The position numbers and the translations under genes are program-made. From a candidate division Zixibacteria bacterium RBG_16_53_22 (lineage in GTDB: Bacteria > Zixibacteria > MSB-5A5 > UBA10806): a DNA stretch of 45,933 bases. Of this stretch, positions 1 to 45,933 are shown piece after piece. The notes under the pieces were generated by a model that was not told the origin of the DNA, made no database searches, and saw only the letters and a program-made list of their open reading frames with translations. The stretch spans positions 1 through 45,933 of the forward strand of contig MEWP01000050.1 in the NCBI GenBank assembly GCA_001775395.1, in the 5' to 3' direction. How positions within the stretch are numbered: the first letter of the stretch is position 1; each line of letters starts with the position of its first letter.

Positions 1-1
1 C

Positions 2-205
2 CCCTTGCGTGGCGACATAACGGTATTGGAAGCGCTGTCGACGGCGGGGGGGTTTACACCCTTTGCCTCCCCCCGAAAGATCAAACTTGTCCGGAATGCC
101 GATGGCAAGCAGGAGATCCGGGTCGTCAATTATTACGACATGATTGAAACGGGCGGCAAAGGAAATTATCTGCTCAAGCCCGGCGACATCATCGTGGTGC
201 CGTGA
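2..205 (+). CDS. Polysaccharide export protein (SLBB type), C-terminal end, 5'-partial
   Basis: The frame is open from the window edge to a TGA at 203-205, so only about the last 67 residues are seen. The text [15 protein letters not shown] followed by the terminal [10 protein letters not shown] is characteristic of the last SLBB/soluble-ligand-binding repeat of Wza/EpsE/BexD-type outer-membrane export proteins, which form the channel for polymer across the outer membrane. The stop overlaps the start of the beta-barrel gene (ATG at 205), indicating translational coupling. Family assignment is good; the bulk of the protein, including signal peptide and Poly_export domain, lies outside the window. 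Confidence 0.85.
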
Positions 206-1431
206 TGATGCGCGGCAATCAGTCGAAGCGGGGTCTTTCCATAGCGGTGGCCATCCTGATTTCGTGCTTTCCCGCGTTCCCTTCCATGGGCGCGAACCTC
301 AATGTGATTCCTTCGATTGCACTCGAAGGGTCATGGGATTCGAACATCTTCAATACCTCTTCCGATGAAACCTCGGACTATATCTTCCGGGCAAGACCCC
401 GGCTCACGTTTTTTATCGGTGCGTATCAATCGACGATACAGATCGGAGGCGGCATCCAGTCCGAGTGGTATGCTGACCATTCCGAGCTGGACGAACTTGC
501 GGCCACGAAGGATGTAACCCTAACCGTTTCAGAACCCCTGCGGATCACCCCACGATTTTCCCTGAGTCCCTTCGCCAGTTTTGTGGAAGCCGAAGATGCC
601 GTCCGAAGGAACGAATTGACGCAAGCTCCCACCCCCGGTATTTCTCCTTCGGAAGCGATTGTGACGGGAAGGGTCAAAGAAAGGGAATATCGGGGATTTC
701 TCCAGATGGATTATCTCCTGACTCCCAAGGTCGATCTTGGTGTGGGGGGAGGTATAGTAAAGCATGATTATATTGGGGACACCACGGGGACGGACTTACA
801 GAATTTTAGCAGAGTAACCGGCGACGCTTCCATATTGTACCAATTTACTCCCCGATTTTCATCCGGGGTTTTCTACGCGTACGCAAACAACTCATTTGAT
901 ATCGACCCCGATTCCAAGACGCACACTGTGGGGTTGACAGGGCGATATCTGCTGACGCAGTTATATACCCTGACCGCTCGCGGCGGTGCGACCTACCGGA
1001 AAGAATCCTCCGATGCTATATCCCAGAGTAAGGACAAATGGTTCCCCTACGGGAGCCTGGACCTTGCGTACACATGGCAATACTTCCGGGCCATACTCCA
1101 AGGTTCCTACGAACTTGTCGGGGGGAGCTTCGGCACGACGACGAAAAGAGGAAATATCGCATTTTGGATGACAAACCGGTTTTCCGAAAGATGGTCATGG
1201 AATCTTGCCGGCTCTTATCAGAACAACCAGTCCGACGACGATCCTGTGACCATAGACGTCGATACGTTTCAGGGAACGGCCGGGGTTCAATACCAGGCAT
1301 TCGAATGGGTTTCTTTCCAATTGACCGGGAATATTGTTCGCCAACGGTCAAGCGGCCTGGAAGAAAACGACCTTGATCGTGAGTCGGTCTTTCTCGGCGC
1401 GACGTTGAGCAAATTCTACAAACCTTATTAG
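205..1431 (+). CDS. Outer-membrane beta-barrel protein of the EPS export module
   Basis: A protein of 408 residues with a Sec signal peptide (basic [10 protein letters not shown], hydrophobic core [12 protein letters not shown], cleavage near SMGA). The rest has alternating polar/hydrophobic strands rich in Y, F, G and S (for example [25 protein letters not shown]) and ends in aromatic FYKPY, as expected for an outer-membrane barrel. Proteins of this look (TIGR03016-like in my recollection) often sit between the SLBB exporter and Wzz in exosortase-type loci, where they are thought to form or line the exit pore. A GTG at 202 and ATGs at 205 and 208 are in frame; 205 overlaps the upstream stop and is preferred. 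The Wzz gene follows 9 bp later. Confidence 0.75.
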
Positions 1432-1440
1432 AGGGATACG

Positions 1441-2913
1441 ATGCCGCTTCGACCCGACATGGAATTTCAGGATTTTCTCCAGATCTTTTCCAAGAGAAAG
1501 TGGATTATTATTGTAACGTACATATCTCTGTTTTTGGGTGCGACTGTGTACACTGTTTTGACTCCAAAACTGTACAAGTCCAAAACGACAATTCTGAGCA
1601 TCCCCCAGAAAATTCCTCCAAATTTCATTCAGTCCACTGTCACCATTGGAGCGGGAGATCGCCTGGCCACGATCGAGCAACTGATAAAAAGCAGGACGAG
1701 GCTGAAAAGGGTAATGGAGGAAGTGGGGCTTTTCGCTCAAGCAAGGAAGGAAGGTTTCGACGATAAAGCTATTCGTTGGATGAACAAACGGATTTATATT
1801 GAAACCGCCGTAACTCCTGGAAGAGAAATAGATAGTCGGACCGAAAGCCAAGCTTTTTCCATCTCCTTTCTTCATGAAGATCCGACGATGGCTATGCTCA
1901 CTGCGTCAAGGCTTGCCTCCTTGTTCATCGAGGAGAACGATAAATTAAGGGAAAAGCAGGCAGTGGGAACGTCGGAATTTCTCCAGTCGGAGCTCAAGGA
2001 GACGAAGGCGAAACTGGAGGTTCAGGAAGAGAGGGTCAAGAAATTCAAAATGCAATATTCGGGCGAACTGCCACAGGAGTTACAGACCAATCTTAACAAT
2101 CTGCAGAGACTTCAGGATCAATATCGAATAGCTACCGAAGGGATCAGAGCTGCCGAGCAAAGGTTACTCTCGCTACGATCTATGCCTGACTCTTCTTCTG
2201 AGCCTTCACAGGCACTCAGAAGGGAACTCAATTTGCGTCGCAATATGTTGGTCGAACTTTCTGCCAAGTACACAAATCAGTATCCCGATGTGATTCGTGT
2301 GCGCGAGGAAGTGGAAGAGTTGGAGAAAAAACTGGCGGAATCATCACCTCCTGATGTTTCTCTGGCTGTTTCCATCGAAGCGGAGGTTGATGCACTAAAG
2401 CGGGAAAGAGAAACCATTCGAAGAAATATGTCTGTTTTACAGGCCAAGGTCGATCAGGCACCTCGGCGCGACCAGGAAATGATCACCCTTACCCGCGATT
2501 ACGACAATCTGAAGAACCAGTACAATGAACTACTAAGAAAGAAATCGGAAGCGGATATTTCACAAAATTTGGAAATGCGCGAGAAGGGGAATCAATACCA
2601 GATCCTCGATCCGGCAAATTTACCAAAAGATCATTCTATACCGAACCCTATAAATATATTTGGACTTGCATTCTTCATGGCCAGTTTTTTAGGGTTTGGC
2701 GGAGCGATCGGAATAGAAAAAATGGATCTTTCCCTTCGAGGCGTAACGGACTTCAAATATTTCTTCGACATTCCCATTCTCGCAAGCATCCCGATTTTAG
2801 AAACCGTTGAAGTTAACCATCGGCAAAACTTGCGCAAGAAAGCAATTATTGGAGGGATTGTTTCCTTTGCCTTCGCTTTATTTGCTTTTTTCTTGTTTTT
2901 CTTAATAAAATAA
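1441..2913 (+). CDS. Chain-length determinant (Wzz/GumC family)
   Basis: A 490-residue inner-membrane protein that would set polymer length together with the adjacent kinase. Visible parts: short cytoplasmic N terminus; TM1 about residues 21-42 (IIIVTYISLFLGATVYTVL); a Wzz-type periplasmic region; long coiled coils about 180-245 and 280-375, rich in E/K/Q/L; then the proline-containing segment PNPINIFGLAFF leading into TM2 near 400-425; and a third hydrophobic stretch at the extreme C terminus. Length matches the longer GumC/XrtA-system type rather than enterobacterial Wzz. ATG 1441 is preceded by GAGGGATAC. No Walker motif is present, so the kinase is the separate gene 30 bp downstream. Confidence 0.88.
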   Translation: MPLRPDMEFQDFLQIFSKRKWIIIVTYISLFLGATVYTVLTPKLYKSKTTILSIPQKIPPNFIQSTVTIGAGDRLATIEQLIKSRTRLKRVMEEVGLFAQARKEGFDDKAIRWMNKRIYIETAVTPGREIDSRTESQAFSISFLHEDPTMAMLTASRLASLFIEENDKLREKQAVGTSEFLQSELKETKAKLEVQEERVKKFKMQYSGELPQELQTNLNNLQRLQDQYRIATEGIRAAEQRLLSLRSMPDSSSEPSQALRRELNLRRNMLVELSAKYTNQYPDVIRVREEVEELEKKLAESSPPDVSLAVSIEAEVDALKRERETIRRNMSVLQAKVDQAPRRDQEMITLTRDYDNLKNQYNELLRKKSEADISQNLEMREKGNQYQILDPANLPKDHSIPNPINIFGLAFFMASFLGFGGAIGIEKMDLSLRGVTDFKYFFDIPILASIPILETVEVNHRQNLRKKAIIGGIVSFAFALFAFFLFFLIK

Positions 2914-2943
2914 AACGCATTTTAAATTAGTAGAGGGCAGACT

Positions 2944-3675
2944 GTGAAAAAATCGCTAATCCCTTTAAAGGTTACGCAAGAGGATTTCGATCGGGGAAAG
3001 AGTTATGAAAAGGACGGAAAGGAATTGCTTTTCCTTGAACAGTTCAAGGCGCTTCGCGCCAAATTCGAATACCAGGTGGATATACATAAATACAAGGTCG
3101 TCGCCGTGACCAGTGCAATCGCCGAGGAAGGGAAAACCTTAACCTCGGCGAACCTGGCGACGAACCTGGCATCGGTCGGACGGAAAAAGGTTCTCCTTGT
3201 AGACACCGATATGAGAAAATCCGATATTGCCCGGATGTTTGATGCATCTCCGAAACCCGGGCTAAAGGAGTTCCTTGCCGGGTCGGTACCGCTCGAAAAA
3301 ATTATTTTATCAAGTAATTCGGTGAGAGGTCTCTCTTTTATCTCCGGCGGAGAGAAGGGGACTACGCCCCCGGACCTGCTGGCAGGGGAAACGTTCCGCT
3401 CTTTTCTCCAGGAAATGCGAAGTAAATTTGATGTAGTTCTTCTCGACACCCCGCCGATTCTTCCGGTGGCGGACACCATGAGCCTGCGGGACCAGGTTGA
3501 CGGATTCATCTTGATATTCCGGATAGGGCTAACCCCATATGTGATGCTTCAGCAGGCACTCGAAGAGATAGATAAAAACAAAATCATAGGCGTTGTCCTC
3601 AACGGCGTGGAAATGCATAAGTATAAATATTACCAACGATATTACGGCGATTATTACCATAAGAAACCCGAATAA
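2944..3675 (+). CDS. Bacterial tyrosine kinase, CpsD/CapB type
   Basis: A 243-residue cytoplasmic BY-kinase, partner of the Wzz just upstream. P-loop around residues 57-66 (SAIAEEGKTL, Lys64), Walker A' KVLLVDTDMRKS about 82-93, Walker B DVVLLDTPP near 165, and a C-terminal tyrosine cluster (YKYYQRYYGDYY), the usual site of cyclic autophosphorylation that controls Wzz assembly. The start is GTG at 2944, placed by AGAGGGCAG just before it. The P-loop lacks the usual PGEGK (it reads AEEGK) but keeps the invariant GK, so activity is plausible. It closes the first co-directional run; 238 bp of AT-rich DNA follow. Confidence 0.88.
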   Translation: MKKSLIPLKVTQEDFDRGKSYEKDGKELLFLEQFKALRAKFEYQVDIHKYKVVAVTSAIAEEGKTLTSANLATNLASVGRKKVLLVDTDMRKSDIARMFDASPKPGLKEFLAGSVPLEKIILSSNSVRGLSFISGGEKGTTPPDLLAGETFRSFLQEMRSKFDVVLLDTPPILPVADTMSLRDQVDGFILIFRIGLTPYVMLQQALEEIDKNKIIGVVLNGVEMHKYKYYQRYYGDYYHKKPE

Positions 3676-3860
3676 GATTTACAATTCGGTGCTGTCGAGT
3701 TATTTCCCGGTGCAGGAAACTTATATAAAAAAATCCCCGAATTTTCAATATTGTTGGAAAAAATCTGCCCTTGATAATTTGATGTATTCCCCTTGAACGA
3801 AAAATCCGAAAAATCGTTAGTATAATCAATAGATTATTTTTTCACCCCAAAAGCCAAATC

Positions 3861-3876
3861 CGGCACGAAAATTGAA
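3861..3876 (+). promoter_or_regulatory. Possible sigma-54 (-24/-12) promoter
   Basis: The sequence CGGCACGAAAATTGAA fits the consensus TGGCACG-N4-TTGCW at most positions: GG at 3862-3863, a four-base spacer and TTG at 3872-3874, but A replaces the C of the -12 GC. It lies about 40 bp upstream of the GTG at 3914 in a 238-bp gap. Sigma-54 control of exosortase-linked genes is known in related loci, which makes the site plausible. A mismatch at a key base and no visible enhancer site keep this tentative. Confidence 0.3.
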
Positions 3877-3913
3877 CTCTTTTTCGCCTGACAAATAATC
3901 TATTCCACATTCG

Positions 3914-4619
3914 GTGAGGCTGCCGACATTGATTTTTCATTTTCTTGACATAGTGAATTTTTTCAAGGGAAAAAATAAGAAGAATACCTTGGGTGGCATT
4001 TATTCAGACGATGCTTTCCGAGCCATTCTTGAGCGGGAAAAAGCCCGCTCTGAACGTACCGGGCAGATATTTTCCATTGTTTTATTCGAGTGCAAAAATG
4101 GAAATGGAACCAACGTCGCAACGCTTACGCGCCTGGGAAACGATATCACCCGAAGGATAAGGAAGAGCGATGAGGTAGGCTGGTATGATGGAAACCGCAT
4201 CGGAACAATCCTTGCCGGATCCTCAACGGAAAGGGCATGGCAATTTGTTGAAGCTATTAAGGAAACAATTGAAGGAGTAGACCCCGGCCTGATTTGCTCC
4301 GTCTACACTTACCCCTCACCATGTATTAGTTCGAACGTTCACGGGGAGACTACAAAGGAACATCAGACACTTTCAGAACTTGCGGCGTCGCTCAACGTGA
4401 AGGCAAATTCTTCCACGGTGATGCCAGACGCAGGGAAATGAGTCGAGCGGCTCGATATTCTCTGCCCAACCGATTCCAATATGGAATCGCACGGTTGATT
4501 TCTTCGGGACGCTTATACTTTTAATTATTCTGTCCTCGGTTTTCCTATTGATCGCCCTCTTCATCAAGATCGTTTCCCCCGGTTTGGCACTCCATGATGG
4601 TGTAAGAATCGGTAGGTAA
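3914..4619 (+). pseudogene. Broken sugar transferase with GGDEF-like N-terminal domain
   Basis: The GTG-started frame 3914-4441 encodes 175 residues resembling a degenerate GGDEF-type domain (FRAILEREKARSERTGQIFS, then RLGNDITRRIRKSDEVGWYD); no GG[DE]EF signature is seen. It ends in GGGAAATGA. One base less in that run continues the frame (+1) as NESSGSIFSAQPIPIWNR and then TVDFFGTLILLIILSSVFLL with ALFIKIVSPG and GVRIGR, the membrane hairpin and start of a bacterial sugar transferase (PF02397: KRxFD...SPG...RIG). A TAA at 4617 follows and the whole catalytic domain is missing. I read this as one fusion gene hit by a 1-nt indel and a 3' truncation. It would have been an initiating phosphoglycosyl transferase. 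Confidence 0.7.
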
Positions 4620-4621
4620 GG

Positions 4622-5146
4622 ATGAAACCCAAAGCGAAGAAGCAAATATCGGGGGTATTGGCGTCGGTTTTTGTTCTTATCTTTTTCCAACTTCCCTTTG
4701 CTCCCTCTTCATCGGCAGCTCTCTACGACAGTTTTCCTGCCACGCAATCGATTTCGTACCCAACGGGGTATACTGATGGTGAAGGCCGGAATATAACGCA
4801 AGCCTATTGGGCTTACGACGGAACGTATTACTTCTTCCGGTTTGATCCCTTTGGACCCTTCAACAACAACAGGAACTACGGGTTTTACTTCGAACCCGAC
4901 GGGAACTTGAACACTTTCGTCGCAGATTTCTCGACCGATACGGCGGCGTACATGGCATACATATTGGAATGGAAAGAAGTAACGTTCACGAAATTCCCCA
5001 GCGATTTAGGCACGTGGTGGGGGGCGACGAGCAACATGGGTGGAAATCTGAAAGATATAATGACATCGATCCCAAGTGCCGTCTGGCTTTTTGCGTTGGC
5101 CGCGCTCGTTCTCGTTGTCCTGAAGAGGAGAAGGCCAACGTCCTAA
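4622..5146 (+). CDS. Secreted protein with PEP-CTERM-like sorting tail
   Basis: A 174-residue protein with a Sec signal peptide (MKPKAKK, hydrophobic GVLASVFVLIFFQLPF, cleavage near SSSAA), an aromatic-rich middle of unknown fold (AYWAYDGTYYFFRFDPFGPF) and a tripartite C terminus: IPSAVWLF, a hydrophobic helix ALAALVLVVL, and KRRRPTS. This matches the variant PEP-CTERM signal in which VPSAVWLF replaces the Pro-Glu-Pro core, recognised by exosortases in other species. ATG 4622 follows the sugar-transferase remnant stop by 2 bp. No exosortase gene is in the window, so processing would depend on one elsewhere. The middle domain is not recognised. Confidence 0.75.
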   Translation: MKPKAKKQISGVLASVFVLIFFQLPFAPSSSAALYDSFPATQSISYPTGYTDGEGRNITQAYWAYDGTYYFFRFDPFGPFNNNRNYGFYFEPDGNLNTFVADFSTDTAAYMAYILEWKEVTFTKFPSDLGTWWGATSNMGGNLKDIMTSIPSAVWLFALAALVLVVLKRRRPTS

Positions 5147-5367
5147 GTTCTTCGCGTAATAGGATTTCCTTTGGGCACGGTGAGCGCCTGCCCGGAAGAA
5201 TCGAATCCGATCCGCCACACCCCTTCCCGGTCCACCGACACCCATGAGCCTTCTTTGTAGATACCCCGGGGAGGCGCAGCGATAAGAGTCCGCGTCCTGA
5301 AATGGGGGAACAGTCTCGCTCTGAGGATCCCGAAATCTTTCGCAGGGGAGGTCATGCTGTCGGACAA
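5143..5367 (-). CDS. Small unrecognised ORF, doubtful
   Basis: A 74-codon frame on the minus strand that converges on the PEP-CTERM-like gene, overlapping its stop by 4 bp. The product is not recognised (contains GIYKEGSWVSVDREGVWRI). There is no strong ribosome site before the ATG and no partner gene in this orientation. The surrounding 1.3 kb consists of decayed genes, so this may be another fragment or chance. It is listed because nothing else explains 5147-5378. Confidence 0.2.
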   Translation of the reverse strand: MSDSMTSPAKDFGILRARLFPHFRTRTLIAAPPRGIYKEGSWVSVDREGVWRIGFDSSGQALTVPKGNPITRRT

Positions 5368-5378
5368 GTACGTCGTTT

Positions 5379-5522
5379 AAGATCAAGGTCGTGAACGGAA
5401 AGTTCGTCGTGGCTTCTGCCCCGGAACCAGAGATCACCCTCGAGAAGCTTCTGTCCGGTATCTGTGAGCGCAACCTGCACAGGGGTGTTTCCATCTGCCC
5501 GTACGCAGAATCGGAGGAATAG
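5379..5522 (+). pseudogene. mazE: MazE-type antitoxin remnant
   Basis: The frame from 5379 to the TAG at 5520-5522 reads KIKVVNGKFVVASAPEPEIT then LEKLLSGICERNLHRGVS. This fits the second half of MazE/AbrB-fold antitoxins: end of the DNA-binding swapped hairpin (dG.ivi) followed by the toxin-binding tail, consensus yTLeeLl..it.eNlH.Ev. The N-terminal half is not found upstream in any frame, and the tail after NLH is degenerate (SICPYAESEE instead of a G..GxEEW end). It sits immediately upstream of the MazF remnant, the normal antitoxin-toxin order, which supports the call. Confidence 0.6.
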
Positions 5523-5865
5523 CGAGCTGCCGCGAGTATATCCCGGGCCGCGGCGACGCGGTATGGATCGCTGGAACCATAAAGCAGGGCACGATCCGGA
5601 GGGGTATGGCCCGGCGCTGGTTCTTTCCACTGTGGCCTACAACGGAAAGGTCGGGCTTGCGCTGCTTTGCACGATCACCGATCGGGTGAAGGGCTATCCC
5701 TTCGAGGTCCTGATTCCGGGAAATATGAAAGTAAGGGGAGCGGTTCTGTCCGACTAGGTGAAAAGCATGGATTGGAAGGCACTCAAGGCGGAACTGATCT
5801 GCCGGCTTCCCGAGGCGACCGTATTGGAGGTCCTGCGGAAAGCCGCCGTGCTTCTCTCGAAATGA
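5519..5865 (+). pseudogene. mazF: MazF/PemK-type endoribonuclease toxin, frameshifted and stopped
   Basis: Frame 2 gives EYIPGRGDAVWI (5534-5569), the MazF N-terminal strand. The frame then shifts near 5570, and frame 1 continues WNHKAGHDPEGYGPALVLST, then AYNGKVGLALLCTI and KGYPFEVLIPGNMKVRGAVL-SD, matching the PemK core (GHRPALVLSP.aYN...GLalvCPIT...KGYPFEV). An in-frame TAG at 5755-5757 falls where the family has Gln (SDQVKSLDW); beyond it VKSMDWKALKAELICRLPEA runs to a TGA at 5863. The position expected for the start codon is ATA (5519). The toxin therefore carries at least two inactivating lesions. Intact, it would cut mRNA and pair with the upstream MazE. Confidence 0.8.
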
Positions 5866-6088
5866 AGCCCACCCTCTCCATCAAGATCGTCGCCGGGGTG
5901 GTTCCGAACTTCATGAAGATCGCGCCGATTGGGCGGGCACTGCAATCCCGAAAGGCCGGTGCTGCGGACTCAGGCGTCGATCTGTGCGTTTCCATCATCC
6001 ACTACGGGCAACACATCTACGAAAAATATCTGAGGTCTTATTTAGGAAGCTTGCGATCCCGAAGCAGGACCATCACGAGGTTCAATAA
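5862..6088 (+). pseudogene. wecB: UDP-GlcNAc 2-epimerase (WecB) N-terminal remnant
   Basis: From the ATG at 5862, overlapping the MazF remnant stop, the frame reads LSIKIVAGVVPNFMKIAPI, then IIHYGQHIYEKYLRS. Non-hydrolysing UDP-N-acetylglucosamine 2-epimerases start with IxxVxGTRPNFMKIAPl and have HTGQHYD at the same spacing. Near 6046 the homology moves to another frame, KLAIPKQDHHEVQ-stop (6047-6088), matching the family's LgiP.PD..LeVGSGS. Only about 75 of roughly 370 codons remain, with a frameshift and substitutions in motif residues (GTR to GVV, TGQHYD to YGQHIY). It would have made UDP-ManNAc. Confidence 0.72.
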
Positions 6089-6282
6089 CGTAAGATCATG
6101 CCAGGGGATTACGGATTTGAAAGAAATTCACAAGCGATATTGAGTGGAAATCATTGTTTCCAATGAGAAATATTCGTTTCACCCCTTGGCATGCTTCATG
6201 GTTCCGTTCGAACCGGGCAGGCGACCACGGGACGTCGGGAGCCGGGAGGAAAAAAGCAAGTGTCGAGGAGAAGACCCATTGG

Positions 6283-6480
6283 ATGCTCGGCATTTTAACT
6301 GCCTTGTGCCTGCGTGCTTCCCTCGCGCAGGCGTGGGAAAAATCGTCCCTTCTCCCGATCGTCTCCGGCAGCGACGGCAGCAGGGTCTAGGTGGAAATCT
6401 ACTACACCGCGAACGGGGCGAAGGTCGTACCGATCATGAAGATCCCCGAGAAAACCATCCGTCAGGGAGCAACAAATGAG
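6283..6480 (+). pseudogene. Small secreted-protein remnant with in-frame TAG
   Basis: This covers part of the 390-bp stretch between the WecB remnant and the beta-helix gene. From ATG 6283 a signal-peptide-like sequence (MLGILTALCLRASLAQA) is followed by WEKSSLLPIVSGSDGSRV and a TAG at 6388-6390. The same frame continues VEIYYTANGAKVVPIMKIPE before running into the next gene. The family is not recognised. The signal peptide and continuity across the stop suggest a once-longer secreted protein, but with no family match this is weak. Nothing recognisable was found at 6089-6282. Confidence 0.3.
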
Positions 6481-8032
6481 AAACCAAAGCCTCCTTCTTT
6501 TAATCCTCTCCTTCCTCCTCTTCTCACTCTTCTCGGGGAATGGGTGGGCGACGACCTACTACGTCAAGAATGGCGGGAGTGACGGAGCCGCAGGGACATC
6601 CGACGCAACGGCGTGGGCAACTATCTCCAAGGTAAATAGTTCTTCTTTCTCCCCCGGCGACCAAATCCTGTTCAAGCGGGGAAGTACATGGAATGAAAAC
6701 TTGACACCTCCAAGTTCCGGGACTTCGGGGAATCCCATCTTCTTCGGGGCGTATGATGCTGGTGCAAAGCCGATTATCAACGGTGGAAATCCTGCTGTAA
6801 CTATATCAAACAAAACAGGAATAACACTTAACAATTTAAACATCCGCCATGCTTCCGTCATATCTGGTTATCCTTATACGGTATCCATTAGCACTTCAAA
6901 CTATGTGATTGTCGAGTATTGCGACGTCGGGTGGAACAACTATTGGGGACATGGTATTGTGTCTTATTTTTCGGATGACGGGATCATTAGATACAATACT
7001 GTGGACAGTGGAGACAGAGTAATTCATACCTCCGAGGTTGGTTACGGGAATGGAATTTATATAAAAGATGGTTCGGATAGATGGGACATACACCATAATA
7101 CTGTTATTGATTGGAGTCACGATGGTATTTCCATTTATGGGGATGCAAGTCCGAGCGAAGGCAATTCTCCCGTTACCGATGTACTAATACATCATAATGA
7201 TGTTTCGGCTCCCGATATAGATACCGGAAGAGGATTTAGTGCCCAAGGATACCAGGGACTATCGGGATATCCAGGTCACGTTAATAAAATCTATGACAAC
7301 TACTTCCATCACGGACATTCTCGAATACAGGTAAACATGGAGGGAGTGGAGTTTTATTATAACATTATACATAACACCTATGAAACCACATTTGAAGCCG
7401 GACCAAACGGGCAAGGTGTAGCGATTGAAAATTATACCAATCCCGCCCTTGGGAAAGGGAATCATCCACAGAACATGAAGTTTTACAATAATACATTTGT
7501 TAATAATGCAGGAAACGCTATTCTGATAATAGCGTATGGTGAAGCAGGGTCATCAGATATCACAAATAATATAATAAGTAATAACATATTTTATAATAAT
7601 GGCGGTGGGGATGATACATGGCCTAATTATCAACTAAATATAAGAAGTAGCTCTCAAATATATGGAAATACATTTAAAAATAACATCGCTTATAAAAGTG
7701 GAATAACCCCTGTCGTTTCTTATTATGGAAGTAATCTTTCTGTATCTCAATTCAATAGCCAAAACGGTAATAGAAGTAATACAATTTCTGGTAATATACA
7801 GGGCGATCCCTTATTTGTATCTTCTGCCGACTTCCATCTGCAAGCCGGTTCGCCAGCGATAAATGCAGGGATCAATGTCGGCCTGACGAGCGACTACGCA
7901 GGGAATCCGATCATTGGAAATCCGGACATAGGGGCGTACGAATACACATCCCTTCCCACGGCCCCTACACCCCCGGCCCCTGCACCTCAGAAAATACCGT
8001 CCTCTCCTTCTGATATTATAATATCCCCGTGA
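6476..8032 (+). CDS. Secreted right-handed parallel beta-helix protein
   Basis: A 518-residue exported protein: signal peptide MRNQSLLLLILSFLLFSLFS with cleavage near GWAT; N-terminal cap typical of pectate-lyase-fold proteins (TYYVKNGGSDGAAGTSDATA, GDQILFKRGSTW); then many PbH1-like coils with N-rich turns (IHHNTV, FYNNTFVNNAGNAI, ISNNIFYNNG); a closing block SPAINAGINVGLT...IGAYEYTS; and a Pro-rich tail. Such proteins in EPS loci are thought to bind, cleave or epimerise the polymer, but no catalytic residues can be assigned. CAGGGAG 6 bp before ATG 6476 sets the start. The coding region is clearly more AT-rich than its neighbours. A fragment of a homologue lies at 22173-22301. Confidence 0.85.
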   Translation: MRNQSLLLLILSFLLFSLFSGNGWATTYYVKNGGSDGAAGTSDATAWATISKVNSSSFSPGDQILFKRGSTWNENLTPPSSGTSGNPIFFGAYDAGAKPIINGGNPAVTISNKTGITLNNLNIRHASVISGYPYTVSISTSNYVIVEYCDVGWNNYWGHGIVSYFSDDGIIRYNTVDSGDRVIHTSEVGYGNGIYIKDGSDRWDIHHNTVIDWSHDGISIYGDASPSEGNSPVTDVLIHHNDVSAPDIDTGRGFSAQGYQGLSGYPGHVNKIYDNYFHHGHSRIQVNMEGVEFYYNIIHNTYETTFEAGPNGQGVAIENYTNPALGKGNHPQNMKFYNNTFVNNAGNAILIIAYGEAGSSDITNNIISNNIFYNNGGGDDTWPNYQLNIRSSSQIYGNTFKNNIAYKSGITPVVSYYGSNLSVSQFNSQNGNRSNTISGNIQGDPLFVSSADFHLQAGSPAINAGINVGLTSDYAGNPIIGNPDIGAYEYTSLPTAPTPPAPAPQKIPSSPSDIIISP

Positions 8033-8159
8033 TATGACCCCCTCTCATTAACCACACCATGAGTGTTCGGTAGAAATCGAGACTACTCCAGCTGAGATCT
8101 GCTTCCATCGTTTTTAGCTTCCAGCACAAAGTATTGAAATGCGGAGTCATACCTCGCTG

Positions 8160-8432
8160 AATCAGCGGTTGTGGGAATCGGGCCACATTCCAATGTATCA
8201 CACGTTTCCCAATCCTCGTGATGCGGGTCTGGCAGCGGGCGCGCCACTGCACTTGTACTACTAAGCGCATCCCAGCGCGCAGATTTATCCGATTGAGAAT
8301 TTGTATTGGGGGCCAGAGTATCAGGATAAGGAAATCGAGGATGTGTTAAGGTTGCGCCGGTTGGAGTATCGACGCGTAGACGACGTTACGGAATACGCGG
8401 CGGTGTTTCTAATCAATACAAGGTTTAGATGA
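8160..8432 (+). pseudogene. Carbamoyltransferase (NodU/CmcH family) remnant
   Basis: In the gap 8033-8456 one frame reads PNPRDAGLAAGAPLHLYY, a TAA at 8262, and in the same frame IYPIENLYWGPEYQDKEIED then YRRVDDVTEYAAVFL to a TGA at 8430. NodU-family carbamoyltransferases have qP...DaGlalGAAlyvy shortly before YLGPeysdeeIe..L...y....d..e.aA.lL, so order, spacing and frame agree. The downstream GkvvgWfqGRmEfGPRALG block is absent. The first 127 bp of the gap (8033-8159) show nothing recognisable. Intact, it would carbamoylate a sugar hydroxyl. The family call rests on about 60 residues. Confidence 0.55.
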
Positions 8433-8456
8433 GAGTTCTTACCCAGGAAGTGTGAA

Positions 8457-10034
8457 ATGGAGAAGCGATACCCGGACCGGAATGTGCCTTTCGATATGCC
8501 CCCTGTTCTGTCTCATGAGCCGGTCGTGGTGAACGATTCTGCGACCCCTGCGGAAGGCAAACTGTTCCAGTTCGACGTCAATCGCACAGTAATTGCCCGG
8601 AGTGCTATTAACAGCCTCTTGGTGCAGTTGATTGTCCGGATGAAAGGATTCATCACCTTGCCGATCTACACTTATTTTCTATTGCCTGAAGAGATTGGGG
8701 TATTCAGCTTGGTGGTGGTGACCACCGGGCTACTGCAACCGTTCTTTTCGCTAAATATGGTGGATGGGCCCGGCATCTATTTTTCACAGGAAAAGTCCCC
8801 GGCGAGAATCCATACAATGTACCTGACCGTGGTAAACAGCGTGCTCCTATCGACCTTGTTCTGCAGCGCGCTATTCATGGGATTCGTTCTGTGGACCGGG
8901 CGACCCGCGTCCTCCTACCTCCCTTGGATTCTCCTGCTGCTGTGGGCCAACACCTTCAGCAAGCTGGCTGGCTTCCTGTTTATCATCTACCAGCAAACAG
9001 GGATCGTCGTCAGGAACACGGTCCAGCGCGACGCCGGGATCACGGTCATTTCGATCCTGCTTGTGGTCCTCGGATATTCCTATCAGGGGCTTCTTTTCGC
9101 GTGTATAGTTGCCACAGCAGTGACGGGGTGGTTCATGTTCCGGGTGGTCTCACGAGAGTTTCCCTTTTCCTTTTCTATGGATGTTGCACAAGCGGTGAAG
9201 TTTCTCAAGACGTCGCTGCCTCTCTTGCCGGTGTTCCTCTTCACGTGGGTGATCCAGTCGTCAGATTACTATATCCTCTCCCTTTTCCATGGCACAGGTG
9301 TCGTTGGGAAATACGGAGTGGTCTACAGCATCGCCAGCATCGTCGGAAGCTTGACCCTGGCCCTAAACTTCTTCTGGTTCCCGGTCTCAGCACGCATGTG
9401 GATCGACGACCGAAGGAAATACCTCGCGCTGTTCCGGACGATTTTTTCTACATTCATCCTCCTATTACTCACGGCGGTTCTGTTGTTCGAGTTCAATTCC
9501 CGGTGGATCATGACGCTGCTGGGCCGCAAGCCAGAATACCAGGATGCCTACGTCATCATTGGAACCATCGCGTTCGCTTACAGTATGCAGGTGCTGATCA
9601 CCCTCTTGACAGCCCCTCTCTACTCGAACCTGAACGTGCGGGCCATCTTTCTCTGCTACCTCGTTGGAGGGGTCATCAACACGATACTGAACCTCCTGCT
9701 GATCCCGGGGAGCGGTATCGTCGGCGCCGCTATCAGCACTGCAGTCTCGTACCTGGCGGTAACCGTGCTTCTGGGTTATGGAAACTACAGAATGGCGTTG
9801 TTCCCCTTTTTCGACCGGCGGCTCTTTGCGATCCTCCCGCTTTTTCTCGCGGGGTGGGCGGGCAGTCTGGCTGCGCGGGGGCAGGTTTCGCTTGCGGGCA
9901 GCTTGGCCATCGACCTTCTCTTCCTCTCCGGGATCGCCTTCATTGCCGTCCATTGGTTCCTGCGGCCGGGAGAGATGGAGATCCTGCGCACCATGGCGAG
10001 CGAAGTGCAAAACCGGTTTCGTAAGGCAGGATAG
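8457..10034 (+). CDS. wzx: Wzx-type polysaccharide flippase
   Basis: A 525-residue integral membrane protein with about 55 polar N-terminal residues, then some 12-14 hydrophobic helices spread over the full length, with the MATE/Wzx look (INSLLVQLIVRMKGFITLPI with YTYFLLPEEIGVFSL at the first helices). It would move the lipid-linked repeat from the cytoplasmic to the periplasmic face. AGGAAG 6-7 bp before ATG 8457 gives the start. It ends in TAG directly abutting the ATG of the FAD oxidoreductase, so these genes form an operon. Large reading frames in other phases across it (8891-10024 plus, 9465-10478 minus) are shadows. The long N terminus is unusual for Wzx. Confidence 0.85.
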   Translation: MEKRYPDRNVPFDMPPVLSHEPVVVNDSATPAEGKLFQFDVNRTVIARSAINSLLVQLIVRMKGFITLPIYTYFLLPEEIGVFSLVVVTTGLLQPFFSLNMVDGPGIYFSQEKSPARIHTMYLTVVNSVLLSTLFCSALFMGFVLWTGRPASSYLPWILLLLWANTFSKLAGFLFIIYQQTGIVVRNTVQRDAGITVISILLVVLGYSYQGLLFACIVATAVTGWFMFRVVSREFPFSFSMDVAQAVKFLKTSLPLLPVFLFTWVIQSSDYYILSLFHGTGVVGKYGVVYSIASIVGSLTLALNFFWFPVSARMWIDDRRKYLALFRTIFSTFILLLLTAVLLFEFNSRWIMTLLGRKPEYQDAYVIIGTIAFAYSMQVLITLLTAPLYSNLNVRAIFLCYLVGGVINTILNLLLIPGSGIVGAAISTAVSYLAVTVLLGYGNYRMALFPFFDRRLFAILPLFLAGWAGSLAARGQVSLAGSLAIDLLFLSGIAFIAVHWFLRPGEMEILRTMASEVQNRFRKAG

Positions 10035-11351
10035 ATGGCGGAGGTGCTGATCATCGGTGCAGGCCTTGCGGGTCTGAGCGCGGGGTACCACGCAGAACAG
10101 CGAGGGATTGACTACGAGATCCTCGAAGCTGGTCCGACCGTGGGCGGGCTCTCCCGCACCGTCGAGCGGGACGGATTTCTCTTCGATTTCTCTGGCCACC
10201 TCCTGCATCTCAAGGACCCGTACTTCAAGGAACTGATCAACGACTTGTTGGTCGGCAACCTGGACGCCATCTCGCGGAACGCGGTCATCTTCTCCCACGG
10301 AACGTATACCCGATACCCGTTCCAGGCCAATCTTTTCGGCCTTCCCCCCCTTGTGGTAAAGGAGTGCCTGCAGGAATTCGCAAAGGCTTATTACACCAAC
10401 GACGACCTTCCGACCAACGCTTATGAGACGTTCCAGGAATGGATCGAAGCCAAGCTCGGAGCGGGGATCGGCCGGCACTTCATGTTTCCTTACAACGAAA
10501 AGCTCTGGACCGTTCCCACGAGCCAGATGACCTGCGAGTGGCTGAGCGAATACGTTCCAAAGCCTAACCTAGAGGATGTATTCACCGGGGCCTTCGAGGA
10601 TCAGACCAAGGGGTTTGGCTACAACGCGGAGTTCCGATACCCCCGGCTGGGGGGGATCCAGGCGCTTTGCGACGCCTTGGCAGCCAGGACACCGAGGATC
10701 CGCCTCTCCGAACGGGTCGTCTCCGTCGAACCACGCGGCCGCAGGGTCCGTTGCGCCTCGGGCCGGGAGGAGCGGTACGAAAGGCTAATCTCTACCATGC
10801 CCCTGAAGACACTTTGCGGCCTCCTGGAAGGAGATACCCCGGCCGAGGTACGCGAGGCGGTGGGCGCGCTCCGACATAACTCGGTGATGATCGTCAACGT
10901 CGGCATCCGTGGGGACCGCGTCACCGACAGGCATTGGATCTACCTGCCGGAACCGGAATTCATAGCCTACAGGGTGGGGTGCTACTCCAACTTCTCAAGA
11001 GCGATGGCCCCGCCGGGAACCTCGTCATTTTACTTGGAGATCGCCTATCAACGGGAGTGGAACGTGGACAAGGAGGCGCTTGTCTCCCGGGCGATCGACC
11101 AGATGTCCGATCTTGGGCTTCTCCACTCGCGGGATGATGTTCTAGTGACCGACGTCATGGACGTAGACTGCGCATATGTGATCTACGATCACGACCGGAC
11201 CCGTGCCCGCCGAACGCTGATGGAGTACCTAAGCCGTTTCGGCATCCACAGCATTGGCCGATACGGTAATTGGGAGTATTCGGGAATGGAAGAGGCGCTG
11301 AAGCAGGGGAAAATTGCGATTGAGCGCCCGAATTCTACAGAATTTAAATAA
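10035..11351 (+). CDS. FAD/NAD(P)-dependent oxidoreductase (amine-oxidase/UGM-like fold)
   Basis: 438 residues. An N-terminal dinucleotide-binding motif (VLIIGAGLAGLSAGYHA, residues about 4-20) is followed by the acidic strand end EILEAG and the GG motif VGGLSRTVERDGFLFDFSGH, the arrangement of protoporphyrinogen oxidase-like and UDP-galactopyranose mutase-like flavoproteins. A C-terminal FAD-contact region IGRYGNWEYSGMEEAL is present. Proteins like this are frequent in O-antigen loci; substrates are usually unknown, and a sugar ring mutase or dehydrogenase is possible. It starts immediately after the wzx stop. The flavoprotein fold is sure; the substrate is not. Confidence 0.8.
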   Translation: MAEVLIIGAGLAGLSAGYHAEQRGIDYEILEAGPTVGGLSRTVERDGFLFDFSGHLLHLKDPYFKELINDLLVGNLDAISRNAVIFSHGTYTRYPFQANLFGLPPLVVKECLQEFAKAYYTNDDLPTNAYETFQEWIEAKLGAGIGRHFMFPYNEKLWTVPTSQMTCEWLSEYVPKPNLEDVFTGAFEDQTKGFGYNAEFRYPRLGGIQALCDALAARTPRIRLSERVVSVEPRGRRVRCASGREERYERLISTMPLKTLCGLLEGDTPAEVREAVGALRHNSVMIVNVGIRGDRVTDRHWIYLPEPEFIAYRVGCYSNFSRAMAPPGTSSFYLEIAYQREWNVDKEALVSRAIDQMSDLGLLHSRDDVLVTDVMDVDCAYVIYDHDRTRARRTLMEYLSRFGIHSIGRYGNWEYSGMEEALKQGKIAIERPNSTEFK

Positions 11352-11390
11352 AATTCGATAGTTTCTTTTCATGATTGAAATGAAATCGTA

Positions 11391-12845
11391 ATGAAAATCC
11401 TGATTGTCGGCAACGACCCTACCGAAATCGGCGGGGTTGCAAACTACACCCGTCCACTGGCCCTGAAATTTAATGAGCTGGGGCATGACGTGTTCTATCT
11501 ATATTCCGGGGCGTTCCGGAGCCGGTATGACCTGTTCATGAGACCGTATCTCAAGATCCGATACGATCTCTTCCCGTTCGAATGCGCGGAGATTATCAAT
11601 TCGACGAATCTACCCTTCAATTTTGGGCACCCCGAGCTGGACATGTTTTCCGAAGGGATGGACCGGGTCATCAAGGGATATATCGAACGCACCAAGCCCG
11701 ATGTAATGCACGTCCACTCTCGGCTTGGCCTGCCGGCTTCCGTCAACGAACTGGCGCACGAGTTGGGTGTGGCGGTTCTCAACACGATCCACGTGTATGG
11801 CTACATCTGCCAAAGGAGAGTCATGATCGACCGGGACGGCGAGCTCTGCCAAGGCCCCTTCGACCTCCGGAAATGTGCGTGGTGTACGGGAAGCCCTAGT
11901 TATCTCAGAAATCGGTTACGGGCACTATTCGTCAATTTCAAGGAGGGTTTGAAGGCAAGGCATTCCGGTGTGTTCAAGACACTTCAATCGATAAAGCGAA
12001 ATGTATTAAGCCGTTACGGGCCGACCGGCGAGAAGAAAAAAAGCTCGGGTCTCAACTGGGAATACGACGAACCATCGTGCCTTTCCAATAAACTCGAACA
12101 ACGACTGCAGTATTGCATCCAGGCTCTGAATCGTTACTCGCTCAGAACGATCTGCGTTTCCACCGACGTGAAAAACATCCTCATCCGGTATGGCGTTGAC
12201 GAGAGCCGGCTTCTTGTTCAGCATATCGGTTCCACTATCGCCGAGCGGCAGACAAGCTACCGACGCACGCTCCATAATCCGTTTGTAATCGGTAACATCG
12301 GTGGGGTGAATCATTACAAGGGGACACACGTTCTACTAGATGCGATCGGGAAGCTGAAGCGAAATGATTTCATCGTTAAAATCTTCGGCCGGTACAACGA
12401 GTTGTACATTTCAGATCTAATACATGGAAGGAACTCTCTACCGGTTGTATTCACAGGTCGTTACAGCCCCGAGGAAATTCCCGAGATCCTGAAGCAGATA
12501 GACATCATGGTGCTTCCGTCCATCTGCAATGACACCGCACCACAAACGATCTTTGAGTCGTTCAGCGGCGGTGTTCCGATCATTGCCTCAAATATCGGCG
12601 GATTTCCGGATTTTATCCACCACGACTTGAACGGTCTATTGTTCGAGCCCGGGAACAGTGATGACCTCGCACGAAAAATAGATCAGGTGCTTAGCAAGCC
12701 GAACGTAATCCTGGAGTACCAAAAAAATATTCCGAAGTTGAAGACTATTTCCGGAAATGCTAATGAATTGCTCGTGTTGTATTTAGAAATGCTGGCACAA
12801 CGAAAGGCGAACGGCTCAATATTGGCGGTTCGGGAGCCAAGTTGA
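11391..12845 (+). CDS. Glycosyltransferase family 4
   Basis: 484 residues, cytoplasmic GT-B enzyme. The N-terminal Rossmann half starts MKILIVGNDPTEIGGVANYT, with the acceptor-side loop GGVANY typical of GT4; the C-terminal donor half carries IGNIGGVNHYKGTHVLLDAI, PEEIPEILKQIDIMVLPS and TIFESFSGGVPIIASNIGG (the EX7E region). A Cys-containing insert after the HVYGYICQRR stretch (CQGPFDLRKCAWC) is seen in a subset of EPS GT4s. It would transfer a nucleotide-activated sugar to the lipid-linked intermediate. ATG 11391 comes after a 39-bp gap; its stop overlaps the TTG start of wzy by 4 bp. Sugar specificity cannot be read. Confidence 0.85.
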   Translation: MKILIVGNDPTEIGGVANYTRPLALKFNELGHDVFYLYSGAFRSRYDLFMRPYLKIRYDLFPFECAEIINSTNLPFNFGHPELDMFSEGMDRVIKGYIERTKPDVMHVHSRLGLPASVNELAHELGVAVLNTIHVYGYICQRRVMIDRDGELCQGPFDLRKCAWCTGSPSYLRNRLRALFVNFKEGLKARHSGVFKTLQSIKRNVLSRYGPTGEKKKSSGLNWEYDEPSCLSNKLEQRLQYCIQALNRYSLRTICVSTDVKNILIRYGVDESRLLVQHIGSTIAERQTSYRRTLHNPFVIGNIGGVNHYKGTHVLLDAIGKLKRNDFIVKIFGRYNELYISDLIHGRNSLPVVFTGRYSPEEIPEILKQIDIMVLPSICNDTAPQTIFESFSGGVPIIASNIGGFPDFIHHDLNGLLFEPGNSDDLARKIDQVLSKPNVILEYQKNIPKLKTISGNANELLVLYLEMLAQRKANGSILAVREPS

Positions 12846-14203
12846 TCCGAAGGTTATTCATCATACTTCTGCTTTTTGTGCTCTACGAGGGTTTCTACTT
12901 CCTGCCGAAAAAGTTGGTGGAAATCTTTCCCGGGGCATTCCGGCTTGCTGATGCGCTTTTCATTATACTGCCTCTTTTCTCTATTTTCTTTGCCCGGAAT
13001 ATGTTCCGGGCCGTCAGCCGCTTCCGTGAGGAATCGCTGCTGGTCTTAGGTATCTGCGGGCTGATGTTTCTCAGTCCGTTGATGGCGGAGCAGTTCTTCG
13101 GACAATCCTACACGAAAGGATTGCTCTTCGTGCGGCATAACCTGGGATGGCTTGCCTTTTTTCCGTTCGCTATTATGCTCAGGGATCTCGACGGCGTGGA
13201 AAGGACTATCCGGGTGCTGACCATCTTGGCAGGGATCTATGTTGTCATTCTGCTCCTGACGAAATATTTCCCGGACATGGGGTTGATCCATTATGACAAG
13301 AGGGCATACAGCATCACAGGATCGTTGATCCGGTTCGGGGAATATCGTCTCTTTTTTCCGTACGGAAGCGTCCCCATTCTGTTCTACTGCATTACGATGG
13401 CCCGCTTTCTCCACCCCCCACAGGGGGGGGGAAGTCTTCTGCGAAGAGCTTTTGATTTGGCGTTCATTCTGGTTGTTGCCTATGCCATCCTTTCCACCTT
13501 TACACGGGCACTGATCTTTTCGGTTTTGATCGCCACGGCCTTCGGCTTGTTCTCCTCCAGACGGCGCTTCCTGAAATACGTAGCTGTGTTCGTGGTCTTC
13601 ATGGTTGTTTCCATGCAGGCGATGGTCATGGCATCAAGTGAGGGGGGGGTACCGTTTATCGAGGATACAAAGCTGTGGAAGATGATACTCAAGACCAGTA
13701 CCCTTCCACGCGAGGCTGACAGGGAGGAACAGATCTCGATGTACCTAACCCATTTTCCGAAATCCCCTCTGACGGGGGTGGGGAACCTCGTCACCCGCAA
13801 GGACACCGAATGGGAAATCGGCAAGCTGACGACCTATCGGAAGTATGGGTTCTATAATGCCACTGACATCGGCTACCTGAAGATTGCCGCCGAAAACGGC
13901 CTGCTCGGAATCGCGTGGGTGATCTGGTTTCTCTCATACTTCTATAGGAGGAGCCGACAGACCTTATCCAGGGCGGTGAAGAGGGGGGATGGCTCAACGG
14001 CGGAGTTTGTTGCGCGTGGGCACCTTTATTTCCTGATTTACCTCTCGATTTCCGGGTTAACCCTACCGCATTTTGTCTATGAGGACGGAGTGATAATTCT
14101 GGCCCTATCGCTGGCGATCATGGCCGTCACGCGGACGTCTTCGAATGAGCAGGACGTCGGAACACCCCCCTGCAATCCCGCGCGAAGTTCGGGGGGGAGA
14201 TGA
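12842..14203 (+). CDS. wzy: O-antigen polymerase/ligase-type membrane protein (Wzy-like)
   Basis: 453 residues with about 10-12 hydrophobic segments and one long periplasmic loop around residues 270-340 (PREADREEQISMYLTHFPKS, then PLTGVGNLVTRKD), matching the O-antigen ligase/Wzy superfamily (PF04932-like). It would join repeats on the periplasmic side. The start is TTG 12842, which overlaps the previous stop by 4 bp and has GGGAG about 6 bp upstream. The gene holds long G runs (G9 at 13423-13431, G8 at 13642-13649, G7 at 14191-14197), unusual for a coding sequence. Polymerase and ligase cannot be told apart from sequence alone; being next to Wzx and the GTs favours polymerase. Confidence 0.78.
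   Translation: MIRRLFIILLLFVLYEGFYFLPKKLVEIFPGAFRLADALFIILPLFSIFFARNMFRAVSRFREESLLVLGICGLMFLSPLMAEQFFGQSYTKGLLFVRHNLGWLAFFPFAIMLRDLDGVERTIRVLTILAGIYVVILLLTKYFPDMGLIHYDKRAYSITGSLIRFGEYRLFFPYGSVPILFYCITMARFLHPPQGGGSLLRRAFDLAFILVVAYAILSTFTRALIFSVLIATAFGLFSSRRRFLKYVAVFVVFMVVSMQAMVMASSEGGVPFIEDTKLWKMILKTSTLPREADREEQISMYLTHFPKSPLTGVGNLVTRKDTEWEIGKLTTYRKYGFYNATDIGYLKIAAENGLLGIAWVIWFLSYFYRRSRQTLSRAVKRGDGSTAEFVARGHLYFLIYLSISGLTLPHFVYEDGVIILALSLAIMAVTRTSSNEQDVGTPPCNPARSSGGR
13414..13431 (+). repeat. C6-ACA-G9 homopolymer/inverted tract inside wzy
   Basis: Six C, ACA, then nine G in the coding sequence (protein HPPQGGG). It can fold as a short hairpin and is the longest homopolymer seen in the window; a G8 run lies 211 bp further on. 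Such tracts are prone to slippage, and a +/-1 change would truncate the polymerase. Switching is inference. Confidence 0.6.
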
Positions 14204-14388
14204 GTTTTAATGTAAACAAGATACTACCGCTCCGGATATTATCGGCTGAGTTCCCGGAAGTCCGGTTCACAAGGAGTGAAAAGAACCTTGGTTTCACCGA
14301 TCCGGTGGTTTCAAAGGAATAGACTCCGAACGCTCACTGCCTTACCACGAGAGCTTTCCGTGCTGAGTCCAACATTAATGAGGTTTGT

Positions 14389-15867
14389 GTGGAAAGCGTG
14401 ATTCAGGCGCTGAGTCTCCGTGCAACCATGCACCCGGACCGCGATGCGCTGGTTACAGGCGACCAGCGTGTGAGTTACGGCGAGCTCTGGATACGCATCG
14501 TGGCTGCCGCGCACGAATTAGCCCGTTGTGGCGTTGGGCAAGACGACCGAGTGATTTTGGCCGCTCCCAGTGTGCCCGCTTTCGTTTACGGATACTTTGC
14601 CACGCATCTGGTCGGGGCGACGGCAGTGGTCCTTGACCCGGACGCACCGGCGCCACGCCGAGAGGAGCTGTTCCGACGCGCTAGACCCAAAATCGCTTTC
14701 GGCACGAACGCCGAACCCGACTCTGAACTGGGTCGTATACGCGCAATCGACGAACTGGAGTCGCTGCCAGCGTCGGCATCCGCATTCGCCTCTCCCCCGC
14801 TCGACACTCTCGCGGACTTGCTCTTCACCACGGGGACAACAGGGCGGGTCAAGGGCGTGCTTCTCACCCATCGCAATCTCGCGGCCGCCGCCCGCCACAT
14901 CAATACGATGATCAGCAGGGGCGATGGCGACGTGGAGGTGTTGCCTCTCCCCCTCAATCATTCCTTCGGGTTGGGGCGGCTGCGTTGTAATCTTGTCGCG
15001 GGCGCGACCGTGGTGCTGGTCGATGGTTTTCGGCTGCCGGGGGAGATTTTCGGCGCGATGGACAAGCACCGAGCCGCCGGCTTAGTCGGCGTACCCGCGG
15101 GGTTCGCGGTTTTACTTCGCTTCGGTGCGCGTGGTCTCGGACTGTTCGCCGAACGGCTGCGCTACGTCGAAATTGGCAGCGCGCCGATGCCGATCGACCA
15201 GAAGCGGGCACTGATGGATTTTCTACCCAGGACCGCTCTATGGATGCACTATGGTCTAACCGAGGCCTCCCGTTCCGCCTTTGTCGAGTTCCATCGTCAT
15301 GCGGATCGACTCGAGAGTGCGGGCATGGCGGCGCCGGGCGTGCAGCTGCGCATCCGAGGAGAGGATGGATCGACTCTCGACGTGGGTGAGGCAGGAATGT
15401 TGTGGATTGGTGGCGAGCATGTCTCGTCGGGCTACTGGGATGATCCCGAACTGACCGTCAAGGTCTTCGTTGACGGCTGGGTTTGCACCGGGGATGTCGC
15501 ACACTTGGACAACGCCGGATTCTTGTACCTGCATGGCAGGAAGGACGATCTGATTAACGTGGGTGGATTCAAGGTCTCGCCGGACGAGATCGAGAGAGTA
15601 TTGGGCGAGCACCCGGCTATTCTGGAGGCTGCCTGTATCGGGGTGCCGGATCCGCGGAAGATTGCCGGCTTCGTCGTGCAGGCGTATCTGGTTTCGGCAG
15701 CCGGTCAGGCACAACCAACCGACGCGGAATTGTCGCAATGGGTATCGGCGCGGTTGGAGTCGTATAAGGTTCCAGCACAGTACGCATGGATACCAGCGTT
15801 GCCGAAAACCGCGTCGGGGAAACTAGTTCGCGCAAATTTACGCAACATCACGTCTGTTGGACAATAA
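14389..15867 (+). CDS. AMP-forming acyl-CoA/acyl-ACP ligase
   Basis: 492 residues of the ANL adenylation superfamily. Visible motifs: P-loop DLLFTTGTTGRVKGVLLTH (about 143-161), YGLTEAS (about 287), TGDVAHLD and GRKDDLINVGGFKVSP (about 365-398), and the C-terminal catalytic Lys in TASGKLVR (about 472). The reaction is ATP-dependent activation of a carboxylate as acyl-AMP and transfer to a thiol; the ACP gene 25 bp downstream is the probable acceptor. GTG 14389 is the first start after a 185-bp gap in which I see nothing. GC and CGCG content are higher than in the Wzy region, marking this cassette (14.4-17.0 kb) as a separate acquisition. The acyl substrate is unknown. Confidence 0.85.
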   Translation: MESVIQALSLRATMHPDRDALVTGDQRVSYGELWIRIVAAAHELARCGVGQDDRVILAAPSVPAFVYGYFATHLVGATAVVLDPDAPAPRREELFRRARPKIAFGTNAEPDSELGRIRAIDELESLPASASAFASPPLDTLADLLFTTGTTGRVKGVLLTHRNLAAAARHINTMISRGDGDVEVLPLPLNHSFGLGRLRCNLVAGATVVLVDGFRLPGEIFGAMDKHRAAGLVGVPAGFAVLLRFGARGLGLFAERLRYVEIGSAPMPIDQKRALMDFLPRTALWMHYGLTEASRSAFVEFHRHADRLESAGMAAPGVQLRIRGEDGSTLDVGEAGMLWIGGEHVSSGYWDDPELTVKVFVDGWVCTGDVAHLDNAGFLYLHGRKDDLINVGGFKVSPDEIERVLGEHPAILEAACIGVPDPRKIAGFVVQAYLVSAAGQAQPTDAELSQWVSARLESYKVPAQYAWIPALPKTASGKLVRANLRNITSVGQ

Positions 15868-15887
15868 CGACTGCATCGTCATAGAGG

Positions 15888-15959
15888 TTAGGATGAGGAC
15901 TACGAAGAAGGCACTCCACGAGATTAGGATGAGTGATCTGAAGAATGCACTCCACCGCG
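15888..15959 (+). repeat. Imperfect 36-bp tandem duplication at the ACP start
   Basis: Units 15888-15923 and 15924-15959 both begin TTAGGATGAG and share GAAGAA and GCACTCCAC at equal spacing; I count 26 of 36 positions identical. Each unit carries an in-frame ATG (15893, 15929). The unit is 12 codons, so the duplication preserves frame and offers two starts. Only the first ATG has a good AGAGG at the right distance. Confidence 0.75.
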
Positions 15960-16171
15960 ATCTTGTTTCGAGGATCGGCGCCGAAAAAATGCTCGACGAT
16001 GATACCGAGCTATTTTCTAGTGGCTTGATCGATTCGCTTGGCGTGATGGATCTTATTAGCTTTATCGAAGGCAAAGTTGGCTGCGGGATCATGCCTGCTG
16101 ATATCACGCTCGAGAATTTTGACAGCATAGCCCGCATCGTGCAATTTGTCGAACGTCTGATCGCAGGCTGA
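15893..16171 (+). CDS. Acyl carrier protein
   Basis: 92 residues from ATG 15893 (80 if ATG 15929 is used). Typical four-helix ACP: acidic, with the phosphopantetheine site FSSGLIDSLGVMDLISFIEG, Ser of DSL near residue 49, then helix III (ITLENFDSIARIVQFVERL). AGAGG 5 bp before ATG 15893 favours that start; the N-terminal 12 codons come from a tandem duplication. It lies between the acyl ligase and the split hexapeptide acyltransferase, suggesting a three-gene ligase-carrier-transferase pathway putting an acyl group on the glycan. An in-frame TTG at 15857 would overlap the ligase and has no ribosome site. Confidence 0.85.
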   Translation: MRTTKKALHEIRMSDLKNALHRDLVSRIGAEKMLDDDTELFSSGLIDSLGVMDLISFIEGKVGCGIMPADITLENFDSIARIVQFVERLIAG

Positions 16172-16179
16172 AGTCAGCA

Positions 16180-17019
16180 GTGAGCGCAGTGAAAAGGATG
16201 CTTCGGGTTCTTGCAACACGCAGCGCCCGCTACGAAAGACTGTACCGCATGCTCTGTCTGCCATCTGGGATCGAGTGGGCCGAAATGCTGAGGGAACGGG
16301 GCGATTTCTACGCAATGGGAGAACACTGCTCTATCGACCGTAATGCGCAGATCGAAGATCGCGCCTACATCCGCTTAGGTAACAACGTTCGGATCGCCGA
16401 TTGCGCGGTGTTCGGCCACGATGGCGCGATAAACATGATCAATCGCGCCTATGGCCTGTCTCTTGACAGCGTAGGCAAGGTGGATATCCGCGATGAGGGC
16501 TATGCACTTGAGTCCAGTGCCCCCAACATGTAGTATTTCATGTCGAGTTCACATTCCGCTTCAACCGCCGAACGTCCCGGCACCGGGGGAAGCTCTTCTA
16601 CGGGCTCGTGAAATAAGCCGTTTTCCTCCAGCCGACTCCCTGTTCGAAGCTTATCATTCATTCGGACCCCAACGGGTAGTGGTTACTGGACTCAAGTGCA
16701 TAGCCCTTTCCGCGATAACGTGTTCATCGGATTTGGCGCGATAATTTTGCCAGGCGTCACTATTGGACCAAATGCGATCGTTTCGGCCGGCTCCGTGGTG
16801 ATATCCGACGTCGCAGAAGGGGACGTGGTCACCGGAGTGCCGGCCAAGAGGGCAGGGCGCCTCGATATGTCGGTGGCAATGCTCAAGGCGAAGAACCAAA
16901 AATTCCCCTGGCGTTCTCTGATCGAGCAACGCCGGAGCGAATACGATGCCCGGGTGGAATCTGAACTCGTACGTATGAGGGTGAAGTATTTCTACGACTC
17001 CGGCGACGCCGAGAAATGA
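16180..17019 (+). pseudogene. Hexapeptide-repeat acyltransferase split by a MITE-like insertion
   Basis: The first part (16180-16494) ends AYIRLGNNVRIADCAVFGHD...SVGKVDIRD; the second (from 16717) resumes NVFIGFGAIILPGVTIGPNA, VSAGSVV and GVPAKRAGR, the left-handed beta-helix of CatB/WbbJ-type acetyltransferases, and runs to TGA at 17017-17019. Between them sit 214 bp of foreign DNA plus an 8-bp repeat of the target (222 bp, a multiple of three). Deleting these 222 bp joins VDIRD to NVFIG in frame and gives a full 205-residue protein. As it stands, the insertion adds GYALESSAPNM and a stop. The enzyme probably took the acyl group from the preceding ACP. A GTG start at 16180 was chosen; ATG 16198 is also possible. 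Confidence 0.9.
16495..16708. mobile_element. MITE-like non-autonomous element, 214 bp
   Basis: Terminal inverted repeats of 24 bp: 16495-16518 (GAGGGCTATGCACTTGAGTC...) and the reverse complement of 16685-16708, differing only at the second outer base (A on the left, A to G class position aside: GAGGG versus AAGGG). Flanked by perfect 8-bp direct repeats TCCGCGAT at 16487-16494 and 16709-16716. No transposase frame fits inside. Small size, near-perfect ends, a target duplication and precise interruption of a gene make this a mobilised element needing a transposase from elsewhere. Its parent IS family is not recognised; 8-bp duplications occur in ISL3, among others. Confidence 0.88.
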
Positions 17020-17089
17020 GGAATCGGGGCGATTTGCGCCATTGGCGAAGCCTCGGCCATCCTTCTCAAGGACTCGAACTGCCGCAGAA

Positions 17090-17256
17090 GCTCGCTGGTG
17101 ATCATGAAGCGTGCACTTCGCACCGCACTCCAGGCAGGGCCAGCACAGGTCCAGTGCGTGACCAAGGATGATATGCACCTCTCCGATCTTCAATTCCAGA
17201 TCCACTCACTCCACGCGCCATGGGTCGGTGATCCCCAGTTTCTTTAACGACCGCAT
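17090..17256 (-). pseudogene. ISL3-family transposase, N-terminal fragment
   Basis: Read on the minus strand from ATG 17256: MRSLKKLGITDPWRVEWMDL, then GEVHIILGHALDLCWPCLEC and GAKCTLHDHQ. ISL3 transposases begin with LGi..PW.Ve.v.L....geVhI.l.h and a CPxCG...C..hDh zinc ribbon, so order and spacing match closely. Homology stops after DHQ; the helix-turn-helix and DDE domains are absent. It fills most of the 355-bp gap between the acyltransferase and the next GT; the remaining 17257-17374 holds no recognisable gene. Confidence 0.7.
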
Positions 17257-17374
17257 TCCTGCCATCGTGCTCGCACTTACTATCATGCCCGTCACCCGTG
17301 AATCACTGAGGATTCGGACTGTAACCCCCGACATCACGTGAAGTTGACACAATCCCCGCTTTAGGGCAGGTCAT

Positions 17375-18292
17375 ATGGAAAAACCTTTAGTGGCTGTCAT
17401 CATCGTCAACTACAATGGTTATGTACTCACCCGGGATTGCCTCCGCTCCTTTGGAGCGGTTACCTACGACCGTTATACCCTGATTGTCATCGACAACGCA
17501 TCCAGGGACGACTCAATTCCCCGGCTGCAACATGAGTTTCCCAGCGTCTGCTATGTAAAGAGCGACACCAATTTAGGCTTTACTGGCGGGAACAACCTGG
17601 GGTTGGCTGTTGCCTATGAAATGAATCCGGATTATGTGTTTTTTCTGAATAACGATACTGTAGTATCGGCGAATGTCTTCGAATTGGCTGCTTTCTTGGA
17701 TACCAATCCCGACGTCGGCATGGTGGCCCCTTTGACGTTCTATCACGAGAACCCGATGATCACCTCGTTTGGCGGCGGGTACTTGAACCGGAACACTGGA
17801 AGTATCACCTTTTGCAATAAGGGGGTGCGCCGCGAGGAAATTCTCAACACAGTGATCTACTGCAGTTTTCTTGAGGGGGCGGCATTCATGGCTCGGACCG
17901 AGCTGGTGAAGCGGGCGGGGGGATTCAACGAAGATTATTTCCTCACCGCAGAAGAGAGCGATCTCTGTGTACGTATTACGGACATGGGGTATAGGCTTGC
18001 CCTGATAACCTCCTGTTCGGTCTGGCACAAGATTTCCAGGACGATGGGGCGTGGATCGGAGATGATCCACTACTTCGTCTATCGTAACAGGCTTCGTTTC
18101 ATCAAGAACAACGCAACTGAATTCAAGCTTAGAGATCTGGCTACAATCCTTTTGCATTACTTGAGAACCTTCGCTTCCCTGGTCCTCAGGGAATGGAACA
18201 TTCCTGCGGCAATAGGATTGGTAAAAGGGGTGTGCGATTATTTCTTAGGAGTGACGGGACCGGGCCGGTACAAGGAAAGGCTCCAAGCATGA
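17375..18292 (+). CDS. Glycosyltransferase family 2 (rhamnosyltransferase-like)
   Basis: 305 residues, GT-A fold. N-terminal VAVIIVNYNGYVLTRDCLRS, nucleotide-binding strand LIVIDNASRDDSI, NLGFTGGNNLGL, and the metal-binding DXD equivalent FFLNNDTVV near residue 90; acceptor-side motif FLTAEESDLCVRITDMGYRL near 195. The NNDT form with GGNN is typical of WbbL/RfbF-like rhamnosyl or related transferases. ATG 17375 has GGGCAGG upstream. The stop overlaps the ATG of the next GT (ATGA at 18289-18292). Donor sugar not certain. Confidence 0.86.
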   Translation: MEKPLVAVIIVNYNGYVLTRDCLRSFGAVTYDRYTLIVIDNASRDDSIPRLQHEFPSVCYVKSDTNLGFTGGNNLGLAVAYEMNPDYVFFLNNDTVVSANVFELAAFLDTNPDVGMVAPLTFYHENPMITSFGGGYLNRNTGSITFCNKGVRREEILNTVIYCSFLEGAAFMARTELVKRAGGFNEDYFLTAEESDLCVRITDMGYRLALITSCSVWHKISRTMGRGSEMIHYFVYRNRLRFIKNNATEFKLRDLATILLHYLRTFASLVLREWNIPAAIGLVKGVCDYFLGVTGPGRYKERLQA

Positions 18293-19401
18293 AAATAGCA
18301 TTTTTCTCTGGTTGTGTTGAATATTCGGTCTGCCTCGCCAATTCTCTTCGCAAAGATTGTAAGCTTGATTTTATTTATAATGGCAATTATGTGAGATTTC
18401 GAGATGAGTCTATTCTTGACTTGCTGGAATCGGGGATTAGGAAGATTGAATTAAGCCGATATCGAATACGTGATTACCGGAATTTCTGGAACTACCGCCT
18501 TTTTGCCGTTGAATTACGACACTACGACATTATCCACTTCCAGGAGGGAGATATCTGGTTTAGTCTGAACCGGTCGCTGTTCAAGAATGTTCCGCTCGTC
18601 CTCACGGTCCATGACCCAACCCAGCATGCGGGGTTACCGTTCATCAACAGAATGTACCAGGACTATGCGCAACGCTGGATAGTGACACAATCCGATAGTT
18701 ACATCGTGCATGGCCAAAATATGAAAAACGACCTCGCTCGGAACTTCTCTGTACCGTTGGAAAGAATCAACGTGATCCCTCATGGAGAATTTTCCTTTTA
18801 CAAGAAGTGGCGATCTGAATACGAGCCATTGCTCAAGCCCAAAAAGGGGAAAAAACGGTTGTTGTTTTTCGGTGAAGTCAGGAGGAACAAGGGGCTTGAA
18901 TATCTGATAAAGGCCGAACCGCTGATCTCGTCCCGTTACGATAATTATACGATCTGCATCGCCGGCAGATTCAGCAAGGACCCGGGCAACGATTTCGAGC
19001 ATTACAGGAAGATGATGGTGGACACGTCCCGGTATGAAGTCATCAACCGGTATATCGCGAACAATGAAGTAGCCGAAATTTTCGAAAGCAGCGACATCGT
19101 TGTGCTGCCTTACATGAGCGCCTCCCAGAGCGGTATCTTGGCGCTTGCATTCGGGTTTGGCAAACCGGTTGTCTCCACCGATACCGGAAGTATCGGAGAA
19201 GTGCTGGAGCATGGGCAGACAGGCTTGCTTGTCTCCGCGGGAGATACCGTCGCTCTAGCCGACGCAATTTCGACACTTCTTAATGACGATGAACGGTGTA
19301 CGTTCTTTGCTGCGAACGCGGCGGCAGTTGCGCAGACCCGCTTGAATTGGGACACCATCGGGAAACAGACTGTGGATATATACCGCTCGATTCTCCGATA
19401 A
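18289..19401 (+). CDS. Glycosyltransferase family 4
   Basis: 370 residues. The start is ATG 18289, in the ATGA overlap with the preceding GT2 gene; a longer in-frame ORF from 18193 lies inside that gene and is not used. N-terminal MKIAFFSGCVEYSVCLANSL; a lone DIIHFQEGDIW segment; donor half with KKRLLFFGEVRRNKGLEYLI, VIPHGEFSFY and SQSGILALAFGFGKPVVSTD. In the EX7E region the first Glu position is altered (SQSG), as in some GT4s. Likely adds one sugar of the repeat after the GT2. Confidence 0.83.
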   Translation: MKIAFFSGCVEYSVCLANSLRKDCKLDFIYNGNYVRFRDESILDLLESGIRKIELSRYRIRDYRNFWNYRLFAVELRHYDIIHFQEGDIWFSLNRSLFKNVPLVLTVHDPTQHAGLPFINRMYQDYAQRWIVTQSDSYIVHGQNMKNDLARNFSVPLERINVIPHGEFSFYKKWRSEYEPLLKPKKGKKRLLFFGEVRRNKGLEYLIKAEPLISSRYDNYTICIAGRFSKDPGNDFEHYRKMMVDTSRYEVINRYIANNEVAEIFESSDIVVLPYMSASQSGILALAFGFGKPVVSTDTGSIGEVLEHGQTGLLVSAGDTVALADAISTLLNDDERCTFFAANAAAVAQTRLNWDTIGKQTVDIYRSILR

Positions 19402-19445
19402 ACGATTCTCTAGACTGAAATGTGTCCGAGAAATGGTGAGACCTC

Positions 19446-19550
19446 ATGTACGCATTTATTAAAAAAATGTACGAACTGTGCAAACGGTTGCTACCGTCAC
19501 CGGTAAAGAAGCAGTTGGCGGAGTACGAATACAAGCTAGCTCTTCGTTAA
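19446..19550 (+). pseudogene. Polysaccharide deacetylase N-terminal scrap
   Basis: A 34-codon frame, IKKMYELCKRLLPSPVKKQL then AEYEYKLALR-stop, matching the first residues of the deacetylase at 22380 (IKMYEVGDKLIPSRVKKLLA, QYEYKLA). The DNA is also similar (for example GTACGAATACAAGCT in both). Nothing of the catalytic domain remains. It lies in a 233-bp gap between a GT4 and the legB-like gene, so the deacetylase has been duplicated or moved and lost here. Confidence 0.65.
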
Positions 19551-19634
19551 GGGCGATTATCGAGTCGCGGCGGACTCAAAGGCTTCGATTGCCAGCAGCT
19601 AAATTAAAGCACCACGCATAGAGGGTTTCGTGGG

Positions 19635-20633
19635 ATGGAGAAAGTATTGGTTACAGGCGCTGACGGCTTCATTGGCTCGCACCTCGCCGAAGCTCTGGTC
19701 CGCGCCGGTTACGGCGTGCGCGCCTTTGTGTTTTACAACTCCTTCAACTCTTGGGGCTGGCTGGATCATTGCGCGCCGGATATCAAGGGTGGATTCGAGG
19801 TGTTTGCGGGCGATATCCGTGACCCGCACGGTGTGCGTGTGGCAATGAAAGACTGCGCTGCGGTGCTGCATCTCGCAGCACTCATTGCTATCCCATACTC
19901 CTACCATTCGCCGGACACCTATGTCGACACCAATATCAAGGGTACGCTCAATGTGATGCAGGCGGCGCGCGAGTTGGGCGTGAGCAAGGTCGTGCAGACA
20001 TCCACCAGCGAGGTTTATGGCACGGCGCGCTTCGTGCCGATCACCGAGGACCACCCACTGCAGGGCCAATCGCCCTATTCGGCGAGCAAGATCGGCGCGG
20101 ACCAGATCGCGATGTCGTTTTACCATTCATTCGATACTCCCGTGGTAACGCTGCGGCCGTTCAATACCTACGGGCCTCGCCAGTCTGCCCGGGCAGTGAT
20201 TCCTACGGTGATTACGCAGATTGCAAATGGAAGCCGGCGCATTCAACTTGGCTCGTTGCACCCTACTCGGGATTTCAACTATGTTGCGGACACGGTAAGG
20301 GGTTTCCTTTCCGCGCTGGCATCCGAAGAAGCCGTAGGTGAGGTTATCAACTTGGGCAGCAATTTCGAGATTTCTATCGGCGATACCGCGCGCACCATCG
20401 CGGAGGTCATGGACGTGGAGATCGAGATCGCAACCGATAGTCGCCGCCTGCGCCCGGAAAAAAGCGAAGTCGATCGCCTCTGTGCCTCGAACGTCAAGGC
20501 CAAGCAGTTGTTGAACTGGGAGCCCCACTACGGCAAGTTGGACGGATTTAAACGAGGCCTTGCGGAGACCGTTGCTTGGTTTTCCCGTCAGGACAACCTG
20601 CGCGCGTACAAAGCGGATATCTACAATCTATGA
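19635..20633 (+). CDS. legB: LegB-like NAD-dependent nucleotide-sugar 4,6-dehydratase
   Basis: 332 residues, extended SDR. NAD motif VLVTGADGFIGSHLAEAL (4-21); characteristic FYNSFNSWGWLDHC; LHLAALIAIPYSYHSPDTYV; TSTSEVYGTA; catalytic SPYSASKIGAD (Tyr near 148); RPFNTYGPRQSARAVIPT. These blocks match LegB, which makes the 4-keto-6-deoxy intermediate of UDP-GlcNAc/GDP-GlcNAc in legionaminic-acid routes; no LegC, LegI or LegF genes are in the window, so here it may feed another 6-deoxy or amino sugar. The stop overlaps the next ATG (ATGA). The gene is CGCG-rich and differs in composition from both sides. Confidence 0.82.
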   Translation: MEKVLVTGADGFIGSHLAEALVRAGYGVRAFVFYNSFNSWGWLDHCAPDIKGGFEVFAGDIRDPHGVRVAMKDCAAVLHLAALIAIPYSYHSPDTYVDTNIKGTLNVMQAARELGVSKVVQTSTSEVYGTARFVPITEDHPLQGQSPYSASKIGADQIAMSFYHSFDTPVVTLRPFNTYGPRQSARAVIPTVITQIANGSRRIQLGSLHPTRDFNYVADTVRGFLSALASEEAVGEVINLGSNFEISIGDTARTIAEVMDVEIEIATDSRRLRPEKSEVDRLCASNVKAKQLLNWEPHYGKLDGFKRGLAETVAWFSRQDNLRAYKADIYNL

Positions 20634-21343
20634 CGAAACGCGCGGTTATCTTGGCGGGGGGCAAAGGCACGCGCTTGCGGCCCTATACCGTCGTTCTCCC
20701 TAAGCCCATGATGCCAATCGGGGAATACACGATCCTCGAGGTGGTGATCCGGCAGTTGGCTAGACACGGTTTTAATCGCATCACGCTTGCCGTCAACCAC
20801 CAGGCGGAACTGTTCAAGGCTTTATTCGGCGACGGCTCGAAATGGCGCGTGCGTATTGATTATTCACTGGAAGATCGGCCGCTGGGGACGATGGGCCCGC
20901 TTCGGTTGATCGAGGACCTCCCTGCGCATTTTCTCGTCATGAACGGCGACATCCTCACGGACTTGAATTACGCGGAATTCCATCTCGAACATGCCCGCGG
21001 CGACCAACTGTTTACCATCGCCTCGTACCGACGTGAACACCGCATCGACTACGGTGTGCTCGAGACCGACCGCGAAGGAAAGCTGCAGGGGTTTCACGAG
21101 AAGCCGACCACGAACTATGAAGTGAGCATGGGCATTTACATGGTTAGCCGCAAAATCGTGAGTTACATCCCCGCGGATGTTCCCTACGGCTTCGATAACC
21201 TGATGCTCGATCTGCTCAAGGCAAAGCTCCCCGTAAACGTCAAGACGTTCGACGGATACTGGCTGGACATCGGGCGGCCCGACGACTACTTGTTGGCGAT
21301 CGAAGTGTTCGAGCGCACGAAGGATCGTTTGATCAATGGCTAG
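20630..21343 (+). CDS. Sugar-1-phosphate nucleotidyltransferase
   Basis: 237 residues from ATG 20630 (ATGA overlap with legB; an upstream in-frame extension inside legB is not used). The pyrophosphorylase signature AVILAGGKGTRLRPYTVVLP with KPMMPIGEYTILE opens the protein; LVMNGDILTDLNY carries the metal-binding Asp; FHEKP and GYWLDIGRPDDYLLA complete the active site. There are no CBS or acyltransferase domains. It would activate the sugar used by its two neighbours (dehydratase upstream, epimerase downstream). NTP preference cannot be told; RmlA/ManC-like enzymes share these motifs. Confidence 0.83.
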   Translation: MTKRAVILAGGKGTRLRPYTVVLPKPMMPIGEYTILEVVIRQLARHGFNRITLAVNHQAELFKALFGDGSKWRVRIDYSLEDRPLGTMGPLRLIEDLPAHFLVMNGDILTDLNYAEFHLEHARGDQLFTIASYRREHRIDYGVLETDREGKLQGFHEKPTTNYEVSMGIYMVSRKIVSYIPADVPYGFDNLMLDLLKAKLPVNVKTFDGYWLDIGRPDDYLLAIEVFERTKDRLING

Positions 21344-22217
21344 AATATTGGTCACGGGCGCTTCAGGTTTCATTGGGAAGCACCTTGTTCCCCCGCTACG
21401 CGATGCTGGTAACGAAGTCTTCGAGGTCGATATCAGCTCAGGTGATGTCGCGGAAGAGTCCACCTGGTCGGTCTTTCCGCGATCGGATGTGGTGCTCCAC
21501 TTGGCGGGGAAGACCTTCGTGCCAGACAGTTGGGCGGATCCCGCCGGATTCATCAAGTGCAACCTTCTGGGAACCGTGTCGGCACTGAACTATTGCAGAA
21601 GGAACAATGCGCGCCTGGTCTTTTTGAGTTCTTACCTGTACGGGAATCCAAAGGTGCTTCCCATTCCGGAAACAGCGCCTTTGGTCGTCAACAATCCATA
21701 CGGCCTGTCGAAAAAGCTTGCGGAGGAAGCCTGCTGGTTTTTTTCTGACAGCTTCGGAATCCCTGTAACGATCCTTCGACTGTTTAACGTCTACGGGCCG
21801 GGGCAGCCGGAACATTTTCTGATTCCATCGATCATTCGGCAGGTTAATGCGGGCCACGTCATCCGGGTCAAGGACCTGGAGCCAAAGCGGGATTATGTGT
21901 ATGTGAAAGACGTGGCTCAAGCCATTATTAAAGGAGTTGATTGCCGAGAAGGTTTCCGTATCTTCAACATTGGTTCCGGCACAAACCACTCCGTCGAGGA
22001 GTTGATCCGGATAATTCAATCAATAATGAAAACCGATCTTCCGGTGGAGGTGGACGCGGAGAGACGAAAGGACGAGATCATGAACACGGTGGCAGACATA
22101 ACAGCATCGAAGCACCACTTGGGCTGGGCGCCGCGGTGGACATTGCATCGGGGCGTGCAGGACATGCTGTTCGGGGACGAACCCGCGTTTAAGGGTGGGG
22201 AAACGTGGAAGGAGTAG
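21336..22217 (+). CDS. NAD-dependent epimerase/dehydratase with a foreign C-terminal tail
   Basis: 293 residues, extended SDR: ILVTGASGFIGKHLVPPL (4-21), LHLAGKTFVPDSW, FLSSYLYGNP, catalytic NNPYGLSKKLAEEA (Tyr near 122), LRLFNVYGPGQPEHFLIPSI, RDYVYVKDVAQA. Start ATG 21336 overlaps the nucleotidyltransferase stop by 8 bp, making a three-gene unit with legB. The last 15 residues (GDEPAFKGGETWKE) match the cap of the beta-helix protein (GDQILFKRGSTWNE), so the natural C terminus has been replaced at a recombination joint near 22173. The catalytic core looks complete; the terminal substrate-binding piece may be short. Confidence 0.83.
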   Translation: MARILVTGASGFIGKHLVPPLRDAGNEVFEVDISSGDVAEESTWSVFPRSDVVLHLAGKTFVPDSWADPAGFIKCNLLGTVSALNYCRRNNARLVFLSSYLYGNPKVLPIPETAPLVVNNPYGLSKKLAEEACWFFSDSFGIPVTILRLFNVYGPGQPEHFLIPSIIRQVNAGHVIRVKDLEPKRDYVYVKDVAQAIIKGVDCREGFRIFNIGSGTNHSVEELIRIIQSIMKTDLPVEVDAERRKDEIMNTVADITASKHHLGWAPRWTLHRGVQDMLFGDEPAFKGGETWKE

Positions 22218-22301
22218 TTGGATATGCCGTTTTCGGGAAGTGCTTTGAACCCGAACACATTCGGAGCATTTGGTACAGGAGCAAAACCGATCATTACAGG
22301 A
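22173..22301 (+). pseudogene. Beta-helix protein fragment between epimerase and deacetylase
   Basis: In one frame: GDEPAFKGGETWKE, TAG (22215-22217), LDMPFSGSALNPNTFGAFGT, GAKPIITG. The intact beta-helix gene at 6476 has GDQILFKRGSTWNE, NLTPPSSGTSGNPIFFGAYD and AGAKPIINGG in the same order and spacing, and the DNA is similar. Only about 43 codons remain. Its 5' part now forms the end of the epimerase gene, and its 3' part is in frame with the deacetylase, which would otherwise give an artificial 407-residue ORF from 22218. Confidence 0.75.
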
Positions 22302-22379
22302 AAAGATAGTTTGTCTGGTTGCGACACACCAAATCTTCTCCATCTAACAGAGCTGTACTGCAACATAATATTCCACAGC

Positions 22380-23441
22380 ATGAAAGACATTATTATAAAG
22401 ATGTACGAAGTGGGCGATAAGCTGATACCGTCACGGGTGAAGAAACTATTGGCGCAGTACGAATACAAGCTGGCATGTCTCCCCGGTATCTACCACGATC
22501 GCAACGTTCACCCGGCCAAGGGGCTGAGTCGGGGCGCGGTGACGATATCGTTGGATTTCGAGATGGCTTGGGCCTGGCAATACGCGAAGAATATCAAGGT
22601 CGACTTCATTGCGAAAGGTTTGCAGGAGCGGGAGCAGGTCCCCCTGATCCTGTCGAAATTAGAGATGCTGAACATACCTGCCACCTGGGCTACCGTGGGG
22701 CATCTGTTCCTCGATCGGTGTTCCCGCGGCGCAAGCGGATTGGCGCACCACGACCTTCCGAGAATCCCTCCATTCGAGAACAAGGACTGGAAGTTCGCTT
22801 CCGGCGACTGGTACCAGTTCGACCCCTGCTCCAGCGTCAAGCAGGACCCGGCGTGGTATGCGCCGGACCTGATCGAAAAAATCCTTTCCTCTCCATCAGG
22901 GCAGGAAATCGCGTGCCACGGATTCTCCCACGCGGGGTTCGGGCACTATTGCCCTAAGAACGTGGCGCGAGCGGAACTGGATGCCTGTATTTCTGCGATG
23001 TCTCGGTTTGGGATCAAGACGAAATCCTTCGTGTTCCCGGGGAACGACGAGGGGAATTTCGAGGCACTGGCGGAAAAGGGATTCCAGTACGTCCGGTCGT
23101 TTCCGAAGAAGTATGCCAAGATCAGCCTGCCGGTCCGTCGGAAGGACAATGGGCTCTGGAGTGTCCCCGTGTCAACGGCGATATCCAGGGGGATCCGCTG
23201 GACCCGCGAAGAGCGCCTTGCACGGCTAAAGCTATTCGTGGACCTCGCTGAAACAACCCGTCTTGCCTCGCATGTGTGGCTGCACCCGTCCATGCCGCTG
23301 TCAGAAATCGAAGAGATATTGATCCCTTTCCTGCTCTATTGCGCTGACAAACGTGATCGGGGAGTGCTCGACATCTTCACAATGGAGAAGATGGTTCAGG
23401 CGACGGAAACTGCATTTCGAAAAGAAACTGCAGTGATTTGA
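22380..23441 (+). CDS. Polysaccharide deacetylase (NodB-like)
   Basis: 353 residues from ATG 22380. N terminus IIIKMYEVGDKLIPSRVKKL; then the NodB core AVTISLDFEMAWAW (catalytic Asp region), IPATWATVGHLF, EIACHGFSHAGFGH (metal-binding H...H), SFVFPGNDEGNFEALAEKGF and SHVWLHPSMPLSEI near the end. It would remove N- or O-acetyl groups from the glycan. The longer ORF from 22218 includes a beta-helix scrap and is rejected; the paralogous scrap at 19446 starts at the same residue, supporting this start. No signal peptide is seen, so it probably acts on lipid-linked intermediates in the cytoplasm. Confidence 0.82.
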   Translation: MKDIIIKMYEVGDKLIPSRVKKLLAQYEYKLACLPGIYHDRNVHPAKGLSRGAVTISLDFEMAWAWQYAKNIKVDFIAKGLQEREQVPLILSKLEMLNIPATWATVGHLFLDRCSRGASGLAHHDLPRIPPFENKDWKFASGDWYQFDPCSSVKQDPAWYAPDLIEKILSSPSGQEIACHGFSHAGFGHYCPKNVARAELDACISAMSRFGIKTKSFVFPGNDEGNFEALAEKGFQYVRSFPKKYAKISLPVRRKDNGLWSVPVSTAISRGIRWTREERLARLKLFVDLAETTRLASHVWLHPSMPLSEIEEILIPFLLYCADKRDRGVLDIFTMEKMVQATETAFRKETAVI

Positions 23442-23538
23442 AAGAAGAGAATCAATTACGTGCACGCGATGATGTTCATCAATGACGATCTCTTCTAATT
23501 CTGTCGGAAGATTAATAATTCTAAATTAGGCGGACAAA

Positions 23539-24633
23539 TTGAGAGTTCTGTTGAATACCGTCCGTCTAGATATAAGGGGAGGCGTGGCAAATTTCTACAG
23601 TGTCGTCAGGCCCTTTCTTGGCGAGGGCGTCGAATATTTCACTGTGGGGGCCCGTGGTGAAAAAGGAATCCTCGGTGTTATCTTTCGCATGGTGAAGGAC
23701 TACTTTGACTTCTTTTTAAAGATCAGAAATGGGAACTACGATCTCGTGCACCTTAACCCATCGCTAGGTTCCAAGGCAATTATACGGGATGGTATCTTTC
23801 TGTTGATCGCGAGGGCGATGAGGGTAAGAGTGATCGTTTTCGTTCCTGGGTGGAATAACAGATTCGAGAGGGTACTCCGTCAATACTTTTTAGGCTTGTT
23901 TCAAATGACATACATGAAGGCCGATGCTTTCATCGTACTCTCTTCCGAGTTTAAGGATAAATTGATTGATATGGGGTATCGCAATTTGGTGTTCACCGAG
24001 ACAACTGCTATCGACGATGGGATATTCAACCGCGCAGAAGAGACGATTCCCGGACCCCGGAAACCAAAACAAAACGAGAAATTCAACATCCTCTTCCTTT
24101 CGCGTATAGAGCGAGAGAAAGGAATTTACGAGGCCATTGAAGCGTTCGCCATGTTGAGGTCGATTTACGACTACGCGAAGCTGACTGTAGCAGGTGATGG
24201 TAGCGAGCTGTCGAACGCCCGTGCCTATGTCTTGTCCCGTGGAATCGATGGGATCGAATTTACCGGGTATTTGTGCGAAGAAGCGAAAAGAAAAGTTTTT
24301 TCAGGGGCAGACGTCTACCTGTTACCGACTCATGGGGAGGGGATGCCGATTTCGGTCCTTGAAGCTATGGCATACGGGCTGCCAGTCATTACAAGACCCG
24401 TTGGCGGCATAAGGGATTTCTTTGAGAACGGGAAAATGGGGTTCGTCACCGAAAGCCACTCCCCCGAGGTTTTTGCACGATTACTTGAAAATCTGCTTCT
24501 CGATCAGGAACTGCGGTCCTGGATTTGTGCATACAATATTGTTTATGCCAAGAATCATTTCCTTGCTTCGAAGGTTGCTTCGAGGATCGAGGAGATTTAC
24601 CGTAAGGTTTTAGTTATTAACTCTCTTTCTTAG
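23539..24633 (+). CDS. Glycosyltransferase family 4
   Basis: 364 residues from TTG 23539. N-terminal RVLLNTVRLDIRGGVANFYS; acceptor-side region DLVHLNPSLGSKAIIRDGIF; donor half with NILFLSRIEREKGIYEAIEA, GIEFTGYLCEEAKRKVFSGA and the EX7E segment EGMPISVLEAMAYGLPVITR. The 97-bp gap before it holds no gene. Downstream lie 184 bp of strongly AT-rich DNA, so it probably ends a transcript. Donor sugar not readable. Confidence 0.84.
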   Translation: MRVLLNTVRLDIRGGVANFYSVVRPFLGEGVEYFTVGARGEKGILGVIFRMVKDYFDFFLKIRNGNYDLVHLNPSLGSKAIIRDGIFLLIARAMRVRVIVFVPGWNNRFERVLRQYFLGLFQMTYMKADAFIVLSSEFKDKLIDMGYRNLVFTETTAIDDGIFNRAEETIPGPRKPKQNEKFNILFLSRIEREKGIYEAIEAFAMLRSIYDYAKLTVAGDGSELSNARAYVLSRGIDGIEFTGYLCEEAKRKVFSGADVYLLPTHGEGMPISVLEAMAYGLPVITRPVGGIRDFFENGKMGFVTESHSPEVFARLLENLLLDQELRSWICAYNIVYAKNHFLASKVASRIEEIYRKVLVINSLS

Positions 24634-24817
24634 TATAAAACTTTTCCGCGCACATTACACGAAAGGAACTCCAAGAAGTATTGGAATCTATTTTCCCTAT
24701 CCAGCACGATGCTATGGATAAATATTATTTTTTAAATATATAATAAAAATTATTTATTCTATAAAATATGTTTTCTAGTCATTTATGCCAATATCCTGTC
24801 TAAGGACATCATAAGTT

Positions 24818-26728
24818 TTGTCATCCTTTACCTGGTATATTAATCGGCTTAAGATGATGTCTTTTCAAGAGATCATCTATATGAGGCTCTGGCGATTTAT
24901 CAGGGATAACATACTTAAATCGAAGCCTAATGCCGGAAGTATCCTCTCATTTAGGTTAATTCCTTTCGATGAGAAAACCAGATTTTTTTATAACGAGCAT
25001 TTCGGGAAATTGAAAAACGATGCTATCGCGGAGGCTGAAAAAGTCCTCGAGAATCGTATTATCCTCTTTGGACAGGAAGTACTTTTTGAGAATGACATAG
25101 ACTGGAACGTTGATTTTATAAATGGGAAGCGATGGGATCCTAAAACCGATTACCGATTCTCCAAGGAAAGCGATCCCAAATTTGTATGGGAACTTAATCG
25201 GCACCAGTTTCTCCCAACGCTAGGCAAGGCATTTTTCCTGATGGGTGACGAGCGATATGCCAGGAAGGCCATCTCGCTGATCGGGTCGTGGATCGATGAA
25301 AATCCCCTTTTTCAGGGAATCAACTGGATAAGTGGTATCGAATTGGCGCTGCGGCAGATATCGTGGATATGGACCCTTCATTTCATACATGGATCGGAAA
25401 GTCTTACTCCAGAGATTAAGAAGAAAATCGCAGAATCCATGTTCTTTCAGACGATGTACATTGAGAGAAACCTTTCCTTTTATTCTTCGGCAGGTAACCA
25501 TCTCATTAGTGAAATTACTGGTATGGCATTGGTTGGCAAGGACCTGGGTCGAAATGATTTGGTTACCACAGCAGCCGGTCTTTTGGAAGAGGAGGTGGAC
25601 CGGCAAATTCTCATGGATGGTGCGGGTGCAGAGCAGTCCCCTTCGTATCTGGCACATACCATGGAGTATTACCTGCTTTTCGCCTTAGCGATGGGGATGG
25701 AAATGGTTTCGCCAAAAATATTGAAGGGAATTGAACGAGGATCCTTATTCATTCAGGCATTATTGAATGCCGGGGAAGATGCCCTTTATTCAGGGGACAG
25801 CGATTCCGGAGAGGTATTGAGACTTTCGCATGCCTACAACAATTTCAAGACCCTCCTTAATGTTTCTGCTTGCGTGACTGGAAACATGGATACCCTTCAG
25901 GAAGATTTCCATGAGGACGAAAAAAGTTTCTGGCTTCTTGGGCCGGCTCGGTTTCAGGAGTTGACTAACCGCATCGTCAGGCGAAAGGTTTGCGGAAGAA
26001 ATGCCTTCGAGGAGGGTGGATACTACATTCTTGAAAATACCCTGGATGGCCGGGATATCAAGGTTGCTTTCGACTGCGGCCCGTTGGGCATGAAGCCAAT
26101 GGCGGCCCACGGCCACGCGGATGCATTGAGTTTTATCCTTAATGTAGACGGTCATCCCGTATTCATTGATCCCGGGACATATGTCTATTTCAAAGAAAAT
26201 AAATGGAGAGATTATTTCCGGGGGACCTCCGGACATAACACCGTGAGAATCGATGGTTTCGACCAATCCAATTTCAGTGGAACATTTATCGCTATGCAGC
26301 ATGCGGAGGCGGAGTGCATATCTTGGATGGAAGGCGAAAAGGTTTCCGGAAGGCACTCGGGATATAGCCGATTGAGAAGCCCGGCGGTTCACTACCGTAC
26401 CATTGCGTTTGAAAAAGATGGCAAGATAATTGAAATCATAGATCGAATAGAGTCAGCAGGAGAGCATCTTGTCGAACAGTTCTTCCACCTGGATAGGGGA
26501 TGCGTTCCGGGAATTATCGACAATGGAGTGATATTCATAGGCATACCTTGCGGTAGTATCACTGTACGGTTTGATCACCGGATGGAACTCTCTATTTACT
26601 ACGGTGATGACGAATTGCCCCTCGGTTGGATCTCCCGGGTCTATGGGTCCAAGGAAAAAACCTTCACTATCGTTGGGAGAAATCGGATGAGGGGTTCCGA
26701 CACGTTCGCAACCAGGATTTATTTTTGA
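24818..26728 (+). CDS. Heparinase II/III-family polysaccharide lyase
   Basis: 636 residues. The N-terminal half is an alpha/alpha-toroid (FTWYINRLKMMSFQEIIYMR, WELNRHQFLPTLGKAFFLMG, SAGNHLISEITGMALVGKDL); the C-terminal half is the heparinase II/III beta domain with AHGHADALSFIL, VFIDPGTYVYF and GTSGHNTVRIDGFDQS, the usual His/Tyr catalytic surroundings. Such enzymes cut uronic-acid polymers by beta-elimination; in EPS loci they trim or release chains. No clear signal peptide is seen. TTG 24818 opens the typical N-terminal motif. The 184-bp AT-rich gap upstream has a TATAAT at 24739-24744 but no good -35 box. asnB follows 1 bp after its stop. Confidence 0.84.
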   Translation: MSSFTWYINRLKMMSFQEIIYMRLWRFIRDNILKSKPNAGSILSFRLIPFDEKTRFFYNEHFGKLKNDAIAEAEKVLENRIILFGQEVLFENDIDWNVDFINGKRWDPKTDYRFSKESDPKFVWELNRHQFLPTLGKAFFLMGDERYARKAISLIGSWIDENPLFQGINWISGIELALRQISWIWTLHFIHGSESLTPEIKKKIAESMFFQTMYIERNLSFYSSAGNHLISEITGMALVGKDLGRNDLVTTAAGLLEEEVDRQILMDGAGAEQSPSYLAHTMEYYLLFALAMGMEMVSPKILKGIERGSLFIQALLNAGEDALYSGDSDSGEVLRLSHAYNNFKTLLNVSACVTGNMDTLQEDFHEDEKSFWLLGPARFQELTNRIVRRKVCGRNAFEEGGYYILENTLDGRDIKVAFDCGPLGMKPMAAHGHADALSFILNVDGHPVFIDPGTYVYFKENKWRDYFRGTSGHNTVRIDGFDQSNFSGTFIAMQHAEAECISWMEGEKVSGRHSGYSRLRSPAVHYRTIAFEKDGKIIEIIDRIESAGEHLVEQFFHLDRGCVPGIIDNGVIFIGIPCGSITVRFDHRMELSIYYGDDELPLGWISRVYGSKEKTFTIVGRNRMRGSDTFATRIYF

Positions 26729-26729
26729 C

Positions 26730-28628
26730 ATGTGCGGGATTGCGGGAATCCTCCGGTTTCAGGGCATTACAGATGAAGACATGCGGGTGATCAACCGCAT
26801 GACGGATGTCATGGCCCACCGGGGACCGGACGACCGGGGTATCTATGTGAGTCGCACGAATCCACCCGTTGCCGCCCTGGGCATGAGGAGACTCAGTATC
26901 ATCGATCTGTCGCCCGGTGGACATCAGCCTATGGGAGATCCTTCAAGCCGTTACTGGATTGTCTTTAATGGAGAGATCTACAACTATAGGGAGCTTCAGT
27001 CCCTGCTCGTGGAAAGAGGCTGGGAATTTCGTTCCAGTAGTGATACCGAAGTCCTGTTATACCTGTTTATCACATACGGGACCGGTTCCTTGAGCATGGT
27101 GGAAGGGATGTTCGCTTTCGCGGTATGGGACGAGAAGGAGAGGAAAATCTTCTTGGCTCGGGATCGGGTGGGGAAGAAGCCCTTCTTTTATTACTCCGAC
27201 GGAAGCAAGTTCCTGTTCGCCTCAGAGATCAAGGCCATCTTGGCACATCCCGATGTTGAAACTGTACAAAACACGGAAAAACTCCGCGACTATCTGTACC
27301 TCAGATACGTTCCCGGGCCCGATACGATGTTCAGGAACGTTTATAAACTTCCACCAGCTTCATTTGCCGTGGTGTCGGAAAAGGGGATGGCGGTCCAGCG
27401 ATACTGGGATGTCCAGCCCTCTCTTCCGAGACGGCAAAATATCCGGAAAGATTTGGAGGGGGAATTCCTGGATAGGTTCAATTCTGCGGTCGCGAAGCGC
27501 ATGATCGCAGATGTTCCACTTGGCGCATTCCTTTCTGGCGGGATTGATTCCAGCGCCATTGTTTCCGTCATGCACAAGTTTGCAGGGGAGAACGTGAAGA
27601 CCTACTCCGTCGGATTCGAGCCCCCATGGGAAAGCGAGCTCAAGTACGCACGGATTATGGCAAAATCCTGCAGCACGGACCATCATGAGGTACTAATCGA
27701 CCATACTGATTTCAAGGACAACATCGAGGATCTCATCAAAGGCAGAGAAATGCCCGTATCGGAGCCGGCGGATATTCCGATTTTTATAATGAGTCGTTTG
27801 GCAAGCGAGAAGGTGAAGGTCGTTCTTTCGGGAGAGGGAAGCGACGAGATTTTCGGGGGATATTATAAATACATCTTCGATCCTTACACGAAATATTACA
27901 GGGCGCTGCCCGTCTCCTTGAAGCAGTTATGCCACCATCTGCCGAATATTCTTCCCTTCAAATTCAAAAAGGGGCTCCATTATCTCGCAGCCGCCGATAT
28001 CGTGGACAACATCACTAGATCATTCGCCTGGTTTGCGTCTTTGGACGACGACGCCATCGTTAACAATGAATTCAAGGTGGACACATTCGTTCCCCCGATA
28101 GGAATCGGCGAGAGGCTCGGGCTCCTTGGATATAAGGGATCCGAGGCGATGTCGTATCTCGACCTCATTTACTGGCTTCCGGACAACCTCCTTGAACGGG
28201 CAGACCGAATCACGATGGCGAACTCCCTTGAACTTAGGGCGCCGTTTCTGGACCATGCCCTGATCGAATTTTGTTTTTCCCTCGCCATAGAACTCAAGAT
28301 AAGTTATTTCACGACGAAGAAGCTCCTGAGGAAGGCGATGGGCGGCTTTCTTCCTCAGGAGATTATCCATAGAGGAAAGGTCGGATTTTCGACTCCCCTC
28401 GCCCACTGGCTCCGTCGGGAACTTCGGGATTGGGTGGAGGACATCGTATTTTCAAACAGATGCAGGCAGCGAGGGCTATTCGATCATAAGGTTCTGAGGG
28501 AAATGTATGACGACCATATCTCTGGGGTAAAAGACTGTTCCAAAGCTCTTTGGACAGTCATCAACTTGGAACTGTGGTTTCGTATTTTTATCAACGGAGG
28601 ATCGGGGAAAGAAAATCATGAAAATTAG
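26730..28628 (+). CDS. asnB: Asparagine synthase-like glutamine amidotransferase (first copy)
   Basis: 632 residues. The Ntn glutaminase begins MCGIAGILRF with Cys2 as nucleophile, then AHRGPDDRGIY, LGMRRLSIIDLSPGGHQPMG and WIVFNGEIYNY; the synthetase domain has the PP-loop FLSGGIDSSAIVSV near residue 266-280 and LSGEGSDEIFGGYYKY near 365. Glutamine-derived ammonia is transferred to an adenylated carboxylate. In exosortase-type loci such AsnB-like proteins are thought to amidate sugar acids rather than make free Asn, and the next gene makes a sugar uronate. It overlaps that gene by 11 bp. A paralogue is at 36094. Confidence 0.87.
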   Translation: MCGIAGILRFQGITDEDMRVINRMTDVMAHRGPDDRGIYVSRTNPPVAALGMRRLSIIDLSPGGHQPMGDPSSRYWIVFNGEIYNYRELQSLLVERGWEFRSSSDTEVLLYLFITYGTGSLSMVEGMFAFAVWDEKERKIFLARDRVGKKPFFYYSDGSKFLFASEIKAILAHPDVETVQNTEKLRDYLYLRYVPGPDTMFRNVYKLPPASFAVVSEKGMAVQRYWDVQPSLPRRQNIRKDLEGEFLDRFNSAVAKRMIADVPLGAFLSGGIDSSAIVSVMHKFAGENVKTYSVGFEPPWESELKYARIMAKSCSTDHHEVLIDHTDFKDNIEDLIKGREMPVSEPADIPIFIMSRLASEKVKVVLSGEGSDEIFGGYYKYIFDPYTKYYRALPVSLKQLCHHLPNILPFKFKKGLHYLAAADIVDNITRSFAWFASLDDDAIVNNEFKVDTFVPPIGIGERLGLLGYKGSEAMSYLDLIYWLPDNLLERADRITMANSLELRAPFLDHALIEFCFSLAIELKISYFTTKKLLRKAMGGFLPQEIIHRGKVGFSTPLAHWLRRELRDWVEDIVFSNRCRQRGLFDHKVLREMYDDHISGVKDCSKALWTVINLELWFRIFINGGSGKENHEN

Positions 28629-29931
28629 TATTTTCGGCCTTGGTTACGTAGGCACGGTTACTGCGGCATGCCTCGCAAAGGAAGGTCACGACATCACGGG
28701 TGTGGATCCCAACGGGACAAAAGTCGACATCATCAACGGAGGCCGCTCACCCATCATCGAAAAGGGTCTCGAGTCGATGATCACCGACGCTGTTCGGGAG
28801 AATTGCCTTAGGGCGGTCTTAAGAGGCCGGGAGGCTGTACTGGGGTCCGACGTCTCGATCGTGTGTGTGGGGACGCCTTCCAAGAGCAACGGGTCATTGG
28901 ATTTAAAATACATAGAGAGGGTAATCCGTGAGATAGGGGATATTCTAAAAGAGAAGGACTCCTATCACATTGTGGTAGTCCGATCTACAGTACTGCCCGG
29001 GACCACGGAAGATGTTGTCATCCCCGAGTTGGAAAAAGCTTCGAATAAAAAAGAAGGGGTCGGTTTCGGCGTGGTGTTCAACCCCGAGTTTCTGAGGGAG
29101 TCGACATCGGTATATGACTTCTATAACCCCCCAAAGACCGTGATTGGTTCCCGTCGGGGAGAGGACGCCGATGCCGTATCCTCGCTTTATAAAGGAATTG
29201 AAGCTCCCCTTGTGAAAACCTCGCTGAAAGTGGCTGAGATGGTCAAATACGTGGACAATACATTCCACGCCTTGAAGGTCACCTTCGGAAACGAGATAGG
29301 GAATATCTGCAAGGCCATGAACATTGATTCCCACGAGGTCATGGACATTTTCTGCCTTGATACGAAGCTGAACCTTTCTCCGTATTATCTTAAACCGGGG
29401 TTTGCCTTCGGCGGGTCGTGCCTCCCGAAGGATCTAAACGCCATCGTTTATAAGGCCATGTCCCTTGATCTAAGCGTGCCTCTCATTCAGTCGATACACC
29501 TTAGTAACGATCAACAGATCAAAAATGCAGTAAATCGTGTGATTGCAATCGGGAAGAAGAAGATAGGGATTCTCGGGTTTGCCTTCAAGGCGGGGACGGA
29601 CGATCTACGGGAGTCCCCCGTGGTTGCGTTGATCGAGACCCTGATCGGGAAGGGATATTCCATCAAGGTATACGACAGCAATGTTTACCTGGCGAAGCTT
29701 TTCGGCGCCAACAAGGAGTTCATCGAGACTCGCATTCAACATATCTCGGCTCTCATGGTTAAGGACATAGATGAAATAATTACCCATTCCGAGGTCATCA
29801 TTATCGGCAACAAGAGCCCCGAATTCGCGGAAATCCTCCCCCGGCTACGAGACGAACAACATCTGTTCGATCTTGTCAGGATAGATTCCAACCCCAATAC
29901 AATTGCCAAATACGAAGGGATCTGCTGGTAA
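28618..29931 (+). CDS. algD: UDP-glucose/GDP-mannose 6-dehydrogenase (AlgD-like)
   Basis: 437 residues. NAD-binding ISIFGLGYVGTVTAACLAKE (3-22), IVCVGTPSKSNGSLDL, VVRSTVLPGTTEDVVIPELE, VFNPEFLRES, NTFHALKVTFGNEIG, and the catalytic Cys in YYLKPGFAFGGSCLPKDLNA (about 267). The YYLKPGFAFGGSCLPKD form, with Ser-Pro before it, matches GDP-mannose dehydrogenases such as AlgD better than UDP-glucose dehydrogenases, so the product is probably GDP-mannuronate. It overlaps the asnB 3' end and is preceded by a heparinase-like lyase, a coherent uronic-acid set. Substrate choice is inferred from motifs. Confidence 0.85.
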   Translation: MKISIFGLGYVGTVTAACLAKEGHDITGVDPNGTKVDIINGGRSPIIEKGLESMITDAVRENCLRAVLRGREAVLGSDVSIVCVGTPSKSNGSLDLKYIERVIREIGDILKEKDSYHIVVVRSTVLPGTTEDVVIPELEKASNKKEGVGFGVVFNPEFLRESTSVYDFYNPPKTVIGSRRGEDADAVSSLYKGIEAPLVKTSLKVAEMVKYVDNTFHALKVTFGNEIGNICKAMNIDSHEVMDIFCLDTKLNLSPYYLKPGFAFGGSCLPKDLNAIVYKAMSLDLSVPLIQSIHLSNDQQIKNAVNRVIAIGKKKIGILGFAFKAGTDDLRESPVVALIETLIGKGYSIKVYDSNVYLAKLFGANKEFIETRIQHISALMVKDIDEIITHSEVIIIGNKSPEFAEILPRLRDEQHLFDLVRIDSNPNTIAKYEGICW

Positions 29932-29941
29932 GGAATTACTG

Positions 29942-31132
29942 TTGAAGAAGAAAACGTTAATATTTATTGAAGACGGTTCCTTCACCTATGACAACAGGGT
30001 GGTAAGGGAGGCAAACGCCCTTGTAGAGGCAGGATGGGAAGTGACGGTTATCTCTCCAAAATATTCTGATGATCCTTTTTATAAAAAGCTAAACGATAAA
30101 CTAAGGGCCTACTACTATCCGAAGCCCAATGCGAAGGGGGAAATTGGGCATATTGTAGAACATAGTTTTTCAATATTTTTCGGCTCATTACTAACATTGT
30201 GGGTTTTTCTTAGACATGGATTCTCCATATTTCAGGCATGCAACCCCATGGACATTGGTTGGATGATCTCCCTGCCTTACAATGTTTTTGGGAGGAAGTT
30301 CATATTCGACCAGCACGACATCTGCCCGGAATTATACCTTTCTCGTGGGGGCGGTTCTGATAGCGACTTACCATATAAACTTCTAAAGTTCCTCGAAAAA
30401 AAATCATACCAATTTTCCGACGCTGTAATCGCAACCAATGAGTCTTACAAGGAAATTGCTGTTACAAGAGGCGGCAAGACACCGGAGGAAGTTTTCGTGG
30501 TCCGAAATGGGCCTGACCTAAACAAGTTTCGGAAGGTTTCCCCCCGCAATGGGTTCAAGAAGGATGGAGAAACACTTGTCGGTTACTTGGGTAACATGAA
30601 TATTCAAGACGGCGTGGATTACCTTCTCCGGGCGGCGGAAGACATCCATCACAAGCATGGAAGGAAGGACATAAAATATGTCCTCATAGGCGGCGGGAGC
30701 CACAGGCACGTGCTCATGGAAATGGCAAAAAAAATGGGTTTGGATGATATCGTGACGTTCACTGGTCGTGTGCCAGATGATGAAATGCTTGAAACTCTGT
30801 CCGCATGCGATATATGTGTACAACCTGACCCTTTTAATCCGTTGAACGATAAATCCACGATGAACAAGGTGATGGAGTACATGGCAATTGAGAAGCCGGT
30901 GGTGGCCTTTGAACTCAAGGAAACCAAAGTTACTTGCGGAAATACCGCTTTGTACGCAACCCGGAATGTTACGTCTGATCTTTGCGAGAAAATTATTTTC
31001 CTTGCCGACAACCCTGAGGTAAGAATCAAAATGGGGCGGGCAGGAAGAGAAAGAGTGGAAAAATATTTTTCGTGGGAATTTTCGATTCCACACCTGATTT
31101 CTGCTTATGAATATGTCATTCGGTCTTTCTAG
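29942..31132 (+). CDS. Glycosyltransferase family 4
   Basis: 396 residues from TTG 29942, placed by AAGGAA 6-7 bp before it; an in-frame TTG at 29903 lies inside the dehydrogenase gene and has no such site. N-terminal KTLIFIEDGSFTYDNRVVRE, IFDQHDICPELYLSRGGG; donor half VGYLGNMNIQDGVDYLLRAA, VTFTGRVPDDEMLETLSACD and STMNKVMEYMAIEKPVVAFE. Related to WbuB/WcaI-like EPS GT4s. The 3' end abuts an EpsI remnant, so the gene seems to have been joined here by recombination. Confidence 0.83.
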   Translation: MKKKTLIFIEDGSFTYDNRVVREANALVEAGWEVTVISPKYSDDPFYKKLNDKLRAYYYPKPNAKGEIGHIVEHSFSIFFGSLLTLWVFLRHGFSIFQACNPMDIGWMISLPYNVFGRKFIFDQHDICPELYLSRGGGSDSDLPYKLLKFLEKKSYQFSDAVIATNESYKEIAVTRGGKTPEEVFVVRNGPDLNKFRKVSPRNGFKKDGETLVGYLGNMNIQDGVDYLLRAAEDIHHKHGRKDIKYVLIGGGSHRHVLMEMAKKMGLDDIVTFTGRVPDDEMLETLSACDICVQPDPFNPLNDKSTMNKVMEYMAIEKPVVAFELKETKVTCGNTALYATRNVTSDLCEKIIFLADNPEVRIKMGRAGRERVEKYFSWEFSIPHLISAYEYVIRSF

Positions 31133-31133
31133 C

Positions 31134-31415
31134 TAGCCCCCTGAATTTTATCTAATTATCCATGAGTCCTCCGGCGTGTTGAACCTGCCCCTCGATTCCT
31201 GTCTCCCCGGCAGCGGGTGGGTCTTCGAGGACTCGGGGACGCTGGACCTGAAGGGGCAGGCGGAAATTCGGAAACAGATGTGGATCAGCAGCGCATTCAT
31301 CCGCAAGGATGGGGATAGGCAGATGACCTACTACTGGTTCCCCCAGAGGGGGAGGGTGCTCAATAACATGTTCGAGCTGCCGGTCTTGGATACCATTTTG
31401 CCGGGTGCGGGCTAA
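31134..31415 (+). pseudogene. EpsI-domain (exosortase-associated) remnant
   Basis: The frame is open from 31134 to TAA 31413-31415 and reads LDSCLPGSGWVFEDSGTLDL, AFIRKDGDRQMTYYWFPQRG, RVLNNMFELPVLDTIL. This matches EpsI (DUF3485), whose core is hsP..CLPGsGW...iR.gd.rqlvyYWy.qrGR....e. The protein normally has about 200 residues and is fused to or follows the exosortase; here about 90 remain, both ends are lost and no ribosome site is visible (GTG 31176 is the only internal start). The preceding exosortase that would be expected is replaced by the GT4 gene. The next gene, a WecA homologue, follows 2 bp later. Confidence 0.75.
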
Positions 31416-31417
31416 CG

Positions 31418-33058
31418 ATGGTCTTTCTCTCCACATTGCTGATCTCGCTGTTTACGACCATCGTCCTGATCCCGGCGCTCGGCGCCGTAGCGGGTAAGTT
31501 CAATGCGATGGATATCCCGGACGAGCGGAAGGTCCACGAGCGGCCCATCCCCCGGACCGGCGGGATCGCCATGGCGGCGGGGGCGATCATCCCCGTTCTT
31601 CTCTGGGCGCACGGCGACGGTTTCGTGCGGGCCTACCTGGCCGGTGCGGCGATCCTGGTCTGTTTTGGCATAGTCGACGATTGCAGGGGCATCACCCCCA
31701 AATGGAAGTTCCTCGGGCAGTTCGCCGCGTCTCTCGTAGTCATCTTCCTCGGGGGGTTGAAGATCCGCACGCTGGGGATGCTCCTGCCGGGGTATGCCGA
31801 CCTGTCCGGTTGGGTTTCGGTCCCGCTGACCATGCTTGCGATCATGGGGGTGACCAACGCCATCAACCTGGCCGACGGCCTGGACGGCCTGGCCGGCGGC
31901 ATCTGCCTCCTGATCTTCTGCACCATCGGGTTCCTCGCCTACCTGCAGGGAGACGTCATCATCGGGCTCGTCTGCCTGGCCATGGCGGGCGCCATCTTCG
32001 GTTTCCTGCGTTACAACACCCACCCCGCGACGGTCTTCATGGGGGACACGGGGAGTCAGCTGCTCGGTTTTTCGGCGATCACCCTGTCGCTCGATCTGAC
32101 GCAGGGGAACACGGCTCTTTCCCCCATTCTGCCCCTTTTCCTTTTGGGGATTCCGGTGCTCGACACGCTCCTTGTGATGATCCTGCGACTGAAAAGGAGG
32201 AAGTCCCCCTTCTCGGCGGACAAAAACCACATCCACCACCACCTCATGGCCCTGGGGCTGCACCACGGGGAGTCGGTCATCGTGATCTACACATGCCAGG
32301 CGTTTTTGGTAGTCGCCGCGTACCTGCTCCGGTATTACTCGGACTGGATGCTGCTCGGCATATATCTGGGGTTTTCCGTCGCCGCCGTCTTTCTGATTTC
32401 GGTGACAAGCCACAACGAGTGGAACGTTAAATCCGATTCCTTCGTTCCGATGTTCCCCGGGTTCCGGTACATGAAGGATGTAAAGCAGAAAGGGAACGTC
32501 ATCAGGACGGTCATGCCGGCCCTGCAGGTCGGGCCGCCCCTGCTGCTTTTTTTTACCTGCCTGCTACCATCTGGTCTGCCGGCGTATGCCCCCTACTGCA
32601 CCCTGGGGTTTGCCGGGTTGATCGCAGCTACCTGGGCGCTCAAGTGGGATGCGCTGGAGGAAGTGCTTCGGGTAACCCTTTACCTCTTCATCCCGTTTGC
32701 CGTGTACGAGAGTTCGCATGCCCCTTCCGATTGGGCGAAAGGGGTGCCGTTTCAGCTCTACAACGGGACCTTTTTTCTGCTGGCGATGCTCGTCATCCTG
32801 GGTTCGAAGCTGTCCCGGCGCCAGGTGGGATTCAAGAGCACCCCGCTCGATTTCCTGATCTTTTTCCTCGCCCTGGTGGTCCCCAACCTGCCCGAGCAGA
32901 ACATCCAGGCGTACCAGCTGGGGAAGGTAGGGGCCAAGATTGTCATCTTCTACTTCAGCTACGAGGTGCTGATGGTTGAGCTCCAGGGGAAGTTGGGCGT
33001 CCTGGCCCTGTGGACGGGGGCGGCGCTTGTCGCCCTGTCCATACGGGCCATCGTCTGA
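31418..33058 (+). CDS. WecA/MraY-family phosphoglycosyl transferase with long C-terminal membrane extension
   Basis: 546 residues. The first about 340 hold all family signatures: FGIVDDCRGITPKWKFLGQF (DDxxx), GVTNAINLADGLDGLAGGIC (NxxDGxDGLA), VFMGDTGSQLLGFSAI and NHIHHHLMALGLHHG. It would transfer a sugar-1-phosphate, probably HexNAc, to undecaprenyl phosphate, starting the repeat. The extra about 200 residues carry roughly six hydrophobic helices (PPLLLFFTCLLPSGLPAYAP, TFFLLAMLVILGSKLSRRQ), not part of standard WecA and not recognised. Since the PF02397-type transferase at 4.4 kb is broken, this is the only intact initiator in the window. Confidence 0.88.
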   Translation: MVFLSTLLISLFTTIVLIPALGAVAGKFNAMDIPDERKVHERPIPRTGGIAMAAGAIIPVLLWAHGDGFVRAYLAGAAILVCFGIVDDCRGITPKWKFLGQFAASLVVIFLGGLKIRTLGMLLPGYADLSGWVSVPLTMLAIMGVTNAINLADGLDGLAGGICLLIFCTIGFLAYLQGDVIIGLVCLAMAGAIFGFLRYNTHPATVFMGDTGSQLLGFSAITLSLDLTQGNTALSPILPLFLLGIPVLDTLLVMILRLKRRKSPFSADKNHIHHHLMALGLHHGESVIVIYTCQAFLVVAAYLLRYYSDWMLLGIYLGFSVAAVFLISVTSHNEWNVKSDSFVPMFPGFRYMKDVKQKGNVIRTVMPALQVGPPLLLFFTCLLPSGLPAYAPYCTLGFAGLIAATWALKWDALEEVLRVTLYLFIPFAVYESSHAPSDWAKGVPFQLYNGTFFLLAMLVILGSKLSRRQVGFKSTPLDFLIFFLALVVPNLPEQNIQAYQLGKVGAKIVIFYFSYEVLMVELQGKLGVLALWTGAALVALSIRAIV

Positions 33059-33096
33059 CGGGTGATGGATCCGGTTCAATGGAAGAAGGGAACTTC

Positions 33097-34977
33097 ATGA
33101 GGACCAGATTGCTTGCAATTGGTCTTCTTTTCCTGGGCGTGCTGGCGGCTTCCTGCAGCGGGCCCACCGAGAAGAAGATAAGGTTCTTCCGGAACGGGCA
33201 GGCTCTCCATGAGAAGAAGGATTATGTGAAAGCGAGCCTCGAGTTCAAGAAGGTTCTCCAGATCGACCCGGAGTTCGCCGACGGCTACTACATGCTGGGG
33301 ATGACGCAGCTGATGCTCGGAGACTTTTCCCGCGCGTGGGGCAGCTTCAACAAGGCTGTCGATCTTGAGCCGGATCACTACAAGGCCCAGATCCAGTTGG
33401 GAAAGATCCTGGTCGCCGCAGGAAAGCGGGACGAAGCGATGAAGAAGGCCGAGCTTGTTCTAAAGAAGGAACCGGGGAATGAGGAGGCCCAGCTGATCAA
33501 GGGCCAGGTCCACCTGGCCGAGAAGGAAAACGCGAAGGCGCGCGCGCATCTGGAAAACCTTCTGGAACAGGGGATGAAATCCCCCGATCTCTACCTGCTC
33601 CTGGCTTTGACGCACATGCGGGAGAAGGATTTCCCCGGGGCGGAGAGGGTTCTCCTGAAAGGGATCGGAGAACACGGGGAGTCCGTCCCCCTGTACCGGG
33701 TGCTTGCCGATGTGTACGCCGCCGCGGGACGGATCGAGGCGTCGGCCGCGCAGGTAAGAATAATGATCGAGCTCGAGCCGGAGAAATACAGCTACCGGAT
33801 CACCTTGGCAGGCCTGTACTGGAACACGGGGCAGCAGGAAAAGGCCAGGGAGCTGCTCCAGGGGCTTCTCGCGGAAAGGCCGGACGACGAGGCGGTCCGG
33901 CTTGATGTAAACGGGTTCTACCTTTCCCGGGGGGCGGTCGCGGACGGGGAAGCAGTCCTTACGGAGGGGATCCGCCGAAACAAGGAAAGTGTCAAGCTCC
34001 GCCTGGCCCTGGGCGATCTCTGCCGGAACACCGGGAGGACCGAACGGGCGATAGCCGTGTTCCAGGAGACGATGGAGCTTTTTAAGGACCCGGCAAGCCC
34101 CGATGTCCTGCGGGCGAAGAATAGCTTGGCTCAGGTGTATAGTCTGCGGGGAGAGCTGGGCAAAGCGAAGGCCTTCGTGGAAGAGGTGCTTAAGGAAAGC
34201 TCCCACAACGTGGACGGGCACATAATCAAGGGGAACATCCTCCTGCGGGAGAAGGACGGCGCCGGGGCGGTCGCCGAGTTCCGCACGATCGTGAGCGAGA
34301 ACCCCCAGTTCATCCCCGGGTACTTACTGCTCGCCCAGGCGCACCTTTTGAAAAATGAGACAGCCCTCGCGCAGGAAAGCCTGCAAGGCGCTCTGAAGAT
34401 CGATCCCGGGTCGAGGGAGGCGCTTCTGGCGCTTGCCCGGTTCCACACCTTGCGGAAAGAGTATCCGAAGGCGCTTGGGTTTCTGACAAAAATCCTGGAG
34501 AACAACTCCGACGACCTCGAAACGTACATGCTGCTCGGCAGGATCTACATCGCGAGGGAGGAGAACCAGAAGGCCGTCCGGGTGTACAAGGCGGCACTCG
34601 CGAAAAAGCCCGACTTCTGGCCCGCGGCGAACAACCTGGCCTGGCTCCTGTGTGACCGCGGGACAACGAAGGCAGAATTGGACAAAGCCCTGGCGCTGGC
34701 GCAGAAAGCGCTGAAAATCCGCCCCGGTGAGCCGATCCTGCTCGACACGCTGGGGTGGGTCCAATACCGGAAGGGCGACCTGGAGCGGGCGCAGGCCAAC
34801 CTGGAGCGGGCGCAGGCGAATCTCCCGGACCACCCCGAGATCAACTACCACCTCGGGATGGCGTATCTTTCGGCAGGGAAGCGGGAACGGGCGAAGGGGC
34901 ACTTGGAGAAGGCGGTTGCGGGCAAGGACGATTTCCCCGGCAGGGAAGAGGCGGGCAAGGCCCTGGCCGGGATTTGA
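33097..34977 (+). CDS. TPR-repeat lipoprotein, PrsT-like
   Basis: 626 residues from ATG 33097 (AAGGG 6 bp upstream; the longer ORF from 33010 has no ribosome site). Lipoprotein signal MRTRLLAIGLLFLGVLAASC, Cys20 as +1. The remainder is a TPR solenoid of about 15 or more repeats with consensus A..L...P......lg......g....A.....A, ending in GKRERAKGHLEKAVAGKDDF. In exosortase systems PrsT (TIGR02917) has this architecture and is taken as a periplasmic scaffold for assembly. It sits between WecA-like and BY-kinase-like genes, as in those loci. Part of a repeat is duplicated at 34780-34821. Confidence 0.83.
   Translation: MRTRLLAIGLLFLGVLAASCSGPTEKKIRFFRNGQALHEKKDYVKASLEFKKVLQIDPEFADGYYMLGMTQLMLGDFSRAWGSFNKAVDLEPDHYKAQIQLGKILVAAGKRDEAMKKAELVLKKEPGNEEAQLIKGQVHLAEKENAKARAHLENLLEQGMKSPDLYLLLALTHMREKDFPGAERVLLKGIGEHGESVPLYRVLADVYAAAGRIEASAAQVRIMIELEPEKYSYRITLAGLYWNTGQQEKARELLQGLLAERPDDEAVRLDVNGFYLSRGAVADGEAVLTEGIRRNKESVKLRLALGDLCRNTGRTERAIAVFQETMELFKDPASPDVLRAKNSLAQVYSLRGELGKAKAFVEEVLKESSHNVDGHIIKGNILLREKDGAGAVAEFRTIVSENPQFIPGYLLLAQAHLLKNETALAQESLQGALKIDPGSREALLALARFHTLRKEYPKALGFLTKILENNSDDLETYMLLGRIYIAREENQKAVRVYKAALAKKPDFWPAANNLAWLLCDRGTTKAELDKALALAQKALKIRPGEPILLDTLGWVQYRKGDLERAQANLERAQANLPDHPEINYHLGMAYLSAGKRERAKGHLEKAVAGKDDFPGREEAGKALAGI
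34780..34821 (+). repeat. 21-bp tandem duplication in the TPR gene
   Basis: Units 34780-34800 and 34801-34821 both begin CTGGAGCGGGCGCAGGC and differ at 2 of 21 positions, giving LERAQAN twice in a row. It adds seven residues, not a full 34-residue TPR, so it alters the spacing of one helix. Confidence 0.8.
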
Positions 34978-34993
34978 CGGGGAACGGGGGAGC

Positions 34994-35746
34994 ATGGTGG
35001 CGAGAAATCTTCTGGATCGAGGTGTGGAAAGACCCGGCCTTGACCCCGACCGGTTTGCCCGGAACCGGTTCGTGGCCTTCGATCCAGGCGCGCCGGAGGT
35101 CGAGTTCTACCGGATGCTGCGGACCAAGATTCTGCATCGCACGGAAGGGATCGGTGGGGTTACCGTGATGGTTACCAGTGCACTCCCCGGGGAGGAAAAG
35201 ACCACGACGGCGATCAACCTTGCCTTCACCTTCGCCAAGGCGTATAGCCAGACGGTGCTCCTCGTGGACGCCGACCTGAAGCAGCAGAAGATCCACGAGG
35301 TCCTGGGCTTCGAAAACGACAAGGGCCTGCCGGACTATTTGCTGGACAACTGCCTCCTATCCGACACGATTGTCTGGCCGGGCATCGAGAAGCTGACCAT
35401 CCTTGCGGGGGGAAGGACGCGCACGGAGAGCAGCGAACTGCTCGGATCGCCGGGGATGAAGGTCCTGGTCGAGGAGATGAAGAGCCGGTACCAGGAACGG
35501 TACGTGATCTTCGACGTGGCCCTCGTCCTGATCGGGGCGGACGCCCTCGCCTTCGCGCCGCTGGTCGATTGTATCCTCTTCGTCGTCCAGACGGGGCGGA
35601 CATCCCTGCAAGACGTAAAAAGGGCGATAAAGATGCTCCCGCAGGAAAAGGTCCTGGGTCTGGTGCTGAATCGGGATCCTCATGTTGTGATGACGGACTA
35701 TCAAATAAAATATGGCCGATCTTTGGCGATAATAATAGGTGGCTGA
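34994..35746 (+). CDS. BY-kinase-like ParA-fold ATPase with altered P-loop (second copy)
   Basis: 250 residues from ATG 34994 (GGGGGAG upstream); a longer frame overlaps the TPR gene and is rejected. It resembles exosortase-associated tyrosine autokinases: VEFYRMLRTKI, TSALPGEEKTTTAINLAFTF, TVLLVDADLKQQKIHEVLGF, GGRTRTESSELLGSPGMK and LGLVLNRDPH. The P-loop has Glu for the last Gly (GEEKT rather than GEGKT), the usual FDVPP/FDTPP reads FDVALVL, and the C terminus (DYQIKYGRSLAIIIGG) lacks a tyrosine cluster. I infer a weak or inactive kinase; it could still act as a structural partner. The first BY-kinase, with a normal tail, is at 2944. Confidence 0.78.
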   Translation: MVARNLLDRGVERPGLDPDRFARNRFVAFDPGAPEVEFYRMLRTKILHRTEGIGGVTVMVTSALPGEEKTTTAINLAFTFAKAYSQTVLLVDADLKQQKIHEVLGFENDKGLPDYLLDNCLLSDTIVWPGIEKLTILAGGRTRTESSELLGSPGMKVLVEEMKSRYQERYVIFDVALVLIGADALAFAPLVDCILFVVQTGRTSLQDVKRAIKMLPQEKVLGLVLNRDPHVVMTDYQIKYGRSLAIIIGG

Positions 35747-35778
35747 GGCGACACACGATAAGTGACATAGGGGGAGGC

Positions 35779-36057
35779 GTGGATAATTCCGATCTTGAGA
35801 CAAAGATAATGAAGTACATAAGCGAGAATTTTCTGTATCGAACCGACTATAACAATGTCGACAAGGGCGCTTCCCTCATCGGCTCGGGGATATTCGACTC
35901 CACCGGGATCCTCGAGATCATCACCTACCTTGAGGAAAAACTGAACATCAAGGTGGAGGACGAGGAAGTGATTCCGGATAATTTCGACAGCATCAATGCC
36001 ATTACGACATTTACCCGCAAAAAGCTGGACGGGATTGCAAAAGGCGAGGCTATTTGA
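35779..36057 (+). CDS. Acyl carrier protein (second copy)
   Basis: 92 residues from GTG 35779, with GGGGGAGG just upstream (tight spacing); the longer in-frame ORF from 35569 lies in the kinase gene. Carrier site SLIGSGIFDSTGILEIITYL, with Ser after Asp as required (DST rather than DSL), acidic helix II, and VIPDNFDSINAITTFTRKKL. The DST form occurs in DltC-like carriers of EPS loci. It precedes an AsnB-like gene and an acyl ligase, so it is the probable carrier for the amidated or activated acid. Confidence 0.82.
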   Translation: MDNSDLETKIMKYISENFLYRTDYNNVDKGASLIGSGIFDSTGILEIITYLEEKLNIKVEDEEVIPDNFDSINAITTFTRKKLDGIAKGEAI

Positions 36058-36093
36058 CTCGGCCATGAGAAGCGGCGGGTTCGGCCCGATTCC

Positions 36094-38076
36094 ATGTGCG
36101 GCATAGCCGGAATCTGCAACCTCGGGGAACCCGCCCCCATTTCCGTGGAAACGCTTCGTCGAATGGTCGGGGCGATCCGCTACCGCGGTCCCGATGAGGC
36201 GGGCCTATTCGTCGACGACTATTGCGGCCTCGGGCACGCGCGCTTGAGCATTATCGACCTCTCCGGCGGTTCTCAGCCGATTCACAACGAAAGCGAATCC
36301 CTCTGGATCATCTTCAACGGCGAAATCTTCAACTACTTGGAACTCCGCCAGGATCTGCTTTCGAAAGGCCATACATTCTACACGTCCTCGGACACGGAGG
36401 TCATTCTTCACATCTACGAGGAGCTGGGGCCAAAATGCCTCGAACGACTGAACGGTCAATTCGCGATCGCCATCTGGGACTCTTCCAAGAGGGAGCTGTT
36501 CCTCGCCAGGGATCGCGTGGGGATCCGCCCTCTCTTCTACGTCCTCGACGGAGGACGTTTCGTTTTTGCTTCGGAGATCAAGTCGCTGTTTTCGGCCGGC
36601 GGCGTCCCCTGTCGGATTGACCCGATCGCACTCGACGAGGTGTTCACCTTCTGGACGACCCTCCCCGGCAAAACCATGTTCCGGGACGTGCGCGAGTTGC
36701 CACCCGGCCATTACATGATGGCAGCGAAGGGAAATATAACCATCCGCAAGTACTGGGAGCTCCCCTTCCATCACGCCGAGGACCATCTTGACTGGCCTGT
36801 CGACAAAATATGCAACGAAGTCGCAGGGCTGCTCCTCGACGCCACCCGGATCCGTCTCAGGTCGGATGTACCCGTCGGCTGCTACTTGAGCGGAGGACTC
36901 GATTCCTCCGGTATCACCGCCCTCGTCCGGAGGAACTTCAACAACAACCTGCGGACCTTCGGGATCGGGTTCGCCGAGAAGGACTTCGACGAGAGCCCGT
37001 ATCAGGACCGTATGGTGTCCCACCTCGGGACGGAACACTCCTCCGTCCTCGCGGACAACACCTTGATCGGCTCTCGGTTCCCCGACGTGGTTTGGCACTG
37101 CGAAAAGCCCTTGCTACGGACCGCGCCGGTTCCTTTGTTTCTTCTCTCCGACGTCGTACGCGGCAAACGATTCAAGGTCGTGCTTACGGGGGAAGGCGCA
37201 GATGAGATTTTCGGCGGATACAACATCTTCCGGGAGACGCTGGTCCGCAGGTTCTGGGCCAAAGACCCGGACTCGAAGTACCGTCCCCTGCTGATACGGA
37301 AACTCTACCCTTACATTTTCAAGGATTCCCGGTCCAAGAGCACCCTGGGGGCGTTCTTCGCAAAGGGGATCGAGGACACGGACGACCCGTTTTTCTCTCA
37401 CCGGATCCGCTGGGAGAACACGAGCCGGCTGAAGTCGTTATTTTCGGACGACCTCCGGTCCGAAGTGGGGACCTACAACGGGTATGATGTGTTGAGGGCA
37501 TCGCTACCGGAGCCGTTCGGGTCATGGGACCCCTTGTCCAAGGCCCAGTACCTCGAGGCGGCGATTTTCCTCAGCAACTACCTCCTCTCTTCGCAGGGAG
37601 ACCGGGTCGCCATGGCGCATTCCGTCGAAATCCGCCTCCCCTTCCTGGATTACCGCGTTATCGAGTTCATGGGACGGGTACCCCCGAAATGGAAGATCCG
37701 GGGCATGAACGAGAAATATCTCCTGAAGAAGGTTTTCGCCGAACTGCTCCCCGAGCCGATTCTCAAGCGCGCCAAACACCCGTACCGCGCACCGATCCAG
37801 AAGAGCCTTTTCGACAGCGACCGCCCCGAACTGCGGGATTCGCTCTCGGGCGAAACGGTCCGCAGGATCGGGCTCTTCGACCCGAAGAGAGTCGAAATCC
37901 TGCTCTCCAAGATCCGCAGATCCCAGAAGGCGTCGGAGGTCGAGGAGATGGCGCTGGCGGGGATCGCTTCCACGCATCTGGTGGCCGACCAGTTCCTGAC
38001 GGGTTTCCCGTACAGGCCGATCGTTCCGGTTACCGTTAAAATATTCGTGGACCGGAGATCTGTGGCAAAAAACTGA
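36094..38076 (+). CDS. asnB: Asparagine synthase-like glutamine amidotransferase (second copy)
   Basis: 660 residues. MCGIAGICNLGEP with Cys2 nucleophile; RYRGPDEAGLFVDD; GHARLSIIDLSGGSQPIHNE; IIFNGEIFNYLEL; PP-loop VGCYLSGGLDSSGITALVRR (about 260-279); VVLTGEGADEIFGGYNIF; AMAHSVEIRLPFLDYRVIEF. Both domains appear complete. Divergent from the copy at 26730, so probably a different substrate. It follows the ACP by 36 bp and precedes an AMP ligase by 24 bp; in exosortase-type loci this trio is described as system-associated amidotransferase plus ligase. Its acceptor acid is not known. Confidence 0.87.
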   Translation: MCGIAGICNLGEPAPISVETLRRMVGAIRYRGPDEAGLFVDDYCGLGHARLSIIDLSGGSQPIHNESESLWIIFNGEIFNYLELRQDLLSKGHTFYTSSDTEVILHIYEELGPKCLERLNGQFAIAIWDSSKRELFLARDRVGIRPLFYVLDGGRFVFASEIKSLFSAGGVPCRIDPIALDEVFTFWTTLPGKTMFRDVRELPPGHYMMAAKGNITIRKYWELPFHHAEDHLDWPVDKICNEVAGLLLDATRIRLRSDVPVGCYLSGGLDSSGITALVRRNFNNNLRTFGIGFAEKDFDESPYQDRMVSHLGTEHSSVLADNTLIGSRFPDVVWHCEKPLLRTAPVPLFLLSDVVRGKRFKVVLTGEGADEIFGGYNIFRETLVRRFWAKDPDSKYRPLLIRKLYPYIFKDSRSKSTLGAFFAKGIEDTDDPFFSHRIRWENTSRLKSLFSDDLRSEVGTYNGYDVLRASLPEPFGSWDPLSKAQYLEAAIFLSNYLLSSQGDRVAMAHSVEIRLPFLDYRVIEFMGRVPPKWKIRGMNEKYLLKKVFAELLPEPILKRAKHPYRAPIQKSLFDSDRPELRDSLSGETVRRIGLFDPKRVEILLSKIRRSQKASEVEEMALAGIASTHLVADQFLTGFPYRPIVPVTVKIFVDRRSVAKN

Positions 38077-38100
38077 ATCCGACCGCCAGGAGGATCATGG

Positions 38101-39666
38101 ATGATGTTCAGCCCCACGCTCTTACATCAGTTCCTGACGCAGACCGCGAAGAAATTTCCCGACAAGACAGCGATCATCGCCGAAGGGAAGCGGCTCACCT
38201 ATCGCTCCCTCGACACGTCATCCTCCATGCTGGCACGGAGCCTCCGTAGGATGGGCATCCTACGCCATGACCGGGTCGTCGTGTTCCTCGACAACTCCCC
38301 GGAGTCCGTGATCTCCCTTTATGGGATCCTCAAGGCCGGAAGCGCCTTTGTCATCCTGAACGCCTCGATGAAGGCGAAGAAGCTGGCCTATATCCTCCGC
38401 GATTCGGGGGCATCCGCCCTGATCACCCATGGGAACAAGGCTGAGGTCGTCGCCGAGGCCGTCCGGGAACTCCCTGTAAAACCGCGGATCGTCTGGGTGG
38501 GAAGCCGAGCATCCGACCTGGCCGTACGCGGGATCGAATCCGTGGCCTGGGACGAGGCGATCACGGCCGGCGGTCCGGACTGGCATCCACCCCGTTGCAT
38601 CGACCAGGATTTAGCCGCCCTCATCTATACGTCGGGATCCACCGGGGAGCCAAAGGGGGTCGTATCCTCCCACATGAACATGGTCTCCGCAGCGCGGAGC
38701 ATCATCCAATACATCGGAAACACGAGCGACGACATCATAGTCGACGTGCTTCCCCTTTCCTTCGACTACGGTCTCTACCAGGTCATAATGAGCGTGATAT
38801 TCGGGGGGACCGTGGCGCTCGAATCTTTCTTCTTCCCCGTACAAGTCCTTCAGTGCATAGAGAAGGAGCGGGTCACGGGGCTTCCGCTGGTCCCGACGGT
38901 CGCGGCGTTCCTCCTGAAGATGAAGAATCTCGAAAAGTATGACCTCCGCTCCCTTCGGTACATGACCAACACGGGAGCGGCGCTTCCGGTCGAGCACATC
39001 CGAAAGCTCCGCTCCCTTTTTCCCACGGTGAAGGTCTTCTCCATGTTCGGGCTGACGGAGTGCAAGAGGGTCTGTTACCTCCCCCCGGAGGAGATCGACC
39101 GGCGCCCTGCCTCGGTCGGGAAAGCGATACCGAACTGCGAGGTCTTCATCCTCGATGAGAATTGCCGGGAGGTTGCTCCCGGAGAGATCGGCGAGCTCGT
39201 GATCCGGGGATCGAACGTGATGCGCGGATACTGGAACGCCCCGGACCTCACGGCGCAAGCGTACCGCGCCGGCCGGATCCAGGGTGAAATGTGGCTCTAC
39301 TCCGGAGACTTCTTCCGAATGGACGAGGAGGGCTTCCTCTATTTCCTGGGCCGGAAGGACGACATGATCAAATCCAAGGGGGAGCGGATCAGCCCGAAGG
39401 AGGTTGAAAACGTCCTGTCGGAGATCCCGGGCGTTGCGGAAGCGGCGGTCATCGGCGTTCCGGACGATATTCTCGGGCAGGCCATCAAGGCCTTCATCGT
39501 CCGTGCCCCCGGTAGCCGTCTGACGGAAAAGGACGTGCTCAAGGCATGCGTGGAGAGCATGGAAACATTCATGGTTCCCAAGTACGTGGAGTTTGTCGCC
39601 GATCTCCCGAAATCGGCGCACGGCAAGATCGACAAGTCCGCTTTGAAGAGCCGGACCGCCGTCTAA
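38101..39666 (+). CDS. AMP-forming acyl ligase (second copy)
   Basis: 521 residues, ANL superfamily. AGGAGG at 38088-38093 places ATG 38101. Motifs: LIYTSGSTGEPKGVVSSHMN (about 175-194), FSMFGLTECKRVCYLPPE (about 313), LYSGDFFRMDEEGFLYFLGR with KDDMIKSKGERISPKEVE (about 400-437), and catalytic Lys in SAHGKIDKSALKS (about 507). FGLTECKR with LPPEEID is the form found in exosortase-A-associated ligases, as I recall it. It should adenylate an acid and load the ACP at 35779. Convergent with the NAD-synthase-like gene, with 46 bp between. Confidence 0.86.
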   Translation: MMFSPTLLHQFLTQTAKKFPDKTAIIAEGKRLTYRSLDTSSSMLARSLRRMGILRHDRVVVFLDNSPESVISLYGILKAGSAFVILNASMKAKKLAYILRDSGASALITHGNKAEVVAEAVRELPVKPRIVWVGSRASDLAVRGIESVAWDEAITAGGPDWHPPRCIDQDLAALIYTSGSTGEPKGVVSSHMNMVSAARSIIQYIGNTSDDIIVDVLPLSFDYGLYQVIMSVIFGGTVALESFFFPVQVLQCIEKERVTGLPLVPTVAAFLLKMKNLEKYDLRSLRYMTNTGAALPVEHIRKLRSLFPTVKVFSMFGLTECKRVCYLPPEEIDRRPASVGKAIPNCEVFILDENCREVAPGEIGELVIRGSNVMRGYWNAPDLTAQAYRAGRIQGEMWLYSGDFFRMDEEGFLYFLGRKDDMIKSKGERISPKEVENVLSEIPGVAEAAVIGVPDDILGQAIKAFIVRAPGSRLTEKDVLKACVESMETFMVPKYVEFVADLPKSAHGKIDKSALKSRTAV

Positions 39667-39712
39667 GAAAGTTCATCGCTCTCCAGGCCGGTTCCGCCTT
39701 CCTCCGGATCCG

Positions 39713-40696
39713 TCACATGGCAACTTCAGGGATGGGCGCCAGCAGGATCGGTTTCATGTGCAGGGGCGCGGTCGTCTTTCGCTTCGTCTGGATATCGCGA
39801 AAAACCCGGAGGACCTGTTCGGGCGTCAGGCGGGTTTCCCTCCCCACCTCCTCGGAGCTTTTCCCCGCGTTGAAGCCCCACATGACCAGGTCCATCGTCT
39901 CGTAGGGAAGAACGAAGTAGAACTCTTCCTGGCTCTGCGCGAAACTGTAGGTATCCGTCGAGGGACGGGTTGCGAGGATCTCCTCGGGCAGTCCGAGGAA
40001 TCTGCCCAGTTCATAAACCTGACTCTTGAAGAGGTGAGCGATTGGTTTGACGTCCGCGGAACCGTCCCCGTTCTTGACGAAGAATCCCTGGTCATACTCC
40101 AACCGGTTCGGGGTTCCTGCGACGGCGAAGTTCAGCCGGTCGGCATGAAAATACTCGAGGGTCTTCCGGATCCTCTGTTTGAAATTTGTCGCGGCGACGA
40201 TCTGGAGATACGCCTTGAGCGGAAGGCGCTTTTCCATCACCTCGCCATCCGGTCTTTTCACGACGAGCTTGAAGAAGTTCAGCCGGTCCGAATCGAGGAG
40301 GTCTTGGGAGATCACGATCTTGATCTTCCAGTCGTTGCCGTAATCGGGAAACACAGTGAGGATCGCCTTGTCCCTCCAGGCGTAACAGCCGATCGCCTCG
40401 AGGGTGGACGATATGTCCTTGACTTCGTAAGGGATGTCGAGCTGGCGGCAGAGATTTTCGCCGAGAGTGAAACTGGAAGGCGAGGAGTCGTGCTCCGGGA
40501 GGAGGAGCGCGAAAACCCGCTCCCTGCCGAAGGCGCGGACCGCCAGCGCCGCGCAAACCGAACTGTCGATCCCGCCGGAGACGGCGACGACCACGCCCTT
40601 GCGGGACAACTGCTTGTAGACGGCATCGCGAAAAACCTCTTCCATCTCCTTGAGGATCGACGCCGGATCTATGGCTAACCAGTGATGGAGCGGCAT
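39713..40696 (-). CDS. nadE: NAD synthase-like ammonia-dependent PP-loop amidase
   Basis: 327 residues from ATG 40696, which has GGGGGG upstream; an in-frame GTG at 40729 would add 11 residues but lacks a ribosome site. PP-loop VVVAVSGGIDSSVCAALAVR, then GTPNRLEYDQGFFVKNGDGS and ADVKPIAHLFKSQVYELGRF, all matching NadE (GT.Nr.E...Gy..k.GDg..di.Pi..L.K.qVy). About 60 residues longer than usual NadE, with an insert around FPDYGNDWKIKIVISQDLLD. It is the only intact gene on the minus strand, facing the ligase. It may be housekeeping NAD synthase or, given the amidation genes beside it, a repurposed amidase. Confidence 0.75.
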   Translation of the reverse strand: MPLHHWLAIDPASILKEMEEVFRDAVYKQLSRKGVVVAVSGGIDSSVCAALAVRAFGRERVFALLLPEHDSSPSSFTLGENLCRQLDIPYEVKDISSTLEAIGCYAWRDKAILTVFPDYGNDWKIKIVISQDLLDSDRLNFFKLVVKRPDGEVMEKRLPLKAYLQIVAATNFKQRIRKTLEYFHADRLNFAVAGTPNRLEYDQGFFVKNGDGSADVKPIAHLFKSQVYELGRFLGLPEEILATRPSTDTYSFAQSQEEFYFVLPYETMDLVMWGFNAGKSSEEVGRETRLTPEQVLRVFRDIQTKRKTTAPLHMKPILLAPIPEVAM

Positions 40697-40816
40697 AGGC
40701 CCCCCCGGTAAATTTTTCTCGTACTCCACGGATAAGATACTGGATCTTGCGCCGTATGGAAAGAACGACAGGGGTTACGGCGTCATCCCATTGACGAATG
40801 GATTAAAATAAGGTGA

Positions 40817-41661
40817 TTAGTTACGATTTGGCACCAGATTACACAGGGACTTCGTGATCAAAAGGAAGAGGTTCTCCTTGCGATGATTGTATCGGAACTC
40901 AAGCTCCTTGAGGTAATAAGGGAATCTCTGCGGGGAGACTCCATGGTATTTCATGATGCGCTCCTTGGCGTAACTCCAGAAGCCCTCCAGCCCGTTGATA
41001 TATACCCGGCCACGAGAAAAGTATTTCCCATGGTCCACGCGAAGGTGTCGGTAGCCGCAGAACATGAGCGAGTCATAGCTCTTGTATCGGTCCGTGTAGA
41101 CGATGCTTCCCCTGCGAACCTTCTTGACCGTGAGAGCCAGCACATCTTTTGCCCGAGTGGTGGGAAGCACCTCCACGAAGACTCGCCCCTCCCGCTCCAG
41201 AATGCTGAAAACAGGGACTTTGCCGGCGGCACCCCTTCCCCGTTTCCCTTTTCGCTTCCCACCAAAATACAATTCGTCCACTTCGACTTCGCAGCCAAGG
41301 AACACGTCGCTATCGGTGGAATGAGCAAGGATGGCGGCACGGATCGTGTGGACGGCTTTATACGCCGCATTGTAGGAGAGGCGGAGCTGCTGGGCAATCT
41401 TCCGGACGGAGAGTTCCAGTTCGAAGAGCTTGATGAGACGCAGCCACTTTCGGCGGTAAGATTTCCCTGGTTGATCCTGCGGCTGGAGAAGTCATGGAAG
41501 GTGTAGCGGCATGAGGAACAACGGCGTCGGTCATCCGCCAGCCGGTAGAGTTTTTTCCCCACAGTGGAGTGAACCCCTCCCACAAGGAATGCCTCGCGCC
41601 GTCGCGCTACCCCACAGTGGCCGTTCGAGTAGGCGCCGTAGTAACAGGTCAGGGATCTCAT
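40817..41661 (-). pseudogene. IS1595-family transposase, frameshifted
   Basis: On the minus strand, frame one from 41661 gives a zinc-ribbon region ending LADDRRRCSSCRYTFHDFSS. Near position 41450 the frame shifts by -1; the other frame continues KWLRLIKLFELELSVRKIAQ, LRLSYNAAYKAV, then DVFLGCEVEVDELYFGGKRK, FVEVLPTTRAKDVLAL, VYTDRYKSYDSL and GLEGFWSYAKERIMKYHGVS, the ISXO2-like DDE core of IS1595 transposases. Joined, the two parts make a normal length protein. The joint CCGAAAGTGG is not a standard slippery site, so a mutation is more likely than programmed shifting. Terminal repeats were not found. Confidence 0.8.
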
Positions 41662-41745
41662 TTTGCCTCACAGACAGGCTCCACAATATTGAGAATTGAT
41701 TATCGTGTCATCACCAAATTCGTGAAATAATTAGCGGTACCTTGA

Positions 41746-42708
41746 ATGAAAATCCTTTGTCCAAACTGCAGCGAACACTCAGCCTTCACCCCGGATTTAG
41801 TCGTATGTAAACATTGTGGAGGAAAGTTTAGAGACGCATCCGGTATTTTTGATTTTGTGAACGCCCCTGATCGTGCCGAGGAAAAAAGTTTCTACGATCA
41901 TGTTTATGCACAGGCAACAAAAGAGAATTACGCTAAACGAACAGTTGATAGCGTGTTGCCATTATGGGACCTGCCGGAGTCGCCGGAAAACAGGATCGTG
42001 CTTGAACAAATTGGTGATTTGTCTGGTAAGACCGTGCTATTGCTCGGTAATGGTGAGTCGGTAAAGGAGTTGCTATTTCTGAAAATGGGTCCCACGCATC
42101 TTGTTTATTCGGATCTTTCGACTCATGCCTTAATAAATATTCTTGAGCGCTTCGATTTGGATCAATACCAGAATCAGCTGACCTTCGCTGCGGTCGACGC
42201 GCACTATATACCGTTCGCCAATGAAACATTCGATGTGATCTATGGGTTCGAAATGGTTCATCATCTTCCAGATTTGGATCGTTTTTTCGTTTCAGCGATG
42301 ACGGCACTCAAACCAGGTGGCCACACTATTTTCATGGATGATGCATTTGCACCGATCTGGCATTACTCGAAACAGACTTGGCTAAAGCCGCTAATGAAAA
42401 TGAGTCATCAGAAAACTGGAATTTCACCGGAAGATTATCGATTTTCAATGAAAGGTGGTTTTAAGGAAGATGATTTGGCGGGAAGAATACGGCTCGCCGG
42501 AGGTGAGCCCTGGTTCATTCGTGCATCGTTCGTTACATACCTGTTCTATCGTGGCGCCGAAAAGTTGTTGCCACACAGGGTCAATAGAGTACTCAGGAGC
42601 CGAAAAGTTTCCAGAGCAGTAAACTATGTCGATAAGTGGTTGTGTAAAATACCCCTTCTAAGAAAAAATCAGATTCGTCTGATTTGGGGATTTACGAAAC
42701 TTCCGTAG
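41746..42708 (+). CDS. SAM-dependent methyltransferase with N-terminal zinc ribbon
   Basis: 320 residues. Two cysteine pairs at the start (CPNCSEH and VVCKHCGGKF) form a small zinc ribbon of the Trm112-like/UbiE-linked kind. Class I Rossmann core follows: TVLLLGNGESVKELLFL (motif I, about 95-111), HLVYSDLSTHAL (motif II acidic), FAAVDAHYIPFANETFDVIY (motifs III/IV) and FEMVHHLPDLDRFF, then ALKPGGHTIFMDDAF. Likely methylates a sugar or lipid intermediate. It is flanked on both sides by decayed transposases and is AT-richer than the AsnB/ligase block, suggesting cargo from transposition. Substrate not known. Confidence 0.8.
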   Translation: MKILCPNCSEHSAFTPDLVVCKHCGGKFRDASGIFDFVNAPDRAEEKSFYDHVYAQATKENYAKRTVDSVLPLWDLPESPENRIVLEQIGDLSGKTVLLLGNGESVKELLFLKMGPTHLVYSDLSTHALINILERFDLDQYQNQLTFAAVDAHYIPFANETFDVIYGFEMVHHLPDLDRFFVSAMTALKPGGHTIFMDDAFAPIWHYSKQTWLKPLMKMSHQKTGISPEDYRFSMKGGFKEDDLAGRIRLAGGEPWFIRASFVTYLFYRGAEKLLPHRVNRVLRSRKVSRAVNYVDKWLCKIPLLRKNQIRLIWGFTKLP

Positions 42709-42820
42709 AGCCAAATATCCACCTCGTATGTGCGGGATCCGGCTTAGGAATTGGAAGTCAATGCCCGTATTATTATGACCAGGTTACTCGATTGTCCAAA
42801 GTCCCGGTGGCTTAGGGCGA

Positions 42821-43570
42821 GACTCCGAAATTGGCGCGTCCGCGCCGTTAGACCGCGGATTCACGGTGTCGGAGTCCACGGTGTACAGGCTTCTCCGGCA
42901 GGCTGGCTGGATCAATCCGAAGGAACCGCGGCAGTTCACGGCGTCTTCGGAATACCGCGTCAAGACGAGGCGGCCCAACCAGATGTGGCAGACGGATGCG
43001 ACGTACCTGCTGGTCAATAACTGGGGCTGGTATTACCTGATCTCGGTGCTGGACGATTTCAGCCGCAGGATCCTGGCGTAGAAGCTCCAGAACACGTTGG
43101 ATGCGGACGCGTTCAGCGAGGTCGTGGAACTGGCGTGCGAAGTCACAGGGATGTACCAGGTTCTCGAAGAAAACCGCTCGAAGCTTCTGTCGGACAACGG
43201 GGCGGCGCTGATCTCGAAGCCCTTCGGCGACTACCTGGAGGCCAAGGGGATCGGCCATATCTTCGCCTCGCCGTTCCATCCGCAGACCAACGGCAAGATC
43301 GAGCGGTACCACAGCTCGTGCAAGGAGCAGGTGAACCTGTTCACCTGGGAAACGCCAGCGGAACTGGAGGAGGAGATTGGCCGGTTCATCGCCTTCTACA
43401 ACGAACGGCGGTATCACGAAGCGCTTGGCAACGTGACGCTGGATGATGTGTACTACGGGAGAAGGGAATTGATCCTGGCGCGTCGGGCGAGATTGAAGGA
43501 AGAAATGCTGGCCCGGCGCAGGGCGGTGAACACCCAACCGCGGAGGACGGAGGGAGAAACCATACCTTAA
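42821..43570 (+). pseudogene. IS3-type transposase (rve/DDE ORF B) remnant with nonsense codon
   Basis: One frame runs from about 42821: DRGFTVSESTVYRLLRQAGW, then MWQTDATYLLVNNWGWYYLI (first Asp), DDFSRRILA, TAG at 43079-43081, and in the same frame [40 protein letters not shown] (second Asp), [10 protein letters not shown] (Glu) and [20 protein letters not shown]. The family has Trp at the stop (RRILAWKL), so TGG became TAG. The N-terminal part (HTH region before SESTVYR) is missing or out of frame. All three catalytic acids are still present. Confidence 0.82.
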
Positions 43571-43940
43571 CTCAGAACCCGAAAAGTCTCATTCCTTAAG
43601 ACGACGTACACAGGAAAAGGCAACGTTTTAATAATGATAAGAGCGATAAAACTAACCCATCTAGATGAGATGAACAAGATCTATTTTCCGTATTTACAGA
43701 ATGATTTAAAATATTGATGAATCGACTATTTGGGTTTTTTTAAAAAAAATATGTCGGCCGATGTCATACAATAAACGGATGAGTAGTTTCTAAAATATCG
43801 AATTCGATTGGAGGAATTTGTTAATACTCTATCAAAGGAAGGTTATATTTGGCTCGGTTCGATATCTTGATTCTTATTGATGATTTGATTATTTTTTATA
43901 AGCAAAGGAAGGATAGAAATAACGCCCTAAGTGGACCAAA
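43571..43940. other. AT-rich intergenic stretch, no gene seen
   Basis: 370 bp between the IS3-type remnant and the SGNH lipoprotein gene, with long T and A runs (for example around 43735-43752). The only frame with any merit is 43634-43717 (27 codons, starting MIRAIKLTHLDEMN), a possible scrap of an N-terminal domain but too short to call. No clear promoter or hairpin terminator could be defended. Confidence 0.5.
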
Positions 43941-44660
43941 ATGATTAATCTTCTGCGGATTCTTACTTCATTTTTCATCTTATTGTCCGCTTGCTCACAC
44001 AGCACAAGCAATCAAGAACCTGTCAATAATCCTGTCGATAATAAGGGAAAAAAACGCATACTCCTGTTGGGGGCCTCAATTGGAAGAAACTGGAATATTC
44101 CGTCTCTGCCTGAAAGAATAACCAACCATGATTATATTTTTGAATATGTCGATGGGGGCGCGTTCGATAAAAGTGCGAAACTGATGGAAATCCTGGCCCG
44201 GCAAGAGGACAAGCCGGACGCCGTTTTTCTCAAGGAATGCGCCGCCTACTTTCCCGGCGATATCAAGCATTATCAAAGCTTGATGAAGCAATGGGTCGAG
44301 GCTTGCCGAAAAGCCAATGTTATTCCTATTCCGACGACAGTAGTTCCAGTCACACGATGGCATTTTTTAAAAAAATTTGCCGTAGATATTGTCAAGTTGA
44401 GAAATCCCTTCAGACTAGGCAGCCCCTTGAAGGCGAACAGACAACTAGCTATTCAGGCATATAATGACTGGATCAGGAGCTTTTGCGCCCAAAATGATCT
44501 CCTCATGTTGGATCTCGAAAAAACCGTTAGAATAAGCGAGAAAAACCGATATCTCAGGAGCGACTTGGCCACGGTAGATGGGCTTCATCTCAACCAAAAG
44601 GGTTATCAACTCTTGGATCAAATTGTCATTCCCACGATCGAAAAAGTGAATTGGAAATGA
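43941..44660 (+). CDS. SGNH/GDSL-like hydrolase lipoprotein
   Basis: 239 residues. Signal MINLLRILTSFFILLSAC with lipobox LLSAC, Cys18 lipidated. Block I ILLLGASIGRNW contains the GxS of SGNH hydrolases (Ser in GAS); block V is VDGLHLNQKGYQLLDQIV with the Asp-x-x-His dyad (DGLH). Central KECAAYFPGDIKHYQSLMKQ is not diagnostic. Likely an esterase or acetylesterase acting on the glycan in the periplasm. ATG 43941 lies in AT-rich DNA, and its ribosome site is weak. The next acetyltransferase gene starts 49 bp later, a pairing that fits O-acetyl turnover. Confidence 0.75.
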   Translation: MINLLRILTSFFILLSACSHSTSNQEPVNNPVDNKGKKRILLLGASIGRNWNIPSLPERITNHDYIFEYVDGGAFDKSAKLMEILARQEDKPDAVFLKECAAYFPGDIKHYQSLMKQWVEACRKANVIPIPTTVVPVTRWHFLKKFAVDIVKLRNPFRLGSPLKANRQLAIQAYNDWIRSFCAQNDLLMLDLEKTVRISEKNRYLRSDLATVDGLHLNQKGYQLLDQIVIPTIEKVNWK

Positions 44661-44709
44661 GCGGAGAGGTCATGATCAGATCACAGAAAGGGATTTGTGG
44701 AGGCAGATA

Positions 44710-45162
44710 ATGCTCCTGGCAAGAGGCATAAGAGATCGTCTGGTCAAGATATCCTCATGGCTCGTCGTCAATTATTATCGTTTTATGGGAGTTAAGATCG
44801 GAAAAAGTTGTTTTATCAGTATTCACGCTTATCTTGATGTGAGACGGGGGAAAATATCAATAGGAAATGGTGTTGCCATAGCCAGAGGTTCCTATGTTTT
44901 AAGTCATACGGGATTTCGCCCGTCAAAAGAGGGAGAAATTACCGTCATCGAAGACAATGTGAGAATATTCGTCAACGCCGTTATTCAACCCAACGTCAGA
45001 ATAGGAAAAAACGCAATCGTCGGAGCCGGATCTGTCGTGATGAGAGACGTTCCTCCCAATGCCGTTGTTCAGGGGAACCCCGCAAGGGTGGTCGGTTACG
45101 TGTCATCAGAAGAATCGCCAGGCACTCCCGGTCCGACCATCACTCAGAAAGACCAGCCTTAG
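44710..45162 (+). CDS. Hexapeptide-repeat acetyltransferase
   Basis: 150 residues from ATG 44710, with TGGAGG 7 bp upstream; an in-frame TTG at 44695 would precede that ribosome site. Left-handed beta-helix: VKIGKSCFISIHAYLDVRRG, ISIGNGVAIARGSYVLSHTG, ITVIEDNVRIFVNAVIQPNV, RIGKNAIVGAGSVVMRDVPP, NAVVQGNPARVVG. This is the CoA-dependent O-acetyltransferase type (WcaF/Maa-like), with the loop LSHTGFR at the usual catalytic His position. Unlike the copy at 16180 it is intact. Acceptor sugar unknown. Confidence 0.84.
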   Translation: MLLARGIRDRLVKISSWLVVNYYRFMGVKIGKSCFISIHAYLDVRRGKISIGNGVAIARGSYVLSHTGFRPSKEGEITVIEDNVRIFVNAVIQPNVRIGKNAIVGAGSVVMRDVPPNAVVQGNPARVVGYVSSEESPGTPGPTITQKDQP

Positions 45163-45253
45163 TTCCCAATTTCTTTCTGACCATCTCCACAGTCTTCTGG
45201 CTGAGAGTAGTGAAGTCTTAATTGCATAAATGTAGGGGGAGGAACCAGTAATA

Positions 45254-45933
45254 ATGGGGAAGCAAAGGAATAAGCCGTGGACTGGAGCAAAATGGAAAGG
45301 GATTATCCTCGCCGGCGGGGCCGGGACGAGACTCTTTCCCATCACCAAGGCGGTAAGCAAGCAGCTCCTTCCCGTCTACGACAAGCCAATGATCTATTAC
45401 CCCCTCTCAGTCCTAATGATTGCGGGGATCCGGGATATCCAGATCATCTCCACGCCAGAGGAACTACCCCGGTTCAAGAGGCTCCTGGAGGACGGGTCCC
45501 AATGGGGAGTCCGGTTTTCCTACGCCGTCCAGCCACGTCCGGAGGGGCTGGCGCAGGCCTTTCTCATCAGCAGGGAGTTCATCGGAAAGGACAATGTCTG
45601 CCTCATCCTGGGGGACAACATTTTTTACGGGCAAGGGTTCCAACAGACACTTCGGAAGGCGACACAGCTCAAGAAAGGTGCTCTCATCTTCGGGTACTGG
45701 GTACGGGATCCAGAACGATACGGAGTCGTGGAGTTCGACGGGTCGGGAAAGGTGCTGAGCATCGAGGAGAAACCCAGGAAACCGAAATCGAGCTATGCGG
45801 TTCCCGGCCTGTACTTCTTTGACAACCGCGTGGTGGAGTTTGCCTCCGGGCTCAAGCCTTCGGCCCGCGGGGAACTGGAGATTGCGGATGTGATCAACGA
45901 TTACCTTGCGCGCGGAGATTTGCATGTGGAACT
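45254..45933 (+). CDS. rmlA: Glucose-1-phosphate thymidylyltransferase, 3'-partial
   Basis: Frame open to the window end (about 226 residues seen). [110 protein letters not shown] are the RmlA/RfbA signatures. It makes dTDP-glucose, the first step to dTDP-rhamnose, which would fit the rhamnosyl-type GT2 at 17375. ATG 45254 gives 13 extra residues before the usual start [16 protein letters not shown] is about 11 bp upstream and no nearer start exists. Direction and position suggest rml genes continue beyond the window. Confidence 0.9.

Follow-up and report, generated by a model that had tools for sequence, protein, structure and literature searches.

What is left between positions 3914 and 4619 of this DNA, a single broken gene in which a GGDEF-like signalling domain was joined to a sugar transferase or an unrelated pair of fragments, and what could the intact form have done? 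Little is known in general about the post-translational regulation of the initiating transferases of Wzx/Wzy systems, and if the fusion is real, GGDEF-like control and the initiating enzyme would lie in a single polypeptide and would hence be testable. The window, i.e., the whole stretch of 45,933 nucleotides that was analysed, comprises positions 1–45,933 (forward strand) of contig MEWP01000050.1 from the assembly GCA_001775395.1, candidate division Zixibacteria bacterium RBG_16_53_22. As the best explanation, and with good confidence, we consider 3914–4619 the pseudogene remains of a monotopic phosphoglycosyl transferase of the bifunctional type (GGDEF-like domain plus PF02397). The features on which the argument is built are as follows:

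2944..3675, + strand: CpsD/Wzc-type BY-kinase of the polysaccharide cluster, directly 5' of the 175-aa ORF (TIGR01007 E 7e-40, TIGR03018 E 3e-38)
3914..4441, + strand: 175-aa ORF, the former N-terminal part (GGDEF-like domain and linker), with GTG start and TGA stop
3992..4276, + strand: degenerate GGDEF-like domain, residues 27–121 (TIGR00254 match, hhalign, Foldseek, alignments)
4301..4318, + strand: VYTYPS motif, in register with VYSYPS of the homologue G069 (linker comparison)
4422..4441, + strand: interval holding the frame change, from the last hairpin-frame stop to the TGA of the 175-aa ORF
4437..4619, + strand: remnant of a monotopic sugar-phosphate transferase (PF02397), reduced to its re-entrant membrane hairpin and followed by TAA (profile matches, BLASTP)
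4622..5146, + strand: gene of an unrelated PEP-CTERM-like secreted protein, 2 nt after the TAA (TIGR02595 13.6 bits, cut-off 16)
5147..5760, + strand: decayed mazEF-type toxin-antitoxin pair (PF04014 E 6e-5, PF02452 E 3.5e-5, on frame fragments)
31418..33058, + strand: WecA/MraY-type polytopic initiating transferase (TIGR02380 E 1e-55)

Shifted frame and missing catalytic part

The hairpin is encoded in frame +1 by positions 4437–4616 (60 aa, NESSGSIFSAQPIPIWNRTVDFFGTLILLIILSSVFLLIALFIKIVSPGLALHDGVRIGR), followed by TAA at 4617–4619. It matches PF02397 positions 2–44 of 179 (E 7.7e-4), the match ending at RIGR, and TIGR03022/TIGR03025 recognise the same hairpin part (E ~3e-6). The remnant thus carries the hairpin of a monotopic phosphoglycosyl transferase and lacks the catalytic part with its Asp-Glu pair (PF02397 positions 45–179), as no further sequence matching the PF02397 profile was found downstream or elsewhere on the contig. 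The hairpin frame contains no ATG, GTG or TTG start, and upstream it is last interrupted by the stop at 4419–4421, which places the frame change within 4422–4441. With this one change and the last ~135 model positions gone, no catalytic residues remain in the window copy, which, judged from its sequence, is probably non-functional (shifted frame, no catalytic half); the value of a dead copy would lie in pointing to intact relatives.

A degenerate GGDEF-like domain

Residues 23–121 of the 175-aa ORF match the GGDEF model TIGR00254 with an E-value of 3.2e-5 and PF00990 with one of 0.029; neither match reaches the curated cut-off of its model. Comparison by hhalign with four genuine GGDEF domains of the same class returned 97% probability (E 1e-10), while a sequence search of the PDB matched GGDEF proteins weakly (3ign, E 4e-5). 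Two AlphaFold2 models were built, one of the read-through product without relatives (pLDDT 56) and one of the domain together with one relative (core pLDDT 70–82); for both, the first PDB matches in Foldseek were GGDEF domains/diguanylate cyclases (e.g., 6khu, E 2.9e-7, TM by target 0.69). Profile comparison and predicted structures together assign the domain to the GGDEF-type alpha/beta fold. The features of active diguanylate cyclases, i.e., the GG(D/E)EF motif and the metal-binding loop, are missing, with DGNRI (residues 92–96) in place of the former and a metal/GTP catalytic loop (DxDxFKxxND..GH) that is 8 residues shorter. RKSD (residues 83–86) supplies an RxxD at the I-site position, at which G069 has SPTD; since this arginine is not common to the two proteins, c-di-GMP is one candidate ligand among others.

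A sequence-only reading of this DNA had described a degenerate GGDEF-like region joined across a frame break to the hairpin of a PF02397 enzyme that stops after RIGR and has lost its catalytic domain, and all of these elements were borne out. Its description of the domain as nucleotide-binding is unproven, given that the GTP/metal motifs are lost and the RxxD is not kept in G069.

A putative homologue with both halves in a second genome

When the window domain was used as query, one specific relative was obtained in the class (E 2.8e-7), located in CP070824.1 (G069, Candidatus Zixiibacteriota bin1124), a scaffolded MAG; the part of the record that was examined consists of ~1.4–1.6 kb contigs joined by 100 N, and the contig order is arbitrary. 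The reciprocal search with the G069 domain in 129 genomes of the class matched the window (E 2.4e-8) and itself only, and the fused query from the window matched both halves in G069. There, too, the domain directly follows a BY-kinase gene. The N-terminal half stops at a contig end after LAHDIRAA, just past the residues aligned to window position 118, and the contig with the C-terminal half opens in frame with VFPRGQVYSYPSDW (window counterpart VDPGLICSVYTYPS) at residues aligned to window ~122 and runs on into a complete PF02397 enzyme. From the shared motif to the hairpin, the distance is 59 residues in both the window and G069. The in-register VY[ST]YPS match was equalled in 25 of 60000 linker shuffles, whereas equally high scores at any place in the linker are not rare (785 of 20000). 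The hairpins of the window and of the G069 enzyme are 43% identical over 47 aa (BLASTP).

G069 therefore resembles the window in the position of the domain after the BY-kinase, in the linker motif and its spacing, and it provides the complete PF02397 enzyme in its C-terminal half; it differs in that its domain is 29% identical, has no RxxD arginine and belongs to a gene split by a contig gap. Measured against the definition of a bifunctional phosphoglycosyl transferase (Bi-PGT) with an N-terminal regulatory domain as both domains in one ORF in at least one homologue, the G069 halves meet at contig ends and share the linker and spacing with the window, from which we infer one fusion gene split by assembly. 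The former fusion proposed in the sequence-only reading, which was to be abandoned if no homologue joined the two parts, is upheld by these paired halves: G069 holds both, with contig ends abutting inside the gene, though no contiguous copy was seen. An intact fusion very probably existed, with the window copy as its remnant, to judge by these sequence comparisons. Curated models recognise both parts, each at the end where it is expected, and this speaks, together with the missing start codon of the hairpin frame and the absence of a catalytic remainder, for such a fusion pseudogene; that the sole homologue is split by contig ends, and its low domain identity, speak against it.

Search for further relatives

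The fused query detected no contiguous fusion gene in 132 genomes of the class/phylum, and among the matches listed, the PF02397 enzymes of the class were mostly large-type frames or frames of ~300–330 aa. Pattern scans of genome contigs with the window protein revealed no close homologues, and those with the two-row alignment returned only the G069 record and a Bacilli protein, which was discarded as a chance match. Scans of viral contigs and with DNA patterns gave no match, nor did tblastn of the fused query against plasmids; the G069 enzyme half matched many PF02397 enzymes on plasmids. A planctomycete plasmid enzyme (Aquisphaera, 242 aa) was examined and is without an extra domain. Public databases probably contain 'sugar transferases' from planctomycetes and acidobacteria that have an N-terminus of this type, a lead rather than evidence. 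The literature search, with the superfamily survey PMC7848588 outside its coverage, found no paper naming GGDEF-PF02397 fusions.

In one genome of the set (G021), a degenerate GGDEF protein of 175 aa stands alone (L072 1312–1839, − strand); its neighbours are a receiver-domain protein and a regulator of the NtrC type. This similar-sized protein and the intact reading frame of 175 codons in the window both count against a fusion pseudogene, as they would suit a GGDEF-like protein that the cell continues to produce and that functions on its own, as a small protein for signalling or as an adaptor, with the hairpin remains of no relevance. We regard this as rather improbable, because the GTG start has no clear ribosome site, the linker is part of the fusion, the only relative specific to the domain (G069) is fused by position, and the G021 protein gives a weak match (E 1e-3) and has different surroundings.

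Decay and origin of the contig

The proposed fusion pseudogene lies in what is a decay zone around the truncation; the mazE and mazF fragments at 5147–5760 carry stops and frame changes, and this decayed pair was counted in support. The PEP-CTERM-like protein encoded in between ends in AVWLFALAALVLVVLKRRR, just under the TIGR02595 cut-off.

Tetranucleotide usage in five 9-kb segments of the window correlates with the genome centroid at 0.65–0.77, whereas 13 out of 16 further stretches that were tested lie at 0.94–0.98, and the best relative of the window BY-kinase in the class, even within the same genus, has 38% identity. Based on these two lines of evidence, the window contig probably either was assigned to the wrong bin or represents a large island of foreign DNA. 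Three further contigs of the assembly (C133, C80 and C23) are likewise compositional outliers (0.54–0.72 to the centroid) but bear no resemblance to the window, and C23 holds one of the two exosortase genes.

The origin of the contig bears on the claim that loss of the fusion left the WecA-like enzyme as sole initiator. Inside the window this is correct, the WecA-like enzyme being the only intact initiator, but four complete PF02397 monotopic enzymes are encoded on other contigs of the same genome assembly, and as the window contig is a compositional outlier that may not belong to that genome, neither a lineage-specific loss nor a sole initiator is warranted. The cluster in the window is of the XrtA/PEP-CTERM type, with a chain-length factor, kinase, PrsT-like TPR protein, amidotransferase and ligase. 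Elsewhere in the assembly (contig C140), a WecA-type transferase and a degenerate PF02397-like region are fused in a single frame, which has 587 aa in the locus and 770 in the genome; the match to the PF02397-like region is split in two pieces.

As the window is a metagenome contig and apparently misbinned, the gene could also be intact in the organism, with the frame change or truncation an artefact of the MAG contig. We give this only a slight chance, as it requires two independent lesions, the gene that follows immediately after the truncation is intact and has a start of its own, and the run at the break consists of three A only. Programmed +1 frameshifting, for which the frames overlap right at the TGA after GGGAAA and a stem-loop-like site occurs at 4439–4454 (~1.4 such sites being expected by chance in the region), is scarcely credible without a known slippery motif or conserved structure and was rejected because its product, a membrane-anchored GGDEF-like regulator of 234 aa, would end inside the PF02397 fold and still lack the catalytic domain.

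Known systems and proposed function

PelD is a degenerate GGDEF receptor of an exopolysaccharide system that binds c-di-GMP via a conserved RxxD; it acts in a synthase-dependent system and is not known to be fused to a transferase. The window domain resembles it in that a GGDEF fold devoid of cyclase residues is encoded within an exopolysaccharide cluster; it differs from the synthase-dependent PelD in that it was very probably fused to a transferase.

Bi-PGTs of the monoPGT superfamily consist of the PF02397 core and an extra domain at one end, and their fused regulatory domains include receiver domains, according to PMC10942596 and PMC12802240, which describe this group after O'Toole et al. 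2021. Fused extra domains on monotopic enzymes having been described, the window fusion, likewise PF02397 with an extra domain at one end, belongs to a kind already known; what sets it apart is the GGDEF-like domain, which the two papers do not mention, and its truncated, frame-shifted state. In the EpsZ-EpsW pair of Myxococcus xanthus, a separate single-domain response regulator binds the initiating phosphoglycosyl transferase, and such action of a response regulator on an initiating transferase was demonstrated only recently (PMC12802240). Both arrangements would have a signalling domain controlling an initiating phosphoglycosyl transferase after translation, except that the regulator is a separate protein in M. 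xanthus and the window-type domain would be in the same chain as the enzyme.

In the intact form of the fusion, the chain would run from a degenerate GGDEF domain in the cytosol through a linker of ~60 residues to the re-entrant hairpin and the catalytic domain, and the enzyme would transfer sugar-1-phosphate to undecaprenyl phosphate. The ancestral gene would have followed the BY-kinase of an XrtA/PEP-CTERM-type exopolysaccharide cluster. The domain beside the transferase core may have been an allosteric, non-cyclase regulator that binds a ligand or a partner, possibly a ligand receptor. It is conceivable, and we propose it tentatively, that the catalytically dead GGDEF served as an integral sensor, for c-di-GMP, a different ligand or a partner, and switched the first committed step of the Wzx/Wzy pathway in cis; no description of such in-cis control of a phosphoglycosyl transferase by a GGDEF-like domain was found in the literature surveyed. 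In two members of the class, intact diguanylate cyclase genes are located directly upstream of polysaccharide export genes (L003 394–2025 and L005 448–1998).
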